From Flavobacteriales bacterium (lineage in GTDB: Bacteria; Bacteroidota; Bacteroidia; Flavobacteriales_D; Sanyastnellaceae): 64,000 nucleotides of DNA. Positions 1 through 64,000 of this stretch are shown here, piece after piece (position 1 is the stretch's first letter; the number at the start of each line of letters is the position of its first letter). Where the stretch lies: the NCBI GenBank assembly GCA_018402085.1, contig JAGYJM010000002.1, forward strand, positions 3,053,501 to 3,117,500. Reading direction: 5' to 3'. Both the position numbers and the translations under genes were made by a program. The notes below the pieces were generated by a model. It ran no database searches, was not told the origin of the DNA, and saw nothing but the letters and a program-made list of their open reading frames with translations.

Positions 1-414
1 GACAGAGTAGAAGACTTTTGAAGACCACCGCTTAAACAGCCGGTCTTGCCGCAACTTTCGCTGCGCAAAAACAATGTCATAACCCTCTTGTGCTTTCTTG
101 TAAAGGCAGGGTATTTCTTCAGGCTGATCTTGCAAGTCGCAATCCATGACCACAACCCAGTCACCTGTTGCGTGTTCAAGTCCGGCAGTAATGGCGTAAT
201 GTTGACCGAAGTTGCGGCTGAGCCTCACGCCCTTTACCTGCAAATAATCACGGCAAACCGATTCAATAGCGCTCCACGAGTCGTCAGGGCTGCCGTCTTC
301 AACCAGAATGATTTCAACCTCTTCGTTCATCTGAGAAAGAACAGTCATCAAGCGCTCTACCAGCGGCCTGACTGTTTTCTCTCCGTGGTAAACCGGACTG
401 ACTGCGGAGATCAT
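1..414 (-). CDS. Glycosyltransferase family 2, DPM1/GtrB-like (C-terminus cut by window edge)
   Basis: The gene starts at an ATG at 414 and runs off the left edge; 138 residues are visible. A TAG stop lies three codons upstream in frame, which fixes the start. The visible part is a GT-A nucleotide-binding domain: an N-terminal SPVYHGEKTV strand-loop, the DGSPDDSW motif at residues 40-47, RLSRNFGQ around 64-71 and the acidic DCDLQDQPEE motif at 91-100. This spacing is typical of GT2 enzymes that use an undecaprenyl- or dolichyl-phosphate acceptor (DPM1/GtrB/ArnC group). The membrane segments usual in GtrB-like members would lie beyond the edge. The substrate cannot be told from the sequence. 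Confidence 0.85.
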   Translation of the reverse strand, partial: MISAVSPVYHGEKTVRPLVERLMTVLSQMNEEVEIILVEDGSPDDSWSAIESVCRDYLQVKGVRLSRNFGQHYAITAGLEHATGDWVVVMDCDLQDQPEEIPCLYKKAQEGYDIVFAQRKLRQDRLFKRWSSKVFYSV

Positions 415-577
415 TGTGAGCTATCCTTTGGTGTTGGTTGGTCTGGTTGTTGCTTCGCGTAACACATGAAAAGCCGCTGAATGCCTGGTTTTTCGCTTTT
501 CCAATGCGTCAATTGAAGATGCTCAAAGATATAGAATCATCAAGGGAGCACAACCGTTGGTCAGCTTTATTCGTTTA

Positions 578-597
578 CGGCGCAAAAGCGCCGGATG
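578..597 (+). repeat. Family A 20-bp hairpin, intergenic
   Basis: Sequence CGGCGCAAAAGCGCCGGATG: perfect 6-bp arms, AAAA loop, then the conserved GATG tail. One of 16 copies seen in this window. Confidence 0.8.
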
Positions 598-620
598 CGT
601 TGAGTTGTGGGGTGAATGCG

Positions 621-640
621 CGGCGCGAAAGCGCCGGATG
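621..640 (+). repeat. Family A 20-bp hairpin, intergenic
   Basis: Sequence CGGCGCGAAAGCGCCGGATG: same arms as the copy 43 bp upstream, but with a GAAA loop. Direct orientation relative to that copy. Confidence 0.8.
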
Positions 641-888
641 GGAGGAGGGTGCTTTCGGATACCCCTCGTTCTCATCAAATTGGTGTTTTAAGCTTGCCGT
701 TTGCAAAAGAACTCCTGCGGCGCAAATTCCCGGATCTACCTGCAGCAAGCAGGCGCCTGGCAAACAGACCTCGTTTATTCAGAACAACTGAGCAGCGCAG
801 CGCAAGGTTACGCTGCCCATTCGACCGTGCGACCATAAGAAAATTGGCCTAGTCAATCAGCACTCGTAAATCGTAAATCATCAATCGC

Positions 889-1206
889 TCACCGCTGGTC
901 CTTCATCTTGCCAATTACCGTGCGCATAGATGCTTTCATCTTGTCGATCGCCTCATCAAGCGCCACCTCTTTCTCGCTGTTCTTTCCGGTCACCGTAATG
1001 GGCTGCATCCCGGCGATGCGGGCTTCGAGCTTGCATTGAATATCGGCAGGACCTGATTTTTCGGCGTTGGTGTCTGACAGGTGCACTTCAACGCGGGTAA
1101 TGTGATCAGAGAAGTGCTTCAGTCCGTGGTTCACTTTCTCACGCACCACTTGCTCCAGCGCTTCAGACCCGTGAATGTTACGGTCAGTATTGAATTGGAT
1201 TTGCAT
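889..1206 (-). CDS. Ribosome hibernation / translation inhibitor, HPF-RaiA (S30AE) family
   Basis: A 105-residue protein beginning MQIQFNTDRNI, the usual first beta strand of S30AE proteins, followed by VEVHLSD and a helix ALDEAIDKMKASM ending in a basic tail. The family binds the small subunit between the A and P sites and shuts down idle ribosomes. The length matches short HPF/YfiA; the C-terminal dimerisation domain of long HPF is absent. The gene stands alone, with a TACCTTTA -7-like box about 40 bp upstream (1239-1246 on the minus strand). Confidence 0.9.
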   Translation of the reverse strand: MQIQFNTDRNIHGSEALEQVVREKVNHGLKHFSDHITRVEVHLSDTNAEKSGPADIQCKLEARIAGMQPITVTGKNSEKEVALDEAIDKMKASMRTVIGKMKDQR

Positions 1207-1407
1207 ACGAATTCGTGTTACATATTTACGTTCTTCCTAAAGGTACAACGCGAAGACCAATCGACCGATAGACGTATCGACATATCGACGGACAGAATTC
1301 GGGAAACGGGGAGATTGGGAGGAAGCGAGTTAGGGAAATAGAATGGTATGTGGTGAGCAATGACTAGTAAATCAGCAATCATAAATCTGATATCAGCATT
1401 TTAGACG

Positions 1408-1470
1408 GTTGCTCCACTCCCTGAGGGGAGATGTCGATTTTCACTTCGTGAAAGATCGACTGAGGGGTGT
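1408..1470 (-). repeat. Family B hairpin repeat (reverse orientation)
   Basis: Read on the minus strand: ACCCCTCAGTC, then a stem GTCGATCTTTCAC / GTGAAAATCGAC around a GAA loop, then ATCTCCCCTCAGGGAGTGGAG. The arms are unrelated to those of other copies yet almost fully complementary. Confidence 0.75.
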
Positions 1471-1516
1471 GCGGTCTGACCGGTTGATGAGGAGCGCTTA
1501 CGAAGGTGCTCCAAAA

Positions 1517-1567
1517 ACCCCTCTGTCCACCCCGCCGGGGTGGACATCTCCCCTGATTCCAGGAGAA
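1517..1567 (+). repeat. Family B hairpin repeat (forward orientation)
   Basis: ACCCCTCTGTC, perfect 9-bp stem GTCCACCCC / GGGGTGGAC with GCC loop, then ATCTCCCCTGATTCCAGGAG. Preceded by CTTACGAAGGTGCTCCAAAA, a lead-in shared in part with the copies at 3195 and 20772. Confidence 0.75.
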
Positions 1568-1651
1568 GAGCTAGCTTCGGGGACTCAGCTCCCGGGAATT
1601 TGGTTCAGAACAACAAATGGTTAAGCGCTTCTTCTTGCAATTGATTATTGG

Positions 1652-1659
1652 TAAATTTG
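1652..1659 (+). promoter_or_regulatory. Bacteroidota -7 box, TAAATTTG
   Basis: Exact match to TAnnTTTG ending 3 nt before the ATG at 1663, so transcription would begin at or very near the start codon. Confidence 0.5.
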
Positions 1660-1662
1660 CTC

Positions 1663-1971
1663 ATGCTTAACAATCTGCGAAATAACCTCTTCGTCCGGGT
1701 CCTTTGGGGGTTCCTGGGATTATTTCTCTTAAATGTAAGCGTCGACAGTCCGGATCCCGAACCTAATCACTTACCCGAAGATTTGTCTTTTAACGATCAG
1801 GAAAGCATCATTGAGATAGTTCTAGAACAACTCTTGGGTTATGATGATGCCATCGTAGAATACGATGACCACGACACTGAGGAACATAACAAAAAGAAAA
1901 GCGTTAGAATTGATCTGATCAGCGGGGTGGCCCTTCCCACGGCCCTAACGCGTGGTGCATTGAGGCCTTGA
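1663..1971 (+). CDS. Small conserved membrane-anchored protein of unknown function
   Basis: A 102-residue protein with a hydrophobic N-terminal segment (FVRVLWGFLGLFLLNVSV, residues about 9-26), then an acidic, His-containing region (YDDAIVEYDDHDTEEHNKKK) and a short C-terminal tail. I take the ATG at 1663; a TTG five codons upstream is possible. From memory of the group, similar small proteins occur in Bacteroidota directly upstream of the beta-barrel-like gene that also follows here, so the pair probably works together. The acidic/His stretch could bind metal, but nothing in the sequence proves it. Confidence 0.65.
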   Translation: MLNNLRNNLFVRVLWGFLGLFLLNVSVDSPDPEPNHLPEDLSFNDQESIIEIVLEQLLGYDDAIVEYDDHDTEEHNKKKSVRIDLISGVALPTALTRGALRP

Positions 1972-2069
1972 AGAAAATTCATCAACAAACTGCCTATTTC
2001 ACGTCTGTCTGCATCGAATTAGATAGTCCTCCCCCCGAAGCTTGATTTATTTTTTAGAATAATCGCCCT

Positions 2070-2093
2070 CTCGTGAACGAAGTTTCACGAGGC
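2070..2093. repeat. Hairpin just upstream of the next gene
   Basis: CTCGTGAA / TTTCACGAG arms around a short CGAAG loop, about 28 bp before the ATG at 2121. It would form a stem in the 5' leader. Confidence 0.45.
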
Positions 2094-2120
2094 AGTTTCA
2101 TTGTTTTAAATAAATCAAGA

Positions 2121-2978
2121 ATGAACTTTCGAACTCTCTTGACGTTGATGATTACGTTGGCGTCATTCACCCATCTCTCTGCGCAACATACGGATGCAGA
2201 GAGAGACAGCCTGTATATTCAGCAATTTGAAGACCGTGTAGAACCTGACAAGGTGTTGCACGCCGAACCTCTTTTCATTGACTTGATCCGCGACCTCGGT
2301 GCCCGAAAAGGGGAAAAAGAATGGAACGTAGGTCTCGGACTAACCGATAACCTGAAATTCGACTCTTATGAGGCACTAGTGGAGTATGAATGGGCACCCA
2401 TTGACCGGCTAGGGCTGGAGGTGGAGCTACCCTTTACCTTCTATTCGTCAGACAACGGAACGGAGAATAGTCTTGTTCCGGCGAACCGGCTAAATAGCAT
2501 AAAAATGGCTTTTCAATGGTCCTTTCTGGTGAATGAGCCACGGGCAACTTCTATGGCTTTTGGCTACATCAATGAGTTTGAGCTCTCAGACTTCCGCCGT
2601 TTCGGGAAGCCATTCATTACCGGCAATGTTTTCAATCCTTTTCTGATCGTTGCCAAACGATGGGGCACCAACTTTCATTCGTTGGTGTACACAGGACCGC
2701 GAATTGAACAGGTGTTTGCTACCGGTGATATTCATGTGAGCTATGAGGTGAACACAAGTTTTCATCACTTGATCTCCGGGACCCGGAACTTTATCGGGCT
2801 GGAGTTTAACAAGGTCTTTGAGCAGGGGGATTTTGAAATGACAATCCGGCCTCAAATGAGACTTGGTATTGCTGATAACCTGCTTATTGGCATTGTAGCC
2901 GGAATACCGGTAAGTCGTGAGAATGAGCGGTTGAGTTCTTTTGTGCGCCTGATATACGAGCCCGGACATCGCAAGTAG
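2121..2978 (+). CDS. Secreted/outer-membrane protein, HAEPL-type, probable beta-barrel
   Basis: A 285-residue protein with a Sec signal peptide (MNFRTLLTLMITLASFTHLSAQ, cleavage after about residue 22), then the conserved-looking HAEPLFIDLIRDLGARKGEKEWNVGLG block (residues about 45-72). The rest alternates short amphipathic strands (YEALVEYEWAP, LGLEVELPFTFY, MAFQWSFL), the pattern of an outer-membrane barrel such as the phenol MetA-pathway family. I use the ATG at 2121 because the signal peptide starts there; an upstream GTG would prepend an unlikely extension. Substrate unknown. It pairs with the small gene upstream and ends in a strong terminator. Confidence 0.7.
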   Translation: MNFRTLLTLMITLASFTHLSAQHTDAERDSLYIQQFEDRVEPDKVLHAEPLFIDLIRDLGARKGEKEWNVGLGLTDNLKFDSYEALVEYEWAPIDRLGLEVELPFTFYSSDNGTENSLVPANRLNSIKMAFQWSFLVNEPRATSMAFGYINEFELSDFRRFGKPFITGNVFNPFLIVAKRWGTNFHSLVYTGPRIEQVFATGDIHVSYEVNTSFHHLISGTRNFIGLEFNKVFEQGDFEMTIRPQMRLGIADNLLIGIVAGIPVSRENERLSSFVRLIYEPGHRK

Positions 2979-3006
2979 CAACTTGCGAGGCCTGTCAATA
3001 GATCTG

Positions 3007-3038
3007 AAGAAGCGCATCCTTGCAAGGTGCGCTTCTTT
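3007..3038 (+). terminator. Rho-independent terminator after the HAEPL gene
   Basis: Arms AAGAAGCGCA / TGCGCTTCTT enclose a second short stem CCTTGCAAGG, followed by a T run. Confidence 0.75.
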
Positions 3039-3044
3039 GTAAGG

Positions 3045-3094
3045 ACCCCTCTGTCCTCGCAAAGCGAGGACATCTCCCTTTAGCCAGGGGAGAA
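3045..3094 (+). repeat. Family B hairpin repeat
   Basis: ACCCCTCTGTC, stem GTCCTCGC / GCGAGGAC around AA, then ATCTCCCTTTAGCCAGGGGAG. Confidence 0.75.
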
Positions 3095-3194
3095 CTTGCT
3101 ATTGATGATTTCAGAGTGACGAGTGCTGATTTTTTCAGACCGTAGCAGCGTTACTGAGAGGTTGACTTGCTGCGCTTACGTAGTTGCTCCAAAG

Positions 3195-3297
3195 ACCCCT
3201 CTGTCCTCTCAAAGCGAGGACATCTCCCATTAGCAAGGGGAGAACTTTTTATTCACCAAAAATCTGCATTTATCAATCGGCAATCGCCCGTCAGACC
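3195..3297 (+). repeat. Left direct repeat flanking the toxin-antitoxin pair (contains a family B hairpin)
   Basis: Begins with family B (stem GTCCTC / GAGGAC) and continues through AATCTGCATTTATCAATCGG to TCAGACC. Nearly the same 103-104 bp recur at 3841-3944; the two copies differ mainly in the hairpin loop and a few single bases. Confidence 0.85.
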
Positions 3298-3313
3298 ATA
3301 AGACCTTTGACTT

Positions 3314-3601
3314 TTAAAGATTTGGTGAACGCCTTGCTGTGTGAAGAATCGCTAAGATGAGAACCCTTGATTCGTCTTTATCTACCCTGAAATAGATGAG
3401 ATAAGGAAATTTGCGGAGGGGAACACAACGGACAGAGTCAAAGCGAACAGGAAAAAACGGCGACCTCGAGAGCAGTTCGAGCTCTGCGCCGAGCGCATCA
3501 ACAAAAGAGCGTCCTAGACCATTTTGCTCTGATTCGTACCAGTCGACTGCGTCTATGACGTCTTGTTCAGCAGCCGCAGATACCCTGACGTCAAGTCGCA
3601 T
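3314..3601 (-). CDS. RelE/ParE-family toxin
   Basis: A 95-residue protein with the RelE/ParE fold signature: an N-terminal strand MRLDVRVSAAAEQDVIDAVDWYESEQNGLGRSFVDAL helix pair, then VRCVPLRKFPYLIYFRVDK and a final VLILAILHTARRSPNL, the usual ParE/RelE tail with an invariant-looking R. The family inhibits gyrase (ParE) or cuts mRNA on the ribosome (RelE); the sequence alone does not decide. It starts one base after the antitoxin gene stops, so the two are co-transcribed. The pair sits between long direct repeats, which suggests a mobile or excisable cassette. Confidence 0.85.
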   Translation of the reverse strand: MRLDVRVSAAAEQDVIDAVDWYESEQNGLGRSFVDALGAELELLSRSPFFPVRFDSVRCVPLRKFPYLIYFRVDKDESRVLILAILHTARRSPNL

Positions 3602-3602
3602 T

Positions 3603-3809
3603 TCACTGATCGTCGGAAGTCAAACGCTTCTTCACCTGTTCCCAGGTTGATGCATTGGTGTAATCTGCAGAACGTTCTCTTTCACGCACCAATGCAATGT
3701 GCTCTTCGGGAATAATAGCATCAGATGCGTATTCAATACCCAACTCTTTCATAAGTTCAATGAAGAACACAAGACGCTCTTCAGGAACACGGACGGTTAC
3801 CTCTTTCAT
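3603..3809 (-). CDS. Antitoxin partner of the RelE/ParE toxin
   Basis: A 68-residue protein: MKEVTVRVPEERLVFFIELMKELGIEY forms a strand-helix start like small ribbon-helix-helix or Phd-like antitoxins, followed by an extended charged tail (HIALVRERERSADYTNASTWEQVKKRL) that would wrap the toxin. The IPEEHIALV stretch is common in Bacteroidota addiction-module antitoxins, from memory. It is the first gene of the pair and probably represses its own promoter. No separate operator could be identified in the 31 bp before the downstream repeat. Confidence 0.8.
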   Translation of the reverse strand: MKEVTVRVPEERLVFFIELMKELGIEYASDAIIPEEHIALVRERERSADYTNASTWEQVKKRLTSDDQ

Positions 3810-3840
3810 AGGTTCAACTTATAATCTAAAGTTACGAAAA

Positions 3841-3944
3841 ACCCCTCTGTCCTCGATTTGCGAGGACATCTCCCCTTAGCAAAGGGAGAACTTTTTTATT
3901 GACCAAAAATCTGCATTTATCAATCGGCAATCGCCCGTCAGACC
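3841..3944 (+). repeat. Right direct repeat flanking the toxin-antitoxin pair (contains a family B hairpin)
   Basis: Family B with stem GTCCTCG / CGAGGAC and ATTTG loop, then the same 60-odd bases found at 3240-3297. Distance between the two copies is about 646 bp. Confidence 0.85.
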
Positions 3945-3967
3945 GTTCGACCATCTGCCCATCAGAC

Positions 3968-4006
3968 TAAAAAAGCGCACCCCCCATTCCTGAAGGTGTG
4001 CTTTCG
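3968..4006 (-). terminator. Terminator of the metal operon
   Basis: On the minus strand GAAAGCACACC pairs with GGTGCGCTTT and is followed by a T run (AAAAAA on the plus strand at 3969-3974), just past the TonB receptor stop. Confidence 0.65.
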
Positions 4007-4025
4007 TAACTGTAATTATCCAATC

Positions 4026-6326
4026 CTACTTCTCATCTCCCTGCCAGGGCATCCAGCGGAGGCCGCCGTAGGCCATGGCGCCGAAGACCGGACCCCAGAC
4101 CAATGAGGCGTCAAAAAACTGGCTGTCGGGGTTCTCTGCACTCAAGATGGCGTTCGGCTGCTGGAAGTTCAGCAGGTTTTCGCCACCCAGATACACTTCA
4201 AATTGCTTCGAGAATACCCGGGTGATCTGCGCGTTCAGCAAGAAATAATCGTCGCTGCGGGCGTCGAGCTGAAATTCCGGATCATTCGCCTGTGTGTTCG
4301 GCAGGCGCTGATCACCGATCCACTGAAAGGTGGCGTCGAATTTCCACTGGGCCTTCTTTTCGTTGGCTTTCGTTTCATACCCGACGTTTGCGAAGGCGCG
4401 ATGGGTTGATACCAGCGGCACGTCCAGCAGGCCTTCGTCTTCGTAGTTACCCTTCACTTCAAGCCAGCGGTAGGCCAAACGTACTTCTGTGCGGCGTGCC
4501 GGAGACCACGAAAATTCGGCCTGGGCACTGTTCGAGAAGCTGCGTCCGTCGAGGTTGTAGAAGCGTACTTCACGCGGATTTTCGAGGTCGGTAATCACCT
4601 GCTCTTCGAAATCGGTCCGGTAAAAGTCGAGCGACAAGGTCGCCTCGCGATACAACAAACGGAATCGCTGCAAGAAGTTCACGCCGTAGTTCCAGGCGAC
4701 TTCCGGACGTAGCCCGAAGCCGTCAACGTTGGCGTCACCCGAGATGACCCATGCACGGTTGCTCGCGAGCTGCCCGATGTTCTCCATGATGACGTTGCTG
4801 GTGCGGTATCCCTTACCGGCCACTGCTTTTACCGAGGTGTTCTCCGTGAAGCTGTATCGCGCATGCACACGGGGTGTCCAGAATGTACCAAAGAGGTTGT
4901 TCTCATCTACGCGCATGCCGGCGACCAGAGTGAAACGCTCGAGGTGCGACCAGGTGTATTCAAAGAAAGCACCCGGTACTTGCTCGGTTCGCGTGAAGCG
5001 TGTTGAATCAAGTGTCTCGTCGTAGTCATCGTGCAGGTAGCTTATACCGGTAGTGAACTTGTGGTTCGTATTTCCGATGATCGATGAGTACAGGAGGTTC
5101 GCGCGAAAATTCCGCTGTACGCCACTGTAGTCGCGCTCACCAAAGTTTGAACGTTGCTCGTGGTACTCACCTGAGAGTTGGCTGCCGAAGCTCTTCCAGC
5201 TTTGCCCCGGGAATACGTAGCCCGTTTTGGCGCTGAGTTCAACGTGATCGGTATTCACTTCGGCGCGCCAAAGGTCTTGAATGGAGCCGCCTTCAGCCAG
5301 TGAACTCATCTGTCCGCTGCGGCTGTTCATCTGAAGCGCCGTTAGGGTATATTCCCCTTCGAGCCCGCGGTCACCGAGGTACTTCCATTGATTGCGGAGA
5401 ATAGCATCCTGCTTCAGCGGGTTATCCATGAAGCCGTCACCGTTGTTATCCATTTCCACTTCATTGTACTCCGTATGAAACATGACGGTCGTTGCCCACT
5501 TTCGTGAGACGTTCTGACGGGTATGCACATTCAGCTCTACTCGTCCGCCCTGGTTGGCGTACATGTTGAGATAATACTTCTCGGCATTGATCGGATCTTT
5601 CATCGCAATGTTGATCTGCCCTGTTAAGCTCTCGTACCCGCTGGTCACTGAACCCACCCCTTTCGAGATGAAGATCTGGTGAATCCAGGGGCCCGGCACG
5701 TAGTAGAGTCCGTACACGGTTGAAAGTCCGCGCACCGTCGGAATGTTGTTCTTGGTCATCTCCACGTACTTACCGTCGAGTCCGAGCATCCTGATCTGTC
5801 GTGTACCGGTCACGGCATCCGTGAAGGAGGCGTCAACACTGGCATTGGTTTCAAAGCTCTCGCTGAGGTTGCAGCACGCGGCTTTGGTGAGTTCGCGGCT
5901 ATCTATGGTTTGTGCGATGAGCGGATTGAGCATCTCCATGCGGGTGCTACCTGATTCGCTGACGACTTCGGCGGCATCGATTTCGGTGCCGGGCTGCAGC
6001 ACCACCTCGATCCATTTTTGGTCTTTATACACCACAAACCCTGTTGTGTAGCCGATGAAGCTAAACACAAGGGTGTCAGTGGCCTGGTCGGTATCGAGTT
6101 TAAAGAACCCGGAGGCATCGGTGCTGACACCTACTTGTGTTCCTTTCCAGTAAACGCTTGCGCCGGGGAGGGGGTCAAAGCTGCCGTCGCCAGACGGACA
6201 GGGTACTTTAACCTTCCCTTTGACTTTGCCGGGCGTGTTCGCATCCTGCGCTTTTGCGCAGAAAAAGAAAGAAAACGAAAACAAGAAAATCAGACCAAGG
6301 CGCAACTTACTTTTTGCCTTCGTCAT
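4026..6326 (-). CDS. TonB-dependent receptor, probable metal (copper-type) transporter
   Basis: A 766-residue outer-membrane receptor. Start chosen at the ATG at 6326, which gives a proper signal peptide (MTKAKSKLRLGLIFLFSFSF..CAKAQ); it overlaps the upstream HMA gene by 20 bp, implying coupled translation. Order: signal peptide to about residue 26, carboxypeptidase-regulatory-like domain about 45-110 (GASVYWKGTQVGVSTDASGFF), plug about 130-240 (RQIRMLGLDGKYVEMTKNNIP) with a Cys pair (AACCNLSES), then a beta-barrel to the aromatic C-terminus. The neighbours carry metal-binding motifs, so a soft-metal substrate is likely; this is inference. A family A hairpin encodes the signal-peptide cleavage region. 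Confidence 0.88.
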   Translation of the reverse strand: MTKAKSKLRLGLIFLFSFSFFFCAKAQDANTPGKVKGKVKVPCPSGDGSFDPLPGASVYWKGTQVGVSTDASGFFKLDTDQATDTLVFSFIGYTTGFVVYKDQKWIEVVLQPGTEIDAAEVVSESGSTRMEMLNPLIAQTIDSRELTKAACCNLSESFETNASVDASFTDAVTGTRQIRMLGLDGKYVEMTKNNIPTVRGLSTVYGLYYVPGPWIHQIFISKGVGSVTSGYESLTGQINIAMKDPINAEKYYLNMYANQGGRVELNVHTRQNVSRKWATTVMFHTEYNEVEMDNNGDGFMDNPLKQDAILRNQWKYLGDRGLEGEYTLTALQMNSRSGQMSSLAEGGSIQDLWRAEVNTDHVELSAKTGYVFPGQSWKSFGSQLSGEYHEQRSNFGERDYSGVQRNFRANLLYSSIIGNTNHKFTTGISYLHDDYDETLDSTRFTRTEQVPGAFFEYTWSHLERFTLVAGMRVDENNLFGTFWTPRVHARYSFTENTSVKAVAGKGYRTSNVIMENIGQLASNRAWVISGDANVDGFGLRPEVAWNYGVNFLQRFRLLYREATLSLDFYRTDFEEQVITDLENPREVRFYNLDGRSFSNSAQAEFSWSPARRTEVRLAYRWLEVKGNYEDEGLLDVPLVSTHRAFANVGYETKANEKKAQWKFDATFQWIGDQRLPNTQANDPEFQLDARSDDYFLLNAQITRVFSKQFEVYLGGENLLNFQQPNAILSAENPDSQFFDASLVWGPVFGAMAYGGLRWMPWQGDEK
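6242..6261 (-). repeat. Family A hairpin inside the TonB receptor signal-peptide region
   Basis: Minus-strand sequence CTGCGCAAAAGCGCAGGATG. Read in the coding frame it gives CAKAQDA, spanning the predicted cleavage site. Confidence 0.75.
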
Positions 6327-6753
6327 CTTCGCTGTCTTTTTTGTCTTTGCTACATGACTTTTCACATCCGGGGCTGCACGATTTCTCCGATGCTTTTGCA
6401 TCGTCATGTTCTTCATGCTCGTGCTCACGATACTTGCAGCACCCGTGAATGTTCGCATAAGCCTCATCGCTCGCGCGTGATTGCTCGGTATCATGTCCGA
6501 CGGCATTCAGCAGCTTATGAATCTCTTCAGAAGAGATGTGCCTGGTTTTGTAAACGACCTCAAGCTGGTGCGTTTCAAGGTCATAATTGGCATAGCGCAC
6601 CCCCTTGACATCGAGGGCTTTTTCAATGCGCGTTTTACACATTTCACAGACGCCGCCGACTTCAAATTGCTCGGTGACCGTCTTTTGTGCTTCAGCGGTA
6701 GTGGCCAGTGTGATAAATGCGAGGGCCAGAAAAATATTCAAAATGGATTTCAT
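6307..6753 (-). CDS. Secreted heavy-metal-associated (HMA) domain protein with His/Cys-rich tail
   Basis: A 148-residue protein: signal peptide (MKSILNIFLALAFITLATTA, cleaved near EAQ at 21-23), an HMA/MerP-like domain with the metal-binding GVCEMCK motif (Cys36, Cys39), and a tail rich in ligands (HGCCKYREHEHEEHDD, then CSPGCEKSCSKDKK). The paired thiols are typical of Cu(I)/Hg(II)/Zn(II) carriers, and the exported location suggests a periplasmic chaperone or sensor that hands metal to or from the receptor encoded next. It is the middle gene of a three-gene minus-strand operon. The metal cannot be assigned from sequence; copper is the most common case for this layout. Confidence 0.85.
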   Translation of the reverse strand: MKSILNIFLALAFITLATTAEAQKTVTEQFEVGGVCEMCKTRIEKALDVKGVRYANYDLETHQLEVVYKTRHISSEEIHKLLNAVGHDTEQSRASDEAYANIHGCCKYREHEHEEHDDAKASEKSCSPGCEKSCSKDKKDSEDDEGKK

Positions 6754-6788
6754 CTTATTTCAATTTCGATTTTAAACAAGGTTTTTTT

Positions 6789-6808
6789 CGCCGTGAAAAC
6801 GGCGGATG
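6789..6808 (+). repeat. Family A hairpin between HMA and HYC_CC_PP genes
   Basis: CGCCGTGAAAACGGCGGATG: 6-bp arms CGCCGT / ACGGCG with a GAAA loop. It lies in the 74-bp operon spacer. Confidence 0.75.
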
Positions 6809-6827
6809 CGAAAAAGAGAAGATGAAA

Positions 6828-7220
6828 TCAGGCGTAGTGCTGCGGAGCGCAGAACAGGCGATACAACGGCGGACCCGTCTTGGGGTTTGCCCGTTCAGAA
6901 AGGCGGGCATTTTGCTCTGCGTGATCGGTCAGTGAAAGGATGTAAACCGGCATAACCAGTACCGGAGACTGCAGATTCAACTCAAATGATGCGGTGTTGT
7001 GCTCATCTTCGAGGGCGATATAGAAATCGTCGAAACTGCAACAGGCAGTCTTCATCGAGCAACCGTCATGGTGGCTGCTGCAGCAGGAGTCGTCCTGCAC
7101 TGAAGCATAATTGATCTCTACGCCCGCAAGATTGCCGCAGCAGTAGTGCAGGTGCACGTAGAATCCGGTCGCGAGGGTCGCGTACCAAACCATGAGTGCT
7201 GTTGCAAAGATCCTTTTCAT
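6828..7220 (-). CDS. HYC_CC_PP-type small membrane/exported protein
   Basis: A 130-residue protein whose N-terminus (MKRIFATALMVWYATLATGFYV) is a signal or anchor, followed by HLHYCCG (HYC at residues 25-27), CC pairs at 46-47 and 60-61 with H50, H51 and C54 between, and a terminal TGPPLYRLF. These features name the HYC_CC_PP family, which is restricted to Bacteroidota and usually lies beside metal-related TonB receptors (family knowledge). The clustered Cys/His make metal binding likely. Start at 7220 is favoured because upstream residues come from low-complexity repeats and a -7 box lies 5 nt before this ATG. It is the first gene of the metal operon. Confidence 0.82.
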   Translation of the reverse strand: MKRIFATALMVWYATLATGFYVHLHYCCGNLAGVEINYASVQDDSCCSSHHDGCSMKTACCSFDDFYIALEDEHNTASFELNLQSPVLVMPVYILSLTDHAEQNARLSERANPKTGPPLYRLFCAPQHYA

Positions 7221-7225
7221 CAGTG

Positions 7226-7233
7226 TAAAGGTA
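7226..7233 (-). promoter_or_regulatory. -7 box TACCTTTA of the metal operon
   Basis: Minus-strand TACCTTTA ends 5 nt before the ATG at 7220, again suggesting a very short or absent leader. Confidence 0.5.
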
Positions 7234-7249
7234 CGGAAAACGGTCGAAC

Positions 7250-7369
7250 TGTCAGCCGTCAGCGGTCTGCGGTCTGCCGTCATGTTGGGGAACCGTCTGC
7301 GGTCAGCGGTCAGCGGTCTGCCGGCATGTTGGGGAACTGTCTGCGGTCTGCGGTCATGTTGGGGAACCG
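7250..7369. repeat. Degenerate tandem repeats (GGTCTGCGGTC / ATGTTGGGGAAC words)
   Basis: Three imperfect units combine GTCAGCGGTCTGCGG with CATGTTGGGGAACC. The same words recur near 24841. This makes long open frames on both strands that are not genes. Confidence 0.7.
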
Positions 7370-7414
7370 GGAGCATGGGAAAGCGGGAAACCGGATGTTC
7401 TCCTGCCGGTTATT

Positions 7415-8413
7415 TCACAGATCCCTATTTGGTGGGTGCTTTTCAAACTGGTTGTGGATGATCAGGATCAGAAAGCCGAAGAGCACGGCTCCGATGATCA
7501 GGGCGTTGTTAACGATGCCTTCAACAGAAAACGACATTTTGATCAAGACGGTCGAAATAATAAAGCCGGAGTTGCGAATGATCTTGTGAAACTTGTCTGA
7601 ATAGAAGAAAGTCGCCAGTAAAAGCAGCACATCTACGATGATGAGCACGGTAAAGAAATCGTCGAAGAAGATGTTATTGATCTTTTTAAACGCCAGAATT
7701 CCACTCTGGTAATCGCTCAGCGCTGCCATGAGCCAGTCTGCCAGGGTGTACACTGCCAATCCGACCAACAGCGGCACCAGCAACAAGGCAAGGGTTCGTT
7801 TCAGGCTGACGAATTTTTCTACTTTATTCTTCGGGATGTCTGCTTCAGTTGCGGTGTCGGTATCGGCTTTTCGGATATGTTTATAGAAAAGATAGATCAG
7901 GATGAACAGCACGAGAGAAGTCACAACATCGTAGGTGAAACGCAGGTCATCTTCAACCTGAAACCAGTTGGAGGTCAACTCAATTTGGGCAATGTCTTTG
8001 AAGATGCGCCGGATCACGATAAGGGTGATGATCTCGTACTGCTTGCCGATGTAGCTTGACATCGACTTGGGTAAGAAGAAGATCAGCAGGTACACCTCGT
8101 AGATCAGAATGAACGAGAAGGGTGTATAAACGGCGGCAATCGGGTTGGAGAAGAACTTCGGGCCAATGTCGATGACCCCTTGTGTGTTGAGCAGGATCAG
8201 CAGTAGGTGAAGCAAGTAGCCAACCACGGAGATGATGAGAATAAATCTCTCACTTCGGCGCTTGACAGTATCAGACAAAACGAGCTTAAACGCCTTGTCA
8301 ACGAATTTTTTTCGTTTATTTTTCGCGGTCACTCGAGGTTGGGAGGTTTCAATATGCAATGAACATACCGCGGCAGTAACAGCTCTGTGATGGATGTGTT
8401 CTATGCGATACAA
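7415..8413 (-). CDS. Polytopic integral membrane protein of unknown function
   Basis: Up to 332 residues. About seven hydrophobic segments are visible: FILIISVVGYLLHLLLILL, AVYTPFSFILIYEVYLLIFFL, VVTSLVLFILIYLFY, TLALLLVPLLVGLAVYTLADWL, FFTVLIIVDVLLLLATFFY, a weaker one, and ALIIGAVLFGFLILII. A conserved-looking cytoplasmic stretch reads SSYIGKQYEIITLIVIRRIFKD. I do not recognise the family with confidence; the IGKQYEI segment recurs in Bacteroidota membrane proteins of unknown role. The start is uncertain: the ATG at 8413 gives an odd hydrophilic extension, and a GTG at 8332 (305 residues) is a plausible alternative. Confidence 0.75.
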   Translation of the reverse strand: MYRIEHIHHRAVTAAVCSLHIETSQPRVTAKNKRKKFVDKAFKLVLSDTVKRRSERFILIISVVGYLLHLLLILLNTQGVIDIGPKFFSNPIAAVYTPFSFILIYEVYLLIFFLPKSMSSYIGKQYEIITLIVIRRIFKDIAQIELTSNWFQVEDDLRFTYDVVTSLVLFILIYLFYKHIRKADTDTATEADIPKNKVEKFVSLKRTLALLLVPLLVGLAVYTLADWLMAALSDYQSGILAFKKINNIFFDDFFTVLIIVDVLLLLATFFYSDKFHKIIRNSGFIISTVLIKMSFSVEGIVNNALIIGAVLFGFLILIIHNQFEKHPPNRDL

Positions 8414-8485
8414 ACCAGATCCTCGGGAAGTCTTTCAGAGAGAACGCGTTAGAAAGCATATCAGGTCTTCAACCTTTGAATAAGT

Positions 8486-10144
8486 TTACTCAACACGATA
8501 CCAATACAAATGTCCATGCTGACCTTCAACCTCGCACTCGAGCTTTAATCTCTGATTGATTTCGGTGTTGATGGCATGGGCCGAAAGAATGCGGTCACCC
8601 CCCATCTTCAGAAGTGCGTTGAAATCATACCGCAAGGTGTCGATGGTCATCTTTTGACGGTCTCCGGTATATTGGCTGAGATCTGAGGAGATGGCATAGA
8701 CACGGGAGCCCCATCGGTTGAAGAGGTCATTGGTGAATTCATCGCGGTCAAGTTCTCGTTGAATGACTTTTCTGAAGGCGTGTTTGTACGCCAGAGGGTA
8801 ATCTGCGATGTATCCATCTAGCGTGAAAAAGCCATTGAATTGAGCGACATCCGGAGTAATGCCAACGGAGATGATCCTGTGATCTTCGGGCTTGCCATTC
8901 AAACATGAATTCAGTTCTGCGAAAAGATCCTGGCGGTAATATTCGTTGAAAGATGGTCCCTTTCGATTTGCGATCAATTCGTGATTTGACAAAAGAAAAG
9001 CGCCTTGTAGGATGACAAAGATCAAGACCATCGCTTTTCCCACTTTGTTCACGCGCACTACTTCTTGCAAGGAGACGGCAAGGAGGATATACCAAAACAA
9101 GGGATGAAGAAAATAAAAGCGGTCAATCTGGAGGGGGAGAACGGCGAATAGCTGATCAAAAACAGGCTTCAGGGGTTCAAAATCCTTGAATCCATGAAAA
9201 CCGCACGATAGGAGAATCAAGACAAGACAGATCCAAAAGTACCTGGGCAGCTCTTTTGTTTTGAAGAGAATCGCCCCGATGACCGGAAACAAGATCAACC
9301 AGTGCAGGCTGTGAGCATGATATTGCCCCTTTCTGAAGAGCTCTACGGCATAAACGGCAGCAAGCTTAAATGACAATCCTGGCTTCGCGAATTCGGTGCG
9401 GTGCGATTCAACGTCAGAGGTCAGAAAAGTGTAAAAAAGTGGGAGGTGACTGACCAGATAGGCTAAACCGAGTACCACAAGGCCGGATAAGAAACGGATA
9501 TTGACCCGCTTTGACCGGAATCCATCATAAATGAGCATGACCCCCAGAAGCAAGCCCGCAAATATGCCTGATAAAACCAAAACAGAATGGAAAGCAAACA
9601 AAACAATGATCAGCCAGTTTGTCCAGTGTTGACGATCATTGCGCAAGTTCAGAAAGGCATAAAAAAGAAAGGGCAAACCGCTTACAGTCGCATGAAAAGA
9701 CCAAAAGGGCAGCAACGCAAAAAGCAGCGATGTTCCTACAGCAACCATGGGGTGGCTTGCCTGTTCAATCAGGTGCCTTGTGAGCAAAAGGTACATCCCC
9801 CAGAAACCGATGAGCGCGACCATGAGCTTGTTGAGCGCGTATCCCGGGTAGATGCCGGCAATATCAAAGATCAGCAGAGGAATGTCGTAAGTAGCATATA
9901 GCGAAGAAAGCGGCAGACCATTCATGACAGCAGGTACAACCGTGCCGGGCGCAGCAAATGCCAGTCCTTGATTGAGCAGAATTTTAACCCAGGCAACGTT
10001 CGAGTCGAGGTTGTCGTGAATGAGCAGGTGGGCATCTTCGCCAAGAATAAAGTACGGGAGAAAAGAGCCGAGAATAACGAGGTTTGCTGCGGCTAGATAC
10101 CATCGCGAACCACCGTTCAGGTATTGCTTAAGTGAAAATGTCAT
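8486..10144 (-). CDS. DUF6044-type polytopic membrane protein (YkoS-like, glycosyltransferase-like topology)
   Basis: A 552-residue protein with 10-12 hydrophobic segments and a C-terminal soluble domain (residues about 400-552) ending YWYRVE. Near the N-terminus, LIHDNLDSNVAWVKILLNQG carries the HDNLD acidic motif at the first extracytoplasmic loop, where GT-C enzymes hold catalytic acids. This is the hallmark I associate with the DUF6044/YkoS group. The topology suggests transfer of a lipid-linked sugar, but no substrate can be named. It stands alone on the minus strand with a 72-bp gap to the next gene. Confidence 0.72.
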   Translation of the reverse strand: MTFSLKQYLNGGSRWYLAAANLVILGSFLPYFILGEDAHLLIHDNLDSNVAWVKILLNQGLAFAAPGTVVPAVMNGLPLSSLYATYDIPLLIFDIAGIYPGYALNKLMVALIGFWGMYLLLTRHLIEQASHPMVAVGTSLLFALLPFWSFHATVSGLPFLFYAFLNLRNDRQHWTNWLIIVLFAFHSVLVLSGIFAGLLLGVMLIYDGFRSKRVNIRFLSGLVVLGLAYLVSHLPLFYTFLTSDVESHRTEFAKPGLSFKLAAVYAVELFRKGQYHAHSLHWLILFPVIGAILFKTKELPRYFWICLVLILLSCGFHGFKDFEPLKPVFDQLFAVLPLQIDRFYFLHPLFWYILLAVSLQEVVRVNKVGKAMVLIFVILQGAFLLSNHELIANRKGPSFNEYYRQDLFAELNSCLNGKPEDHRIISVGITPDVAQFNGFFTLDGYIADYPLAYKHAFRKVIQRELDRDEFTNDLFNRWGSRVYAISSDLSQYTGDRQKMTIDTLRYDFNALLKMGGDRILSAHAINTEINQRLKLECEVEGQHGHLYWYRVE

Positions 10145-10519
10145 CTCGGTAATCAGGTTCGTAAGTTTACGCTCGTCATTCGCTGAGGCAAGTCATCAGA
10201 GATCAACTTAGTGGATCACAAATCGGGCACGTACAGCGTGCCCTCCATCTAGTGCTGTAAAAAGGTATAGGGTACAGCATATGCCAATCTGAGCTGCTTA
10301 CCCGTGGCGTAAAGATAGTGAATCACAGCAGGGTAAAGCGTCTGATGCACTACTGGATGAAGGCGGCATGGGTTGAAGGTTTTTTCTGGTGTTGTTACCT
10401 AAGCCCCTCAGCCATGAGGTACAGGATAGAATGAGACTGAGGTCATACCGCCTCACTCACCATCCACCATCCACCATCCATTCATTGAACACTCTCAAAC
10501 CCTGAAGTGTTAATGAAGT
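10145..10519. other. Divergent intergenic region upstream of DUF6044 and slyD genes
   Basis: A 375-bp spacer between divergent genes. It holds a CACCATC heptamer tandem (10458-10480) and a short palindrome CCTCAGCCATGAGG (10406-10419). A possible minus-strand promoter lies near 10165. No gene is seen. Confidence 0.5.
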
Positions 10520-11068
10520 ATGCAAAATACATCACACGTCGGTCCGGGAAAGATCATCGAATTGAAATATACCTTGCGTGAACATGATGCGCAAGGTGAA
10601 ATTCTCGAAGAAATGGATGAGCAATGGCCGCTTAAATTCCTGTTCGGAAGCGGGGCGATGATCCCCGTTTTTGAAGAGAACCTGGCGCCTTTGCACGAAG
10701 GTGAGCGGTTCGCCTTCCCGATCAAAGCCGCAGACGCTTACGGTGAGCATAATACGGATCAGGTGGTGCAAGTTTTCATTGATGACCTGCAAGAAAATCC
10801 GAGGTATCCCTTTGACAATTACGAAGTGGATGACCTGATTCAGTTGCAAACCCGACAGGGAAAGCAGCACGCCGGACGCATCACGGAGATTGGAAAAAAT
10901 TATGTTGTGGTCGACTGCAACCACGCCATGGCCGGTAAGAACCTCTGGTTTGAAGGACAGGTATTGCATGTGCGCGAGGCCCGCAAAGATGAGCTTGAAG
11001 CGAACCGCTACATTGAACCAAATGGGTTTCGCAGTCACAGTACCCTGCGGGAGCCACCGAACGCTTGA
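10520..11068 (+). CDS. slyD: FKBP-type peptidyl-prolyl isomerase, SlyD-like
   Basis: A 182-residue protein. The split FKBP domain is clear: KIIELKYTLREHDAQGEILEEMDEQWPLKFLFGSGAMIPVFEENLAPLHEGERF, then the insert-in-flap segment AADAYGEHNTDQVVQVFIDDL and a closing VVVDCNHAMAGKNLWFEGQVLHVREA, which matches the SlyD signature D-N-H-P-L-A-G-K-x-L closely. SlyD proteins catalyse prolyl cis-trans isomerisation and act as chaperones; E. coli SlyD also binds nickel through a His-rich tail, which is absent here. It is a single gene on the plus strand that converges with rluB. Confidence 0.88.
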   Translation: MQNTSHVGPGKIIELKYTLREHDAQGEILEEMDEQWPLKFLFGSGAMIPVFEENLAPLHEGERFAFPIKAADAYGEHNTDQVVQVFIDDLQENPRYPFDNYEVDDLIQLQTRQGKQHAGRITEIGKNYVVVDCNHAMAGKNLWFEGQVLHVREARKDELEANRYIEPNGFRSHSTLREPPNA

Positions 11069-11080
11069 TAATAAGGCGCC

Positions 11081-11938
11081 TTAGCTGTTCATGAAAAGAA
11101 AGGCGACTTCTTCTTTTTCCAACGGACGCCAATGTCCGCGCGGCAGGTCTTTCTTGGTGAGGCTCGCGAACGAAACACGGTCAAGTTTTTGAATGGTGTA
11201 GCCAAAGTGCTCAAAAATCCGTCGTACAATTCGGTTGCGCCCTGAGTGAATGGTGATGCCAACTTCGTGGTGGTTTTCACCGGTGCCAACAAAGCTGATT
11301 TCATCGGGCTTGATAGGGCCATCATCAAGTTCAATGCCCTTGCGAATCTGGTCGAGATGTGCCGGTTTGACCTTCTCTTTTAGGGTTATATGGTAGATCT
11401 TCCGAACCCCATGTGTCGGGTGTGTTAGCCGTTTGGCAAGGTCGCCATCGTTGGTGAAAAGCAACAAACCTGTGGTCATGCGATCGAGTCGCCCAACCGG
11501 ATAAACGCGCTCCTTCGCGGCATCTTTAATCAGCGACATCACGGTGCGGCGGCCCTGGGGGTCATCCATCGTGGTGATAAAGTTTTTCGGTTTGTTGAGG
11601 AGGAGGTACTTCTTTTTTTCCGGGCGAATATGCTGTCCGTCGTAGCGCACTTCATCGGTAGGGCGCACCTTGGTGCCCAGTTCGGTCACCACCTCTCCGT
11701 TGACGGAGACAACGCCGGCCTTGATGAGTTCGTCTGCTTCACGGCGTGAGCATACGCCGCTGTTGGCGATAAACTTGTTCAATCTGATCGGGGCGTTTTC
11801 GTCAGGAACCTTGCCTCTTCTCGGAGTGGCAGGTTTGCGGGGTTTATTAAAGGCGGGTTTTCCACCTCTTGACGGGCGTCCGTCTTTCTTCGGGCGATCG
11901 CCGCCTGGGCGATCATTTTTGGAGCCGTGTTTCTTCAT
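11081..11938 (-). CDS. rluB: rRNA pseudouridine synthase, RsuA/RluB family
   Basis: A 285-residue protein from the ATG at 11938. Residues 1-50 are a basic Lys/Arg/Gly/Pro tail, common in Bacteroidota homologues. An S4 RNA-binding domain follows (about 51-98: IRLNKFIANSGVCSRREADELI). The catalytic domain carries VGRLDRMTTGLLLFTNDGDLAKRLTHP with the nucleophile Asp152, and later SGRNRIVRRIFEHFGY. This is the RluB/RsuA class that modifies a uridine in 23S or 16S rRNA. The upstream gene yraN is on the same strand 40 bp away. RluB rather than RsuA or RluE is a probable but unproved choice. Confidence 0.88.
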   Translation of the reverse strand: MKKHGSKNDRPGGDRPKKDGRPSRGGKPAFNKPRKPATPRRGKVPDENAPIRLNKFIANSGVCSRREADELIKAGVVSVNGEVVTELGTKVRPTDEVRYDGQHIRPEKKKYLLLNKPKNFITTMDDPQGRRTVMSLIKDAAKERVYPVGRLDRMTTGLLLFTNDGDLAKRLTHPTHGVRKIYHITLKEKVKPAHLDQIRKGIELDDGPIKPDEISFVGTGENHHEVGITIHSGRNRIVRRIFEHFGYTIQKLDRVSFASLTKKDLPRGHWRPLEKEEVAFLFMNS

Positions 11939-11978
11939 ACCAACAGGGTCAGTGGGCAAAAGTACGACTCTCTGTTGA

Positions 11979-12344
11979 CTAAAGCATCGGGTAGAAAGCG
12001 TTTTCAAGGTGCTCGATGCGGGTGTATTCGTTGTTGTGGATGATCGAGACTACGTCAAAGCGGGCTTCATCTTTTTCGGCGCCAAAGCGCCGGATGTATC
12101 GGTCGGCCGCTCTGATCAGCAGTTGTTGCTTTTGTCTGCCAACGAATTGGTAGGGTTCTCCGGCCCAGTTATTCGCCCGGAGTTTGACCTCAACGAAGCA
12201 AAGGTAATGCCCGGTTCGGGCGATGATGTCAATCTCTGCCTTTCCGAACCGCCAGTTGGTATCAAGGATTTCATACCCCTTTTCACGAAGGTGTTCAAGA
12301 GCCCATTTTTCACCCTTCTCACCTGCTTCATTGTGTGCTGCCAT
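11979..12344 (-). CDS. yraN: YraN/UPF0102 family endonuclease-like protein
   Basis: A 121-residue protein starting MAAHNEAGEKGEKWALEHLREKGYEIL. The PD-(D/E)xK-type core shows E37 and D39 in AEIDIIA and E52/K54 in CFVEVKLR, the usual nuclease-fold acids. UPF0102 proteins are universal in bacteria but their role is unsettled; links to recombination or nucleic-acid processing are proposed. Start at 12344 chosen over an upstream ATG because it matches the family N-terminus. A family A hairpin (12077-12096) lies in the coding sequence, where it encodes IRRFGA. Confidence 0.88.
   Translation of the reverse strand: MAAHNEAGEKGEKWALEHLREKGYEILDTNWRFGKAEIDIIARTGHYLCFVEVKLRANNWAGEPYQFVGRQKQQLLIRAADRYIRRFGAEKDEARFDVVSIIHNNEYTRIEHLENAFYPML
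12077..12096 (+). repeat. Family A hairpin inside yraN (antisense to coding)
   Basis: CGGCGCCAAAGCGCCGGATG, with a CAAA loop. It runs opposite to the gene, so the peptide is IRRFGA rather than the AKAxDA seen in sense copies. Confidence 0.7.
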
Positions 12345-12419
12345 AACGCGAAGAAAAGGACAGTTCACAGAGGCCCGACAAGCGATTTACGGATGAGCGG
12401 ATTGGCTTTATGAATGAAA

Positions 12420-13304
12420 TCAGCGCAAACTCAGATCGATGGTGCCAATCTTGTTGGGGCCCTCGTAGACATACATTTTATAGTCGCCTCCCTCCAGCTC
12501 CATACCTTCAGGAACCGTGTAGAAGATGCAGACATCCATCCGCTGGTTGTTGTAATCGATGGTTCGTGAAACCGAGTACTGTTGCTCCCCTTCTTCAGCG
12601 AATGCGAGGGTTTTGTTCCCATTCGGATTTGGCAGCACATCGCCATTGGGTGCCATGATGCGCATGTAAAGCTCTTTTTCGCCAGGTTTGGCGATGCGGT
12701 TTTCCATAATAGTGAAACATGCCTTGAGCATTTCGGCGTTACTGGCGCGGTTAACTGAGCGCTGCTTTCCGTTGTTACGCAATTTGATGGCGTCTGCACT
12801 CGGTGAGGTGGTCTGCAAAATCTGACCTGATGCGATCAGTCCTTCCATGTTTTCCTGGCGCTCAATCAACTCCTGGTTCTGGCTTTCGACCGTTTCAACA
12901 CGTTCTTTCATTTCGCTGTTTTCAGCCATCAAGGCCATATTCAATTGGTTCAACGAGTCAATTGTCGCGATGTATCCTTTCATGATTTCACGAAGCGTAG
13001 AGGCCTCTTTCTTTAGCTTCGTAATGCTCCAGTTCTTGTTTTTCACCTTTTCCAGCAGGTCGTCGATCTGCATGCGCTGGTCGGCCATTTCAGCCATCAG
13101 TAGCGAGTTCTCTGTTTCGAGGGTGTCATAACTGAATCGCATCTTCTGAAGGTCAAGCTGCAGCTCGCGGCGTTCGATTTCAAGGTTTTCATTCTCCTCA
13201 ACCTTTGTTTCAACGGTTTGCTGAGATTGATTCAGGCTATAGCCGAGGTATCCACACACCAGCAACAGCACAACGATGATTCCTAAATACGCTTTATTAT
13301 TCAT
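12420..13304 (-). CDS. Membrane-anchored coiled-coil protein of unknown function
   Basis: A 294-residue protein. One N-terminal transmembrane helix (AYLGIIVVLLLVCGYLGYSL, about 5-24) is followed by a long coiled coil to about residue 160 (heptads such as LEIERRELQLDLQKMRFSYDTLETE) and a globular C-terminal domain (about 180-294) of beta character: LKACFTIMENRIAKPGEKELYMRI, then MDVCIFYTVPEGMELEGGDYKMYVYEG. The C-terminal part is recognisable in other Bacteroidota proteins but has no known role. The topology suggests a cell-envelope scaffold with most of the chain in the periplasm. The next gene upstream on this strand lies 334 bp away. Confidence 0.75.
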   Translation of the reverse strand: MNNKAYLGIIVVLLLVCGYLGYSLNQSQQTVETKVEENENLEIERRELQLDLQKMRFSYDTLETENSLLMAEMADQRMQIDDLLEKVKNKNWSITKLKKEASTLREIMKGYIATIDSLNQLNMALMAENSEMKERVETVESQNQELIERQENMEGLIASGQILQTTSPSADAIKLRNNGKQRSVNRASNAEMLKACFTIMENRIAKPGEKELYMRIMAPNGDVLPNPNGNKTLAFAEEGEQQYSVSRTIDYNNQRMDVCIFYTVPEGMELEGGDYKMYVYEGPNKIGTIDLSLR

Positions 13305-13638
13305 ACAGGCAGATTTTCAATACGAAGGTAACGGTTTCGCCTGCGTCAGATTGTATCGCCTCGATGATGTTCAAACATTTTCTGTTGGAAAATTGGTGCC
13401 GGATTCTTCGACAATGAATGGTGTACAGTCCGGGGTCCGGGGTCGAAGGTCTGGTAAGCAGCGCATATTGCGCTGCATTGGGTCCAAAGGCGCCCCGGTT
13501 TGGAGAAGCCATGTAGGCGCGCAATGCATTGCGCGCAGGTTACAGGTGTTTTTTGGATGGTAGATGGTAGACGGCAGTTGACAGATGGCGGTGGACGAAT
13601 GGCGAATGGAGTGGTTGGCGATGGGTTGCCGCCGTCAT
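13305..13638. other. Intergenic region with small hairpins
   Basis: Contains CAGCGCATATTGCGCTG (13459-13475) and a perfect GCGCGCAATGCATTGCGCGC palindrome (13516-13535), then ATGGTAGA/TGGCGAATGG words. No gene seen. Confidence 0.55.
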
Positions 13639-15216
13639 TCAGGGCTCTGTGTACGAGTTGATGCCCGGTACACCGCGAAAGCGGTGGATGAATACATATT
13701 TCGCGGCTTCACCGGCCCGGTCTATACGAATGGTATCGATCGTTTCAACCTCAGCTTTTCCGATGTTCTGTATCTGCTCCAGGCTGCGGTGATTTCGTGA
13801 ATCACTGATAAACAGGATGAGGTCTTCTTCCTGCAACGAGTCAATGGTCGCATTTACCCACCAGAATTTGTGGATGTCGCGCGGCTTGCCGAGCGCCACA
13901 AATTCGAGATTATTCGGACGGGCCACGTAGTGGTCGATGTGCGCACTCGGAAACCATCCCGAGGAGGTCAGCACAACGCGCTGGCCTGCTGACAACCGGT
14001 AATCCGGCACTTTTGTGCCGATAGAATCACCCAGCTGCTTCCAGCCGTGCATGTCGAGTGTGGCATCATCGCGGTGCCAGTTATGCACCTCGCGGTGTCC
14101 CTGGTCAAGGGTGATCAGTCCGGTATTGATTTGAATCGGACCGAGGATCAACACAATCACCAATAGGGCATTGGCCACAAGGGAGGATCGCGGAATGGCA
14201 CGAGTGCCCCTGCGCCGCACCCAGTCAGCCGCCAGCGGAATAAGGGTCACGTAAGCCGGACCTGTCCAGTGAGGAAGCGTGCGGCGAAATAGCGAGAATG
14301 AAATGAACACCACCAGCAAGGGCAAGGCAATCCATAGCAGCAAACGAAATGCTTGTTTCGGAAAGTTCAAACGGTTTGCGAGTTGTTTTCGAAAGGTGAA
14401 AACGCTTGCCCATATTGCTACAAAGACAATCGGGTTCTGGTAAAGCACTTCACCGAGGATTTCCTGAAGAAAGGTATTGTGGTTAATTGACCACTCTTCC
14501 GGTACCACTCGCCCCCCCTGAAACGAGAAGGTGATAAAGTCGTTCGCATAGTTCCACCAAAGCGTAGGCAGCAGTCCGGACGCAGCGAGCAGGAGCATGC
14601 CGTAAAAACTCCATCGCGTCAGCCAGACACGGTCGTACAGCAACACGAACACCACCGTGCCAAAGGGTAGAAAAACAGCATGATACTTTGAAAGAAGAGC
14701 GGCTCCCATCGCTGCTCCGGCGAGAAGTAACCTCATGTTCTCGGCCGGCTGAGTGCCTCTTGACGGAAGGGTATCAATTAAAAAAACCAGTGCCAGCAAC
14801 CAGAAGAAGACCTGCGGGGTATCGGGAAGGATGAAAACACCCGTCAGCACACTGAGGTAGATGCTTGCACTCGCCAGCAATAGTGCCACCAGTGCCGTGC
14901 GATGTCCGCTGATCTTGTCAGATATCCGGTAGATGAGGTAAAGATTGGCCGTGCCCAGCACCAGTGCCGGAAGCCGAAGAAAACCGTCGGCTGTCAGCTT
15001 CAGGTCAAGTGTAAAAAGCTGAATAATCCACCCGATCATGGAGGGGTGGTCAAAGTGGCTCCAGTCAGGGAAACGCGCGTAAATCAGGTAGTAAACCTCG
15101 TCATTGCCCAATTCAGTTAGAAAGGCAGCCGAAGCCCTCAGTATAAATGAGAGCGTCAGTATGGTCAGAACCGGCCTTCGGAAGCCGAAGGTTTGCGCGG
15201 TGGTAGGGGCTGCCAT
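13639..15216 (-). CDS. GT-C glycosyltransferase, family 39 (ArnT/PMT-like)
   Basis: A 525-residue polytopic membrane enzyme. Near the N-terminus ELGNDEVYYLIYARFPDWSHFDHPSMIGW carries the catalytic Asp-Glu pair (39-40) of the first periplasmic loop and the DHP motif (56-58), both diagnostic for GT39/PMT_2 enzymes that use polyprenyl-phosphate sugars. About ten further helices and a C-terminal periplasmic domain follow. I start at the ATG at 15216; the longer frame would overlap the upstream gene heavily. Even so it overlaps that PHP-like gene by 52 bp. The acceptor (lipid or protein) is unknown. A family A hairpin lies in the last codons. Confidence 0.87.
   Translation of the reverse strand: MAAPTTAQTFGFRRPVLTILTLSFILRASAAFLTELGNDEVYYLIYARFPDWSHFDHPSMIGWIIQLFTLDLKLTADGFLRLPALVLGTANLYLIYRISDKISGHRTALVALLLASASIYLSVLTGVFILPDTPQVFFWLLALVFLIDTLPSRGTQPAENMRLLLAGAAMGAALLSKYHAVFLPFGTVVFVLLYDRVWLTRWSFYGMLLLAASGLLPTLWWNYANDFITFSFQGGRVVPEEWSINHNTFLQEILGEVLYQNPIVFVAIWASVFTFRKQLANRLNFPKQAFRLLLWIALPLLVVFISFSLFRRTLPHWTGPAYVTLIPLAADWVRRRGTRAIPRSSLVANALLVIVLILGPIQINTGLITLDQGHREVHNWHRDDATLDMHGWKQLGDSIGTKVPDYRLSAGQRVVLTSSGWFPSAHIDHYVARPNNLEFVALGKPRDIHKFWWVNATIDSLQEEDLILFISDSRNHRSLEQIQNIGKAEVETIDTIRIDRAGEAAKYVFIHRFRGVPGINSYTEP
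13671..13690 (+). repeat. Family A hairpin in the 3' end of the GT39 gene
   Basis: CACCGCGAAAGCGGTGGATG: arms CACCGC / GCGGTG with a compensated A-T pair, GAAA loop. Antisense to the gene, encoding IHRFRG. Confidence 0.7.
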
Positions 15217-16436
15217 CTCGGGATCAGGTACTTGCGGTTGCGGACAAAGATGAAGATAACGCCGGCGAGTACCAAGCCGAAAAAGAATAGTCGGTAAAGG
15301 ATTGTAGCAGGCCAATTGATTCTCGCCGTCGCCATAATGGGTTTCTCACCATCACTGCTCCGAATGACAGGGTTCGTGTAGATGGTATGTCCCGGTTCGA
15401 AGTCCAGCTCAACCCTTACGTACTGCGCGGTATCAGGCATCACAAAGACCAGGGCTTCACTGCTCCCGGCAGAATGAATGACCTTGCCACCATTGCTTAC
15501 AAAACGCGCCTCAGAAATGGTTCTGTCAGCCATCACCACAAGGCTGTCGCCGCGAAGTTCAAGCGAACGCAACTCAGGGAGGTCTTTGAAGCGCTCAACT
15601 TTAAGTTCGTGGTTCTCGTGGTCTGGACAATGGACGGTAATGCCGTAGGCACGTCCTGCCTTCAGGGCATCAACCACGCTGTCGGTTTCAAGCGAGTTGG
15701 TATGAATCAACGTGGCTACTTTGCCATAGTCGAAAGGGTTATCGAGGTTGTGCGTGTCGTCATTGGCAAGAAGAAATACAGGCTTCCCGTTGCTGAGGGC
15801 GGCATCCCAGTGGCTGATGCTGTGCTGGAAGTTGCTGAGTGCTTCTATAAGATCGTAATTGGTTAGATATGCAAGATCATTGTGAGTGTACGCATTGCGC
15901 ACAGAAGGGTGAGCAATGGCTACAAGATCAGAGCCATGTGAGAGCTGCTCAAGAATGAATTGCTTTGCATTAAGCGTCTGTAAAAGTGGGTAGTCAAGCG
16001 GCAGTACCTCCCTTGCCCCTATACACACCTGGTGGGTCTTGCGCACACCATATCCATGCTCATATACCGGAACAAACGCATGGCCTTCTGAATGGTACGG
16101 GTTGATCGACATATAGTCGGAGATGGTGATGAGGTCGTAGCCCAGTCGATCGTATACATCGAAAATCCGCTCAGACGGATTGTTTTGTCCGTTCGTTACC
16201 CCGCCCCATGCCGCACTCTGTATCTGAAAGTTGGAGAGTTTCCAGTCATCACCACTGACCGAGCGGTACGGATTGTACCATTTGCTACCACTGAACGATT
16301 GTGGTTCCGGGAAGTCGTAGACCGGACTGATCACCAGTGTGAGCGCCAGGTTCAGACTGATCACGAAAACCAGAACGAAAGCGATCACCCGCAAGAAGAA
16401 GATCAATGTACTGCCAATGGTGCTTAACAACTTCAT
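15165..16436 (-). CDS. Membrane-anchored PHP-like protein with degenerate metal site
   Basis: A 423-residue protein with an N-terminal helix (about 11-37) and a second one near the C-terminus (ATILYRLFFFGLVLAGVIFIFV, about 380-401). Between them lies a domain of PHP phosphoesterase type: DLITISDYMSIN, LVAIAHPSVRN and FLLANDDTHNLDNP match later PHP metal motifs. The first motif, normally HxH, reads NFQIQSAAWGGVTNG, so both His are Gln here. That predicts lost or altered metal binding. It lies downstream of pgk (101-bp gap) and overlaps the GT39 gene, suggesting one operon. Confidence 0.7.
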   Translation of the reverse strand: MKLLSTIGSTLIFFLRVIAFVLVFVISLNLALTLVISPVYDFPEPQSFSGSKWYNPYRSVSGDDWKLSNFQIQSAAWGGVTNGQNNPSERIFDVYDRLGYDLITISDYMSINPYHSEGHAFVPVYEHGYGVRKTHQVCIGAREVLPLDYPLLQTLNAKQFILEQLSHGSDLVAIAHPSVRNAYTHNDLAYLTNYDLIEALSNFQHSISHWDAALSNGKPVFLLANDDTHNLDNPFDYGKVATLIHTNSLETDSVVDALKAGRAYGITVHCPDHENHELKVERFKDLPELRSLELRGDSLVVMADRTISEARFVSNGGKVIHSAGSSEALVFVMPDTAQYVRVELDFEPGHTIYTNPVIRSSDGEKPIMATARINWPATILYRLFFFGLVLAGVIFIFVRNRKYLIPRWQPLPPRKPSASEGRF

Positions 16437-16537
16437 AAAAGCGAAGTTGCTGACGCTGCATTGGTTAAGTCTTGCCGAAATATGATGCTTTTGGCAAGGT
16501 CATTTAAACCACGGGTGTACCGTGTGTTAAGCCTGTT

Positions 16538-17725
16538 TTAACGGCGAATGGCCCGGATGCCCGGAAGCTCTTTACCTTCGAGGTATTCGAGCATCGCGCC
16601 GCCTCCCGTGCTGACGTAACTGACCTGCGAAGCAAGACCCACCTGGTTAATGGCTGCCACAGAATCTCCGCCACCAACGAGGGTAAAGGCACCGTCTTCC
16701 GTGGCTTTTGCCAGGGCTTTTGCAATGTGGGTGGTTCCTGAGGCAAATGGCTCCATTTCGAAGACCCCCATAGGGCCATTCCACAGAATGGTTTTGCTCT
16801 TGAGTATGACCTCGCGGAAATCTGCCCGCGCTTTCTCACCAATATCAAGGCCCATCCATCCGTCGGGAATATCCATGGTGTCGACTTGCTTGGTGTCCGC
16901 ATCCGCTGCGAAGCGGTCAGCGGCGATGGAATCTGTGGGCAGGTGGATCTTCACTCCGCGATCTTCTGCACGTGAGAGTACTTCTTTGGCGCTCGTGATG
17001 AAGTCATCCTCCACGAGACTGCTGCCGATATTGCCATCCTTCGCTTTCGCGAAGGTATAAGCCATACCGCCGCCAATAATGATGTGATTTACGCGCTTCA
17101 GCAAATTTTCGAGAATCGTAATCTTCGAGCTGACCTTGGCCCCTCCGATGATGGCCGTCACCGGCTCTGCAGGTGTGTCAAGAACCTTGTCAATGTGCTC
17201 GATCTCCTGCTCCATCACGAAACCGAACATCTTGCCATGCGGAAAGAAACGCGCAATGACGGCGGTGCTCGCATGGGCGCGATGTGCGGTGCCAAAAGCA
17301 TCGTTGATATATACGTCTCCATGCTCGGCGAGCTGTCCTGCGAAAAACTCATCACCGGCCTTCTCTTCTTTGTGAAAACGCAGGTTCTCAAGCAGCACCA
17401 CGGCTCCGGCACCGAGCGAAGCAGTGGTTTCTTTGGCGGCATCAGCCAAAGGGTCACCGGCAAACGTGATTGCTTGTCCGAGCGCCTTTTCAACCGCCGG
17501 AACGATATGCTTCAACGACAGTGCAGGATCTTCGCCTTTCGGACGACCGAGGTGCGACATCAGCACGGCGCTGCCACCTGCCTCAAGCACGCGCTTGATG
17601 GTCGGAACAGCCGCCTGAATGCGGGTGTCATCGGTAACCTCGCGGGCGTCATTCAGCGGCACATTAAAATCAACGCGAATCAGTACCCGCTTGCCGGTAA
17701 AGTCATAAGAGTGAATGTCTGCCAT
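16538..17725 (-). CDS. pgk: Phosphoglycerate kinase
   Basis: A 395-residue cytosolic glycolytic enzyme that interconverts 1,3-bisphosphoglycerate + ADP and 3-phosphoglycerate + ATP. Diagnostic segments: RVLIRVDFNVPLND at the N-terminus, MSHLGRPKGEDP, LLENLRFHKEEKAGD, the hinge GGAKVSSKI, NGPMGVFE and the nucleotide loop GGGDSVAAI near the end. Full length for the family. Start ATG at 17725 rather than the ATG 21 bp upstream, because MADIHSYDF aligns with usual Pgk N-termini. A TAGCTTTG -7-like box sits 18 bp upstream. Confidence 0.96.
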   Translation of the reverse strand: MADIHSYDFTGKRVLIRVDFNVPLNDAREVTDDTRIQAAVPTIKRVLEAGGSAVLMSHLGRPKGEDPALSLKHIVPAVEKALGQAITFAGDPLADAAKETTASLGAGAVVLLENLRFHKEEKAGDEFFAGQLAEHGDVYINDAFGTAHRAHASTAVIARFFPHGKMFGFVMEQEIEHIDKVLDTPAEPVTAIIGGAKVSSKITILENLLKRVNHIIIGGGMAYTFAKAKDGNIGSSLVEDDFITSAKEVLSRAEDRGVKIHLPTDSIAADRFAADADTKQVDTMDIPDGWMGLDIGEKARADFREVILKSKTILWNGPMGVFEMEPFASGTTHIAKALAKATEDGAFTLVGGGDSVAAINQVGLASQVSYVSTGGGAMLEYLEGKELPGIRAIRR

Positions 17726-17795
17726 AGCCTTTCTGCTTTCAGGCAAAGCTAAGGATTGTAAAAGAGCATGACGAAGAACGGCCGGTCAAAACGCT

Positions 17796-17803
17796 TACCT
17801 TAG
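17796..17803 (+). promoter_or_regulatory. -7 box TACCTTAG, 4 nt before the ATG at 17808
   Basis: Near match to TAnnTTTG (one mismatch), separated from the start codon by AACT only. Confidence 0.45.
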
Positions 17804-17807
17804 AACT

Positions 17808-18296
17808 ATGAAGAAGAGATGGATCATCATGGCTTTGGCGGTTCTTGGGATGGGCGGCATGACTAAGGCAGGGGCGCAGGTGTTTGTATACGAGAACGCT
17901 CAGGGGCACTTCAGCGAGATGTTGCTGAATATCGAGAATGGTGCGGTGCTGCCCGGGATGTCGCGCTTCCGGTCTGACGCGCTGTTCACTGTACAGGAAG
18001 GTCGTGTCTTTCAGGGGTGGAGTTCTTCGCCTTTTGATTTGCTCTTCACCGTTCGCAATGGCAAGGTATATCCGGTTGACAGCAACTTTGCGGGTGACAT
18101 CCGCTATTCGATACGGCAAGGCAAGGTGTATGAAGGAGACAGCCAGATGCAGCTTGACCTGCTCTATACGCTGCGAGCCGACGGTATGTATAAAGGAGAT
18201 TCGGTCAGTGAGTTTGACCGGGTGGTTTTTATCGAAGGAAAACCTTCGGATGCAGAACTCCTGGCGATTCTGATCGCCCTGGAGCTCGTTGAGTGA
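17808..18296 (+). CDS. Secreted protein with 24-residue beta-type repeats
   Basis: A 162-residue protein: signal peptide (MKKRWIIMALAVLGMGGMTKAGAQ), then four to five repeats of about 24 residues built around LLFTVRNGKVYPVDSNFAGD, such as ALFTVQEGRVFQGWSSSPFD, IRYSIRQGKVYEGDSQMQLD and LLYTLRADGMYKGDSVSEFD. The regular x-G-x-V-Y-x-G-S rhythm suggests a small beta-solenoid or propeller-like fold. I do not recognise a named family. A short acidic helix closes the protein. It diverges from pgk and converges with purS, ending next to the purS stop. Confidence 0.75.
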   Translation: MKKRWIIMALAVLGMGGMTKAGAQVFVYENAQGHFSEMLLNIENGAVLPGMSRFRSDALFTVQEGRVFQGWSSSPFDLLFTVRNGKVYPVDSNFAGDIRYSIRQGKVYEGDSQMQLDLLYTLRADGMYKGDSVSEFDRVVFIEGKPSDAELLAILIALELVE

Positions 18297-18557
18297 TCAG
18301 GCTTCTTTCAGCTCTTCGATCGTGAAGCTGTAGCTTTCCATGATTTGGTTCACCAGCAGTTTCTTGCAGGCATCGTCAACTTTAGACTCCGCTTCTGCTG
18401 CGTTTGCCGCTTCAACGGTCAGGGTAATGTGCTTGCCGATGCGCACATTGCCGATCTCCGGGAGACCGATGTTCTTCATGTTGTTGGATACCGCTTTCCC
18501 TTGCGGGTCAAGCAGTGCCTCAAGAGGCATAATATCAATGGCGGCCTGAAATTTCAT
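18297..18557 (-). CDS. purS: Phosphoribosylformylglycinamidine synthase subunit PurS
   Basis: An 86-residue protein of PurS size: FQAAIDIMPLEALLDPQGKAVSNNMKNIGL, then IGNVRIGKHITLTVEA and KLLVNQIMESYSFTIEEL, which is the PurS pattern (DPxGxxV...LG...V..VR.GK). PurS helps pass ammonia from PurQ to PurL in step four of purine synthesis. No purL or purQ is next to it here. Its start overlaps the 3' end of pssA by 23 bp, so the two are co-transcribed. Confidence 0.87.
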   Translation of the reverse strand: MKFQAAIDIMPLEALLDPQGKAVSNNMKNIGLPEIGNVRIGKHITLTVEAANAAEAESKVDDACKKLLVNQIMESYSFTIEELKEA

Positions 18558-19269
18558 ACGCTTGGTTTCTTCGTCGATCCCATACCGAGATCAGCAGGTA
18601 CAAAAGTAGCAGAATCGGCACACCGAGGAAAACCGAACCTAAAGCAAAATGACTGACAGCGAGAGAAAGTGCCCCCAAAAGCAGCAAGGTGTAGCGCGGA
18701 AGATTTTTACGCCAACTGTACTCTTTGAATTTCAGCGCAATCAGCGGCAATTCTGACACCATCAGAAGGCTCATGAGCAATACAAAAAGGTTGATACTCC
18801 ATGGGTTGAGGTGATCCGCAACGAAAGAACCTTCCTGGTAAATGATGGTCACCGAGATCCAGAACAGCGCATTCGCCGGTGTGGGCAGGCCCAGAAACTG
18901 CTCACTCTGCCGCGTATCGACGTTAAACTTGGCAAGGCGATAGACGGAGGCTACGGCTAACAGCAGGGGCAGAAAGGTGAACCAGGCCGAACTGTTGTCG
19001 ATCTGCTGGCTCAGTTCTACGGTCATCAGCGCAGGAGCAACACCGAAAGAAACAGCATCGGCGAGCGAGTCAAGCTGTTTACCCATGGGGCCGTCTGCTT
19101 TCACGAGGCGTGCGACAAATCCGTCAAAGAGGTCGAGAATAGCGGCAAAAGCCACCAATGTTGACGGCAATGCGAATAATCCGGTGTCGTGCAGCACCCA
19201 GATGGCAAGGGTTCCACAGATCAGGTTGCCCATTGTAAAGGCGTTGGGGAGTATTCCACGACGGTTCAC
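18535..19269 (-). CDS. pssA: CDP-diacylglycerol-serine O-phosphatidyltransferase
   Basis: A 244-residue membrane enzyme that makes phosphatidylserine, the precursor of phosphatidylethanolamine. The CDP-alcohol motif is complete: DLFDGFVARLVKADGPMGKQLDSLAD (D-G-x2-A-R-x8-G-x3-D-x3-D), with hydrophobic helices around it. I choose the GTG at 19269, giving MNRRGILPNAFTMGNLICG, the normal PssA start; the longer frame upstream translates repeat DNA. A TACCTTCG box lies 4 nt upstream of this GTG, which supports it. Confidence 0.9.
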   Translation of the reverse strand: MNRRGILPNAFTMGNLICGTLAIWVLHDTGLFALPSTLVAFAAILDLFDGFVARLVKADGPMGKQLDSLADAVSFGVAPALMTVELSQQIDNSSAWFTFLPLLLAVASVYRLAKFNVDTRQSEQFLGLPTPANALFWISVTIIYQEGSFVADHLNPWSINLFVLLMSLLMVSELPLIALKFKEYSWRKNLPRYTLLLLGALSLAVSHFALGSVFLGVPILLLLYLLISVWDRRRNQAYEISGRH

Positions 19270-19273
19270 AAGA

Positions 19274-19281
19274 CGAAGGTA
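19274..19281 (-). promoter_or_regulatory. -7 box TACCTTCG of pssA-purS
   Basis: Minus-strand TACCTTCG, one mismatch to TAnnTTTG, 4 nt before the GTG start of pssA. Confidence 0.45.
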
Positions 19282-19352
19282 GGGGAATTTGGATGGTAGA
19301 TGGTGGATGGTGGATGGTGGAGTTTGGGGTCGGTTGTCCGGAGTCAGTTTTG

Positions 19353-19370
19353 CAGCGCATCCTTGCGCTG
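19353..19370. repeat. 18-bp hairpin next to the IS256 insertion point
   Basis: CAGCGCATCCTTGCGCTG. Related copies at 20976-20993 (CAGCGCAAGTATGCGCTG) and 13459-13475. The IS target duplication starts 4 bp after it. Confidence 0.6.
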
Positions 19371-19374
19371 TTCT

Positions 19375-19382
19375 TCCTAAAG
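19375..19382 (+). repeat. Left target-site duplication of the IS256 element
   Basis: TCCTAAAG, repeated exactly at 20659-20666. Eight bases is the normal length for the IS256 family. Confidence 0.85.
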
Positions 19383-20658
19383 GAGACTGTTCAGAAAAGT
19401 GTGTCAAGGCAAATGAAATAACAAATACCTTGATACAATGAAAGAGAAATCAGAAGCAGACAAGTTACTGGAAGCGGTCTTATCGGCACTTCAGTCAGGC
19501 AAGCCTTTAACGGGTAAGGATGGCGCACTGACGCCTATGATCAAGCACGTTCTAGAAGCGAGTCTTGAGGGCGAGATGGATGCACACGTTGAATCAGCTC
19601 GTCCGAACCGTCGTAATGGCAAGGGTAAGAAGCGTGTGAAGACGAGTTCTGGAGAGATAGAAATCGAGACTCCGCGCGACCGCGACGGCACTTACGAACC
19701 GAGTCTTATACCGAAACGACAACGGGCGTTAGGCGATAGTCTTGAAAAGAAAATCATAGGGCTTTACAGTTCAGGTATGAGCTATCAAGACATCTCCGAT
19801 CATATCGATGAGATGTATGACATGAACTTGAGTAAGGCACAACTAAGTGCCATCACAGATAGAGTATGGCCAGAAATCGAAGAGTGGCGAAGCCGGCCGC
19901 TCGACTCGGTGTATGTGTTCTTGTGGATGGATGCTATGTTCTTCAAGGTCAAGCAAGACGGACGGGTTAAACAAATGGCTGCTTACATGGCACTTGGAAT
20001 GAACGTTGAAGGAGAGAAGGATCTTTTGGGCATCTATCTATCAGAAACAGAAAGTTCAGGCTTCTGGTTGGGAGTACTGAATGACCTTGAGGCAAGAGGT
20101 GTAGAAGACATAATTATCGCCAGTATCGACAACTTGAAAGGCTTCAAGGAGGTCATAACAACAGTCTTTCCTAGGACAGACGTGCAGCTTTGCATAGTTC
20201 ATCAGATCCGCAACTCAACACGCTATGTGAACTGGCAAGACAAAAGAGCTGTGGTCCGAGACATGAGGCTGATTTACAGGGCGAATAGCATCGACCAAGC
20301 AGAGACTGAACTAGAGAACTTCGAAGAGAAGTGGGGCAAGAAATATCCTGCAATGATCCAATCATGGAAGCGTAACTGGGAGCATCTCACCACCTTCTTC
20401 GGATACGATGAACATGTGAAACGAGTAATGTATACCACCAACTCCATTGAGGGCTTCAATCGTCAAGTTCGGAAAGGCACCAAGGCCAAAGGGGCACTCA
20501 CCTCTGAACGAGCTCTGTTCAAACTGCTGTACCTTGTTACCCAGAAGGTGCAGAAGAAATGGAGTCGACCACAATCCTGGTCAAGGGTTATTGCATCACT
20601 TATGATAACCCACAGGGATAGGCTTAGACTCAAATGACACACTTAACTGAACACAACC
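19383..20658 (+). mobile_element. IS256-family insertion sequence, complete
   Basis: 1276 bp with imperfect 24-bp terminal inverted repeats, 18 of 24 positions matching; shared core GTTCAG, two variable bases, then AAGTGTGTCA. The 8-bp duplication TCCTAAAG flanks it. One intact transposase gene fills it, so it may be active. Confidence 0.88.
19438..20637 (+). CDS. IS256-family (mutator-type) transposase
   Basis: A 399-residue intact transposase. N-terminal region: LLEAVLSALQSGKPLTGKDGAL and the zinc-less DNA-binding part RPNRRNGKGKKRVKTSSGEIEIETPRDR, strongly typical of IS256. Catalytic acids of the DDE triad lie in FLWMDAMFFKVK, IIASIDNLKGF and YTTNSIEGFNRQVRK. Family signature C-V-H-Q-I-R reads LCIVHQIRNSTRYV. 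The gene ends 21 bp inside the right terminal repeat boundary and shows no frameshift. Confidence 0.95.
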   Translation: MKEKSEADKLLEAVLSALQSGKPLTGKDGALTPMIKHVLEASLEGEMDAHVESARPNRRNGKGKKRVKTSSGEIEIETPRDRDGTYEPSLIPKRQRALGDSLEKKIIGLYSSGMSYQDISDHIDEMYDMNLSKAQLSAITDRVWPEIEEWRSRPLDSVYVFLWMDAMFFKVKQDGRVKQMAAYMALGMNVEGEKDLLGIYLSETESSGFWLGVLNDLEARGVEDIIIASIDNLKGFKEVITTVFPRTDVQLCIVHQIRNSTRYVNWQDKRAVVRDMRLIYRANSIDQAETELENFEEKWGKKYPAMIQSWKRNWEHLTTFFGYDEHVKRVMYTTNSIEGFNRQVRKGTKAKGALTSERALFKLLYLVTQKVQKKWSRPQSWSRVIASLMITHRDRLRLK

Positions 20659-20666
20659 TCCTAAAG
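20659..20666 (+). repeat. Right target-site duplication of the IS256 element
   Basis: TCCTAAAG, identical to 19375-19382. Confidence 0.85.
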
Positions 20667-20771
20667 CAATACCTGATGTGTGCAAACGCGCTCAGCGCCT
20701 CGGGTCGTGCATCTACTCGATCTGTTGTTGCATTGAAAACTGGGCGTCGCTCACCCGTTTGCTCGAAAACA

Positions 20772-20825
20772 CCCCCTCTGTCCACCCCGTTGGGGCGGCT
20801 ATCTCCCCTGATTTCAGGGGAGACT
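20772..20825 (+). repeat. Family B hairpin repeat (forward)
   Basis: CCCCCTCTGTC, stem CCACCCC / GGGGCGG around GTT, then CTATCTCCCCTGATTTCAGG. One pair in the stem is G-T, so this copy is slightly decayed. Confidence 0.7.
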
Positions 20826-20850
20826 CTGTGTTTTGTAAGTATGAATAAGT

Positions 20851-20899
20851 GCTCTCCTTGCTAAGGAGAGCTGTCCCGCGGATGCAGGACTGAGAGGTT
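20851..20899 (-). repeat. Family B hairpin repeat (reverse)
   Basis: On the minus strand ACCTCTCAGTCCTGC, loop ATCC, GCGGGACAGCTCTCCTTAGC, ending AAGGAGAGC. It forms an inverted pair with the copy at 20772. Confidence 0.7.
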
Positions 20900-20929
20900 A
20901 ATGGGGAGTGCTTTCAGACAGTGCAGCAT

Positions 20930-20948
20930 GGACGGCTATAAGCCGTCC
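20930..20948. repeat. Family C 19-bp hairpin
   Basis: GGACGGCTATAAGCCGTCC: GGAC/GTCC ends fixed, inner GGCT/AGCC arms, ATA loop. Confidence 0.65.
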
Positions 20949-21030
20949 CCTCAGTGGTTTGAGTTTGTATTCAAGCAGCGCAAGTATGCGCTGACCATTA
21001 GCCCGTGAGACCATTCGACCATCAGACTTT

Positions 21031-21699
21031 TCAACCATCAACAATCAGATTTCGCGCCCCCTTGTAATAGAGCACTGAAGCGAACATCATAAAGACGTGG
21101 CTGATATCCACGTGATTGAACCACTTATCGATTCCGATCTGAAAGACGAAAAAGGCGGCGCCGATGGCGCTGACGAGCACGGCATAGAGAATCTGTTTGC
21201 TACCGGTGCTTTTCTCTTTGAGGTAAACGAATCCGGTAAAGCCGGTGACGACAATGGCCATGCCATATGCGGCGTGGATCAAAACGTATTGAAAGTTGAG
21301 CGTGACCAGTGAGAGCGCCATGAAAATGAGCAGTTCGGCGATGTTCAGTTTCGAGAAGAAGTTGCCAATTTGAGGCTTCATCCACTTTCTGGCGTAAATG
21401 ATGACTGCGCGCTCCAGAAGCGCGACCGACAGCATGCTGACGATCCATCCGGGCACCTTCATGTAGAAGGGGATGTACGCCATCAGCGCATGGCCGACCA
21501 CGCCGCCCAAAAAGGTAGCGACCCCCATGGTCAGAAAGTAGTAGGTAAAGAGTGTATGCACACGTCCCCGCTGCGGAAGGGCCCTGAGCTTGGCGTACGC
21601 AACGAAGTTGACAATCGCGACAAAAACATCCGTCAGCGCGGTAACGGGCTCTTGCAGTTCAAGGTTAAGCAGCTCAATGGAGGGTTGTGGTTCAGGCAC
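21031..21699 (-). CDS. Polytopic membrane protein of unknown function (DUF6962-like)
   Basis: About 222 residues with six or seven hydrophobic segments, opening with LNLELQEPVTALTDVFVAIVNFVAYAKLRAL, followed by FTYYFLTMGVATFLGGVVGHALMAY, VSMLSVALLERAVIIY, LLIFMALSLVTLNFQYVLIHAAYG and FMMFASVLYYKGARNLI. The LxxPVTxLTD start resembles DUF6962 membrane proteins (moderate recall). The start is uncertain: I use the GTG at 21699 because a TACCTTG -7-like box lies at 21730-21736 and frames further upstream read through the 169-bp repeat. An ATG at 21795 is the alternative. Function unknown. Confidence 0.68.
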   Translation of the reverse strand: MPEPQPSIELLNLELQEPVTALTDVFVAIVNFVAYAKLRALPQRGRVHTLFTYYFLTMGVATFLGGVVGHALMAYIPFYMKVPGWIVSMLSVALLERAVIIYARKWMKPQIGNFFSKLNIAELLIFMALSLVTLNFQYVLIHAAYGMAIVVTGFTGFVYLKEKSTGSKQILYAVLVSAIGAAFFVFQIGIDKWFNHVDISHVFMMFASVLYYKGARNLIVDG

Positions 21700-21854
21700 G
21701 TCGTTCCGGAAGTTGCGTAAGTTTTCGGCAAGGTACAACACAACGGGGGAGGGCTGCAGACTATAAGACCTATCGACCGATGGGCGGGTGGTCATTCTGG
21801 GAGCATGGGAAGCAGGGAGGTCGGGAGCAAGCGAGGTAGGTAGAATTTTTTTGT

Positions 21855-21874
21855 CAGCGTGAAAACGCTGGATG
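21855..21874 (+). repeat. Family A hairpin, tandem array unit 1
   Basis: CAGCGTGAAAACGCTGGATG. Further identical copies at 22024-22043, 22193-22212 and 22359-22378 in units 2-4. Confidence 0.8.
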
Positions 21875-21920
21875 GCGCCGCATCCTTGCGGCGCTATCAT
21901 TTTATGGTAGCCTTTGAGAG

Positions 21921-21939
21921 GGACGCCTTCCAGGCGTCC
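21921..21939. repeat. Family C 19-bp hairpin, unit 1
   Basis: GGACGCCTTCCAGGCGTCC; repeated at 22090-22108 in unit 2. Confidence 0.7.
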
Positions 21940-22257
21940 ATTGACCTATCGACGTATGGACGTATGGACCTTTCGGGGAAGCAGGGAGGTCGGGAGCAAG
22001 CGAGGTAGGTAGAATTTTTTTGTCAGCGTGAAAACGCTGGATGGCGCCGCATCCTTGCGGCGCTATCATTTTATGGTAGCCTTTGAGAGGGACGCCTTCC
22101 AGGCGTCCATTGACCTATCGACGTATGGACGTATGGACCTTTCGGGGAAGCAGGGAGGTCGGGAGCAAGCGAGGTAGGTAGAATTTTTTTGTCAGCGTGA
22201 AAACGCTGGATGGCGCCGCATCCTTGCGGCGCTGTCGTTTTTTAAGCCCGCAGATAG

Positions 22258-22276
22258 GGACAGCTCCCAGCTGTCC
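22258..22276. repeat. Family C 19-bp hairpin, unit 3
   Basis: GGACAGCTCCCAGCTGTCC. It takes the place of the GCCT/AGGC version of units 1 and 2, with both arms changed in step. Confidence 0.7.
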
Positions 22277-22485
22277 GAGAATTGATGGATGACCACCATT
22301 TATGCAGAATGGGAAGCAGGGAGGTCGGGAGCAAGCGAGGTAGGTAGAATTTTTTTGTCAGCGTGAAAACGCTGGATGGCGCCGCATCCTTGCGGCGGTA
22401 CAACTCACCATTTCGAATCACAATTTCGATTTCACGGTGTACACTCAGTGTGCGCTTACATTTCCATTCTCGCATTGGTTCTGCA

Positions 22486-22493
22486 TATATTTG
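22486..22493 (+). promoter_or_regulatory. -7 box TATATTTG of the GT2 gene
   Basis: Exact TAnnTTTG match 18 nt before the GTG at 22512. Confidence 0.5.
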
Positions 22494-22511
22494 TGCTCAA
22501 CCCGATTGCCC

Positions 22512-23243
22512 GTGCCCGACAGTCTCGTTATCATTCCGACCTACAATGAGAAAGACAACATTGAGCGCATTCTGCGTAAAGTGTTCTCTTTCGAGCATCC
22601 ATTCCACGTGCTCGTGGTAGATGATGGCTCGCCCGATGGTACAGCCGATATCGTCAAGTCGATTATGAAGGAACTGCCCGATTGCTGCTTCATCCTCGAG
22701 CGCAAGGGCAAGCAAGGACTCGGCACCGCATATATCGCCGGATTTCGCTGGGGCATTGAGCACGAGTACGACTACATCTACGAGATGGATGCTGACTTCT
22801 CGCACAATCCTGAAGACCTGATTCGTTTGCGCAATGCCTGTGCGAACGAAGGTGCGGACTTCGCCATCGGATCACGCTATGTGAAGGGCGGCAAGATCTC
22901 CAACTGGCCAATGAACCGCATTTTGATGAGTTATTTCGCATCGGTTTACGTCAATGCTGTACTGTGGATGGGCATCCGCGATTGTACCGCCGGGTTCAAG
23001 TGCTACTCGCGAAGGGTGCTCGAGACCATCGACCTCAGCAGCATTCGATTTGTGGGCTACGCTTTTCAGATTGAGATGAAATACAAGGCGCAGCGCTTAG
23101 GATTCAAAGCAAAAGAAGTGCCGATTACCTTCATTGACCGTCAGTATGGCGAGAGCAAGATGAGCATGGGCATCTTCAAAGAGGCCTTCTGGGGTGTGCT
23201 CAGCATGCGCTTCATGAAAGTTCGTCCGGCTTCAACATCATGA
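22512..23243 (+). CDS. Polyprenol monophosphomannose synthase-like GT2 (DPM1 type)
   Basis: A 243-residue soluble or peripheral glycosyltransferase. Start is the GTG at 22512 (MPDSLVIIPTYNEKDN), the normal Ppm1/DPM1 beginning, rather than the ATG 75 bp upstream that would lie ahead of the -7 box. Motifs: VVDDGSPDGTADIV, LERKGKQGLGTAYIAGF, the DXD-like YEMDADFSHNPEDL, GSRYVKGG, RDCTAGFKCYSR and DRQYGESKMS near the end. The enzyme moves mannose (or another hexose) from a nucleotide sugar to polyprenyl phosphate, which GT-C enzymes such as the GT39 protein in this window could use. Confidence 0.92.
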   Translation: MPDSLVIIPTYNEKDNIERILRKVFSFEHPFHVLVVDDGSPDGTADIVKSIMKELPDCCFILERKGKQGLGTAYIAGFRWGIEHEYDYIYEMDADFSHNPEDLIRLRNACANEGADFAIGSRYVKGGKISNWPMNRILMSYFASVYVNAVLWMGIRDCTAGFKCYSRRVLETIDLSSIRFVGYAFQIEMKYKAQRLGFKAKEVPITFIDRQYGESKMSMGIFKEAFWGVLSMRFMKVRPASTS

Positions 23244-23250
23244 CCCTCCT

Positions 23251-23628
23251 ATGCTGATGCGCTTACCCCGGTTTGTTTTTCTTCTTGCACCCGTGATTTT
23301 TCTGCTTTCAGGATGCGGTGATGAGGCTCCTGAGCAACCTGCAGGACTGATTCCCAGAGAGGAATTTGTAGTCATCATGGCCGATATCCAGCTGGTTGAG
23401 GCACTGGCGAAGCAGAAGATGATCCGCAATGACGACCCGGAAGTGAAGCTGGCGGAGTACTACGGCGCGATTTACGACAAGTACGGCATCGCCGACAGTG
23501 CTTTTCACAAGACCTACGACTGGTACCACCGCCATCCGGATGAGCTTCTTGAAATTTACGACGAGGTGCTGAGCCGACTGAGCCGTGTAGAAGAAGAACT
23601 GAAGCAAGGTGGCAGAAAAGAAGATTAA
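23251..23628 (+). CDS. DUF4296 lipoprotein
   Basis: A 125-residue lipoprotein with signal LPRFVFLLAPVIFLLSGCG (lipobox LSGC, Cys about 22). The mature part PREEFVVIMADIQLVEALAKQK..YYGAIYDKYGIADSAFHKTYDWYHRHPDELLEIYDEVLSRL is the DUF4296 pattern found in Bacteroidota, often downstream of the same GT2 gene, as here (7-bp gap). Function unknown. It overlaps the end of the convergent epimerase gene by 4 bp. Confidence 0.88.
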   Translation: MLMRLPRFVFLLAPVIFLLSGCGDEAPEQPAGLIPREEFVVIMADIQLVEALAKQKMIRNDDPEVKLAEYYGAIYDKYGIADSAFHKTYDWYHRHPDELLEIYDEVLSRLSRVEEELKQGGRKED

Positions 23629-24623
23629 GCCTTCGTCTGCAGATAGTACTCACCGGTTTCCCGGATCACCTCATCGAGTGGTGTAAACCTGAATCCGCTG
23701 GCCTCAATTTTCCCGGCATCGTAACGGAACGACTTCGAGGCATTGCGAATGCCCTCGCGTGTGACAAAGGCGCGTTTTCCGGTGAGTTTTTCAAGTAACG
23801 ATACGCTAAGATGCACGGCACGCATCAGCCAGGGGGCCGCAGCCGCATCCGGCGCTTTTGCGCCGATCGCCCCACCCACCTTCCGGAACAATTCACCGTA
23901 GGTTAAATGACTCGTATTGAGAATGTAACGTTCTGCTGAAAGGTCGTTCTCAAGCAGATGGAAGCAGGCCGCCACTACATCCTGTACGGCCACAAAACCA
24001 TTGCTGCCCGGCGGATAAAAGGGCATGCCCTTGTCAATCTGCCTGAAAATCTCAGCCGAACTGCGCTCAAAATCGCCGATACCCAGAATGATCGAAGGGT
24101 TGACTATAAAAACCTTCAATCCTTCTTCAGAGCCGCGCCAGACCTCGCGCTCTGCCATGTGCTTGCTGCGCGCGTAATTGGTGAGCTCCGGATCTTCTTT
24201 CCACTCTGAAGCCTCCGTCACCGCGTCCTGCGAGCGGTTTCTTCCGAGTGCAGCCACCGACGAGATATAAACGAAAGCCTCAAGTCCGGACGTCGCCAGC
24301 GCTGCATTGACCATATTAAAGGTGCCTTCAACATTCGTTTTGAAGAGCTTCGACTTGTCTTTACGGTGAAAAGAAACGAGTGCCGCAGCGTGAAACACCT
24401 GCTTGCAACCATGCATTGCCTGAGTAAGCACCTCCACATCGAGCAGTTCGCCATCTATGAACTCGAGCAGATTGCGGTCAGCACCGGTATGATCCAGCAA
24501 GCGGTTGAGGGAAGTAGTATCTGAGGTCGGACGCATCAGGGCGCGCACCGGCTCACCCGCCTTGAGCAAAGCAGCAATGAGGTGCATGCCCACCATACCT
24601 GTACCTCCGGTCACCAGATTCAT
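23625..24623 (-). CDS. NAD(P)-dependent epimerase/dehydratase (extended SDR)
   Basis: A 332-residue Rossmann enzyme: MNLVTGGTGMVGMHLIAALL nucleotide-binding glycines, FHAAALVSF, the catalytic YARSKHMAE (Y-x3-K) at about 148-152, and NPSIILG. The group resembles dihydroflavonol-reductase-like or 3-beta-HSD-like SDRs; the substrate is unknown. The GAIGAKAPDAAAAPW segment around residue 255 is encoded by a family A hairpin. A TACCTTTG box ends 4 nt before the ATG. Confidence 0.9.
   Translation of the reverse strand: MNLVTGGTGMVGMHLIAALLKAGEPVRALMRPTSDTTSLNRLLDHTGADRNLLEFIDGELLDVEVLTQAMHGCKQVFHAAALVSFHRKDKSKLFKTNVEGTFNMVNAALATSGLEAFVYISSVAALGRNRSQDAVTEASEWKEDPELTNYARSKHMAEREVWRGSEEGLKVFIVNPSIILGIGDFERSSAEIFRQIDKGMPFYPPGSNGFVAVQDVVAACFHLLENDLSAERYILNTSHLTYGELFRKVGGAIGAKAPDAAAAPWLMRAVHLSVSLLEKLTGKRAFVTREGIRNASKSFRYDAGKIEASGFRFTPLDEVIRETGEYYLQTKA
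23846..23865 (-). repeat. Family A hairpin inside the epimerase gene (sense)
   Basis: Minus strand CGGCGCAAAAGCGCCGGATG, identical to the intergenic copy at 578-597. Coding frame yields GAKAPDA. Confidence 0.78.
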
Positions 24624-24956
24624 GCGGCAAAGGTAGGGAGTTCACATTGTGAATATGGAAGTGGTTGTTTGATGATGCATAATTCACAATGCAGGATGGA
24701 GGGTGTACAATGAACCGCCCGAAGTACGCCAGTCGACGGGCGGTGAGAGTCGCCTTAACAGGCTGCTCGAAGTACACGAACCGACGCGCTGTGCGCGTCG
24801 CCAAAAAGAGGTTCTGCTGAAATCAAAAGCGCCGCAAAGATGCGGTCAGCCGTCAGCGGTCTGCGTGACAACTTTTTTAGGACGGGTCAGACCCCCCGAT
24901 CCCGATCGGTGTCGATTCACGAACTTTGCAGTGGTACAACTGTACTTGTCATCCCG
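24624..24956. other. Divergent promoter region, epimerase/uvrC
   Basis: Contains the epimerase -7 box (24628-24635), a 10-bp inverted repeat CATTGTGAAT (24645) / ATTCACAATG (24682), degenerate GAAGTAC..CGACG repeats (24721-24808) and GGTCAGCGGTCTGCG words (24844-24865) shared with 7250-7369. No gene seen. Confidence 0.55.
24628..24635 (-). promoter_or_regulatory. -7 box TACCTTTG of the epimerase gene
   Basis: Exact consensus on the minus strand; only CCGC separates it from the ATG at 24623. Confidence 0.55.
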
Positions 24957-26756
24957 ATGGAACGTTCTGAGCACATCACACAACTTCTGCAACGCCTGCC
25001 CAATAAGCCGGGAGTGTATAAGCACTTCGACAAAGACGGGCAGTTGCTGTATGTAGGTAAGGCGAAAGACCTGAAAAAGCGGGTGTCATCGTATTTCAAC
25101 AAGAAGCAGTACGAGAACGGCAAAACCATGCTGCTGGTGCGAAAAATCGCCGATGTCAAGTTCATGATCACCGATACGGAACTTGACGCCTTGTTGCTCG
25201 AAAACAGCCTGATCAAGAAGCACAAGCCGAAGTACAACATCCAGCTCAAAGATGACAAGACCTACCCGTCAATCGTCATCAAAAACGAACGTTTTCCGCG
25301 CATCTACGCTACGCGCCAGCTCGTCAAAGACGGCAGCGAGTACTTTGGTCCCTACGCCTCCGTTAAAACGATGCATACTGTGCTCGACCTCATTCGAAAA
25401 CTGTACCCGATTCGTACCTGCAGCTATCACCTGAGCAGGGAGAACATCGAAGCCGGTAAGTTTCGCGTCTGCCTTGAATACCACATCGGCAACTGCAAGG
25501 GTCCGTGTGAAGACAAAATGAGCGAAGCCGAATACAACCAGAATGTAGATGCCATCCGTCAAATCATTCGCGGTAACCTGGGCGAGGCGGTGAAAGCCAT
25601 CAAAGAGAAGATGGCCGAGTATGCAGAAAACATGGAGTTTGAGCGGGCAGCCGACATGAAGAAGAAGCTCGAAATCCTCCGCAAGTTTCAGGCCAAGAGC
25701 ACCGTAGTGCACCCCTCCATCCACAATACGGAGGTGTTCAGCATTGTCAGCGATGCCCGCAGTGGCTTTGTGAACTACATGAAGATCATGAACGGACTGA
25801 TCGTTCAGGGGCACACTGTAGAGATGCGCAAGCGTCTGGATGAATCTGACCAGGAACTACTCGAGCACGCCATTGTTGAGATCCGCGAGCGCTTTCAGAG
25901 CAGCGCCCGGGAGATATTTGTGTCTTCAAAAGTTTCGCTGGTGCTTCCGGACGTCCGATTCCATATTCCACAGCGGGGTGACAAGCGCAAGCTGCTCGAC
26001 TTGTCGGTGCGCAATGCCACCTACTACATGCGCGACAAACACAAGCAGCAGGAGGTCACGGATCCGGAGGCGCACACCCGCCGCATTCTGGAGACCCTGC
26101 AAGACGACCTCCGCTTAGAGAGTCTACCGGTGCATATTGAGTGCTTTGACAACTCGAACATTCAAGGCACCCACCCGGCATCGGCCTGCGTGGTCTTCAA
26201 GAACGCCAAGCCCTCAAAAGACGACTACCGCAAATTCAACATCAAAACCGTTGAAGGCCCGAACGACTTCGCGAGTATGGAAGAAGTCGTCTACCGTCGC
26301 TACAAGCGCCTCCGCGACGAGGGCGAGAGCATGCCACAACTCGTGATTATTGACGGCGGTAAAGGGCAGCTCGGCTCAGCCATGAAAGCACTTGACCTCC
26401 TCGGACTGCGTGGTAAAATTGCTGTCATTGGTATTGCCAAGCGCCTTGAAGAGATCTTCTTCCCCGGAGACAGCATCCCGATTTACATTGACAAGCGCTC
26501 ACCTTCACTGAAGTTGATTCAACACCTCCGTAACGAAGCGCACCGCTTCTCCCTTGCTCATCACCGAGACCGCAGAAGCAAGTCGGCCCTGAAGACCTCT
26601 TTAACCGATGTGTCGGGTGTGGGTCCGAAAAGCGCTCAAACGCTGCTTCTGCATTTCAAGACCATCAAGGCCATCAAAGCCGCAAGCGTTGAAGAGCTGT
26701 CAGAAGTGGTGAGTAAAAAAATTGCACAGGCAGTGTATCAGTTCTATCGGGATTGA
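24957..26756 (+). CDS. uvrC: Excinuclease ABC subunit C
   Basis: A 599-residue nucleotide-excision-repair nuclease that makes both incisions beside a lesion with UvrAB. Order: GIY-YIG nuclease (LPNKPGVYKHFDKDGQLLYVGKAKDLKKRVSSYF, residues about 14-50), a Cys region (C-x-EYHIGNCKGPC), the UVR motif (ENMEFERAADMKKKLEIL, about 220-237), the RNase-H-like 3' nuclease half (HIECFDNSNIQGTHPAS, VIIDGGKGQLGSA) and C-terminal helix-hairpin-helices (LTDVSGVGPKSAQTLL). Start at the ATG at 24957; upstream codons are repeat-derived. Confidence 0.96.
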   Translation: MERSEHITQLLQRLPNKPGVYKHFDKDGQLLYVGKAKDLKKRVSSYFNKKQYENGKTMLLVRKIADVKFMITDTELDALLLENSLIKKHKPKYNIQLKDDKTYPSIVIKNERFPRIYATRQLVKDGSEYFGPYASVKTMHTVLDLIRKLYPIRTCSYHLSRENIEAGKFRVCLEYHIGNCKGPCEDKMSEAEYNQNVDAIRQIIRGNLGEAVKAIKEKMAEYAENMEFERAADMKKKLEILRKFQAKSTVVHPSIHNTEVFSIVSDARSGFVNYMKIMNGLIVQGHTVEMRKRLDESDQELLEHAIVEIRERFQSSAREIFVSSKVSLVLPDVRFHIPQRGDKRKLLDLSVRNATYYMRDKHKQQEVTDPEAHTRRILETLQDDLRLESLPVHIECFDNSNIQGTHPASACVVFKNAKPSKDDYRKFNIKTVEGPNDFASMEEVVYRRYKRLRDEGESMPQLVIIDGGKGQLGSAMKALDLLGLRGKIAVIGIAKRLEEIFFPGDSIPIYIDKRSPSLKLIQHLRNEAHRFSLAHHRDRRSKSALKTSLTDVSGVGPKSAQTLLLHFKTIKAIKAASVEELSEVVSKKIAQAVYQFYRD

Positions 26757-26795
26757 TTGGAGATGGTTTGTAGGTTGATTCAGTGAGTCCACACT

Positions 26796-26834
26796 GCAGT
26801 GTGGACCTACAGTGTGGACCTACAGTGTGGACCC
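26796..26834 (+). repeat. 13-bp tandem repeat CAGTGTGGACCTA, 3 copies
   Basis: Preceded by the palindrome GTCCACACTGCAGTGTGGAC at 26788-26807. Lies between uvrC and the next gene. Confidence 0.7.
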
Positions 26835-26958
26835 ACAGCATGGCTCCTCTATTGGCTATGACCCTATCATTTAAAATGTGATTATACATCAGTATTTTAT
26901 CAGTTCTAACTGTGTTTATCAACAAATATTTCTATCTTCTCATTCAAACACCTCAGCC

Positions 26959-28482
26959 ATGTCAAACCGAGCTTCAGACAACGTACACACCCTCATCAAG
27001 TCGATGACAAAAGCGGAAAAGCGTTATTACAAGGTTTATGCGAGTCGCTTTTCAAGTGCTGCCACAGGCAATTACCTCACGCTTTTCAACGCTATTGAAA
27101 AGCAGGATGAATATAACGAAGACGCCATCCTCAAAAAGTTCCGAAACGAAGGGTTTATTAAACGATTCAGCATCACTAAAAACCGGCTTTATCAGCACAT
27201 CTTAAAAAGCCTCGATGCCTTTCACGCCAACAATTCAGTAGATGCCCGCCTGAAGCGGCAAATTCACTCAGTGGAGATCCTCTACCGTAAAAGCTTGTAT
27301 GACCAGGCCTGGAAACTCCTTAAAAGCGCGCGCAAGACGGCAGAAAAGTATGAGCGTATCACAAGCCTGATTGAATTGAACCAATGGGAAAAGCGCATTA
27401 TTGAGCGCAGTCAGTACGAAGGCATCGACAAGCGGCAGATCAAAGACATGCGAAGAGACGACCAGCAGCACCTGGCGCATCTCGAGGCCAACAGCGCGCT
27501 GTGGAATGTGAAGAGTAAGGTGTTTCGCAAACTCTACAAGCGTGGAAAGGTGCGATCAGGACAAGAACTTGACAAGTTCAAAACCATCCTTGATGAGCTC
27601 GCGGTAGAACTATCGCCCGAGCAAGCTACTGTTGAGAACCTTTTCCTGATGAATCATCTTTACAGTGCTTATCATTTCAGCCTGGGTGAAGATGACAAAA
27701 GCTACCCGCACCTGAAACAGAACCTGCGCTTCATTCAAGACCATCCTCACCTGTTCGCTGATGACCCTTCACGCATCTTGAGCACCTTGTCAAATGCCAT
27801 TTATGTTGGGCAACGCCTTGGCGATGAAGACGCTGCTTTCGGCTATCTCGAGCAGATGCGCACCCTTCCCGAAACCCTCGAATCATCAGATGACAACCTC
27901 CGCCTGCGCACCTTTGTACTCTCGAACAGCATTGAACTTAACCTGCATACCATCTCTCGTAACTTTGAAGCGGGCAGCAAGGTGGTGCAAACCATTGAAG
28001 AGGGCCTGTTGAACTACGGCGATGTACTTAGCTCGGTGCGAAAAGCGTCTTTCTATTTCAATATCTCAGTCTTCTATTTCGAAGCGAAGCAATTGAACGA
28101 AGCCTTGAAGTGGGTCAACCAGCTCCTCAACAATATAGGTATTGACAAGTCGCAGGATATTCACTGCATGGGGCAGATCCTCAATCTCATCATTCACCTC
28201 GAACTGGGCAACAAGAGCCTGATCCCCTATGCGCTCCGCAGCACACAGCGCTTTCTCGAAACCCGCCGAAGGGTGTACCGCTTTGAAACCGTCTTTCTCG
28301 ATTTTATCAACGAGATCCTCAAAAGCCGGCGCGAAAAAACAGATCACGAACTCTACCGCGATCTTCATGTGGCTCTCCAAGAATTGCAAGACGATATTTT
28401 TGAACGCCAGGTGTTTGAATACTTCGATTTTATGCACTGGGCCGCTCAAAAGGCAGACGATACAGCCATTGGCAGCAATTAA
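26959..28482 (+). CDS. Helical repeat (TPR-like) protein of unknown function
   Basis: A 507-residue, almost all-helical cytosolic protein starting MSNRASDNVHTLIKSMTKAEKRYYKVYASR. No signal peptide or membrane helix. Helix pairs such as LLKSARKTAEKYERITSLIELNQWEKRII and FNISVFYFEAKQLNEALKWVNQLL have TPR-like spacing. The opening DNVHxLIKSMTKAEKRYFK is recognisable as a Bacteroidota-specific family; its role is unknown to me. I prefer the ATG at 26959 to one 81 bp upstream because the family start fits. It stands alone. Confidence 0.78.
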   Translation: MSNRASDNVHTLIKSMTKAEKRYYKVYASRFSSAATGNYLTLFNAIEKQDEYNEDAILKKFRNEGFIKRFSITKNRLYQHILKSLDAFHANNSVDARLKRQIHSVEILYRKSLYDQAWKLLKSARKTAEKYERITSLIELNQWEKRIIERSQYEGIDKRQIKDMRRDDQQHLAHLEANSALWNVKSKVFRKLYKRGKVRSGQELDKFKTILDELAVELSPEQATVENLFLMNHLYSAYHFSLGEDDKSYPHLKQNLRFIQDHPHLFADDPSRILSTLSNAIYVGQRLGDEDAAFGYLEQMRTLPETLESSDDNLRLRTFVLSNSIELNLHTISRNFEAGSKVVQTIEEGLLNYGDVLSSVRKASFYFNISVFYFEAKQLNEALKWVNQLLNNIGIDKSQDIHCMGQILNLIIHLELGNKSLIPYALRSTQRFLETRRRVYRFETVFLDFINEILKSRREKTDHELYRDLHVALQELQDDIFERQVFEYFDFMHWAAQKADDTAIGSN

Positions 28483-28636
28483 GCGCCCCCGTGACGCACA
28501 TCCGGATATACCTATCTTGGGATTCTAATATACCCCGGCTTAGATTGCTGATTATTAGATGCATGGTAAACAGGATCGCGAATTTTGTGTTATCATACCA
28601 CACCAAGTAAGTAGAAACCATTACATCCTGGATCTC

Positions 28637-29929
28637 ATGCAACGTTTGCTGATCAGCACGCTCGTGCTCTTCATGCCGGCTGCTATCTTCGCACAGTACG
28701 GAGACTTCGGTCTTTCAGAGCAGCCGGCTGATACCCAACTCGTAAACCCTCTTATCGATTTCGGCGAGATGCTCGACTTCAGTCACGGTTACCACGTGGG
28801 AGATACCGTTTACGACTTTACCGTGTATGATTTTGACGGCAACCCACTCAATTTGTACAACGAACTTGCCGGAGAGAAACCGGTAGTGCTCGTCTCCGGG
28901 AGCGTTTCGTGCCTGCGGTTTCGGGGAGTTTTTGAAGTGCCTGTTTCGCAGACTTACTTTAATTCGCAGCAGTTTCTGAACGAACACGCTGATGACTTCA
29001 ATTGGATTTTCATTTATGGTGTAGAAGCACATCCTACCGACGGTAACTGTCCGAGTAATTGCCCACCTACCACCTCAAATGACACCACCGTTCTCCAACA
29101 CCCTGACTACCACTACCGCCGTTGGGCCGTGGAGACCTGGGAAGTTGCACAAGACCACGACTTCCCATTCACCATGTATTGCGACAACCCTGATAACGCC
29201 GTGTACAACAACTTTTTCGGAAGACCTTTCGGACTGGTGGCTATTAACTGCGACGGCACGGTAGCGCATCGCGGCGACTGGTTCAATCAGTTCATTGACA
29301 CGAAGGGAGACGATTTGCTTGAATGGAAAGAGAGCTACACTTCATGCGCCATCACCTGGGAGCCGGAAGAGGAAGATGAGGACCCCGGCAATACCGGTGG
29401 CGACGATGACCCTGATGAAGATACCGGCACTGACCCTGACAACGATCAGGATGAGGACGAAGAGCCCGACAATCCGAGCGACGATGATCCGGAAGACGGA
29501 GAGGACGCAGAAGATGACCCGGAAGACCCGAATGATGACCCCGCTGATGACGATGAGGAAGGCAGTGACGGGTCTGACGATGAGGTTTCAGATAATGGAG
29601 ACTCTGAGAAGCCTGCCGAATGGCTTGAAGGTGCGCTCAATGATGGCAGTGAGCATGGTGACGAGGCGGTGAGTGTTGCCGAAAAGCTCGAGCGCAGCCT
29701 GCGCGTCTATCCGAATCCGGTGCGTGACGTCCTCTACCTGCAATTGCCTGACCCTGCCATTACTTACGAGGTGCAGCTGACTGATTTGAGCGGTAAGTCG
29801 GTGTTAATTTCCGCCAGAAATGGCGGAATGCGAACACTTGACCTGGGCACGATAGCGCCAGGTATGTACCTGCTTTCGGTGCAACACGGAAATGTACGCG
29901 CCGTTCAGCGCGTTGTGGTCAGTCGGTAA
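28637..29929 (+). CDS. Secreted deiodinase/redoxin-like protein with acidic linker and T9SS sorting domain
   Basis: A 430-residue protein. Signal peptide MQRLLISTLVLFMPAAIFAQ; a thioredoxin-fold domain about 55-245 (VGDTVYDFTVYDFDGNPLNLY, VVLVSGSVSCLRFRGVFEVPVSQ, FIYGVEAHPTDGNCPSNCPP), in which SCLRFR occupies the place of the selenocysteine/cysteine motif of iodothyronine deiodinase-like proteins; a linker of about 95 residues (about 247-340) made almost only of Asp, Glu, Pro, Asn and Gly; and a T9SS type A domain (RVYPNPVRDVLYLQL to the end). It should be exported and anchored at the surface. The single Cys in SCLRFR suggests redox or peroxidase chemistry, untested. Converges with thiL, 3-bp gap. 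Confidence 0.85.
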   Translation: MQRLLISTLVLFMPAAIFAQYGDFGLSEQPADTQLVNPLIDFGEMLDFSHGYHVGDTVYDFTVYDFDGNPLNLYNELAGEKPVVLVSGSVSCLRFRGVFEVPVSQTYFNSQQFLNEHADDFNWIFIYGVEAHPTDGNCPSNCPPTTSNDTTVLQHPDYHYRRWAVETWEVAQDHDFPFTMYCDNPDNAVYNNFFGRPFGLVAINCDGTVAHRGDWFNQFIDTKGDDLLEWKESYTSCAITWEPEEEDEDPGNTGGDDDPDEDTGTDPDNDQDEDEEPDNPSDDDPEDGEDAEDDPEDPNDDPADDDEEGSDGSDDEVSDNGDSEKPAEWLEGALNDGSEHGDEAVSVAEKLERSLRVYPNPVRDVLYLQLPDPAITYEVQLTDLSGKSVLISARNGGMRTLDLGTIAPGMYLLSVQHGNVRAVQRVVVSR

Positions 29930-29932
29930 GGA

Positions 29933-30973
29933 TCAGGATTCTTTTCGGAAGGCGTCCCAACCCTGAGCCGTGAGCTCGGTGGAGCCACCATTGCGGAAGA
30001 TCAACTCGCAACCCTCAGATTGTTCAGCCATGTAACCGATCACCGAGAAATGCGGATCGCCTTTGATCTTCTCAAAGTCTGACTGGTCAATGGTGAAAAG
30101 CAGTTCGTAGTCTTCGCCTCCATTCAACGCGCACAGACTCGGGTCAAGGTTGAATTCACGCGCCTGGTCATAGGTCTGCTGATCAATCGGCAGCTTGTCT
30201 TCGTAAATTCGCACGCCCAGTTTCGACTCGGTTGCCAGATGCAACGCTTCAGAAGCGAGTCCGTCTGAAATATCAATCATTGCCGTGGGCTGAATCTTGA
30301 TCTCCCGAAGGTGTTCAATGACATCTTTTCGGGCTTCGGGTTTGAGTTGTCGCTCAAGAATGTACTCCACGCCTTCAAGTTCAGGCTGTGCACCCGGAGC
30401 CTCTTTGAATACTTCTTTCTCGCGCTCAAGGATTTGAAGCCCCATATAGGCCCCGCCGAGGTCGCCCGTTACCACAAGAAGATCGCCCTTTTTCGCCGTT
30501 GAACGTAGAACAACTCTCTCCGCCTCTACGAAGCCTAATGCCGTAACCGCAATCATCAGTCCGCCCACAGAACTTGTCAGATCCCCGCCAATCAGGTCGA
30601 CATTGTACATGCGGCACGCCAGTTTCACCCCTTCATAGAGCTCTTCAAGTGCCTCTACACTAAACCGATTGCTCACCGCAAGAGAAACGGTTACCTGTGA
30701 AGGCAATGCGTTCATCGCCAACACGTCTGACAGGTTTACAATCACTGCCTTGTAGCCAAGGTGCCGAAGTGGGGTGTACATCAGATTGAAATGAACACCC
30801 TCCGTGAGCAAGTCTGTAGTGACTACCGTCTGCTTGCCCTTCGCATCAATCACCGCAGCGTCATCACCTATACCAAGTACTGTTTCATCATTGATGCGGA
30901 TAATTCCCTCTGTCAGTTTATTGATCAGCCCGAATTCACCGAGCTCTCCAATTTCAGTTCGTGTTTCGTCCAT
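29933..30973 (-). CDS. thiL: Thiamine-monophosphate kinase
   Basis: A 346-residue enzyme that phosphorylates thiamine phosphate to thiamine diphosphate. AIR-synthase fold motifs: TVLGIGDDAAVID, VVTTDLLTEGVHFNL, NLSDVLAMNALPSQVTVSLAV, GGDLTSS, MIDISDGLASEALHLA and CALNGGEDYELLFT. Start ATG at 30973, since a TACCTTTG box lies 5 nt upstream; nine residues further upstream are unlikely to be translated. Alone on the minus strand, without other thi genes near. Confidence 0.94.
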   Translation of the reverse strand: MDETRTEIGELGEFGLINKLTEGIIRINDETVLGIGDDAAVIDAKGKQTVVTTDLLTEGVHFNLMYTPLRHLGYKAVIVNLSDVLAMNALPSQVTVSLAVSNRFSVEALEELYEGVKLACRMYNVDLIGGDLTSSVGGLMIAVTALGFVEAERVVLRSTAKKGDLLVVTGDLGGAYMGLQILEREKEVFKEAPGAQPELEGVEYILERQLKPEARKDVIEHLREIKIQPTAMIDISDGLASEALHLATESKLGVRIYEDKLPIDQQTYDQAREFNLDPSLCALNGGEDYELLFTIDQSDFEKIKGDPHFSVIGYMAEQSEGCELIFRNGGSTELTAQGWDAFRKES

Positions 30974-30978
30974 AAGTG

Positions 30979-30986
30979 CAAAGGTA
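30979..30986 (-). promoter_or_regulatory. -7 box TACCTTTG of thiL
   Basis: Exact consensus, 5 nt from the ATG. Confidence 0.55.
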
Positions 30987-31089
30987 GCGGTACACGGCAA
31001 CTCTCAAGGCCTGTGTGAACAAAGGGCGCATAAATTAGTTCAACCGTTTAAAGGAAACCATCCCCTGAATGCGGTATTTTTTCGCGTTT

Positions 31090-31108
31090 ATTTAGATCAT
31101 TTCTAAAT
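31090..31108 (+). promoter_or_regulatory. Candidate operator in the suf promoter
   Basis: ATTTAGATCATTTCTAAAT: perfect 7-bp arms ATTTAGA / TCTAAAT around TCATT. It ends 9 bp before the -7 box, so a bound repressor would cover the promoter. The form fits iron-responsive (Fur/DtxR-like) or Rrf2-type regulators; the actual regulator is unknown. Confidence 0.5.
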
Positions 31109-31117
31109 TAAGTGAAG

Positions 31118-31125
31118 TACCTTTG
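31118..31125 (+). promoter_or_regulatory. -7 box TACCTTTG of the suf operon
   Basis: Exact consensus, 22 nt before the sufA ATG. AAGGAAAGG just before the start looks like a ribosome-binding site. Confidence 0.55.
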
Positions 31126-31147
31126 TCTCACAGGCCAAGGAAAGGAT

Positions 31148-31474
31148 ATGATAAAAGTAACAGAAAACGCTCGTGAACAAGTCGCTAAGCTCCGCCAGCA
31201 GGAAGGTCATCCCCAGGATTCTTTTATCCGCGTAGGAGTGAAAGGCGGCGGCTGTTCCGGATTGATGTACGATCTGGTCTTTGACGCTGAGATGCAAGAT
31301 GGAGACCAGCTGTTTGAAGACAACGGTGTCAAGGTAGTGGTTGACCGCAAAAGTTACCTCTACCTCATTGGCACTGAACTTGATTATACCGGCGGACTCA
31401 ACGGCAAGGGGTTTGTTTTTGTGAACCCGAACGCGAACCGTACCTGCGGTTGCGGCGAAAGTTTTTCGGTTTAA
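31148..31474 (+). CDS. sufA: Iron-sulfur carrier, HesB/IscA/SufA family
   Basis: A 108-residue A-type carrier that accepts an Fe-S cluster from the SufBCD scaffold and passes it to apoproteins. The three cluster-binding cysteines are present: one in VKGGGCSGLMYDL (about 38) and two in the terminal CGCGESFSV. Start at the ATG at 31148 behind an AAGGAAAGG site. First gene of the suf operon. The 50-bp spacer to sufB holds a family A hairpin. Confidence 0.92.
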   Translation: MIKVTENAREQVAKLRQQEGHPQDSFIRVGVKGGGCSGLMYDLVFDAEMQDGDQLFEDNGVKVVVDRKSYLYLIGTELDYTGGLNGKGFVFVNPNANRTCGCGESFSV

Positions 31475-31485
31475 TCGCTTGTTAG

Positions 31486-31505
31486 CATCCCGCGCTTTTG
31501 CGCGG
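31486..31505 (-). repeat. Family A hairpin between sufA and sufB
   Basis: Minus strand CCGCGCAAAAGCGCGGGATG. It could act as an mRNA processing or stability signal in the operon. Confidence 0.72.
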
Positions 31506-31524
31506 AAAAAAAGAGAAAAGACTT

Positions 31525-32970
31525 ATGGCATACGAAGGAGACGAAATTCTTGAAGAAGTAACCCGGAAGGAGTACGAATTTGGCTGGATCACTGACATTG
31601 AAAGCGACAAAGCGCCACCGGGGCTCAGCGAGGAGATCATTCGCTTTATTTCAGCCAAGAAAAATGAGCCGTTATGGATGCTGGAGTGGCGCCTTGATGC
31701 GTATCGTCAGTGGACAGAAATGAAGGAGCCCAACTGGGCACATGTAGACTACCAGAAACCTGATTATCAGTCTATTTCTTATTACTCAGCCCCAAAGCAG
31801 AAGAAGCAACTCGACAGCCTTGACGAAGTAGATCCGGAGTTGCGCCGCACCATGGATCGCCTCGGTATTTCTACCGAAGAGCAAAAGCGCCTGAGCGGAG
31901 TAGCTGTAGACTTTGTGATGGATTCGGTCTCTGTGGCCACCTCTTTCAAAGAGAAGCTCGGTGAACTCGGCATCATTTTCTGCTCTATGAGCGAAGCGAT
32001 TCAGAGTCACCCGGAGTTGGTAAAGAAATACCTCGGTTCAGTGGTGCCGAAGAATGACAACTTCTTTGCGGCACTGAACAGCGCCGTTTTTACCGACGGT
32101 TCGTTCTGCTACATCCCTAAAGGAGTGCGCTGTCCGATGGAACTCTCCACCTACTTCCGCATCAACGAAGCAGGAACTGGTCAGTTTGAGCGCACGCTCG
32201 TTGTTGCTGACAAAGGCAGTTACTGCAGCTACCTCGAAGGCTGCACGGCACCGCAGCGTGATGAAAACCAGCTGCACGCAGCAGTGGTTGAGCTGATTGC
32301 TCTTGACGATGCTGAAATCAAATACAGCACGGTGCAGAACTGGTATCCGGGCGATGAGAATGGTAAGGGAGGTGTGTTCAACTTCGTAACCAAAAGGGGC
32401 TTGTGCGAGAAGAATGCGAAGATTTCATGGACACAGGTCGAAACGGGCTCAGCCATCACCTGGAAATATCCGAGCTGCATCTTAAAAGGAGACAACTCCG
32501 TGGGTGAGTTTTACTCTGTGGCCGTGACCAACAACCGCCAGCAAGCCGACACCGGAACAAAGATGATCCATATCGGAAAGAACACCCACAGCACCATCAT
32601 CAGCAAAGGAATTTCTGCCGGTAAGAGTCAGAACAGCTACCGCGGCTTGGTTCAAATCAACAAGACAGCACAGAACGCCCGCAACTTCAGCCAGTGCGAC
32701 TCACTGCTGATGACCGATCGCTGCGGTGCGCACACCTTTCCGTACATCGAAATCAAGAACAGTACCGCGAAAGTTGAGCATGAGGCGACCACCTCAAAGA
32801 TTGGTGAAGACCAGATCTTTTATTGCCTGCAGCGTGGCCTGGATGAAGAGAAAGCGATCAGCCTGATCGTGAACGGATATGCGAAAGAAGTACTCAACAA
32901 ACTACCGATGGAGTTTGCGGTAGAAGCACAAAAGCTGCTCGCCATCTCCCTCGAAGGATCTGTCGGATAA
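31525..32970 (+). CDS. sufB: Fe-S cluster assembly protein SufB
   Basis: A 481-residue scaffold subunit. Recognisable segments: [42 protein letters not shown]-like opening replaced by [78 protein letters not shown] and [48 protein letters not shown]. SufB with SufC and SufD builds clusters from SufS/SufE sulfur. The conserved Cys of CDSLLM is a likely cluster or persulfide ligand. Start at the ATG at 31525; 24 bp to sufC. Confidence 0.95.
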
Positions 32971-32994
32971 CACTTATAACGAACGAATCACAAG

Positions 32995-33747
32995 ATGCTT
33001 AAGATTAAGAACCTACACGCTTCCGTTGAAGGAAACGAAATTTTACGCGGCCTCAACCTGGAGGTGAAGCCCGGCGAAGTGCACGCCATCATGGGGCCAA
33101 ACGGCTCAGGAAAAAGCACCCTCGCCAGTGTCCTCGCAGGTAATGAAGACTACGAAGTAACCGAAGGGGCTGTAGATTTTGAAGGGAAAGACCTGCTTGA
33201 TCTCGGCACCGAAGACCGGGCCCGTGAAGGACTGTTCCTCGCCTTCCAGTACCCGGTGGAAATTCCGGGCGTGAGTAACATCAACTTCCTCCGTGCGGCG
33301 CTTAACGAAATTCGCAAGTACCATGGCGAAGAGCCATACAGCGCCAGTGAATTTCTCAAGCGCGTGAAAGAGAAGAGCGCCCTCGTTGAACTCGATGGCA
33401 AGCTTGCCAACCGATCGGTAAACGAAGGGTTCTCAGGAGGTGAAAAGAAACGCAACGAGATTTTCCAGATGGCGATGCTCGAACCGAAGCTGGCCATCCT
33501 CGACGAAACCGACTCCGGTCTTGACATCGACGCACTGAAAGTAGTGGCTCAGGGAGTGAACGCCATGCGCAGCCCGAACCGCTCGTTCGTGGTGATCACC
33601 CACTACCAGCGCCTGCTCGATTACATCGTGCCTGACGTAGTGCACGTGCTCTATAAAGGTCGCATCGTGAAAAGCGGGCCGAAAGAGCTCGCCCTTGAGC
33701 TCGAAGCGAAAGGATACGACTGGATCAAAGAAGAAGTGACCGCCTGA
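32995..33747 (+). CDS. sufC: Fe-S cluster assembly ATPase SufC
   Basis: A 250-residue ABC-type ATPase with Walker [10 protein letters not shown] (about 33-41), a Q-loop [12 protein letters not shown], the signature region [14 protein letters not shown], Walker [17 protein letters not shown] and the H-loop VVITHYQR. SufC drives the conformational change of the SufBCD scaffold. Eleven bases separate it from sufD. Confidence 0.96.
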
Positions 33748-33758
33748 AACCCCTTGGA

Positions 33759-35042
33759 ATGGAAGTAGTAAACGCTACAGATCAGAAAAAAGAAGCCTTC
33801 CTCGGCGCCCTGGATGCTGCCTTTCAGCAACCCCTTGCCAGTGCGAAAGGCGCCTTGCTCAATGCCTCACGTGAAACCCTGCGCACCCAACCGGCGCCCA
33901 CTACGCGCACCGAGGCATGGAAGTATACCCGAACCACTCGCATCATCAACCAGGCCTGGAGCCACGCTGTTCCAACCGTTGATGCCGATGCTTTTGCCGT
34001 GAATGACCTTGACGCGTGGCGACTGGTCTTTGTGAACGGTGTTTTTCAGGCTGAGCAAAGCACCTGGCCGGAGGCAGAAGGCCTCACCGTGAAGCCCCTG
34101 CGTGTAGCACTCGAAGCCGGTGAAGTAGAAGGTTTTGGAGAGAAGAGCAATACTCCAGATGAATGGTTCGAAAACCTGAATATGGCCTATGCGTCTGACG
34201 GTGTATTCATCCACCTGGGTAAGAACAAGCAGATCGAAAAACCGATCTACATCCTGCACATCACCGCCGGTGAACAATCTGCAGCATTCAATCGGCACTT
34301 CTTTCATGTGGCGCAGGGCGCGCAATTGAATGTGATTCAGCACAGCGTTGCAGATGCCGATGCCGAAGGCTTTTACAGTGTTGTAACCGAAGGCGCAGTA
34401 GACGCGAATGCCTCGCTGCACATCGACAAAGTGCAAAACGAAGCCGGAAAGGTCTTCCAGCACGCGGTAGAGTGGGTACATCAAGACCGCGACAGTAAAT
34501 TTGACATTCGAACAGTAACACTGCGCGGTCATTGGGTGAGGAACAACCTCAACATTGCCGTAAACGGAGAAAACTGCAGTACCCGTCTTTACGGCACCTA
34601 TATGCCCATTGAAAAAGAGCACCTCGACAACCACACTATGGTGGATCACCGCGTACCGCACTGCGAGTCTGATGAGGTCTACAAAGGAATTGTCAATGAC
34701 AAGGCTACGGGGGTGTTCAACGGCAAAGTGTTTGTGCGCCAGGACGCTCAGAAAACCAACGCTTTTCAGCAAAACGCCAATATCATCCTCACTGATGATG
34801 CGCAGATGTACTCGAAGCCCGAGCTTGAAATCTACGCCGATGATGTGAAGTGCAGCCACGGTTCTACCACCGGGCAATTTGATGAAGAGGCTGTGTTTTA
34901 CCTCCGCGCCCGGGGCTTGAGTGAGCAAAGTGCCCGTGAACTGCTAGTCTATGCCTTCGTGAGTGAAATCATCGAAGCCATTGGCAACGACGCGCTGCGC
35001 AACTATTGCCTTGAGGGCCTCACCAAACGATCACGCGGATGA
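33759..35042 (+). CDS. sufD: Fe-S cluster assembly protein SufD
   Basis: A 427-residue partner of SufB. N-terminal helical region (EAFLGALDAAFQQPLASAKGALLNASRETLR), then the beta-helix core with YILHITAGEQSAAFNRHFFHVAQGAQLNVIQHS and the conserved end DDVKCSHGSTTGQFDEEAVFYLRARGLSEQSARELLVYAFVSEII, where the KCSHG His is a likely iron-site residue. Its stop overlaps the tlyA start by 4 bp (ATGA). Confidence 0.95.
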   Translation: MEVVNATDQKKEAFLGALDAAFQQPLASAKGALLNASRETLRTQPAPTTRTEAWKYTRTTRIINQAWSHAVPTVDADAFAVNDLDAWRLVFVNGVFQAEQSTWPEAEGLTVKPLRVALEAGEVEGFGEKSNTPDEWFENLNMAYASDGVFIHLGKNKQIEKPIYILHITAGEQSAAFNRHFFHVAQGAQLNVIQHSVADADAEGFYSVVTEGAVDANASLHIDKVQNEAGKVFQHAVEWVHQDRDSKFDIRTVTLRGHWVRNNLNIAVNGENCSTRLYGTYMPIEKEHLDNHTMVDHRVPHCESDEVYKGIVNDKATGVFNGKVFVRQDAQKTNAFQQNANIILTDDAQMYSKPELEIYADDVKCSHGSTTGQFDEEAVFYLRARGLSEQSARELLVYAFVSEIIEAIGNDALRNYCLEGLTKRSRG

Positions 35043-35770
35043 CAGAACTCCACCGTCTTGATCAATGGCTTGTGGCCTTGCACCTGGTATCCTCTCGTCA
35101 AAGAGCTGAAGTATTGATCAAAGAAGGAGGAGTTTCCGTCAATGGTCAGATCATCCGCCGCCCGGGTAAAAAGTTCGATGAAACGGCTGAAATCAGCCTG
35201 GTCAAAGAGCCGCTGCAATGGGTTTCACGCGGAGCGTTAAAACTGCACGCTGCCCTCGATCGATTCGGAGTTGATCCATCTGGCATGCGATGCCTTGATG
35301 TAGGTGCCTCCACCGGCGGCTTCACAGAGGTGCTTCTGAAACAAGGGGCTGATTTCATCATTGCGCTTGACACCGGTTCCGGACAACTTGCTGAGACCTT
35401 GCGCAACGATCCGCGCGTTCTAAACCTCGAAAACGTGAATATCCGCTATGCGACGAACGAAGAGGTGGGAGAACCTGTTGATCTGATTGTGGTTGACGTA
35501 TCCTTCATCAGTTTGAAACTGGTTCTTCCGGAGGTTAAGCGGTTTTTGAAAGAGAACGGACAAATTATCGCGCTGGTTAAGCCGCAATTTGAGGTGGGCC
35601 GTGAGCAGCTTGGCAGAAATGGTATCGTACGCAATGTCACCGCCCGGGAGAAAGCATTGGGAGATATTCGCAACCTGGCGAATGAACTCGATCTCCGTGT
35701 GGCCGGGCAAATGGATTCTCCAATCACCGGAGGCGACGGAAACCATGAATACCTTATTCACTTGAAATGA
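35039..35770 (+). CDS. tlyA: TlyA-type rRNA 2'-O-methyltransferase (hemolysin A family)
   Basis: A 243-residue protein with an S4 domain (HRLDQWLVALHLVSSRQRAEVLIKEGGVSVNG, about 4-36) and an FtsJ-like methyltransferase domain: LDVGASTGGFTEVLLKQGA (SAM loop), DLIVVDVSFISLKLVLPEV and IALVKPQFEVGREQLGRNGIVRN. In mycobacteria TlyA adds 2'-O-methyl groups to cytidines of 16S and 23S rRNA; that activity is assumed here. It overlaps sufD and sufS by 4 bp each, so it is embedded in the suf operon, an unusual place. Confidence 0.92.
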   Translation: MTELHRLDQWLVALHLVSSRQRAEVLIKEGGVSVNGQIIRRPGKKFDETAEISLVKEPLQWVSRGALKLHAALDRFGVDPSGMRCLDVGASTGGFTEVLLKQGADFIIALDTGSGQLAETLRNDPRVLNLENVNIRYATNEEVGEPVDLIVVDVSFISLKLVLPEVKRFLKENGQIIALVKPQFEVGREQLGRNGIVRNVTAREKALGDIRNLANELDLRVAGQMDSPITGGDGNHEYLIHLK

Positions 35771-37002
35771 CAGAAAGCATCAGCACATACCCCATTGAGC
35801 GCATTCGCAGCGAGTTTCCGATCCTTCGTCAAGAGGTGCGCGGACGTCCGCTGATCTATTTCGACAATGCTGCCAGCAGTCAAAAGCCCGTGGCGGTAGT
35901 CGAGTCGCTGCGCGAATATTACAATCATTACCACTCAAACATCCATCGCGGCGTGCACCACCTGGCGCAGCTCGCAACCGAAGCTTTTGAGGCTACACGT
36001 GACAAGGTGCAGGCTCACCTCCACGCGAAAGCGCGGGAAGAAGTCATCTTCACCGCGGGCACCACTGACGGTATCAACCTTGTGGCGCAGACATGGGGAC
36101 GAAAAAACATTGGAAAGGGTGATCTGATCGTGATTTCCGGACTGGAGCACCACTCGAACCTGGTGCCCTGGCAGATGCTCGCTGAAGAGAAGGACGCTGC
36201 GATTGCGATCATTCCGGCACTCGAAAACGGTGAGCTCGATCTCGAAACCTATAAGCAGCTACTTGAGCGTCGCCCGAAGCTCGTCACGTTTAATCATGTT
36301 TCAAACAGCCTTGGAACCATTAATCCGGTCGTTGAAATGACGCGCGCCGCGAAAGCGGCGGATGCGATTGTGCTCATTGATGGTGCGCAATCGATTCCAC
36401 ACGTGCAGGTCGACCTGCAGTCCATTGGCTGCGATTTTTATGTGTTCAGCGGACACAAGGCTTATGGTCCTACGGGTACCGGTGTGCTCTGGGGGCGTAA
36501 AGAGCTGCTCGAGAGCATGCCCCCCTGGCGAGGCGGCGGCGAAATGATTGCGGACGTGAGTTATGAGCGCTCAACCTGGAATGAATTGCCTTATAAGTTT
36601 GAAGCCGGCACTCCAAACATCGCAGATGTGGTGGCCCTCGGCGTGGCGATCGACTGGATCAACCGTATTGGTGTAGCAGCCATTGGTGCGCACGAAGCGA
36701 TGCTGACCCAACGCGCAACTGACGGACTCAAGTCGATTTCGGGCATGCGCATCATAGGCGAAGCCAAAGAAAAAGCAGGTGTTGTCTCCTTTCTCATTGG
36801 TGACCAGCACCCGTATGATGTAGGCACCCTTCTTGATCAAATGGGCATTGCCGTCAGAACCGGCCACCACTGCACCCAGCCGCTCATGCACCACTTCGGC
36901 ATTGCAGGAACGGTTCGTGCATCATTTGCGGCCTACAACACTGAACAGGAAGTCGATCAGTTTGTAGCGGCCACCGAAAAGGCCGCCGGGATGTTGGGGT
37001 AA
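35767..37002 (+). CDS. sufS: Cysteine desulfurase SufS
   Basis: A 411-residue PLP enzyme that takes sulfur from cysteine. Landmarks: YFDNAASSQKPVAV, NIHRGVHHLAQ, FTAGTTDGINLVAQTWG, SGLEHHSNLVPWQ, LIDGAQSIPHVQVD, the PLP lysine in SGHKAYGPTGTG (Lys231) and the active-site cysteine in RTGHHCTQPLMHHF (Cys369). The C-terminal RXGxHCxxP class is group II (SufS). Residues about 193-199 (AAKAADA) are encoded by a family A hairpin without changing the usual protein length. Confidence 0.95.
   Translation: MTESISTYPIERIRSEFPILRQEVRGRPLIYFDNAASSQKPVAVVESLREYYNHYHSNIHRGVHHLAQLATEAFEATRDKVQAHLHAKAREEVIFTAGTTDGINLVAQTWGRKNIGKGDLIVISGLEHHSNLVPWQMLAEEKDAAIAIIPALENGELDLETYKQLLERRPKLVTFNHVSNSLGTINPVVEMTRAAKAADAIVLIDGAQSIPHVQVDLQSIGCDFYVFSGHKAYGPTGTGVLWGRKELLESMPPWRGGGEMIADVSYERSTWNELPYKFEAGTPNIADVVALGVAIDWINRIGVAAIGAHEAMLTQRATDGLKSISGMRIIGEAKEKAGVVSFLIGDQHPYDVGTLLDQMGIAVRTGHHCTQPLMHHFGIAGTVRASFAAYNTEQEVDQFVAATEKAAGMLG
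36345..36364 (+). repeat. Family A hairpin inside sufS (sense)
   Basis: CGCCGCGAAAGCGGCGGATG. Coding frame gives AAKAADA. Confidence 0.78.
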
Positions 37003-37057
37003 ACAAGCGAACTTTGCTGAGCGGAGAACTGTTCAGCAACGAAGGAGAAGAAAGACT

Positions 37058-37483
37058 ATGACCATCGCAGAAAAACAACAGGAAGTCATAGAAGAGTTTG
37101 CCCTCTTCGAAGACTGGATGCAGAAATACGAACATATCATCGAGCTAGGTAAAGAACTGCCGCTGATTGACCCTGCGCATAAAAATGACGAACACATCAT
37201 CAAAGGCTGCCAGTCGCGTGTGTGGCTCAATGCCGAGAAGACCGATGAAGGCAAGGTGCATTTCACCGCAGACAGCGACGCCATCATTACCAAGGGCATG
37301 ATTGCTTTGATGATCAGAGTACTTGACGACCAGCCGGCAAAAGATATTGCAGAAGCCGAATTGCACTTCGTGAAAGACATCGGCCTGCACGAGCACCTCT
37401 CGCCCACCCGCAGCAACGGACTCGTTTCAATGATCAAGCAAATGAAGTTTTACGGACTTGCCTTTCACGGCACTGAAGCCTAA
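37058..37483 (+). CDS. sufE: Sulfur acceptor SufE
   Basis: A 141-residue protein that takes the persulfide from SufS and stimulates it. The acceptor cysteine is Cys51 in HIIKGCQSRVWLNAE; FALFEDWMQKYEHIIELGKELP and the C-terminal LSPTRSNGLVSMIKQMKFYGL complete the SufE pattern. It lies 55 bp after sufS and 5 bp before sufT. Confidence 0.95.
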   Translation: MTIAEKQQEVIEEFALFEDWMQKYEHIIELGKELPLIDPAHKNDEHIIKGCQSRVWLNAEKTDEGKVHFTADSDAIITKGMIALMIRVLDDQPAKDIAEAELHFVKDIGLHEHLSPTRSNGLVSMIKQMKFYGLAFHGTEA

Positions 37484-37488
37484 GCACC

Positions 37489-37800
37489 ATGGATAAGAGA
37501 AAACTCGAAAAAGATATCATTGACGTGCTAAAATCGATCTTCGACCCTGAGATCCCGGTTGATATCTATGAACTTGGTCTGATTTACGAAGTCAAACTTG
37601 ATGACAACGCCAACGCGTTCATCTCGATGACCCTAACTTCACCATCTTGTCCGGTCGCTGAGTCGCTTCCCGTTGAGGTCGAGCAGAAAGCGGCTAGCGT
37701 TGAAGGCGTCAACAGTGCTAAGGTTGAGATCACGTTTGAGCCTCCCTGGTCGCAAGACATGATGAGCGAAGAAGCCAAGCTGGAGTTGGGGTTCTTGTAA
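37489..37800 (+). CDS. sufT: SufT/MIP18-type (DUF59) Fe-S maturation factor
   Basis: A 103-residue DUF59 protein: DVLKSIFDPEIPVDIYELGLIYEVKLDD, then MTLTSPSCPVAESLPVEVEQKAASVEGVNSAKVEITFEPPWSQDMMSEEAKLELGFL. The Cys in TSPSCPVA is the conserved DUF59 residue. Such proteins assist late Fe-S delivery and are often the last gene of suf operons, as here. No clear terminator follows; repeat DNA begins at once. Confidence 0.92.
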   Translation: MDKRKLEKDIIDVLKSIFDPEIPVDIYELGLIYEVKLDDNANAFISMTLTSPSCPVAESLPVEVEQKAASVEGVNSAKVEITFEPPWSQDMMSEEAKLELGFL

Positions 37801-37842
37801 AGTCTGACGGGCTGATGGTCTGACGGTCTTAACGGGCTGGGG

Positions 37843-37879
37843 GCTGACTGGCTGACTGGCTGACTGGCTGACTGGCTGA
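37843..37879 (+). repeat. 8-bp tandem repeat GCTGACTG, four copies
   Basis: Perfect units, with a fifth partial copy, just outside the likely left end of the IS110 element. Preceded by GTCTGACGG words (37801-37830). Confidence 0.85.
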
Positions 37880-37944
37880 AATTTACAAAAGCTGCTCCTT
37901 TAGTTTGTGAAACGGTAACTTGAACGAGTTAATCAAAGTTGAAC

Positions 37945-38035
37945 AAGCTTCCGAAAGAGACAGAGTGAATCATTAGCTGCTAAGGCGTTAGGGCCTAAGA
38001 GGGGATTACGAACTCTGTCTCTTTCGAATGGATAG
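37945..38035 (+). ncRNA. Candidate IS110 bridge-RNA-like structure
   Basis: Perfect 15-bp inverted repeat CGAAAGAGACAGAGT (37952-37966) / ACTCTGTCTCTTTCG (38012-38026) with 45 nt between, holding a minor TTAG/CTAA stem. It lies upstream of the transposase, where IS110-group elements encode their bridge RNA. Transcription is not shown. Confidence 0.4.
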
Positions 38036-38120
38036 GCCTAGATAGAAATACAGTCTTGTGAACTATTCAAAGGACTTAGGACACCCCATTCTATTCGGAA
38101 GCATAAATGTACTTACTCAA

Positions 38121-39101
38121 ATGTACTACCTAGGAACAGACATCTCCAAAGAAAAGCTCGATGTAGCTGTAAAAGACGGAGAAGGCAACGTAGTAGAACT
38201 GGTGGTTATCACCAACAAACCAGCGCATATCAAGAAGTGGCTGAAGAGCTTCCTTAAGCAGTATGACTGCACTGTGGAAGACCTGGTGATCTGTTGTGAG
38301 AACACCGGTATCTATGGCAAACCTCTTGAGACAGCTTGTACAGAATTTGGCATAGCGCTTTGGGTGGAGCATGCTTACAGAATCAACAAAGCCAGTCATG
38401 ACTTGCGCGGCAAGTCAGATGCTCAGGATGCTGTTCGTATTGCTGACTACTGCTTGCGCTACAAAGATCGCTTCCAGCCCTTCAGCCCAGTTGGCGAGGA
38501 AGTTGAAGAGTTGCAAGAGCTCAATGGTGTTCGTGACGATCTGATGAAGCGCAAAAGTCAACTGATGAACCAGCTTAGAGAAGCAAAAGAGTTCGCTCCT
38601 AAACGCTACAAGATCTTGAAGAGGCACTTGGGTCCGATGATCAAAATGGCTGAACGTGAGCTGAAGAAGGTCAATGAGGAAATCAAAGCACTCATCGAAG
38701 CCAATGACCAACTCAACAAGAATGTCAAACTCATCTGTTCAGTACCAGGGGTTGGACTTCAAAATGCCATCGCCATCATCGTTGCTACAGACAACTTCAC
38801 GCGCTTCAAATCGGCCAAGCACCTTGCCTGCTATGCAGGTGTGGTTCCCTTCCCAAATCAATCAGGAAAACTCATCAAGCGCGATCGGGTATCGAGACAC
38901 TCTAACAGAAATCTCAAACGACTACTTCACATGGCAGCTATGGCGATGATCCGTTGTGACGATGAAATCAGAGCATACTTCGAACGTAAAGTCGGGCAAG
39001 GAAAACACAAAATGGCCGTCATTAATGCAGTCCGAAACAAAATCGTTCACCGAATCTGGGCAGTGGTGCAACGCCAAGAACCCTACGTGAAAACGACCTG
39101 A
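38121..39101 (+). CDS. IS110-family transposase (DEDD, Transposase_20)
   Basis: A 326-residue transposase from the ATG at 38121 (MYYLGTDISKEKLDVAV), which places the first catalytic Asp correctly; an ATG-less extension to 38058 is possible. The RuvC-like half carries ENTGIYGKPLE and DLRGKSDAQDAVRIADY; the C-terminal half carries SVPGVGLQNAIAIIVATDNFTRFKSAKHLACYAGVVPFPNQSGK and SRHSNRNLKRLLHMAAMAM with the likely nucleophilic Ser. No frameshift or stop, so probably functional. These enzymes recombine DNA under guidance of a bridge RNA. Confidence 0.92.
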   Translation: MYYLGTDISKEKLDVAVKDGEGNVVELVVITNKPAHIKKWLKSFLKQYDCTVEDLVICCENTGIYGKPLETACTEFGIALWVEHAYRINKASHDLRGKSDAQDAVRIADYCLRYKDRFQPFSPVGEEVEELQELNGVRDDLMKRKSQLMNQLREAKEFAPKRYKILKRHLGPMIKMAERELKKVNEEIKALIEANDQLNKNVKLICSVPGVGLQNAIAIIVATDNFTRFKSAKHLACYAGVVPFPNQSGKLIKRDRVSRHSNRNLKRLLHMAAMAMIRCDDEIRAYFERKVGQGKHKMAVINAVRNKIVHRIWAVVQRQEPYVKTT

Positions 39102-39126
39102 AAAACTTGTTTTCAAACATAGAAAT

Positions 39127-39173
39127 CCCCTCCCCGAGGGGAGCTGTCCCGCATTTGCGGGACTGAGGGGTGC
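39127..39173 (-). repeat. Family B hairpin, left flank of the DUF559 cassette (reverse)
   Basis: On the minus strand ACCCCTCAGTCCCGC, loop AAAT, GCGGGACAGCTCCCCTCGG, ending GGAGGGG. Perfect 7-bp central stem. Confidence 0.82.
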
Positions 39174-39177
39174 GTCT

Positions 39178-39552
39178 TCACAACATCTTTTTTTCTAATT
39201 CCTTCTCAATCGCCTTAAGAATTGAACTTGGTGACTCCCATACCATTCGGTTTTCAAAACGTAGCACCTTTAGTCCTCGCCTCTCCAGATAATCATCGCG
39301 CGCCTCGTCAGTTAAGGCTTGTTCTCCCTTAATGTGCCCATTACCATCAAGTTCAATCACGAGGTTTAATGACGCACAATAAAAGTCAACTACAAACGGT
39401 CCAAATCCGTGCTGCCTTCGGAACTTCAATCCAAATGTTTTCTTGCCTTTTAAATATTTCCATAGCTCGCGTTCAGCCGGTGTTGCATCATTCCTAAGGT
39501 GTTGACGAAAAGACTTTTGAATATTTCGATTGGTATTGCGATAAGATGACAT
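39178..39552 (-). CDS. DUF559 (Vsr-like) endonuclease-domain protein
   Basis: A 124-residue PD-(D/E)xK nuclease-fold protein: LRNDATPAERELWKYLKGKKTFGLKFRRQHGFGPFVVDFYCASLNLVIELDGNGH, with the catalytic-type Asp in VVDFYC and Glu in VIELDG, then LKVLRFENRMVWESPSSIL, the classical DUF559 ending. It is a complete gene. DUF559 proteins are related to Vsr nucleases and have no settled function. Inverted family B hairpins lie 4 bp downstream of its stop and 26 bp upstream of its start, so gene and repeats look like one unit. Confidence 0.9.
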   Translation of the reverse strand: MSSYRNTNRNIQKSFRQHLRNDATPAERELWKYLKGKKTFGLKFRRQHGFGPFVVDFYCASLNLVIELDGNGHIKGEQALTDEARDDYLERRGLKVLRFENRMVWESPSSILKAIEKELEKKML

Positions 39553-39578
39553 ATTAGATAGAATTATACTGTTCTCAC

Positions 39579-39633
39579 ACCCCTCAGATCACCGCACGGC
39601 GGTGATCAGCTCCCCTCAAGGAGGGGAGCAACC
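39579..39633 (+). repeat. Family B hairpin, right flank of the DUF559 cassette (forward)
   Basis: ACCCCTCA, stem GATCACCG / CGGTGATC around CACG, CAGCTCCCCTC, AAG, GAGGGGAGCAACC. The outer CTCCCCTC / GAGGGGAG forms a second stem. Confidence 0.82.
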
Positions 39634-39748
39634 TGAACTTCATAGCCCCAATTTGTCCAAAAGTCTAATGCATTAAACGAACATTTTACCATCGTTCCCC
39701 TTTACTTTGTAGATGAGCTACATCATACCGTTAGACCATTAGACTTTT

Positions 39749-40897
39749 ATGAAAAACATCGCCATCCTCGGAAGTACCGGCTCCATCGGCACTCAGGCCC
39801 TTGACGTCATTGAAGAGCAACACGAACACTTTCAGGTGGAGGTGCTCACTGCGGCCAACAACTGCGACCTGCTTATTGAGCAAGCATTGAAGTTCAAGCC
39901 CAACGCTGTCGTCATCTGCAACGAAGATCACTTCGATAAGGTGCGCGATGCGCTGTGGCAGCATGACATCAAGGTCTACGCAGGTCAAGAAGCCCTCTCG
40001 CAGGTAGTGGAGATGGAAGAAATCGACATCGTGCTGACTGCGCTCGTAGGCTTCGCCGGACTCAAGCCCACCATGGCTGCCATTCGCGCCGGCAAGCACA
40101 TCGCGCTGGCGAACAAAGAAACGCTGGTAGTGGCAGGCGAGATCGTCACCAAAGCTGCGCAAGAAGCGGGTGTCAACATCTATCCGGTCGATTCTGAACA
40201 CTCAGCGATTTTCCAGTGCATGGCGGGCGAATGGTCGAATCCGATTGAGAAGATTTACCTGACGGCTTCAGGCGGACCTTTCCGCGGTAAAACGCGGGAT
40301 GAACTGGCGCGCGTGACCAAGGCTCAAGCTCTCAAACACCCGAACTGGGATATGGGCGCGAAGATCACCATCGACTCGGCCAGTATGATGAACAAAGGGC
40401 TCGAGGTAATCGAAGCCAAGTGGCTGTTCAACCTCAAGAACGAGCAAATCGATGTGGTTGTCCACCCACAATCGATCATTCACAGCGTCGTACAGTTCGA
40501 AGACGGCTCGATGAAGGCTCAGATGGGACTTCCTGACATGAAGTTGCCGATTCAGTACGCTTTGGCATATCCGCAACGCCTCAAGGCGAGCTTTCCGCGC
40601 TTCAACTTTGCAGACTATGCCGCACTCCATTTCGAGGCGCCTGACCTGAAGACCTTCCGCAACTTGCAGCTCGCCTTTGACGCGCTTGAAAAAGGAGGCA
40701 ACGCCCCGTGTGTGCTCAATGCAGCTAACGAAGTGGCCGTCGCGGCCTTCCTCAACGACGAAGTCGGCTTTCTTGAAATGAGTGACCTCATTGAGCGTAC
40801 CCTGCAGGAGGTCACTTTCATCACCAACCCAACTCTTGAGCAGCTCTTTGAGAGCGATACGGCCGCCCGCGAAGCCTCGCAGCGGTTGATGGTGTGA
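39749..40897 (+). CDS. dxr: 1-deoxy-D-xylulose 5-phosphate reductoisomerase
   Basis: A 382-residue enzyme of the MEP isoprenoid pathway that turns DXP into MEP with NADPH. Motifs: ILGSTGSIGTQALDVI (NADPH loop), ALANKETLVVAG, VDSEHSAIFQC (metal/substrate), LTASGGPFRGKTRDEL, HPNWDMGAKITIDSASMMNKGLEVIEA and HPQSIIHSVVQFEDGS, with NAANEVAVAAFL near the end. Complete length. A possible TACTTTG box lies 45 bp upstream. It shows that this organism makes isoprenoids by the MEP route. Confidence 0.96.
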   Translation: MKNIAILGSTGSIGTQALDVIEEQHEHFQVEVLTAANNCDLLIEQALKFKPNAVVICNEDHFDKVRDALWQHDIKVYAGQEALSQVVEMEEIDIVLTALVGFAGLKPTMAAIRAGKHIALANKETLVVAGEIVTKAAQEAGVNIYPVDSEHSAIFQCMAGEWSNPIEKIYLTASGGPFRGKTRDELARVTKAQALKHPNWDMGAKITIDSASMMNKGLEVIEAKWLFNLKNEQIDVVVHPQSIIHSVVQFEDGSMKAQMGLPDMKLPIQYALAYPQRLKASFPRFNFADYAALHFEAPDLKTFRNLQLAFDALEKGGNAPCVLNAANEVAVAAFLNDEVGFLEMSDLIERTLQEVTFITNPTLEQLFESDTAAREASQRLMV

Positions 40898-40983
40898 TCC
40901 CACACTCCGCCCCGGTCTACACCCCGGAAGAGCCGAAAGCAGCCTTCGCAGTCAATACTTTTGTTGTCATTATAACGATGCCC

Positions 40984-41099
40984 GACAATACATCTATTGT
41001 CTTTTGGTGACTGAATGTCAATATTTCTATTGTCAAAACCCTCACCTGAGACAATAATTCTATTGTCATTTGACTATATTTGACAATATATCTATTGTC
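40984..41099 (+). promoter_or_regulatory. Array of four palindromic operators before the mobile mystery pair
   Basis: Four 18-bp sites of the form GACAATANNTCTATTGTC: 40984-41001, 41017-41034, 41050-41067 and 41082-41099. Spacing from site to site is 33, 33 and 32 bp, about three helical turns. The last overlaps the -7 box end and stops 2 nt before the ATG. Confidence 0.85.
41075..41082 (+). promoter_or_regulatory. -7 box TATATTTG of the mobile mystery operon
   Basis: Exact TAnnTTTG match lying between operator 3 and operator 4, 19 nt before the ATG. Confidence 0.55.
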
Positions 41100-41101
41100 T
41101 T

Positions 41102-41557
41102 ATGAACAAGCGTCTGGCGATACAGCAACTTGACAAGCGTTTCTCAAAACTCCCCGATGCCGCGCTGGCTGACCCTCCGTTTGGGGGTTGGGTACGAGCA
41201 ATCAGAACAGCACTTGGCATGACCCAGGAACAACTGGCCGCGCGCATGCAAGTTAAAAAGCAACGCATCCAGCGCATCGAAGAACAAGAGCAGGAGGGTA
41301 CACTCAAAGTAGATACGCTGCGTAGGGTGGCGAACGCCTTAGATATGCAGCTATACTATGGTCTCATTCCCAAAGATGGATCTCTTGAACAAATGATTCA
41401 GCGGCGCGCGCACGAGCTCGCTCGTGAAATTGTGGCGCGTTCTTCACAAACCATGGCACTAGAAGACCAGGCCAATAGTCGTGAACGCATTGAACAAGCC
41501 ATTGACGAACGGACTGAAAAAATCGTCAAAGACTTACCTCAAGCGCTATGGGATTAG
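41102..41557 (+). CDS. Mobile mystery protein A (HTH regulator/antidote)
   Basis: A 151-residue DNA-binding protein. The XRE-type helix-turn-helix reads WVRAIRTALGMTQEQLAARMQVKKQRIQRIEEQE (about 30-63), and the opening LDKRFSKLPDAALADPPFGGWVRAIR plus the RVANALDMQLYYGLIPK segment match the mobile mystery protein A family, which always occurs with a Fic-domain partner, often on mobile DNA. Here the partner follows with a 10-bp overlap. The palindromes upstream are its likely targets, so self-repression is inferred. Confidence 0.9.
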   Translation: MNKRLAIQQLDKRFSKLPDAALADPPFGGWVRAIRTALGMTQEQLAARMQVKKQRIQRIEEQEQEGTLKVDTLRRVANALDMQLYYGLIPKDGSLEQMIQRRAHELAREIVARSSQTMALEDQANSRERIEQAIDERTEKIVKDLPQALWD

Positions 41558-42144
41558 ATCTTTATTATGACCCGGGGCAAACACCCCTCGATGATAATGA
41601 AATTGATGGCCTGCGCATTCCCTCGATCACGACGAAAGGAGAACTCGATGAGTTTGAGCAAAACAACATAGAAGATGCACTACAATGGCTCGCTGGGAAG
41701 AAATTCACCGCTCAACAGGTATGCAACGAGAACTTCGTGTGCCGGCTGCACAAAGAAATGTTTGGTCAGGTCTGGCGCTGGGCCGGAAAATATCGAAGAA
41801 CAGAGAAGAACCTTGGTATCAAGTCTTTTCAGGTACCAATCGCTACCCGAACACTTTGTGACGACGTGCTCTATTGGGTCAACTCAGCGACTTATCCTCC
41901 GGATGAGATTTCCATTCGTTTTAAGCACCGAATCGTGAGCATACATTGCTTTCCTAATGGGAATGGTCGGCACAGTCGCTTGCTGGCAGATGTAATCGCT
42001 GAAAAAATATTCCATCGTCCGCCCTTCAGTTGGGGTGCAGTAAACCTATCGAATCCCTCTTCTATGCGTCAATCGTACATTACCGCCCTTCGAAAAGCCG
42101 ATCAAGGAAACTACGATGACCTCATTTCATTCGCAAGAAGCTAA
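41548..42144 (+). CDS. Mobile mystery protein B, Fic-domain protein
   Basis: A 198-residue Fic protein. The active-site motif is HCFPNGNGRHSRLLAD, a variant of HPFxxGNGRxxR with Cys in place of Pro; the catalytic His and the NGR are intact. Upstream, FVCRLHKEMFGQVWRWAGKYR is the usual flap/helix region, and FSWGAVNLSN lies downstream. Fic enzymes add AMP or related groups to target proteins. With protein A this makes a toxin-antitoxin-like pair. No inhibitory S/TxxxE(G/N) helix is obvious, so protein A may supply inhibition. Confidence 0.9.
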   Translation: MGLDLYYDPGQTPLDDNEIDGLRIPSITTKGELDEFEQNNIEDALQWLAGKKFTAQQVCNENFVCRLHKEMFGQVWRWAGKYRRTEKNLGIKSFQVPIATRTLCDDVLYWVNSATYPPDEISIRFKHRIVSIHCFPNGNGRHSRLLADVIAEKIFHRPPFSWGAVNLSNPSSMRQSYITALRKADQGNYDDLISFARS

Positions 42145-42481
42145 TAGGTGAAGATCCCTATCATTCGGCTTATAAGACAGGCCTCGGGTACCAGGCGGCA
42201 AACGGCGGGCTCGCTCTCAATAACACCCGGAACTACAGGCGCCCAGCGCTCTTTGGTGTTCTATGCTCATCTGCGGTTAGCGGGGGCAGCAATCTGTTAT
42301 TGGCACCGCTAATCGCATCCGCCGCTTCTGCGGCGATAAAAGCTGTTAGATAAAGCTACACGCCGATAAATGTGCCGAGGGTTTCATGCTCGCCGTTCCT
42401 TTCAAACCGTCAAACGACAAGTTGGTGAAACTGTTTCTACATTCTTGTATATTCGCCGCTTAAATCATATAATATCTACCC
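42145..42481. other. Intergenic region with family A hairpin
   Basis: No gene. Contains a family A hairpin (42316-42335) preceded by a longer imperfect dyad (GCGGTTAGCGG..CACCGCTAATCGC, 42275-42315). A TATATTCG box at 42448-42455 may drive the lipoprotein gene. Confidence 0.5.
42316..42335 (-). repeat. Family A hairpin, intergenic
   Basis: Minus strand CGCCGCAGAAGCGGCGGATG, identical to the copy inside the gene at 54692-54711. Confidence 0.75.
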
Positions 42482-42766
42482 ATGAAGAAGTTCAACATCA
42501 CATTCGTTGTTGCCATGGTTTTCTCATTCTTCGCCGTTGCATGCGGTGGTTCTGGTGAAAGCACTGACAACGCAGACCAGACTCAGGAAGAAACAACGAC
42601 TCAGTCAGAAACCGATGCCACGCAAGGCGAAGCTCAGGCTGACGAAGAGATCACAGAGCAAGAGGAGATGGCTACAGAAGAAGCGGCTTCTGACAGCACT
42701 GCGACTGAAGAAAGCCATAGCGAAGGCGCTGAGCACCCATCTGGTGGCAGCGAGCACCCGAACTAA
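42482..42766 (+). CDS. Small acidic lipoprotein
   Basis: A 94-residue protein with signal MKKFNITFVVAMVFSFFAVACGG (lipobox FAVAC, Cys21) and a mature part of low complexity, mostly Glu, Thr, Ala, Ser and Gln, ending in a His-containing EHPSGGSEHPN. No domain recognised. Probably outer-membrane anchored. A strong terminator follows 24 bp downstream. Confidence 0.75.
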   Translation: MKKFNITFVVAMVFSFFAVACGGSGESTDNADQTQEETTTQSETDATQGEAQADEEITEQEEMATEEAASDSTATEESHSEGAEHPSGGSEHPN

Positions 42767-42779
42767 GTTCAGCACTCGC

Positions 42780-44150
42780 TTACAATGCTGCCTCCTTCAG
42801 TCTTTGAAAACTGAAGGAGGTTTTTGTTTGCACCTTTTTGCCATTTACTTCAAGCAAGGGGTAAGCGAAAAACGGAATAGCGCCTGAAGCGGGCAGGGGT
42901 TCAGGACGAAGGTCTCGTCCGCGGCTTAATTCAATGCGGTTTGCCGGATGGTGTCCGAAGTAGTAGGTTGACAGCGCGCTGTACTTATCTGCCTCACTCA
43001 GGTCAACCGGCCACCACTTGCCCTCAGCATAAAACTCGGCCCAGCAATGATAACCATTCACGCCCCCTTCATTCCGCTCTGAAGGGATTGCTGCACCAAT
43101 TGCAAATCTCGCCGGTATGGCAGCACTGCGTGCCAGCGAAAGAAACAGACTGTGAAACTCTGTGCAATTGCCGCTACGGGAGTCACAGGCGAAGTTGGCG
43201 TCTCCCGTGCCATATTCTCCGGCCTTACGGTATCGCACCGTATCAATCACGTAGTCATAAAGTGCGCGTGCCTTCATCAAAGCGGAGTCACTTTCTTTGC
43301 CATTCAGCACACTATCGACAATGGCTGTGAAACGTCCGCCCACCGGAAGCAGCTCACTGCCGCCGAGGTAATCACCGGGATTCACCGCGGTGTCTATCCA
43401 TGCGGGCTTTTCCTGTCGCTTTACTTCATAGACGAGTGAAACCGTTGAGCCACTGTGTTCCGGGCTCAGCCGGGCGTATAAAATTCGATTCCCGAACCGG
43501 GGCTCCGTATACATACTTGTATCTGTTGCCTCTATATGCATTTCGCGGATCGTCACCTGCTGAAAATCATCCGAGGTGGCTATCGGCAGCCACAACCGGG
43601 CACTATCACTAATCTCAGGAAGGGTGGTCTCGTATCGAAAGGTGAAGCGATCTTCTCCTTCAACCACCCCCATGAGACGGTTATCGGATTGGTCGGTGGC
43701 CACGCGTTTCCAGGATTTATCTTTAAGCTGTCGCCAATTGTAGAAAGGTTTGCCGTTGGTCTTGTGTACCGTCGTCTCTGTGACGTCCATCGTTCCGGGA
43801 GCTCCATCGAGGAAGAAGTCAACATCGTACACATCCCCGCTTTCGTCTACGAGATCGACGCAAGCGAAATGTCTCTCCGGACCGAGGTTCGACAGGTACT
43901 CGGTATGTACCCGCACCAATTTCAAGTACATGGTATCTCCTTCGTAAGGCACCGGGAAAAAGCCGTTGTGCTCTGCTTTTACGGAGGCGATATGGGTACG
44001 TATGCCTGCTTCAATGTCTTCAACTGTGGTCTCTCTGGCAGCAGTGCCTTCATCTCGAACTTTTTGCGGTTCCTTATCTGACACTGGATCTGCACCAGTA
44101 GTGCACGCCGCGAGAAGGCTGCATAAGAGAATGAACGGCCGTGAACGCAT
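42780..44150 (-). CDS. Transglutaminase-domain lipoprotein
   Basis: A 456-residue protein from the ATG at 44150, with lipoprotein signal MRSRPFILLCSLLAACTTG (lipobox LLAAC). A beta-rich N-terminal region is followed by a transglutaminase-like domain (about 290-400) with the triad Cys in CDSRSGNCTEFHSLFLSLARSAAIPARFAIG, His in GYHCWAEFYAEGKWWPVD and Asp in that final PVDLSEAD. Such domains act as proteases or cross-linkers; the substrate is unknown. The 3' end converges with the small lipoprotein gene and contains that gene's terminator. A TACCTTTG box lies 15 nt upstream of the start. Confidence 0.87.
   Translation of the reverse strand: MRSRPFILLCSLLAACTTGADPVSDKEPQKVRDEGTAARETTVEDIEAGIRTHIASVKAEHNGFFPVPYEGDTMYLKLVRVHTEYLSNLGPERHFACVDLVDESGDVYDVDFFLDGAPGTMDVTETTVHKTNGKPFYNWRQLKDKSWKRVATDQSDNRLMGVVEGEDRFTFRYETTLPEISDSARLWLPIATSDDFQQVTIREMHIEATDTSMYTEPRFGNRILYARLSPEHSGSTVSLVYEVKRQEKPAWIDTAVNPGDYLGGSELLPVGGRFTAIVDSVLNGKESDSALMKARALYDYVIDTVRYRKAGEYGTGDANFACDSRSGNCTEFHSLFLSLARSAAIPARFAIGAAIPSERNEGGVNGYHCWAEFYAEGKWWPVDLSEADKYSALSTYYFGHHPANRIELSRGRDLRPEPLPASGAIPFFAYPLLEVNGKKVQTKTSFSFQRLKEAAL
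42791..42825 (+). terminator. Terminator of the lipoprotein gene, inside the convergent gene
   Basis: CCTCCTTCAGT / ACTGAAGGAGG 11-bp perfect stem with TTTTT after it. It lies in the last codons of the minus-strand transglutaminase gene. Confidence 0.85.
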
Positions 44151-44253
44151 GGGTTGTGTTTTGCACAAAGGTAAAGGACTTACAGACTTACAGTACAGGG
44201 TCTACCTTGTACTATCGCTCGACCATGAGTCAACTGACCACAAGGCATTCACA

Positions 44254-46116
44254 CTACTTTCTAACCAGAAGAGGAATTGTCTTAACCTCAGCACCTTGTA
44301 ATAGCCGGATAAAATAGTGCCCCTGCGCGAACTCATTCAGCGGCAAGAGAAGGTTTGCCTGGTTGATGGCTCCCTCTTGTAATATACGCCCCTGAAGATC
44401 GCGAAGTACATATACCCCTCCACGCCATGCTTGTCCGCTGACCAACGTGCAACTCTCTGTTGCCGGATTCGGATACACCGTCACACTGTAATCAAGCGTG
44501 TTGTTCACGCCAACCAGGGTCACGTACACTTCAATGCAAACCGCTTCCCCCAGGCAGCCGTCTGCTGAGGTTTCTACGACACAGAGTTCTCCCGCGGCGT
44601 CTGAAACCAACCATTGAACCGCGACCTCAGCCGTACCTTGTCCGCTGATAATTTCACCGCCGGTGACCGTCCATGTATAACTGCTGCCTGCCGTTTCGGT
44701 GTAGCTATAATTCTCGGTAATGGAGGTCTCACTTTCGGAGGCCCCGGTAACCACATAGACCTCAAGGTACTCACAAGAGCCATCATCCAATGTGGCTTCA
44801 GCAAGATAATTGCATGCTTGTGGGTCTGTACACCCCTGAATTTGCGAGACATCACCCACGCGCAAAACAGAAACATCAAAACTGCCGTATGCTTGAGTGA
44901 TGTTTCCATCATTGCCAACATGTTGCCCTGCCAACACATAGCCCTCACCATCTCCGATCATTTGAAATCCACCGTCTCCCATGCTTCCTCCGTAGACCTG
45001 CTCCCATGTTACGTTGTCAGAGGGATCGACCTCCACCAGATAATAATCGCTTCCTCCAATGCCCCCGAGTGAAAAGCTGCCGCTGGTTACACCAAGACAG
45101 ACTATTGTGCCGTCAGCTTTGACAATAACATCTGCCAGTCCATCATCTGACTGCGTACCCACGGCCAATTGGCTAATGATTTCTCCCTCCGGCGTCATCC
45201 TGGCAATTAATCCAAACCGGCTATTCACGCCGAGCACTTCATCATCTTCGTATTTACTCGTACCTACTAAAACGAAATTACCATCGATATCAGGGGCAAT
45301 AGAGGAGATACTGTCATAAAAACTACCGCCGAAGCTCGTGCTCCAGAGCACATTCCCCTCCATGTCTACTTTAAACACCCAAGCATCATCTTCACCCTGG
45401 TTCGTTTCAAGGTCATTATCACTACTCTGGCTGCCTCCAACTACGATGTAACCGCCTTCCGTCTCAATTAGATTGTTCGGCACATCCCAATCAGACCCGC
45501 CGTAGCGGCCGATCCATACAAGAGCGAAATCCGGCGCGAGCTTGATCAAAAATGCATCATCCGCACCAAATGCGTCTCCAAATGCACCATTCATGCTACT
45601 CGTTCTACCTGTCAGCAAGTAGCCACCATCAGAGGTTTGTATGATCGCTTCTCCTTCATCCAATGAATTACCGCCAAAACCATATTGCGCAGTAAGTTCG
45701 AGATCTGCGTTGAAAACGCCTATCCACACATCAGAAGAGCCATTATTACCTGTGGTAACGTCACCATCAGACTCTCCTGCCCTTCCAATTATGGCGACCC
45801 CGCCATTTTCAAGTGCAACAAGATCGTTGCACTGATCAAACCCTGACGAGCCCACAGTCACAACATTCTCAATGTCACCTGTAGGCGAGAGCGCAGCAAG
45901 AAACATATCCCAGTTACCTTGATTGCCCGTGAAAGGGCCGTCAACTGAATTGCTGTATCCGCAAACAAAATAGCCACCATCCTGTCGCACGGCTATGCCA
46001 CCGAAATATTCTGTTTCAGACGCGCCAAGCGTTTGTTGCCAGCTAAGACCTTCAGGTTGCGCTGACACAATGAACACGGCTAATAGAGCACTCACCAGAG
46101 AAAAAACACCTTTCAT
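44254..46116 (-). CDS. Secreted beta-propeller-like protein with T9SS sorting domain
   Basis: A 620-residue protein. Signal peptide MKGVFSLVSALLAVFIVSAQ; then six to seven repeats of about 55 residues of the type GIAVRQDGGYFVCGYSNSVDG..WDMFLAALSPTGDIENVVTVG, a delta-60/propeller pattern; GCTDPQACNYLAEATLDDGSCEY (about residue 430); an Ig/PKD-like module (TSITENYSYTETAGSSYTWTVTGG..); and a T9SS type A domain (VYPNPATESCTLVSG to IPLLVRK). Should be displayed at or released from the cell surface. Start at 46116 gives the signal peptide. Role unknown; propellers often bind ligands or proteins. Confidence 0.88.
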   Translation of the reverse strand: MKGVFSLVSALLAVFIVSAQPEGLSWQQTLGASETEYFGGIAVRQDGGYFVCGYSNSVDGPFTGNQGNWDMFLAALSPTGDIENVVTVGSSGFDQCNDLVALENGGVAIIGRAGESDGDVTTGNNGSSDVWIGVFNADLELTAQYGFGGNSLDEGEAIIQTSDGGYLLTGRTSSMNGAFGDAFGADDAFLIKLAPDFALVWIGRYGGSDWDVPNNLIETEGGYIVVGGSQSSDNDLETNQGEDDAWVFKVDMEGNVLWSTSFGGSFYDSISSIAPDIDGNFVLVGTSKYEDDEVLGVNSRFGLIARMTPEGEIISQLAVGTQSDDGLADVIVKADGTIVCLGVTSGSFSLGGIGGSDYYLVEVDPSDNVTWEQVYGGSMGDGGFQMIGDGEGYVLAGQHVGNDGNITQAYGSFDVSVLRVGDVSQIQGCTDPQACNYLAEATLDDGSCEYLEVYVVTGASESETSITENYSYTETAGSSYTWTVTGGEIISGQGTAEVAVQWLVSDAAGELCVVETSADGCLGEAVCIEVYVTLVGVNNTLDYSVTVYPNPATESCTLVSGQAWRGGVYVLRDLQGRILQEGAINQANLLLPLNEFAQGHYFIRLLQGAEVKTIPLLVRK

Positions 46117-46313
46117 GGATGAAGAATTTTCGTTTGAACTTATACCTATCCAAAATCGCGCCATACTTCCCTCAAGACAATACCTCCGGTAAATTCTAGA
46201 TAGATAATGTTATGATTTTCTTTCTGACCACTCCAAACAGATTCGACGAGGGGTTTCTTTTTTTTGCCTTTCGGGCAACATCCGGCGTTGAATAAAGTGT
46301 GATGTCAAACCCA

Positions 46314-46340
46314 AAAAGCCACCCCTCGGGGTGGCTTTTC
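46314..46340 (-). terminator. Terminator of the next gene (46360-47487)
   Basis: GCCACCCC / GGGGTGGC stem flanked by A and T runs, so usable in both directions; the minus-strand reading follows the T9SS gene stop directly. Confidence 0.8.
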
Positions 46341-46359
46341 ATTAACGCTCTATCTCTTT

Positions 46360-47487
46360 TTACTTCAGAATGACAAGTGAGTGGGAAACCAACTTTTCAC
46401 CATGTCTAATGACCAGCTCGTAACGCCCTGAGGTCAATTCAGAAACATTAAAAACATAAGGGTCTCTATTCACCGTACCCTGCAATACTACCCGGCCTTG
46501 TAAATCGAAGACTTCATACTCACCGGCTAACCACGACCCCACACCTGAGACGGTAACATACATACTCGCCGGGTTCGGAAAGGCCACAATAGCTTCGCCA
46601 TCCTTCTCTTCAACATCAGTTGGTAATACAACAATGTTCTCACATACTTCTTCACCTAAGCATCCCTCTTCACGCGTCTCGGTGACACACAGCTGACCGG
46701 TACCTTGCGTGCCCCAGGTAATAGACACCTCATTGGTCCCTTGACCGGCAGTAATGGCTCCAATTGTAGTACTCCACTGGTATGTGCTTCCCGCGGTTTC
46801 CTGGTAACTATACACCTCACTCGTGAACAACTCCGGCGTCAAATTACCGGTAATCGTGTAGAGCTCAACATACTCGCAACTGCCATTATCAATCGTAGCG
46901 TCTGGAATGTAATTGCAGGCCTGAGGATCTGTACAGCCCAAAATTTCTTCTGATTCCGGCATAATTACAACTGAAATGGCCACAAGCTCGCCTGGGCAAA
47001 GACCGTTTAGGGTTTCGGTGACCGCAATGCTTCCGTTTCCACTTTGGCCCCAAAAAACATCTATTTCAGCTGTACCCTGTCCGGAGGTAATTGCGCCACC
47101 GGTCACAATCCATTCAAATTCGCTTTGGTTTGAACCTGGATAAGAATATGTTTCAGAAGTATACTCTTCTGCAATAACAGCTCCTGAAATCTCGAGTTCC
47201 GGAACGTCCACGGGAGAAAGATAAAAGCCCGGGAAATACAGTTCTAGCTCCTCCCCCGCGCCAAGGAGTTCCAAGGCTTCTAAGGTAATGTTATTGTCGT
47301 TTGCATCAAAGAAAAAGGTGCATGTTAGTGTTTCAGTCAGCAACTTGCTCATAAGCCCTCCTTCGCTGGCAGACGATTTCATTTCTTCAGGTGAATTATC
47401 GATCATTTGCCAGAGTATTTGCTCCGTCTCTTGGGCAAAAAGTCCAAAGCAAGCAACAGTTAAATAAAGTGTAAAAATCGTTTTCAT
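46360..47487 (-). CDS. Secreted Ig/PKD-like protein with T9SS sorting domain
   Basis: A 375-residue protein: signal peptide MKTIFTLYLTVACFGLFAQ, a unique region to about 105, a first Ig/PKD-like module (TSETYSYPGSNQSEFEWIVTGG), GCTDPQACNYIPDATIDNGSCEY, a second module (TSEVYSYQETAGSTYQWSTT), and a T9SS domain (AFPNPASMYVTVSGVG to SHSLVILK). The modules are clearly related to the one in the neighbouring 44254-46116 product, so these are paralogues by partial duplication. Its ATG overlaps the stop of the upstream ligase gene by one base (TAATG), suggesting coupling. Confidence 0.86.
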   Translation of the reverse strand: MKTIFTLYLTVACFGLFAQETEQILWQMIDNSPEEMKSSASEGGLMSKLLTETLTCTFFFDANDNNITLEALELLGAGEELELYFPGFYLSPVDVPELEISGAVIAEEYTSETYSYPGSNQSEFEWIVTGGAITSGQGTAEIDVFWGQSGNGSIAVTETLNGLCPGELVAISVVIMPESEEILGCTDPQACNYIPDATIDNGSCEYVELYTITGNLTPELFTSEVYSYQETAGSTYQWSTTIGAITAGQGTNEVSITWGTQGTGQLCVTETREEGCLGEEVCENIVVLPTDVEEKDGEAIVAFPNPASMYVTVSGVGSWLAGEYEVFDLQGRVVLQGTVNRDPYVFNVSELTSGRYELVIRHGEKLVSHSLVILK

Positions 47488-48977
47488 TATTTAGCGGTTT
47501 TCGTTATTAATTTCACATACCATAGCTCATGTCTCATGTGGGGTGGTACCAATTCTTCCAATTCTTCCCGTGAAAAAGTTCGACCACGCTGCTTCAATTC
47601 AATTAGCTGGTAGGTCACCAAGCGGTTCAGTGCCGGATCATGTGAGAACACCTCCAACAAGGTTCGTTCTTTGGATGGCATCTTTTGCAAGGTAGTCGAC
47701 CCTTGCATGAGCATGCCATATAGATGTTGACTATAGGCCCATGTAAAAAAGAAAAATAGGAGGCTGACGGAGAGTGCATTGGTCACCCATCGCTTGCCAA
47801 GAGATGGTGCATTCTCTACCCGACTAGGAAGAGCCATTGCTGCCAACCATAAAGAAGACAAATGCTCCGCTCGTTCCAATGGAAAGGAAAAGAGAAATAT
47901 TGGCATGGCTATTAAAATTAACCGCCACCGATGACGAAAGTGATAGCCAAAAAGTCCTAAAGCAAGGCAAAAGGGGATCCACCCAAATTCATAAATCCCC
48001 CGAATAAATTCCGAGTGAGGTCTTCGAATAACAAGCTCTTCTTTTCCGATGGCTTGGTTGACAGCCCCCTGTGCGTCAAATTTCCATGACCCTAAACCAT
48101 GACCAAACAAGCTTGCCTCACGAATGGTCCAGCTCCAAATTTCTATGCGCTCTGAGGTGCTAGTTGCAGAACTAAAATTATATCGTAAATCCAAGGCCTT
48201 GATTCCATCTGGAAGTCGGTCAAAAGACTTCTTGTAGGCCTCCCATGGCAGCATTAGGTGGTAGGCCTGTAAGCCCACCAATAAAACAACCACTAGGAGG
48301 CTCATTCTTCGACTCTTGCGATGGCGCCAAAGCTGCGTGAAGAAGATTATAAACCACGCGAGAAGGACTGTAATCAAGGCTGCGCGGGATTGAAATAGCA
48401 GGGTCAAAGCCGTTGCTAAAGCCAGTATGGCGGCACTCGTTTTCAAGGGACGACTATATGCGTTCGCAAATGAGAGCAAAGCGAAACATTCAAGGGCAAT
48501 GTTTCGGTGTGCAAACAGGGGTTGCACCTCATAACTTGAACCATGAGATAAAGAGCCGTAAATAAATACTATCCGTCCTAATAGCAGGATCAAGACACTT
48601 GCATAAAAGCCCCAAAAAACACGTAAAAAATGATGGAACCCTTTCAAGTGAACATGGAGGCATAGGATGAAACTTATTCCAGCCAACACCAAAGCGTCTT
48701 CTATATCCTTTACAAATCCCGAGGCCAGTAGTAAGCAGAGGATAGCCACGACAAGGGCGAATTTTCGATCCAATCGAGCTCTAGTGGTTCGCTCGAACAG
48801 TAGAAACGAAACTCCAAAAAGAAGTGTAACAAACCCTACAGAATGGTGTGGATCGATGGATTCGCCAAAATGCACAAATGGAACCGACAAAATAAAAAGA
48901 AGACCGACACCCAAGGGCCAATATGAAAGCCACCTGCGCTGTAGCAAAAGCGATTGTTGGTTTAACTTCAACGGCAT
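47487..48977 (-). CDS. O-antigen ligase-like (Wzy_C/WaaL) membrane protein
   Basis: A 496-residue polytopic protein with about ten helices in the first 350 residues and the large periplasmic loop of the Wzy_C family: STSERIEIWSWTIREASLFGHGLGSWKFDAQG..VIRRPHSEFIRGIYEFGWI, in which R-x5-W and the H-S-E motif are typical ligase positions. A C-terminal soluble tail with TPR-like helices (SKERTLLEVFSHDPALNRLVTYQLIEL) follows. It may join polymer to lipid or glycosylate proteins. A TACCTTTG box is 5 nt before the ATG. Confidence 0.82.
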   Translation of the reverse strand: MPLKLNQQSLLLQRRWLSYWPLGVGLLFILSVPFVHFGESIDPHHSVGFVTLLFGVSFLLFERTTRARLDRKFALVVAILCLLLASGFVKDIEDALVLAGISFILCLHVHLKGFHHFLRVFWGFYASVLILLLGRIVFIYGSLSHGSSYEVQPLFAHRNIALECFALLSFANAYSRPLKTSAAILALATALTLLFQSRAALITVLLAWFIIFFTQLWRHRKSRRMSLLVVVLLVGLQAYHLMLPWEAYKKSFDRLPDGIKALDLRYNFSSATSTSERIEIWSWTIREASLFGHGLGSWKFDAQGAVNQAIGKEELVIRRPHSEFIRGIYEFGWIPFCLALGLFGYHFRHRWRLILIAMPIFLFSFPLERAEHLSSLWLAAMALPSRVENAPSLGKRWVTNALSVSLLFFFFTWAYSQHLYGMLMQGSTTLQKMPSKERTLLEVFSHDPALNRLVTYQLIELKQRGRTFSREELEELVPPHMRHELWYVKLITKTAK

Positions 48978-48982
48978 ATAAT

Positions 48983-48990
48983 CAAAGGTA
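48983..48990 (-). promoter_or_regulatory. -7 box TACCTTTG of the ligase-like gene
   Basis: Exact consensus with 5 nt to the ATG at 48977. Confidence 0.55.
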
Positions 48991-49133
48991 GGTTTTTCAT
49001 TCGATCATTCCGGATATAGCATATAAACACTTAAGAATTCTAAATGAAATAAGCGACGTGCCCTGCGAAACTCATGACAAATTAAGGATCTTAATAAAAC
49101 TACGCAATCTTTCAGGACAACTAAATGGCTCAT

Positions 49134-49162
49134 AAAAAAAGCCACCCCGCAGGATGGCTTTT
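49134..49162 (-). terminator. Terminator of the frr operon
   Basis: Minus strand AAGCCATCC / GGGGTGGCTT, one mismatch, followed by TTTTTTT. Confidence 0.8.
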
Positions 49163-49182
49163 CACATATCATACAAACGATC

Positions 49183-49746
49183 CTAAACCGTCATAATATC
49201 TTCTTCTTTAACCTTGAGGGTATCATCAACCTTCGAAGAGAAGCGATCAGTCAGCTCTTGCACTTTGGCCTCCGCCGTTTTCACTTCGTCTTCACTCAGC
49301 CCCTCTTTACCGGCGTCTTTGATCATGTCATTCGCGTCTTTTCGCGCATTGCGAATGGAAACTTTTGCATGCTCCCCTTCGGCACGCACCCGCTTGGTAA
49401 GGTCTCGGCGGCGCTCCTCCGTCAATGGCGGAACGTTGATGATAATCACTTCCCCATTGCTCTGCGGATTCAGCCCGAGGTTGGCATTGGTGATTGCCGT
49501 TCCGATCGGATCAAGCATATTTTTCTCCCACGCCTGCACGGTGATGGTACGTGCATCCGGTGTGCTTACATTCGCTACTTGCTTTAGCGGTGTCATGGAT
49601 CCGTAATAATCCACTTTCACGCCATCAAGCATGTTCGGGTGCGCTTTACCGGCGCGAATTTTCTGAAGCTCAGATTCAAGGTGCTGAATCGCTTGTGTCA
49701 TTTGCTCTTTCGCTTCGTCGAGAGCCATTTGTACTTCTTCGCTCAT
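49183..49746 (-). CDS. frr: Ribosome recycling factor
   Basis: A 187-residue factor that splits post-termination ribosomes with EF-G. Motifs: HLESELQKIRAGKAHPNMLDGVKVDYYGSMTPLKQVANVSTPDARTITVQAW, NPQSNGEVIIINVPPLTEERRRDLTKRVRAEGEHAKVSIRNARKD. Start at the ATG at 49746 (MSEEVQM), the conserved beginning. Last gene of the rplM-rpsI-rpsB-tsf-pyrH-frr series. Confidence 0.96.
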   Translation of the reverse strand: MSEEVQMALDEAKEQMTQAIQHLESELQKIRAGKAHPNMLDGVKVDYYGSMTPLKQVANVSTPDARTITVQAWEKNMLDPIGTAITNANLGLNPQSNGEVIIINVPPLTEERRRDLTKRVRAEGEHAKVSIRNARKDANDMIKDAGKEGLSEDEVKTAEAKVQELTDRFSSKVDDTLKVKEEDIMTV

Positions 49747-49810
49747 ATACGCTACAAATTGGAAGCTAAAGTTAGCCGAAATTGTGGTTTCTCTGTTGTG
49801 TTCTTTTTTT

Positions 49811-49830
49811 CGCGGCAAAAGCCGCGGATG
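49811..49830 (+). repeat. Family A hairpin between pyrH and frr
   Basis: CGCGGCAAAAGCCGCGGATG, with arms CGCGGC / GCCGCG different from other copies but perfectly paired. Confidence 0.75.
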
Positions 49831-49886
49831 TCAATAACTGTGCTCCGCCCGAAAAACATACTGCCCTCAGATGCGCAAACGCGCTC

Positions 49887-50729
<843 letters not shown>

Positions 50730-51557
50730 TTAGCTGAGGGTCACGCGGTGAAACGCATGAACCGTCAGTCCTTCTTTCACCTCATTGAGGTAAGACTTGA
50801 TTTGTTTTTTGTTGTCTTTGATAAAGGCCTGCTCTAACAGAGCTGCTTCTTTGAACCACTTATTGACGCGGCCCTGCGCAATTTTATCAGCCATATCTGC
50901 CGGCTTCCCCTCTTGTATGGCGAGTTCGCGGGCAATTTCCATCTCTTTATCGATCAGTTCCTGTGAGATGCTTTCTGGTGAAACCGCAACGGGCGCCATC
51001 GCGGCAACCTGCATGGCCACATCGCGCGTCACATCGGCATCTGCCTGATCACTAAAGCTCACAATGGATGCGAGCTTATTACCCGGGTGGATGTAAGCGA
51101 CTGTTTGCTCACCATCGAGCATGAGGTACTCGGAGAGTTCTATTTTCTCTCCAATGGTACCAATCTGCTCGGTGATTTTTTCTCCGATGGTAAGTACTCC
51201 ACCGTCGTATTTGAGTGCTTTGAGCGCATCCACATCCGCAGGGTTTTCGCTTACTGCGGTGTTGAGAATATTCTCGGCAAGACCTACAAAGTCAGCATTC
51301 TTCGCTACGAAATCAGTTTCGCAGTTCAGAACAATCAACGCCGCATGCTTGCCGTCATCAGACGTTTTCGCAAGCACCACACCCTCAGCAGCCTCGCGAT
51401 CGCTGCGCTTAGCAGCGACCTTCTGGCCTTTTTTACGGAGGATTTCGATTGCCGCTTCTTTGTCACCCTCCGCTTCCTGGAGGGCTTTTTTGCAGTCCAT
51501 CATGCCCGCGCCAGTTGTCTTGCGCAGTTCATTCACTTGTGCTGCAGTGATTTTCAT
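50730..51557 (-). CDS. tsf: Elongation factor Ts
   Basis: A 275-residue nucleotide exchange factor for EF-Tu. N-terminal UBA-like region ITAAQVNELRKTTGAGMMDCKKALQEAEGDKEAAIEILRKKG, then VVLAKTSDDGKHAALIVLNCETDFVAKNADF (the TDFVA motif that contacts EF-Tu) and the C-terminal LLEQAFIKDNKKQIKSYLNEV. Start at the ATG at 51557. Follows rpsB by 89 bp. Confidence 0.96.
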   Translation of the reverse strand: MKITAAQVNELRKTTGAGMMDCKKALQEAEGDKEAAIEILRKKGQKVAAKRSDREAAEGVVLAKTSDDGKHAALIVLNCETDFVAKNADFVGLAENILNTAVSENPADVDALKALKYDGGVLTIGEKITEQIGTIGEKIELSEYLMLDGEQTVAYIHPGNKLASIVSFSDQADADVTRDVAMQVAAMAPVAVSPESISQELIDKEMEIARELAIQEGKPADMADKIAQGRVNKWFKEAALLEQAFIKDNKKQIKSYLNEVKEGLTVHAFHRVTLS

Positions 51558-51646
51558 TTTCGAATTTTTTTTAAAATGTACAGACCCTGTGCCTCGCACA
51601 GATGTCAAAGAAAACGAATAGGAACGTTCTAAATATGAACGGAGTG

Positions 51647-52408
51647 TTACTTCTCCTCCGCCGACTCTTTTTCCTGAGGAGCTTCTTTCTTCTTCTCACT
51701 TGCGCGCTTGTCTTTTTCGAGCTGACGCTCGTTCAGACCTTCCGAAATCGCACCGGTGACGTACTGAAGCACCTTTGAAATCGACTTTGAAGCGTCATCA
51801 TTTGATGGGATCGGGAAATCCGCTACCCGTGGATCTGAATTAGTGTCGACCATGGCGAAAACGGGGATCCCAAGTTTCTTCGCCTCAGCAACAGCAATGT
51901 GTTCTTTCATCACATCTATCACAAACAGGGCTGCCGGCAGGCGGCTCATGTCGGCAATAGACCCGAGGTTTCGCTCCATTTTAGCGCGCTGACGGCTCAC
52001 GTGCAGACGCTCACGCTTAGACAAAGTGGCGAAGGTGCCGTCTGTTTCCATTTTGTCAATCTGACCCATTTTGCGAATGGCCTTACGAACCGTTGCAAAG
52101 TTGGTCATCATACCCCCAGACCAGCGCTCGGTCACGTACGGCATGTTCACCTCTTTGGCCATTTCCGTAACGATTCCTTTTGCCTGTTTCTTCGTAGCTA
52201 CGAAGAGGATTTTCTTTCCGGACTTTGCGATCTGCTTCATTGCATTCGACGCTTCGTCCAGTTTGACGATGGTTTTGTAAAGATCAATGATGTGGATGCC
52301 CTTCTGCTCTGAGAAGATGTACGGAGCCATGTTAGGGTTCCACTTACGCTTGAGGTGACCAAAATGTACACCTGCTTCAAGAAGCTCTTCGAAAGTTGCT
52401 TTTGCCAT
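51647..52408 (-). CDS. rpsB: 30S ribosomal protein S2
   Basis: A 253-residue protein: FEELLEAGVHFGHLKRKWNPNMAPYIFSEQKGIHIIDLYKT, KILFVATKKQAKGIVTEMAK, YVTERWSGGMMTNFATVRKAI, LPAALFVIDVMKEHIAVAEAKKLGIPVFAMVDTNSDP. The last 25 residues are a Lys/Glu-rich tail, common in Bacteroidota S2. Gap to rpsI is 104 bp. Confidence 0.97.
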   Translation of the reverse strand: MAKATFEELLEAGVHFGHLKRKWNPNMAPYIFSEQKGIHIIDLYKTIVKLDEASNAMKQIAKSGKKILFVATKKQAKGIVTEMAKEVNMPYVTERWSGGMMTNFATVRKAIRKMGQIDKMETDGTFATLSKRERLHVSRQRAKMERNLGSIADMSRLPAALFVIDVMKEHIAVAEAKKLGIPVFAMVDTNSDPRVADFPIPSNDDASKSISKVLQYVTGAISEGLNERQLEKDKRASEKKKEAPQEKESAEEK

Positions 52409-52512
52409 GTTTACCTTCCTTAGTTAAAGCAACGCCCGGGTAGTCTTCACTGAGAATCCCGGACGTTTGGATACTAAACCTATTATAAATTGTATACAGA
52501 CCTCGCGGCGAA

Positions 52513-52899
52513 TTAACGCTTAGAGAACTGGAATTTCTTACGTGCTTTCTTCTGACCAAATTTCTTGCGCTCTACCATACGGGGGTCACGCGTCATCAGT
52601 CCGTCAGCTTTCAATACTGGTTTCCACTCCGGATTTTCTTCAACCAATGCTTTCGACAACGCGAGGCGAATCGCCTCAGCTTGTCCGGTGATGCCACCAC
52701 CGCGCACATTGACTTTTACGTCGTATTTGCCTTCTGTTTCAGTCAGCGCAAAAGGCTGGTTGAGCTTGTATCGGAGAATCGGATCCGGGAAATAATTCTC
52801 GAGATCACGCTTATTGATTTCGAACTTGCCGCTCCCTTCTTTGAGGTAAATGCGTGCAATCGACTTTTTACGACGTCCTGATGTATTCTTGACTTCCAT
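52513..52899 (-). CDS. rpsI: 30S ribosomal protein S9
   Basis: A 128-residue protein: SGRRKKSIARIYLKEGSGKFEINKRDLENYFPD, VRGGGITGQAEAIRLALSKALVEENPEWKPVLKADGLMTRDPRMVERKKFGQKKARKKFQFSKR. The C-terminal SKR reaches the P-site tRNA in known ribosomes. Twelve bases after rplM. Confidence 0.97.
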   Translation of the reverse strand: MEVKNTSGRRKKSIARIYLKEGSGKFEINKRDLENYFPDPILRYKLNQPFALTETEGKYDVKVNVRGGGITGQAEAIRLALSKALVEENPEWKPVLKADGLMTRDPRMVERKKFGQKKARKKFQFSKR

Positions 52900-52911
52900 T
52901 CTTCAGAAGGC

Positions 52912-53361
52912 TTATTTTTTCAATTCAAATTTTTCCGGCTGCTGTGCCTGGTACTTGTGCTCAGCACCGATCACCACGTGGAGATTACCGAAGATCTGAC
53001 GACCCAATCGGTTTTTAGGCAACATGCCCTTTACCGCCTTTTCTACGATGTCTGCTGGCTTGCGCTCCAGCACCTGGCGTGCTGTCCGGACCCGCTGACC
53101 ACCGGGATAACCCGTGTGACGGATGTATTTCTTGTCGTCCCACTTCGTTCCGCTCAACTCAATTTTCTCAGCGTTGATGACAATTACGTAATCTCCACCA
53201 TCGACATGAGGCGTGAAAGAAGGCTTGTGCTTGCCGCGCAGGAGACCTGCCACTACGGTAGCAAGGCGACCAAGGGTCTGCCCTTCTGCATCAATCAACA
53301 GCCATTTTTTATCTACTGCCTCTTTTTTCAAAGACAGTGTCTTGTAGCTCAAGGTATCCAC
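52912..53361 (-). CDS. rplM: 50S ribosomal protein L13
   Basis: A 149-residue protein: [66 protein letters not shown], then HTGYPGGQ and [36 protein letters not shown] pick the GTG at 53361 since [10 protein letters not shown] is the conserved Bacteroidota start; an upstream ATG at 53418 would add 19 unrelated residues. First gene of the operon. Confidence 0.95.
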
Positions 53362-53550
53362 TATGCTTACAATTAACGGGTTAATCGTCCCCAAAAACGG
53401 GCTGCGAAGATAGTGCAATATTCTTGATGTGGCAAGTGCGTGGCAGAATAATTCACAACACCGCCCCGGTTATGAACAGTTTTGGGGTCGGGACCGGGGG
53501 GTTGGAATCGGGAGGGGGCGGTCGACCGTCCCTGATTTCTTTAATCCAAT

Positions 53551-53613
53551 AAACGGGCGCGATAAATAAACGGACGCGATAAATATACGGACGCGATAAA
53601 TCGCGTCCCTACG
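53551..53613 (+). repeat. 17-bp tandem repeat ending in a GGAC/GTCC hairpin
   Basis: Three units of ACGGACGCGATAAATA at 17-bp period; the last runs into ATCGCGTCC, closing a 20-bp hairpin related to family C. Confidence 0.75.
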
Positions 53614-53679
53614 GAAAACCGATGTCCTCGGCACGCAGCACAAACACGCGTTGCTCTCCAGGCCCCCGACTCCCGACAG

Positions 53680-53705
53680 AAAAACCCGCCAAAAGCGGGT
53701 TTTTC
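53680..53705 (-). terminator. Terminator after tRNA-Val
   Basis: AAAAACCCGC / GCGGGTTTTT around CAAAA, directly after the tRNA 3' end in its direction. Confidence 0.85.
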
Positions 53706-53709
53706 TTTG

Positions 53710-53784
53710 TGGGCATTACTGGATTCGAACCAGTGACCCCTACCCTGTCAAGGTAGTGCTCTAAACCAACTGAGCTAAATGCCC
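53710..53784 (-). tRNA. tRNA-Val (anticodon GAC)
   Basis: 75 nt cloverleaf on the minus strand: acceptor GGGCATT / AATGCCC, D arm GCTC/GAGC, anticodon arm CTACC-TTGACAG-GGTAG (anticodon GAC), T arm ACTGG-TTCGAAT-CCAGT, discriminator A. CCA is not encoded. Confidence 0.93.
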
Positions 53785-53818
53785 CAAGGGGTTACAAAAG
53801 TAATAAACTGCGACTTAC

Positions 53819-54121
53819 TTAATCATCATCCTTGCTGTCTTCGTCATCGCTGTTGTCAAACTCATAGTCTGACGAATCGGCGAATTCATTCAGCGTAAAG
53901 CCTTCATCGGTGTAATCGTCGATCACCTCCAGCATTTTTGTATTGATCTTAAACAGATAAATGGCTTCCTCCGTGCGGATCTCCAGCCCGCGAAAGGAGG
54001 TTCCATCGGGTTTGCGGAATGTGACAAGGTCATCGATCCCGAAGCCTTCAGGATACTCCCCGGCAATCATCTTCAAGTGATCGCCATTGACGGATTGGTA
54101 GTCTTTGATGATTCGTTTCAC
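53819..54121 (-). CDS. Small conserved protein with acidic tail, function unknown
   Basis: About 100 residues from a GTG at 54121 (MKRIIKDYQSVNGDHLKMIAGEYPEGFGIDDLVTFRKPDGTSFRGLEIRTEE). A small beta-rich body (DDLVTFRKPDGT, AIYLFKINTKMLEVIDDY) ends in an Asp/Glu/Ser-rich tail (YEFDNSDDEDSKDDD). Bacteroidota have many such small proteins with the YPxGF..DLVTFR pattern; role unknown. The longer frame upstream runs back into the DHS-like gene in another frame, so the GTG start is preferred though not certain. Lies 22 bp after that gene. Confidence 0.7.
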   Translation of the reverse strand: MKRIIKDYQSVNGDHLKMIAGEYPEGFGIDDLVTFRKPDGTSFRGLEIRTEEAIYLFKINTKMLEVIDDYTDEGFTLNEFADSSDYEFDNSDDEDSKDDD

Positions 54122-54143
54122 TTCTGAAAACAGCTTTGCAATA

Positions 54144-55112
54144 TTATAAATCCAGCAACCAGCCAAACACCAAAGGCGCAACAATGGTAGCGTCCGACTC
54201 GATGATAAAGGTAGGCGTTTGTTCTCCGAGTTTACCCCAGGTAATTTTTTCATTCGGAACGGCTCCCGAATACGATCCGTAGCTTGTGGTACTATCAGAT
54301 ATCTGACAAAAATACGCCCATAGCGGCACTTCATCGCGCCCCATGTCTTGATGCAGCATTGGCACCACGCAAATAGGGAAGTCTCCGGCAATTCCTCCAC
54401 CAATCTGGAAGAACCCGATGCCTGCCCCGACAGCCTGCTTTGTATACCACTCTGCCAACCACATCATATATTCAATTCCTGACTTCACCGTTGAGGGCTT
54501 CACCTCGCCCTGCAGGCAGTGAGCCGCGAAGATGTTGCCAAGGGTTGAGTCTTCCCATCCCGGACAAATAATCGGGAGGTTCTTCTCGGCTGCCGCGACC
54601 ATCCATGAATCCTTAGGGTCAATTTCATAATACTGTTCAAGCACTCCACTCCGAATGGCTTCGTAAAAATATTGGTGCGGAAACTTTCTTTCATCCGCCG
54701 CTTCTGCGGCGACCCAAAGATCAACCATGTGCTGCTCAAGCCTTCTGAAAGCTTCCTCTTCCGGGATGCAGGTATCCGTCACACGGTTGAGCCCGCGTTG
54801 CAGCAGCGCCTGCTCATCAGCTCTGGTCAGATCGCGGTAATTCGGCACCCGCTCGTAATGGCTGTGCGCCACGAGGTTCATCACGTCTTCTTCAAGGTTC
54901 GCACCGGTGCAAGAAATGATGTGCACCTTGTCTTGCCGGATCATCTCTGCAAGGGTTTTGCCCAGCTCGGCCGTACTCATCGCCCCGGCAAGCGAAACCA
55001 GCATTTTACCTCCTTTTTCAAGGTGTGCTTCATAGCCTTTCGCTGCGTCTTTGAGCGCGGCGGCATTGAAGTGCAGGTAATTGCTTTCAATAAATGATCG
55101 AATCTGTCCCAT
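54144..55112 (-). CDS. Deoxyhypusine-synthase-like enzyme
   Basis: A 322-residue NAD-dependent family member: KMLVSLAGAMSTAELGKTLAEMIRQDKVHIISCTGANLEEDVMNL, PIICPGWEDSTLGNIF, GFFQIGGGIAGDFPICVVPML and SYSGAVPNEKITWGKL, where the WGK lysine corresponds to the catalytic Lys of deoxyhypusine synthase. Bacteria lack eIF5A, and related enzymes in bacteria are thought to make homospermidine or act on polyamines (family knowledge). Its ATG overlaps the speB stop by one base. A family A hairpin encodes AAEAADE. Confidence 0.87.
   Translation of the reverse strand: MGQIRSFIESNYLHFNAAALKDAAKGYEAHLEKGGKMLVSLAGAMSTAELGKTLAEMIRQDKVHIISCTGANLEEDVMNLVAHSHYERVPNYRDLTRADEQALLQRGLNRVTDTCIPEEEAFRRLEQHMVDLWVAAEAADERKFPHQYFYEAIRSGVLEQYYEIDPKDSWMVAAAEKNLPIICPGWEDSTLGNIFAAHCLQGEVKPSTVKSGIEYMMWLAEWYTKQAVGAGIGFFQIGGGIAGDFPICVVPMLHQDMGRDEVPLWAYFCQISDSTTSYGSYSGAVPNEKITWGKLGEQTPTFIIESDATIVAPLVFGWLLDL
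54692..54711 (-). repeat. Family A hairpin inside the DHS-like gene (sense)
   Basis: Minus strand CGCCGCAGAAGCGGCGGATG. In frame it gives AAEAADE. Confidence 0.77.
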
Positions 55113-55966
55113 TAGTCTTTCAGCAAATTGTAGGTGAGTAATTTATAATAAAGTTTAGCGGCCAGAAAATCAGAAGAGCGCTCGTTGGGGTTCGGACAAA
55201 GTTCTACGATGTCAAAACCGACCACGTTGCATTTTCGGGCCACTTGTTTCAGCAGGCCCAACACCTGATACCAGCCGAGGCCGCCCGGCTCAGGCGTGCC
55301 GGTTGACGGTAGAATCGCAGGGTCAAAACCGTCAAGGTCGATGGTGATATACACATTTGACGTACTGGCTGCCAGCACCTCGTCATACCACTCCTGGTCA
55401 TCGCGTTCGTGGCAATCCTGTGCCATCCATGTCTTGCTGACGTTCATAAACTCCTTCTCGCTGATATCCATGCTGCGGATGCCTACCTGCAGCAGATTGG
55501 TGTGCTTCGATGCCCAGTGCAGGGCGCAGGCGTGATTGCAAGCCGAACCTTCGTACTCCGGGCGCAGGTCAGCGTGGGCGTCGATTTGCAGCACAGTGAG
55601 ATCATCCCACGCTTCTGCGTGGGCCTGAATAGAACCGATCGAAATCGAATGTTCACCACCAAAAAGCGTCACCATGCGCTGTTCGGCAATCACCTGACGC
55701 ACGCGCTTGCGCACGGCTTCTGCCATGGCCTCCGGAGAGCTACTTTCCGTTACCGGCTCACCCAGGTAAACACCCTCGCGGTAGACCTCCGTTCCGGTCT
55801 CGATGTCGTACAATTCCATATTCTCGGAGGCATTCAAAAAGGCTTCAGGCCCTTTATCTGCGCCTTTTACCCAAGTGCTCGTGCCGTCATAGGGCACGAG
55901 GATCAGCTCTGCCTTCGCTGTTTCTTTCTGCGCGAAAGCCTGGTCAATTCCTGCGTATGTCTTCAT
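55112..55966 (-). CDS. speB: Agmatinase (ureohydrolase family)
   Basis: A 284-residue binuclear manganese enzyme that splits agmatine into putrescine and urea. Metal motifs: FGGEHSISIG (His), LQIDAHADLRPEYEG (D-A-H-A-D) and ITIDLDGFDPAILPSTGTPEPGG (D-x-D-x-x-D-P). Overlaps the speA stop by 4 bp and the DHS-like start by 1 bp. With speA directly upstream, agmatinase fits better than arginase. Confidence 0.93.
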   Translation of the reverse strand: MKTYAGIDQAFAQKETAKAELILVPYDGTSTWVKGADKGPEAFLNASENMELYDIETGTEVYREGVYLGEPVTESSSPEAMAEAVRKRVRQVIAEQRMVTLFGGEHSISIGSIQAHAEAWDDLTVLQIDAHADLRPEYEGSACNHACALHWASKHTNLLQVGIRSMDISEKEFMNVSKTWMAQDCHERDDQEWYDEVLAASTSNVYITIDLDGFDPAILPSTGTPEPGGLGWYQVLGLLKQVARKCNVVGFDIVELCPNPNERSSDFLAAKLYYKLLTYNLLKD

Positions 55967-57372
55967 TTCTGATGGTTTGAATAGCCCAGCAAGCCGAGCA
56001 TTTGTGCCGATTCTTGTTCTTCGCTGAAGACCTTCGTAACGACATTTCCTTCTTCATCACGGTCAATCAGGATATGCTTCGGACCCGGAATCAGGCAGTG
56101 GTGCACCCCGCCATAGCCTCCAATACTGTCTTGATAGGCTCCGGTATTGAAGAACCCGATGAAGAGTTCTTTCATATCACTGAATTGCGGGAGGTAAATG
56201 GCGTTGATGTGCTGCTCTGAATTGTAATAATCATCGCTGTCGCAAGTGAGTCCGCCCAGAAAAACCCGTTCATAGTTTTTATCCCACCCGTTGACCGGCA
56301 GCATGATGAAGCGTCGGCTGATCGCCCAGCTGTCTGGCAGCGTGGTCATAAAAGACGAGTCGATCATGTTCCAGCGCTCCCGGTCATTTTGCTTCTTCTG
56401 ATAGAGCACTTTGTAGAGCGCTCCGCCACTTTCGCCCACTGTAAAAGAGCCAAATTCAGTGTAAATATGTGGCACGTCAACACCTTCTTCTTCGCAAGTC
56501 GTTTTGATCTGCTCAATGATGGCGTCAATCATATAATAATAGTCATACTCAAAACCCAGCGAGTTTTTGATCGGGAAGCCACCACCGATGTTGAGCGAAT
56601 CGAGGGTCGGACATTCCCGTTTCAGTTCGCAGTAAACCTTCAGGGTTTTGTTGAGCTCGTTCCAGTAGTAAGCGTTATCACGTATGCCCGTATTCACGAA
56701 GAAGTGAAGCATTCTCAGCCTGAGTTCAGGGTTTTGCTCTTTCATCTGCCGATAAAACGGCAGGATGCTACGGTATCCGATGCCTAAGCGGCTGGTGTAA
56801 AATTCAAACTTTGGCTCCTCCTCCGAGGCAATGCGGATACCTACATCGAGCGGATGCTTGACGTGGCGCGCGAAGAGCTCAAGCTCGAACCCGTTGTCAA
56901 TGATTGGCATTATGTTATGCATCCCTGCGCTCACCAGGTCATTGATCTTCGTGATATACTCCTCTTTTTTGAACCCGTTGCAGATGATGCGCTTCTCCGC
57001 CGGAATCACGCCATCTTTAAAGAGATGCGAAACAATGTCAAGATCAAAAGGTGAGCTCGTTTCAATATGCGCCCCCGCACGCACTGCCTCTTCAATCACA
57101 AAGCGGAAGTGCGAACTCTTGGTTACATAGCAGTAGTGATACTCTGCCTGGTAATTGTGGGCTTTCATGGCATCCTCAAACCAACTGCGTGCCCGGCGGA
57201 TGTTCTCGCCGATTTTGGGCAGATAATGAAATTTGAGCGGTGTGCCGTGCTCTCTGACCAACTCCATCAGCGATACGCCGTGAAACGTCAGGTTGCCATT
57301 GTCGTCGAGACGGAACTCCTCCTGTGGCCAGTCGAATGTCTGCTCGACAAGGTCGATATACTTGGTTTTCAT
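55963..57372 (-). CDS. speA: Arginine decarboxylase, short Bacteroidota type
   Basis: A 469-residue fold-III PLP enzyme that makes agmatine from arginine. Landmarks: NYQAEYHYCYVTKSSHF (the Lys here is the PLP lysine), GAHIETSSPFDLDIV, LDSLNIGGGFPIKN (phosphate loop), HIYTEFGSFTVGESG, VFLGGLTCDSDDYYN and FFNTGAYQDSIGGYGGVHHCLIPGPKHIL. It is shorter than the 650-residue E. coli enzyme, as usual in this phylum. First gene of the polyamine operon; an Arg-rich small ORF lies about 95 bp upstream. Confidence 0.93.
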   Translation of the reverse strand: MKTKYIDLVEQTFDWPQEEFRLDDNGNLTFHGVSLMELVREHGTPLKFHYLPKIGENIRRARSWFEDAMKAHNYQAEYHYCYVTKSSHFRFVIEEAVRAGAHIETSSPFDLDIVSHLFKDGVIPAEKRIICNGFKKEEYITKINDLVSAGMHNIMPIIDNGFELELFARHVKHPLDVGIRIASEEEPKFEFYTSRLGIGYRSILPFYRQMKEQNPELRLRMLHFFVNTGIRDNAYYWNELNKTLKVYCELKRECPTLDSLNIGGGFPIKNSLGFEYDYYYMIDAIIEQIKTTCEEEGVDVPHIYTEFGSFTVGESGGALYKVLYQKKQNDRERWNMIDSSFMTTLPDSWAISRRFIMLPVNGWDKNYERVFLGGLTCDSDDYYNSEQHINAIYLPQFSDMKELFIGFFNTGAYQDSIGGYGGVHHCLIPGPKHILIDRDEEGNVVTKVFSEEQESAQMLGLLGYSNHQK

Positions 57373-57959
57373 TAGTCTTAAACTTGAAAATAAAAAGAAA
57401 GAAATAAAAGGAAAGGAAAAGAGTAGGAGGCAGGCGCCACTTGTAAAGACAACGTCAAGTTAACAAATCAGATCCTCACCGGATAGGTGCGGAAAGCCTG
57501 CCGTAGCGCTGAGAAGCGAAACATCCGCAGCATTGCGGTCAATCGGTATGAAACGGGTCTTGGTTTCACGGGCACGAAATTCAGCATTTAATGGTATTTG
57601 ATCGGCAACTCACTAAAAATTTTATTTGCTTGATTATCCGCGTATTAACGACGCCGATTCGGAAATTCACGAAACAAACGCTCATTCAACCCGCTTTTTA
57701 ACGCTCGCTGCGAGAATAACCGTGCGCCTGCACATGTGATTCCTTATTCTTGGAACCACATTAAGTGATATGCACACTCATTACTCCGGAACATGAAAAC
57801 ATGCCGAATCGCTGCCTTGCGCCCTGCAACAGTAGCCTGCACTACCGGCTTACACCTCGCTACCGACCACCTAATCGCCAGAAACAATCTCTTAATGACA
57901 AGAAATTGAAGCAATGTGATTATTGCGTATCTTTAGCCCTTCACCAGATAACCTGACCA
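57373..57959. other. Divergent region between speA and the M36 protease
   Basis: 587 bp. It carries the speA leader ORF (57468-57533), a pyrimidine-rich stretch just before speA (57385-57425) and, on the other side, the promoter region of the protease gene. No other gene or repeat is seen. Confidence 0.55.
57468..57533 (-). CDS. Putative Arg-rich leader peptide upstream of speA
   Basis: A 21-codon ORF from ATG at 57533 to TGA at 57468. It starts MLRMFRFSALRQAF and has five Arg codons (positions 3, 6, 11, 15 and 20) using CGG, CGC and AGG. It ends 95 bp before the speA ATG. An arginine-rich leader before an arginine-consuming enzyme suggests control by ribosome stalling; no classical terminator/antiterminator pair is obvious. 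It may also be chance. Confidence 0.4.
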   Translation of the reverse strand: MLRMFRFSALRQAFRTYPVRI

Positions 57960-60900
57960 ATGCTACGTCTTGTCTTTACCGCTCTGATGGTATTCATTGT
58001 TGCCCAAATCAACGCACAACAATCCACTGATCTCGCAACAGAACTGTTATCGTCAAAATTCGCTGATCGCTTTGAACCAAGCGATCTGCAAGGGTGGATT
58101 CACCACCGATCCATTAACAACCGCGAAAGCGGATATACCTACCACTACTATCAGCAAAGTGAGTCAGGCGTGCCCATTCACAATGCCATGATGACCATCG
58201 TGACTTCACCTGAGGGCGGCGTCATTCATGTTGCAGACCGCTTCATCGCAGGTAAAACGCGATTGAGCAAAAAAAGCACGGCTGGTACAAATCCCGAGCA
58301 AGCACTCAAAAGTGCGGCACGACATCTCGGAGTAAATGCCGGTGATGTGTCGGTCATGGAAGTGGGATCTGCACCTCTGATGGAAGGCATCGCCGAAGCC
58401 GAAGACCTTGCGCTGGAACCAATTCCTTTCCAACTGGTTTATCAAAATCTTGACGATCAGCAGCTCGCACTGTGCTGGGAGTTTGTCATTCGCATGAAAG
58501 ATCACCAAAACTGGTGGCAAATACGCGTAGATGCAGCCACAGGTGCTGTGCTTGACAAAAACAACTGGATCGTCAATTGCGGCGCTTCGCACCTCTCTGA
58601 TGGTGAGCACTCTGCCTCTTGTCTCACAGAAGTGCCAGGCCGAAACCCACTGCTTCGAGCAGCCGATGCTACACCGGAAGCAACTCCCGCGCCCCTTATG
58701 GCCAATAGCTATAATGTATTTCCTGAACCTCTTGAATCACCCTACGATGGGTCTCGCTCGATTATTTCCCTTCCGTGGAACAACAACCTGACAGCCTCTC
58801 CTTTCGGCTGGCACGACACCAATGGATCGGCAGGTGCCGAATACACCATTACCCGCGGAAACAACGTCTGGGCTCAAGAGGACCGGAATGGTAACAACGG
58901 CACCGGGTTTAGCCCGGATGGCGGTGCCGCTCTCGACTTTGATTTCCCCCTTGACCTCACCCAACAACCGGTCACCTACCAGGAAGCCGCCATCACGAAC
59001 CTTTTTTACTGGAACAATCTTTGCCACGATATTTTCTACAACTACGGGTTCGATGAGCAGAGCGGTAACTTCCAGGCCAACAACTACGGAAACCCCGGAT
59101 TTGGTGGTGACGAGGTGCTGGCGGACGCACAAGATGGTTCCGGTACGAACAATGCCAACTTCGGCACCCCGCCTGATGGTCAGCGACCAAGAATGCAAAT
59201 GTTCGAATGGACGTTCGCTGCAGTTCCAAGCTTCACTGCCAACGGCATAAGCTACACTGCCATAACTGCATCTTTCGGCCCTAACACTGGTGTTTACTCC
59301 GGGGAGTTGGTTCTTGCTAACGACGGCTCTGGAGAACCTACCCTTGCGTGCAACGCATTGGTGAACCCGCCAGACTACAACGGTAAAGTTGTATTGATCG
59401 ATCGCGGCACCTGTACGTTTGTCGAAAAAGTACTCAACGCACAGGCCGAAGGTGCAATAGCCGTTATCGTCGCGCAGAATACGGGCGACGCACCATTCTC
59501 TATGGGTGGCGCTGAACCGGCTATTACCATTCCCTCGGTCATGGTTTCTCAAGCTGATGGACAGGCCTTGAAGGATGCAATGAACAACGGCACAGTCAAC
59601 GTGAATATCGATCTGCCTGCTTCAGTCAATCGCGACAGTGATCTCGATAATGGGGTGATCGTGCACGAATACGGACACGGAGTGTCTATTCGTTTAACAG
59701 GCGGCGCAGGCAATGTAAGTTGCTTGTTCAATAACGAGCAAATGGGTGAAGGCTGGAGCGATTACCTGGCGCTCATTCTCACAATGAAACCCGGTGACGC
59801 GGCAACAGATGCCCGCGGAATCGGTAATTACTCCCTCGGTGACGGACCAAATGGAGTCGGTATTCGTCCGTTCCCCTACTCCTTCGACCTTGGCGTAAAC
59901 CCGGTGACGTACAATGATATAAGCGGGCTTTCCATTCCGCACGGGGTGGGTTCAGTATGGTGCTCTATGCTATGGGATATGACCTGGCTCCTTGTTGATC
60001 AGCACGGTTGGGATCCAGACATTTATAACGGTACCGGGGGTAACAATATCGCCTTGCAACTCGTTATTGAAGGTTTGAAACTCCAACCATGTGAACCCGG
60101 CTTTGTAGATGGTCGTGATGCCATCTTACTCGCCGATCAACTGCTTTATGGAGGGCAACACCAGTGCCTGATCTGGGAAGCATTTGCCCGTCGTGGACTT
60201 GGTGCTGGTGCTTCGCAAGGCAGTTCAAACAACGTAGGCGACGGAATAGAAGACTATTCCACCCCTGGCAGTTGTGACATTCTTATCAGCAAAACAAGCG
60301 CCGGTGAAATGGAAGCCGGAAGTACCATGACGGTGACTCTTGAAGTCACCAATAATACCGGTGGTCAGGCCACCAATGTGACCATCAATGATGCCATACC
60401 TGCCGAAGTGAGTTATGTGGATGGGTCGGCATCTTGCGCTGTAACGGTCAACGGCAATGACCTTACCTTTAACCTCGGTTCGCTGAACAGTGGCGAAACG
60501 GTGACTTGTACGTATAGTGTTGAAGCTCCTCTTGACCCATTCTCCGTATTCCAAATCAATGACGATGTAGAAGGTGGACAGGCCGATTTTGTTGTTGAGA
60601 CCGGTTCAGGCGCGTTCCAATGGTCATTGAACGGCACGCGATTCAACAGTCCGAGTACCTCATGGTTTGCACCGGATCCCGGAACCATCTCAGATCAGTA
60701 CCTCGTGCTTGAGAATATTTCCGATGTCAACCCCTCAACTTTCCTCAGTTTCTGGCATTTCTTCAATACCGAGACCGACTGGGACGGTTGTGTGATGGAG
60801 GTCTCCACGAACGGCGGAGGCAGTTGGTCTGATTTAGCTCCTTCGATCACACAAAACGGTTACAACTCTACCATCAATACCAACCCTGACAGCCCTATCA

Positions 60901-62153
60901 GCGGTCGCCAGGCATGGTCCGGCAGCTCGGGCGGCTGGATACAAACGATCATCGATTTGAGCTCGTACGCCGGGCAAACCATCAGCATTCGCTGGCGCAT
61001 GGCTTCCGATGCGTTCGTCAGCGGCGAAGGCTGGTATGTAGACGATGTCTTCCTTGGAGATGTATTGGTTGATTTCACCAACACGGCTTGCGTTGACAGC
61101 GATCAAACAGCACCTTTCTGTGCCAGCCAATACACCTTCATTACAGAACAAAGCTGCGTGCCACAATCATGGTACGAAGATGCGGATGGTGACGGATTCG
61201 GAAACGCAGAAGTGACCACCTCTGCCTGCCTGGCACCTGTAGGCTTTGTCAGTGACAACACCGATTGCGACGACACCCGTGAGGATGTGTATCCCGGTGC
61301 GCCAGGTACCGCTGAAGGCATTGACAATAATTGCAACGGAGATATCGACGCCGCAGAATGTGCACCACAGATGTGGTATGAAGACGCCGACGGCGATGGG
61401 TTTGGAAACGCAGAAGTGGCCACCTCTGCCTGCCTGGCACCTGTAGGCTTTGTCAGTGACAACACCGATTGCGACGACACCCGTGAGGATGTGTATCCCG
61501 GTGCGCCAGGTACCGCTGAAGGCATTGACAATAATTGCAACGGAGATATCGACGCCGCAGAATGTGCACCACAGATGTGGTATGAAGACGCCGACGGCGA
61601 TGGGTTTGGAAACGCAGAAGTGGCCACCTCTGCCTGCCTGGCACCTGTAGGCTTTGTCAGTGACAACACCGATTGCGACGACACCCGTGAGGATGTGTAT
61701 CCCGGTGCGCCAGGTACCGCTGAAGGCATTGACAATAATTGCAACGGAGATATCGACGCCGCAGAATGTGCACCACAGATGTGGTATGAAGACGCCGACG
61801 GCGATGGGTTCGGAAACGCAGAAGTGGCCACCTCTGCCTGCCTGGCACCTGTAGGCTTTGTCAGTGACAACACCGATTGCGACGACACCCGCGAGGATGT
61901 GTATCCCGGTGCGCCAGGTACCGCTGAAGGCATTGACAATAATTGCAACGGTCTTGTTGAAGCAACTGAAGCCGTTCCTGTTTGTCTGGGCGACTTCAAC
62001 AATGACCTTTTCATCAATGTATCGGATCTCCTGATCCTTCTGAGTGATTTTGGTTGTTCAGGCAATTGCATTGCCGACCTCAACGAATCGGGCGATGTCA
62101 ACAGCAGTGATATGCTTGTATTCCTCTCGCTCTTCGACACTACTTGCGAATAA
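57960..62153 (+). CDS. M36 (fungalysin-type) secreted metalloprotease with MopE-like repeats and dockerin-like end
   Basis: A 1397-residue secreted protease. Signal peptide MLRLVFTALMVFIVAQINAQ; FTP propeptide (about 40-200); the catalytic M36 domain with HEYGH (residues 569-573) and the third zinc ligand Glu near 597 (MGEGWSDYLAL), interrupted by a PA domain (about 445-545); a DUF11-like domain (about 780-850); a jelly-roll/MAM-like domain (about 860-1040); four 68-residue repeats (WYEDADGDGFGNAEV..NCNG, from about 1071) of the MopE metal-binding kind; and a dockerin-like C-terminus (GDFNNDLFINVSDLLILL..). No standard T9SS domain. Large extracellular protease, probably calcium dependent. Confidence 0.9.
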   Translation: MLRLVFTALMVFIVAQINAQQSTDLATELLSSKFADRFEPSDLQGWIHHRSINNRESGYTYHYYQQSESGVPIHNAMMTIVTSPEGGVIHVADRFIAGKTRLSKKSTAGTNPEQALKSAARHLGVNAGDVSVMEVGSAPLMEGIAEAEDLALEPIPFQLVYQNLDDQQLALCWEFVIRMKDHQNWWQIRVDAATGAVLDKNNWIVNCGASHLSDGEHSASCLTEVPGRNPLLRAADATPEATPAPLMANSYNVFPEPLESPYDGSRSIISLPWNNNLTASPFGWHDTNGSAGAEYTITRGNNVWAQEDRNGNNGTGFSPDGGAALDFDFPLDLTQQPVTYQEAAITNLFYWNNLCHDIFYNYGFDEQSGNFQANNYGNPGFGGDEVLADAQDGSGTNNANFGTPPDGQRPRMQMFEWTFAAVPSFTANGISYTAITASFGPNTGVYSGELVLANDGSGEPTLACNALVNPPDYNGKVVLIDRGTCTFVEKVLNAQAEGAIAVIVAQNTGDAPFSMGGAEPAITIPSVMVSQADGQALKDAMNNGTVNVNIDLPASVNRDSDLDNGVIVHEYGHGVSIRLTGGAGNVSCLFNNEQMGEGWSDYLALILTMKPGDAATDARGIGNYSLGDGPNGVGIRPFPYSFDLGVNPVTYNDISGLSIPHGVGSVWCSMLWDMTWLLVDQHGWDPDIYNGTGGNNIALQLVIEGLKLQPCEPGFVDGRDAILLADQLLYGGQHQCLIWEAFARRGLGAGASQGSSNNVGDGIEDYSTPGSCDILISKTSAGEMEAGSTMTVTLEVTNNTGGQATNVTINDAIPAEVSYVDGSASCAVTVNGNDLTFNLGSLNSGETVTCTYSVEAPLDPFSVFQINDDVEGGQADFVVETGSGAFQWSLNGTRFNSPSTSWFAPDPGTISDQYLVLENISDVNPSTFLSFWHFFNTETDWDGCVMEVSTNGGGSWSDLAPSITQNGYNSTINTNPDSPISGRQAWSGSSGGWIQTIIDLSSYAGQTISIRWRMASDAFVSGEGWYVDDVFLGDVLVDFTNTACVDSDQTAPFCASQYTFITEQSCVPQSWYEDADGDGFGNAEVTTSACLAPVGFVSDNTDCDDTREDVYPGAPGTAEGIDNNCNGDIDAAECAPQMWYEDADGDGFGNAEVATSACLAPVGFVSDNTDCDDTREDVYPGAPGTAEGIDNNCNGDIDAAECAPQMWYEDADGDGFGNAEVATSACLAPVGFVSDNTDCDDTREDVYPGAPGTAEGIDNNCNGDIDAAECAPQMWYEDADGDGFGNAEVATSACLAPVGFVSDNTDCDDTREDVYPGAPGTAEGIDNNCNGLVEATEAVPVCLGDFNNDLFINVSDLLILLSDFGCSGNCIADLNESGDVNSSDMLVFLSLFDTTCE
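61170..61965 (+). repeat. 204-bp tandem repeats in the protease gene, 4 copies
   Basis: Units start at 61170, 61374, 61578 and 61782. Units 2 and 3 look identical at DNA level; units 1 and 4 differ at a few sites. Each codes for 68 residues. Confidence 0.92.
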
Positions 62154-62175
62154 AGACTACACTTTTCTGTTCTTA

Positions 62176-62209
62176 TAAAAAGGCGCCTCCTTTATGGGGC
62201 GTCTTTTTT
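62176..62209 (+). terminator. Terminator of the M36 protease gene
   Basis: AAAAAGGCGCC / GGGCGTCTTTTT stem, one wobble pair, then T run. Confidence 0.75.
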
Positions 62210-62544
62210 TATGGACTCCTTGGATGACTCAGAAAAAGCGGCAAAAAGAAACAGGTGAACCTCCGTTCACCTGTTTGCTTACTTAGACTACTACTCAAAC
62301 CGCTGCTATATACTCCTTTGAGTGAACAGGGTTCATTCAATGCGACTCTCTCTGTCGCTTCGATAGGACAAAGATGCTTGCAACATCGCTGCCCTCCCCT
62401 TCTAATTCGCTCAACAGATCAAATTCATCGACGAGTTGAAAGATCCGCTCGTACAAGCGAGATTTTCGTTATGCCAGGCCGACTTCAAACACCAGAAAGT
62501 GGATGCGGCCTTTCCGTTTGAAATGAAATGCTTCGATCAGGAGC

Positions 62545-62573
62545 TAAAAAAAGCCTCCAATAGGAGGCTTTTA
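62545..62573 (-). terminator. Terminator of the Gly-rich protein gene
   Basis: Minus strand AAAAGCCTCC / GGAGGCTTTT with TATT loop, followed by TTTT. Confidence 0.8.
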
Positions 62574-62591
62574 CAATAACCAAAACCTTAC

Positions 62592-64000
62592 CTATTCACA
62601 AGCCGACCCGAAGGTGCCAAGGAATTGAAGCAGGTCAGAAGAATTCACGAGTCCATCACCGTTCAGGTCTGATGGGCAATTGTTATCAAGAACGCAATTC
62701 CCTAAGTCTATGTTTGCCTCCTCTTGAAAGTTCAATGCCTCAGGATCAGTACAGCCATACACAATTGGCTCATTGTTAATCACACATGACCCATCATCAT
62801 AATCTGCACTCTCGTCATAGTTATCCGCATTTATGTCTGTGCATCCAAAATAAAAGCAACTGCCATCATCAGAATTCGCCATCGCATTATAGTTGGCTGC
62901 ACCGCTATCCGTGCACCCGTTAAAGATGCATGTACCATCATCTGATTGGGCTGCAGGATCAAAATTAGCGGCCCCCGGATAGATACATCCCGGGTACTCA
63001 CACGAACCATCGTCTTCCGTTGCCTCGTTATCAAAGTTTGACGCTTCCTGATCTGTGCAGCCGTTTACTTCTAATTCGTCACACACGCCATCTCCGTCAG
63101 TGTCAAGCAGACAGTTTCCTTCACAATCATAATACTGTTCCTGATAAACACAGATTCCAGGATCAGTTGCGGCATCATCATAATTGCAGGCACTTTCATC
63201 TTCACAACCGCTAATCTCCAGCTCATCGCATACACCATCTCCATCAGCGTCATTGATGCAATCTCCATTACAATCAGCGAATGGCTCCGGGAAGACACAG
63301 GTCTCATTATCTGCTTGCGCTGAAGGATCATAGTTACAGGCATCTATGCTTGTACAACCCTCTATGCATTCAGGTGCTGCAAGCTCGTAGCGAATGATCG
63401 CAAGGCCGTCACCGGAACGCAAACCAGATTGAGTGCTCGCATTCGTTAACCCATCAATGTATGAAGAGCCTCCGGCGCCTCCACACCACGGATGACCGCC
63501 GCCGCCACCATACCAGCCGCCGCCGCCACCGCCACCGTAGCGAAATGTACCGTCGCTGAAGGTTGAATTATTACCTCCCTGCCCGAGGCTTCCTGCACCG
63601 GCACTCCAACCATTTCTGCTACCTCCTGTTCCTCCACTCAATTGACTGCCCCCGGTAGGCACCACAACATCTCCTATGCCACTTCCTCCTGTCAGACCAC
63701 CACCGGCGCCACCTTGTCCGCCGTTATCTGCGCCACCGCCGCCGCCTGCAACAGCTGCCCGGTCGCTCAATCCATTTCCGTTCAATCGTATATCGGTCGC
63801 GCCGCCCCCTGAGGCTCCGCCATCATCAGAACCGCCGCGGCCCCCGCCGTTGAAACCGCCCGGAGTGCCGGCGTTTCCGTTATTGATCATTGAACCGGCC
63901 CCTCCTACGTACACATACAGCACGTCACCAGCATTCAGATCGACTTGACCGGTGACATAGCCACCCAGACCCCCGATGTCTGTTCCATCCAAATCACCGC
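62592..64000 (-). CDS. Large secreted Gly-rich protein with GCTD repeats and dockerin-like end (5' end beyond window)
   Basis: At least 469 residues visible; the frame is open to the right edge. Order: a Gly-rich domain (GGFNGGGRGGSDDGGASGGG, GGGGGGGWYGGGGGHPWCGG, up to about 200 visible residues) like the ALK/LTK-type Gly-rich family, ending IDGLTNASTQSGLRSGDGLAIIRYE; six or more Cys repeats of the GCTDxxAxNYdxxAxxDDGSC kind with EF-hand-like DADGDGVCDELE pieces; and a dockerin-like C-terminus (CPSDLNGDGLVNSSDLLQFL). Likely surface or extracellular; calcium binding is probable from DxDxDG loops. Signal peptide not visible. Confidence 0.85.
   Translation of the reverse strand, partial: GDLDGTDIGGLGGYVTGQVDLNAGDVLYVYVGGAGSMINNGNAGTPGGFNGGGRGGSDDGGASGGGATDIRLNGNGLSDRAAVAGGGGGADNGGQGGAGGGLTGGSGIGDVVVPTGGSQLSGGTGGSRNGWSAGAGSLGQGGNNSTFSDGTFRYGGGGGGGWYGGGGGHPWCGGAGGSSYIDGLTNASTQSGLRSGDGLAIIRYELAAPECIEGCTSIDACNYDPSAQADNETCVFPEPFADCNGDCINDADGDGVCDELEISGCEDESACNYDDAATDPGICVYQEQYYDCEGNCLLDTDGDGVCDELEVNGCTDQEASNFDNEATEDDGSCEYPGCIYPGAANFDPAAQSDDGTCIFNGCTDSGAANYNAMANSDDGSCFYFGCTDINADNYDESADYDDGSCVINNEPIVYGCTDPEALNFQEEANIDLGNCVLDNNCPSDLNGDGLVNSSDLLQFLGTFGSACE

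Follow-up and report, generated by a model that had tools for sequence, protein, structure and literature searches.

DUF559 is a common protein family of unknown function, and hairpin repeats headed by a run of C are common, unexplained intergenic repeats. To our knowledge, the mobility of hairpin repeats has until now been tied to HuH/Y1 enzymes only. In the REP/TnpAREP (RAYT) systems, including REPtrons and REPINs, dispersed intergenic hairpins, single or in inverted pairs, lie beside one small nuclease gene. The RAYT enzyme and its repeat co-vary, most REPs carry a GTAG tetranucleotide, and tnpAREP genes are reported to occur mostly once per genome and to show no sign of mobility (PMC8266576). 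The DUF559 enzymes are themselves a known family, Vsr-like and kin to the EDxHD homing endonucleases. One member of the latter, I-Bth0305I, is described as a long protein of several domains whose target spans almost 60 bp (PMC3943268). A Thermosynechococcus DUF559 gene has been placed in the EDxHD homing family, with no mention of repeats in the cited part of that paper (PMC9403480), and an experimentally studied DUF559 protein, Caulobacter VsrA, has been interpreted as acting in mismatch repair (PMC12907096). Judged from titles and the beginnings of abstracts, the open-access literature searched yielded no earlier report of a pairing between DUF559 and hairpins.

The DUF559 gene described here lies in a 64,000-nucleotide stretch of Flavobacteriales DNA (the window). 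On either side it has a hairpin repeat that is dispersed in its genome, as RAYT genes do. By analogy, the pairing is best read as working like REP/RAYT with a different enzyme, and here too enzyme and repeat co-vary. It is not a member of the REP/RAYT group, because the enzyme is a PD-(D/E)XK nuclease rather than HuH/Y1 and the repeat lacks GTAG: the repeats have a C-run head and a CCCCTC-type hairpin, and neither GTAG nor CTAC occurs in the two cassette repeats of the window. Unlike tnpAREP, DUF559 genes are often present several to a genome and vary between relatives at fixed sites. The EDxHD homing endonucleases are kin by sequence and fold, and cassettes present or absent at fixed sites are a further likeness, but the window protein is a lone chain with little beyond the catalytic domain, tied to dispersed hairpins. 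Fold and Pfam domain are shared with Vsr and Caulobacter VsrA (PMC12907096), whereas the window copy has hairpin repeats alongside and no adjoining methyltransferase gene among the ORFs identified there. Miniature inverted-repeat elements (MITEs) with autonomous partners are also similar, in that elements with and without a gene have the same terminal inverted repeats (at Hymenobacter site 2, below); they differ in that no transposase gene lies between the repeats here and no target-site duplication was seen.

The window nuclease gene and its hairpin repeats

The window ORF matches PF04480 (DUF559) with an E-value of 4e-29 (101.1 bits, cut-off 20.6) and lies, as originally predicted, between inverted copies of a hairpin repeat (Table 1). 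The second Pfam match of the protein, PF18741, fell below its cut-off, and the HuH/Y1 transposase domain PF01797 was absent from it. The predicted structure (pLDDT 87) aligns with the DUF559 structure 3hrl (Z 15.3, 1.1 Å over 94), with I-Bth0305I (3r3p; Z 11.1, 2.9 Å over 96) and with Vsr (1cw0; Z 9.5, 2.5 Å over 100), and the 3r3p profile also matches the protein at an E-value of 4e-7. By sequence and modelled fold, the closest relative of known function is thus the homing endonuclease I-Bth0305I. Residues of catalytic type (E27, Q47, D56, E67, D69, H73, D82 and R98) are invariant or nearly so. In PADLOC, residues 49–100 matched DpdF, a phage-defence protein, in its N-terminal part (E-value 4e-7), which we read as a common nuclease domain. 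DUF559 genes encode an intact nuclease fold and are under purifying selection, with a median dN/dS of 0.11 (range 0.05–0.19) over 13 pairs; among eight further pairs one value was undefined, two pairs whose genes hardly differ (dS 0.04) had values of 0.41 and 0.49, and five lay at 0.11–0.27. The source genome (3.78 Mb, 2 contigs) holds two DUF559 matches, whose proteins are only 47–52% identical and so lend no support to recent activity in that genome.

Table 1. Positions of the nuclease gene, hairpin repeats and neighbouring elements in the window
Feature	Position	Strand	Remarks
DUF559 endonuclease gene	39178..39552	-	124 aa; Vsr/I-Bth0305I-like PD-(D/E)XK fold; intact ORF
Left hairpin repeat	39126..39172	-	Head CACCCCTCA toward gene; variable stem 39146-39152/39157-39163
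Terminal hairpin of left repeat	39130-39143		CTCCCC-GA-GGGGAG
Right hairpin repeat	39578..39629	+	Head CACCCCTCA toward gene; variable stem 39587-39595/39599-39607
Terminal hairpin of right repeat	39609-39616/39622-39629
Gene-less copy	1426..1467	-	Extent of search pattern; heads-inward pair with 1518..1552, 50 bp apart
Gene-less copy	1518..1552	+	Extent of search pattern; CTG...CATCTCCC subtype
Gene-less copy	3046..3078	+	Extent of search pattern
Gene-less copy	3196..3228	+	Extent of search pattern
Gene-less copy	3842..3874	+	Extent of search pattern
Gene-less copy	20773..20807	+	Extent of search pattern
Degenerate gene-less copy	20853..20898	-	Family D16; oriented like left repeat of cassette
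Stretch missing at same site in relatives	37801..39748	.	1,948 bp; contains IS110 gene and repeat-DUF559-repeat cassette
IS110-family transposase gene	38058..39101	+	Pfam PF02371, PF01548
CATCC-GCGC..TTTTGCGC hairpins	6240-6262, 23844-23866, 31484-31506, 36345-36367, 42314-42336, 54692-54712

The two flanking copies of this two-hairpin repeat are inverted, with their heads inward. On its own strand the left copy reads CACCCCTCA-GTCCCGC-AAAT-GCGGGAC-AG-CTCCCC-TC-GGGGAG, and the right copy CACCCCTCA, then GATCACCGC-ACG-GCGGTGATC, then AGCTCCCCT...AGGGGAGC. They lie 5 bp from the stop codon and 25 bp from the start codon, respectively, the predicted distances of 4 and 26 bp each being off by one. 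The original prediction also held that each central stem, although different in sequence, is self-paired, and this proved correct. Over 24 distinct copies, hand-picked from genome-wide pattern matches, the arms of the variable stem pair at 7.1 of 8 positions within a copy, vs 4.7 after arms were swapped between copies. The second DUF559 gene of the source genome has the same repeat on both sides in the same arrangement, and all four flanks of the two genes carry the repeat close by. At least seven further copies had been expected in the window; six were found by a strict pattern, together with one degenerate copy. The strict pattern has 65 matches in the genome, a few of which look like chance, vs 8 for a reversed control pattern, so the genome is not saturated with the repeat. 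The concern that the flanks were chance neighbours in a repeat-saturated genome is excluded by these counts and by the decay of hairpin density with distance described below. An Rfam search of the window at the gathering threshold returned one tRNA only and no RNA family for the repeats. The window also holds a second family of short hairpins, unlike the CCCCTC repeat (last row of Table 1), and direct repeats at 61161-62072 and 21807-22479 with spacings of 204 bp and 169 bp.

At the window site, two relatives of the same genus have a DUF59 gene followed after approximately 10 bp by dxr, with neither cassette nor IS110 gene. The cassette was most simply gained between these two genes in the source lineage. 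Because the IS110 gene is missing from the relatives as well, the site is not a clean case of occupied and empty alleles, and the gains of cassette and insertion sequence are inseparable. The IS110 reading frame stops 25 bp outside the left repeat, and a DNA search found no second IS110 copy in the source genome. Relatives of IS110 target REP-like hairpins; this gene is probably a neighbour of the cassette and not part of it. The inserted stretch has, by eye, repetitive AGTCTGACGGGCTGATGG-like sequence on each outer side (37801-37880 and 39655-39748), and the left of these has short matches elsewhere in the source genome.

Association of DUF559 genes with hairpins across genomes

We scanned 250 bp around standalone DUF559 genes of the same phylum for hairpins with a C-rich 5′ arm (C-first) and for the mirror type (G-first). 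C-first hairpins lay near 82 of the 98 genes, and on both sides of 45, vs 48 and 3 of 434 control ORFs from the same loci, which came from a greedy long-ORF picker rather than a gene caller. G-first hairpins were found near 15/98 DUF559 genes and 52/434 controls. The predicted enrichment beside DUF559 genes of related genomes is therefore present. Sixty phylum loci were taken in order of HMM score among the standalone matches listed, not at random, with one contig-end locus omitted; ORFs of at least 250 aa (260 aa in the cross-phylum set), mostly fused forms, were excluded, and 4/102 phylum and 7/76 cross-phylum genes were dropped for short flanks. Repeats common to both flanks (score at least 28) were direct in 51/99 cases and inverted in 40/99, vs 14 and 10 of 434 controls. 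The detector, which misses the window's own right repeat, found no C-first hairpin at 16/98 phylum and 13/69 cross-phylum genes.

Four comparator families of the same phylum gave far lower C-first counts: 4/26 for 23S-IVP, 3/27 for GIY-YIG, 7/27 for Y1 transposases (with G-first hairpins also at 7/27) and 1/28 for dxr, dxr loci that re-found the window gene being left out, or 15/108 when pooled. A link to small mobile genes of any kind can be set aside, as GIY-YIG, 23S-IVP and Y1 genes were not enriched (27, 26 and 27 usable loci, respectively, out of 30 per family). In a survey of genomes with named sources, comprising 80 loci whose record titles point to more than ten phyla, C-first hairpins were seen at 56/69 DUF559 genes vs 36/206 controls, on both sides at 31 vs 2, and G-first hairpins at 11/69 vs 28/206. 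Pooled over 115 genes, C-first density fell from 5.80/kb at 0–100 bp to 0.30/kb at 1.6–3.2 kb, while G-first density over the same distances went from 0.39 to 0.26/kb. Among 12 plasmid-collection loci, picked for variety among 40 matches listed and lacking controls, 11 had at least one C-first hairpin and 2 a G-first one; the C-first carriers belonged to Gamma-, Beta- and Alphaproteobacteria, Cyanobacteria and Deinococcus, and the Geobacillus locus had none. The link between gene and hairpin is thus specific relative to the four comparators, and crosses phyla.

A DUF559 match is present in 170 of 296 sampled genomes of the phylum, often as several genes per genome. One hairpin form, CCCCTCC..GGAGGGG, was counted 927 times in the 126 genomes where DUF559 matched strongly, some of them with fused forms only, and 135 times in the 170 genomes lacking such a match, kinship being ignored; the reversed control gave 16 and 29, respectively. 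Outside the phylum, DUF559 genes of Pseudanabaena and Picosynechococcus lie among CCCCC..GGGGG hairpin repeats, which suggests that these cyanobacterial repeats belong to the same class. C-first hairpins also occur near DUF559 genes at one Neisseria gonorrhoeae locus and two E. coli loci; those in E. coli are weaker, and a G-first hairpin is present there as well.

The orientation of the repeats relative to the gene is mixed. The original prediction had compared the layout with that of RAYT genes and REP palindromes; this is supported in part, by the enriched cross-phylum link, by cassettes that vary at fixed sites and by repeat types that go with nuclease clades, whereas inverted, gene-facing heads proved to be only one arrangement. 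Over 178 genes (356 flanks), the nearest repeat faced the gene at 73 flanks and away from it at 50, and had heads on both sides at 14; 91 flanks were not assignable, and at 128 the detector (which overlooked the right repeat of the window) recorded no C-first hairpin. With 50 facing away, and direct repeats at least as common as inverted ones, a heads-inward inverted layout is ruled out as the rule. Outward heads, as in the clade I cassettes inspected in Hymenobacter (see below), look like a transposon with inverted ends, and inward heads, the form of the window cassette, resemble a gene set between two complete repeats.

Cognate pairing and alleles at fixed sites

The type of repeat follows the clade of the nuclease, also when clades are compared at a single site or in a single genome. 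Over all pairs of 60 named loci, protein identity correlates with hairpin similarity, and it does so as well over cross-phylum pairs alone (rho 0.34), where none of 2000 permutations gave a value as high. In Hymenobacter, two DUF559 clades that are approximately 35% identical occur at one site, with repeat heads like CCTCACCCC beside clade I (type I) and like AACCACCCC beside clade II (type II). With head motifs defined after examples had been seen, every clade I gene that could be typed (10/10) and all but one of those in clade II (13/14) had the repeat type of its clade (p 6e-6, kinship ignored); 5/15 clade I and 2/16 clade II genes were untyped (7/31 together). The two clade III genes both had type II repeats. 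Both clades occur together in three genomes (G223, G361 and G378), and there too the repeats of each gene are of the type that goes with its clade.

These cassettes are present, absent, exchanged or oppositely oriented at fixed sites. At Hymenobacter site 1, for which 57 of the 101 genomes searched had both flanks among the matches listed (58 loci, one a duplicate), an intact DUF559 ORF was found in 23/57 (10 clade I, 13 clade II), a gene-less spacer of at most 264 bp in 13/57 and other sequence in 21/57. Three of the loci with other sequence retained DUF559 traces, one nearly full length, and some of the gene-less spacers, at least four, consist of a repeat pair whose heads are of type I. Clade I cassettes occur at other loci too (in G361, G378 and G403). 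At site 2, covered by the 22 of 23 genomes with both flanks among the matches listed (G416 was left out), 11 loci had a cassette that ends in long terminal inverted repeats, 2 (L448 and L449) had a gene-less pair of these repeats, and 2 had neither cassette nor pair. By eye, the terminal inverted repeats are common to these gene-less loci and to gene-bearing L452–L461, and in L449 mainly the repeat arms align with the cassettes among the matches listed. Occupied and empty alleles therefore coexist at both sites. Unrelated inverted-repeat elements occur in 7 of the 22 site 2 loci. A GAGACGCGA...TCGCGTCTC-type inverted-repeat element was seen in L463, L464, L466 and L467, with a variant in L457, so that this spot takes several families of element.

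In Pontibacter, two loci (L295 and L309) carry a cassette at one site in opposite orientation, with proteins 70% identical. Three groups of related species, of two, three and three loci, have cassettes in common at the same site, so that many cassettes are inherited and have not moved recently. The gene and its repeats had been proposed as a candidate mobile cassette, and the differences in presence, type and orientation at fixed sites, together with the two same-genus relatives without the cassette, agree with this. Comparison of orthologous sites had also been expected to define the ends of the cassette; it revealed these differences, but fixed ends were not found among the sites compared, nor was a transposition event caught there. 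No target-site duplication was seen by eye at site 2, where the flanks are only approximately 75–83% identical.

Models for the nuclease and its hairpin

Our data are consistent with a model in which DUF559 genes and hairpin repeats probably make up a mobile nuclease/hairpin system, taken broadly enough to include strict homing. We give about even chances to the wider proposal of a class of mobile elements, found across bacteria, in which a Vsr-like PD-(D/E)XK nuclease without kinship to known hairpin-repeat transposases moves itself and its cognate hairpin and is the source of CCCCTC-type hairpins in many phyla. The full cassette would be repeat-nuclease-repeat, the window copy being one such cassette, and dispersed gene-less repeats and repeat pairs would be its non-autonomous partners. 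The nuclease would recognise its cognate hairpin, probably extruded or single-stranded at replication or repair, and nick or cut it, and host repair may then place a copy of either the whole cassette or the hairpin alone at a new site, using the flanking repeats as ends or as homology. Elements with and without the gene have sites and repeat types in common, as would be expected if the repeats have such a role. The numbers of CCCCTCC..GGAGGGG rise with the presence of DUF559, and the enzyme thus probably helps to spread bare repeats. Dozens of apparently intact copies persist in the source genome beside two nuclease genes, which makes it unlikely that the nuclease cuts its repeat efficiently in plain duplex form; action on a folded or transient form of the repeat is more likely.

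The narrowest form of this explanation is also its most serious rival. DUF559 would be a free-standing Vsr/EDxHD homing endonuclease that cuts gene-less repeat pairs, the empty allele, whereupon gene conversion across the flanking repeats inserts the cassette, while something else spreads the repeats. Kinship to I-Bth0305I by sequence and fold favours this, as do the Hymenobacter sites with gene-less repeat pairs and cassettes of matching repeat type, and inverted flanks would permit either orientation, as in L295 and L309. The many apparently intact repeats beside two nuclease genes count against it, and homing alone would not make the abundance of one hairpin form track DUF559 genome-wide; we regard strict homing as possible but doubtful. 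The repair reading begins from the same fold, since the match to Vsr (Z 9.5) and the Caulobacter VsrA study (PMC12907096) would suit a Vsr-type mismatch endonuclease beside repeats present for unrelated reasons. It leaves the link, the cognate pairing and the differences between relatives at fixed sites unexplained, and is very improbable.

The remaining alternatives deny the nuclease any part in the spread of the repeats. In a passenger role, DUF559 genes would be cargo surviving between repeats that a different enzyme moves, for example a RAYT (Y1 transposase); in favour of this, movement of REPs is ascribed to Y1 enzymes (PMC8266576), and the window genome has one Y1 match. Y1, GIY-YIG and 23S-IVP genes of the phylum show no link, however; the window genome's Y1 gene has, by eye, no such hairpin in its 250-bp flanks; repeat type follows the DUF559 clade; and three repeat-flanked DUF559 loci come from two genomes, of which one has no Y1 match and the other a match below the cut-off. 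We consider a passenger role unlikely. It is very improbable that DUF559 genes and hairpins merely collected in permissive intergenic spots, the hairpins being terminators or insulators. The unrelated elements at Hymenobacter site 2 do indicate that some spots are generally permissive, but same-phylum comparators are not enriched, C-first hairpins alone are, and the pairing is clade-specific.

Overall, the mobile nuclease/hairpin reading gives DUF559 a likely substrate and the repeats a likely maker, and it adds an enzyme class to hairpin-repeat mobility. Hymenobacter offers natural experiments for its study, with two clades that have their own repeats at one site, alongside empty and gene-less alleles. 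Pairs of DUF559 genes and hairpins look like a little-noticed kind of mobile DNA.
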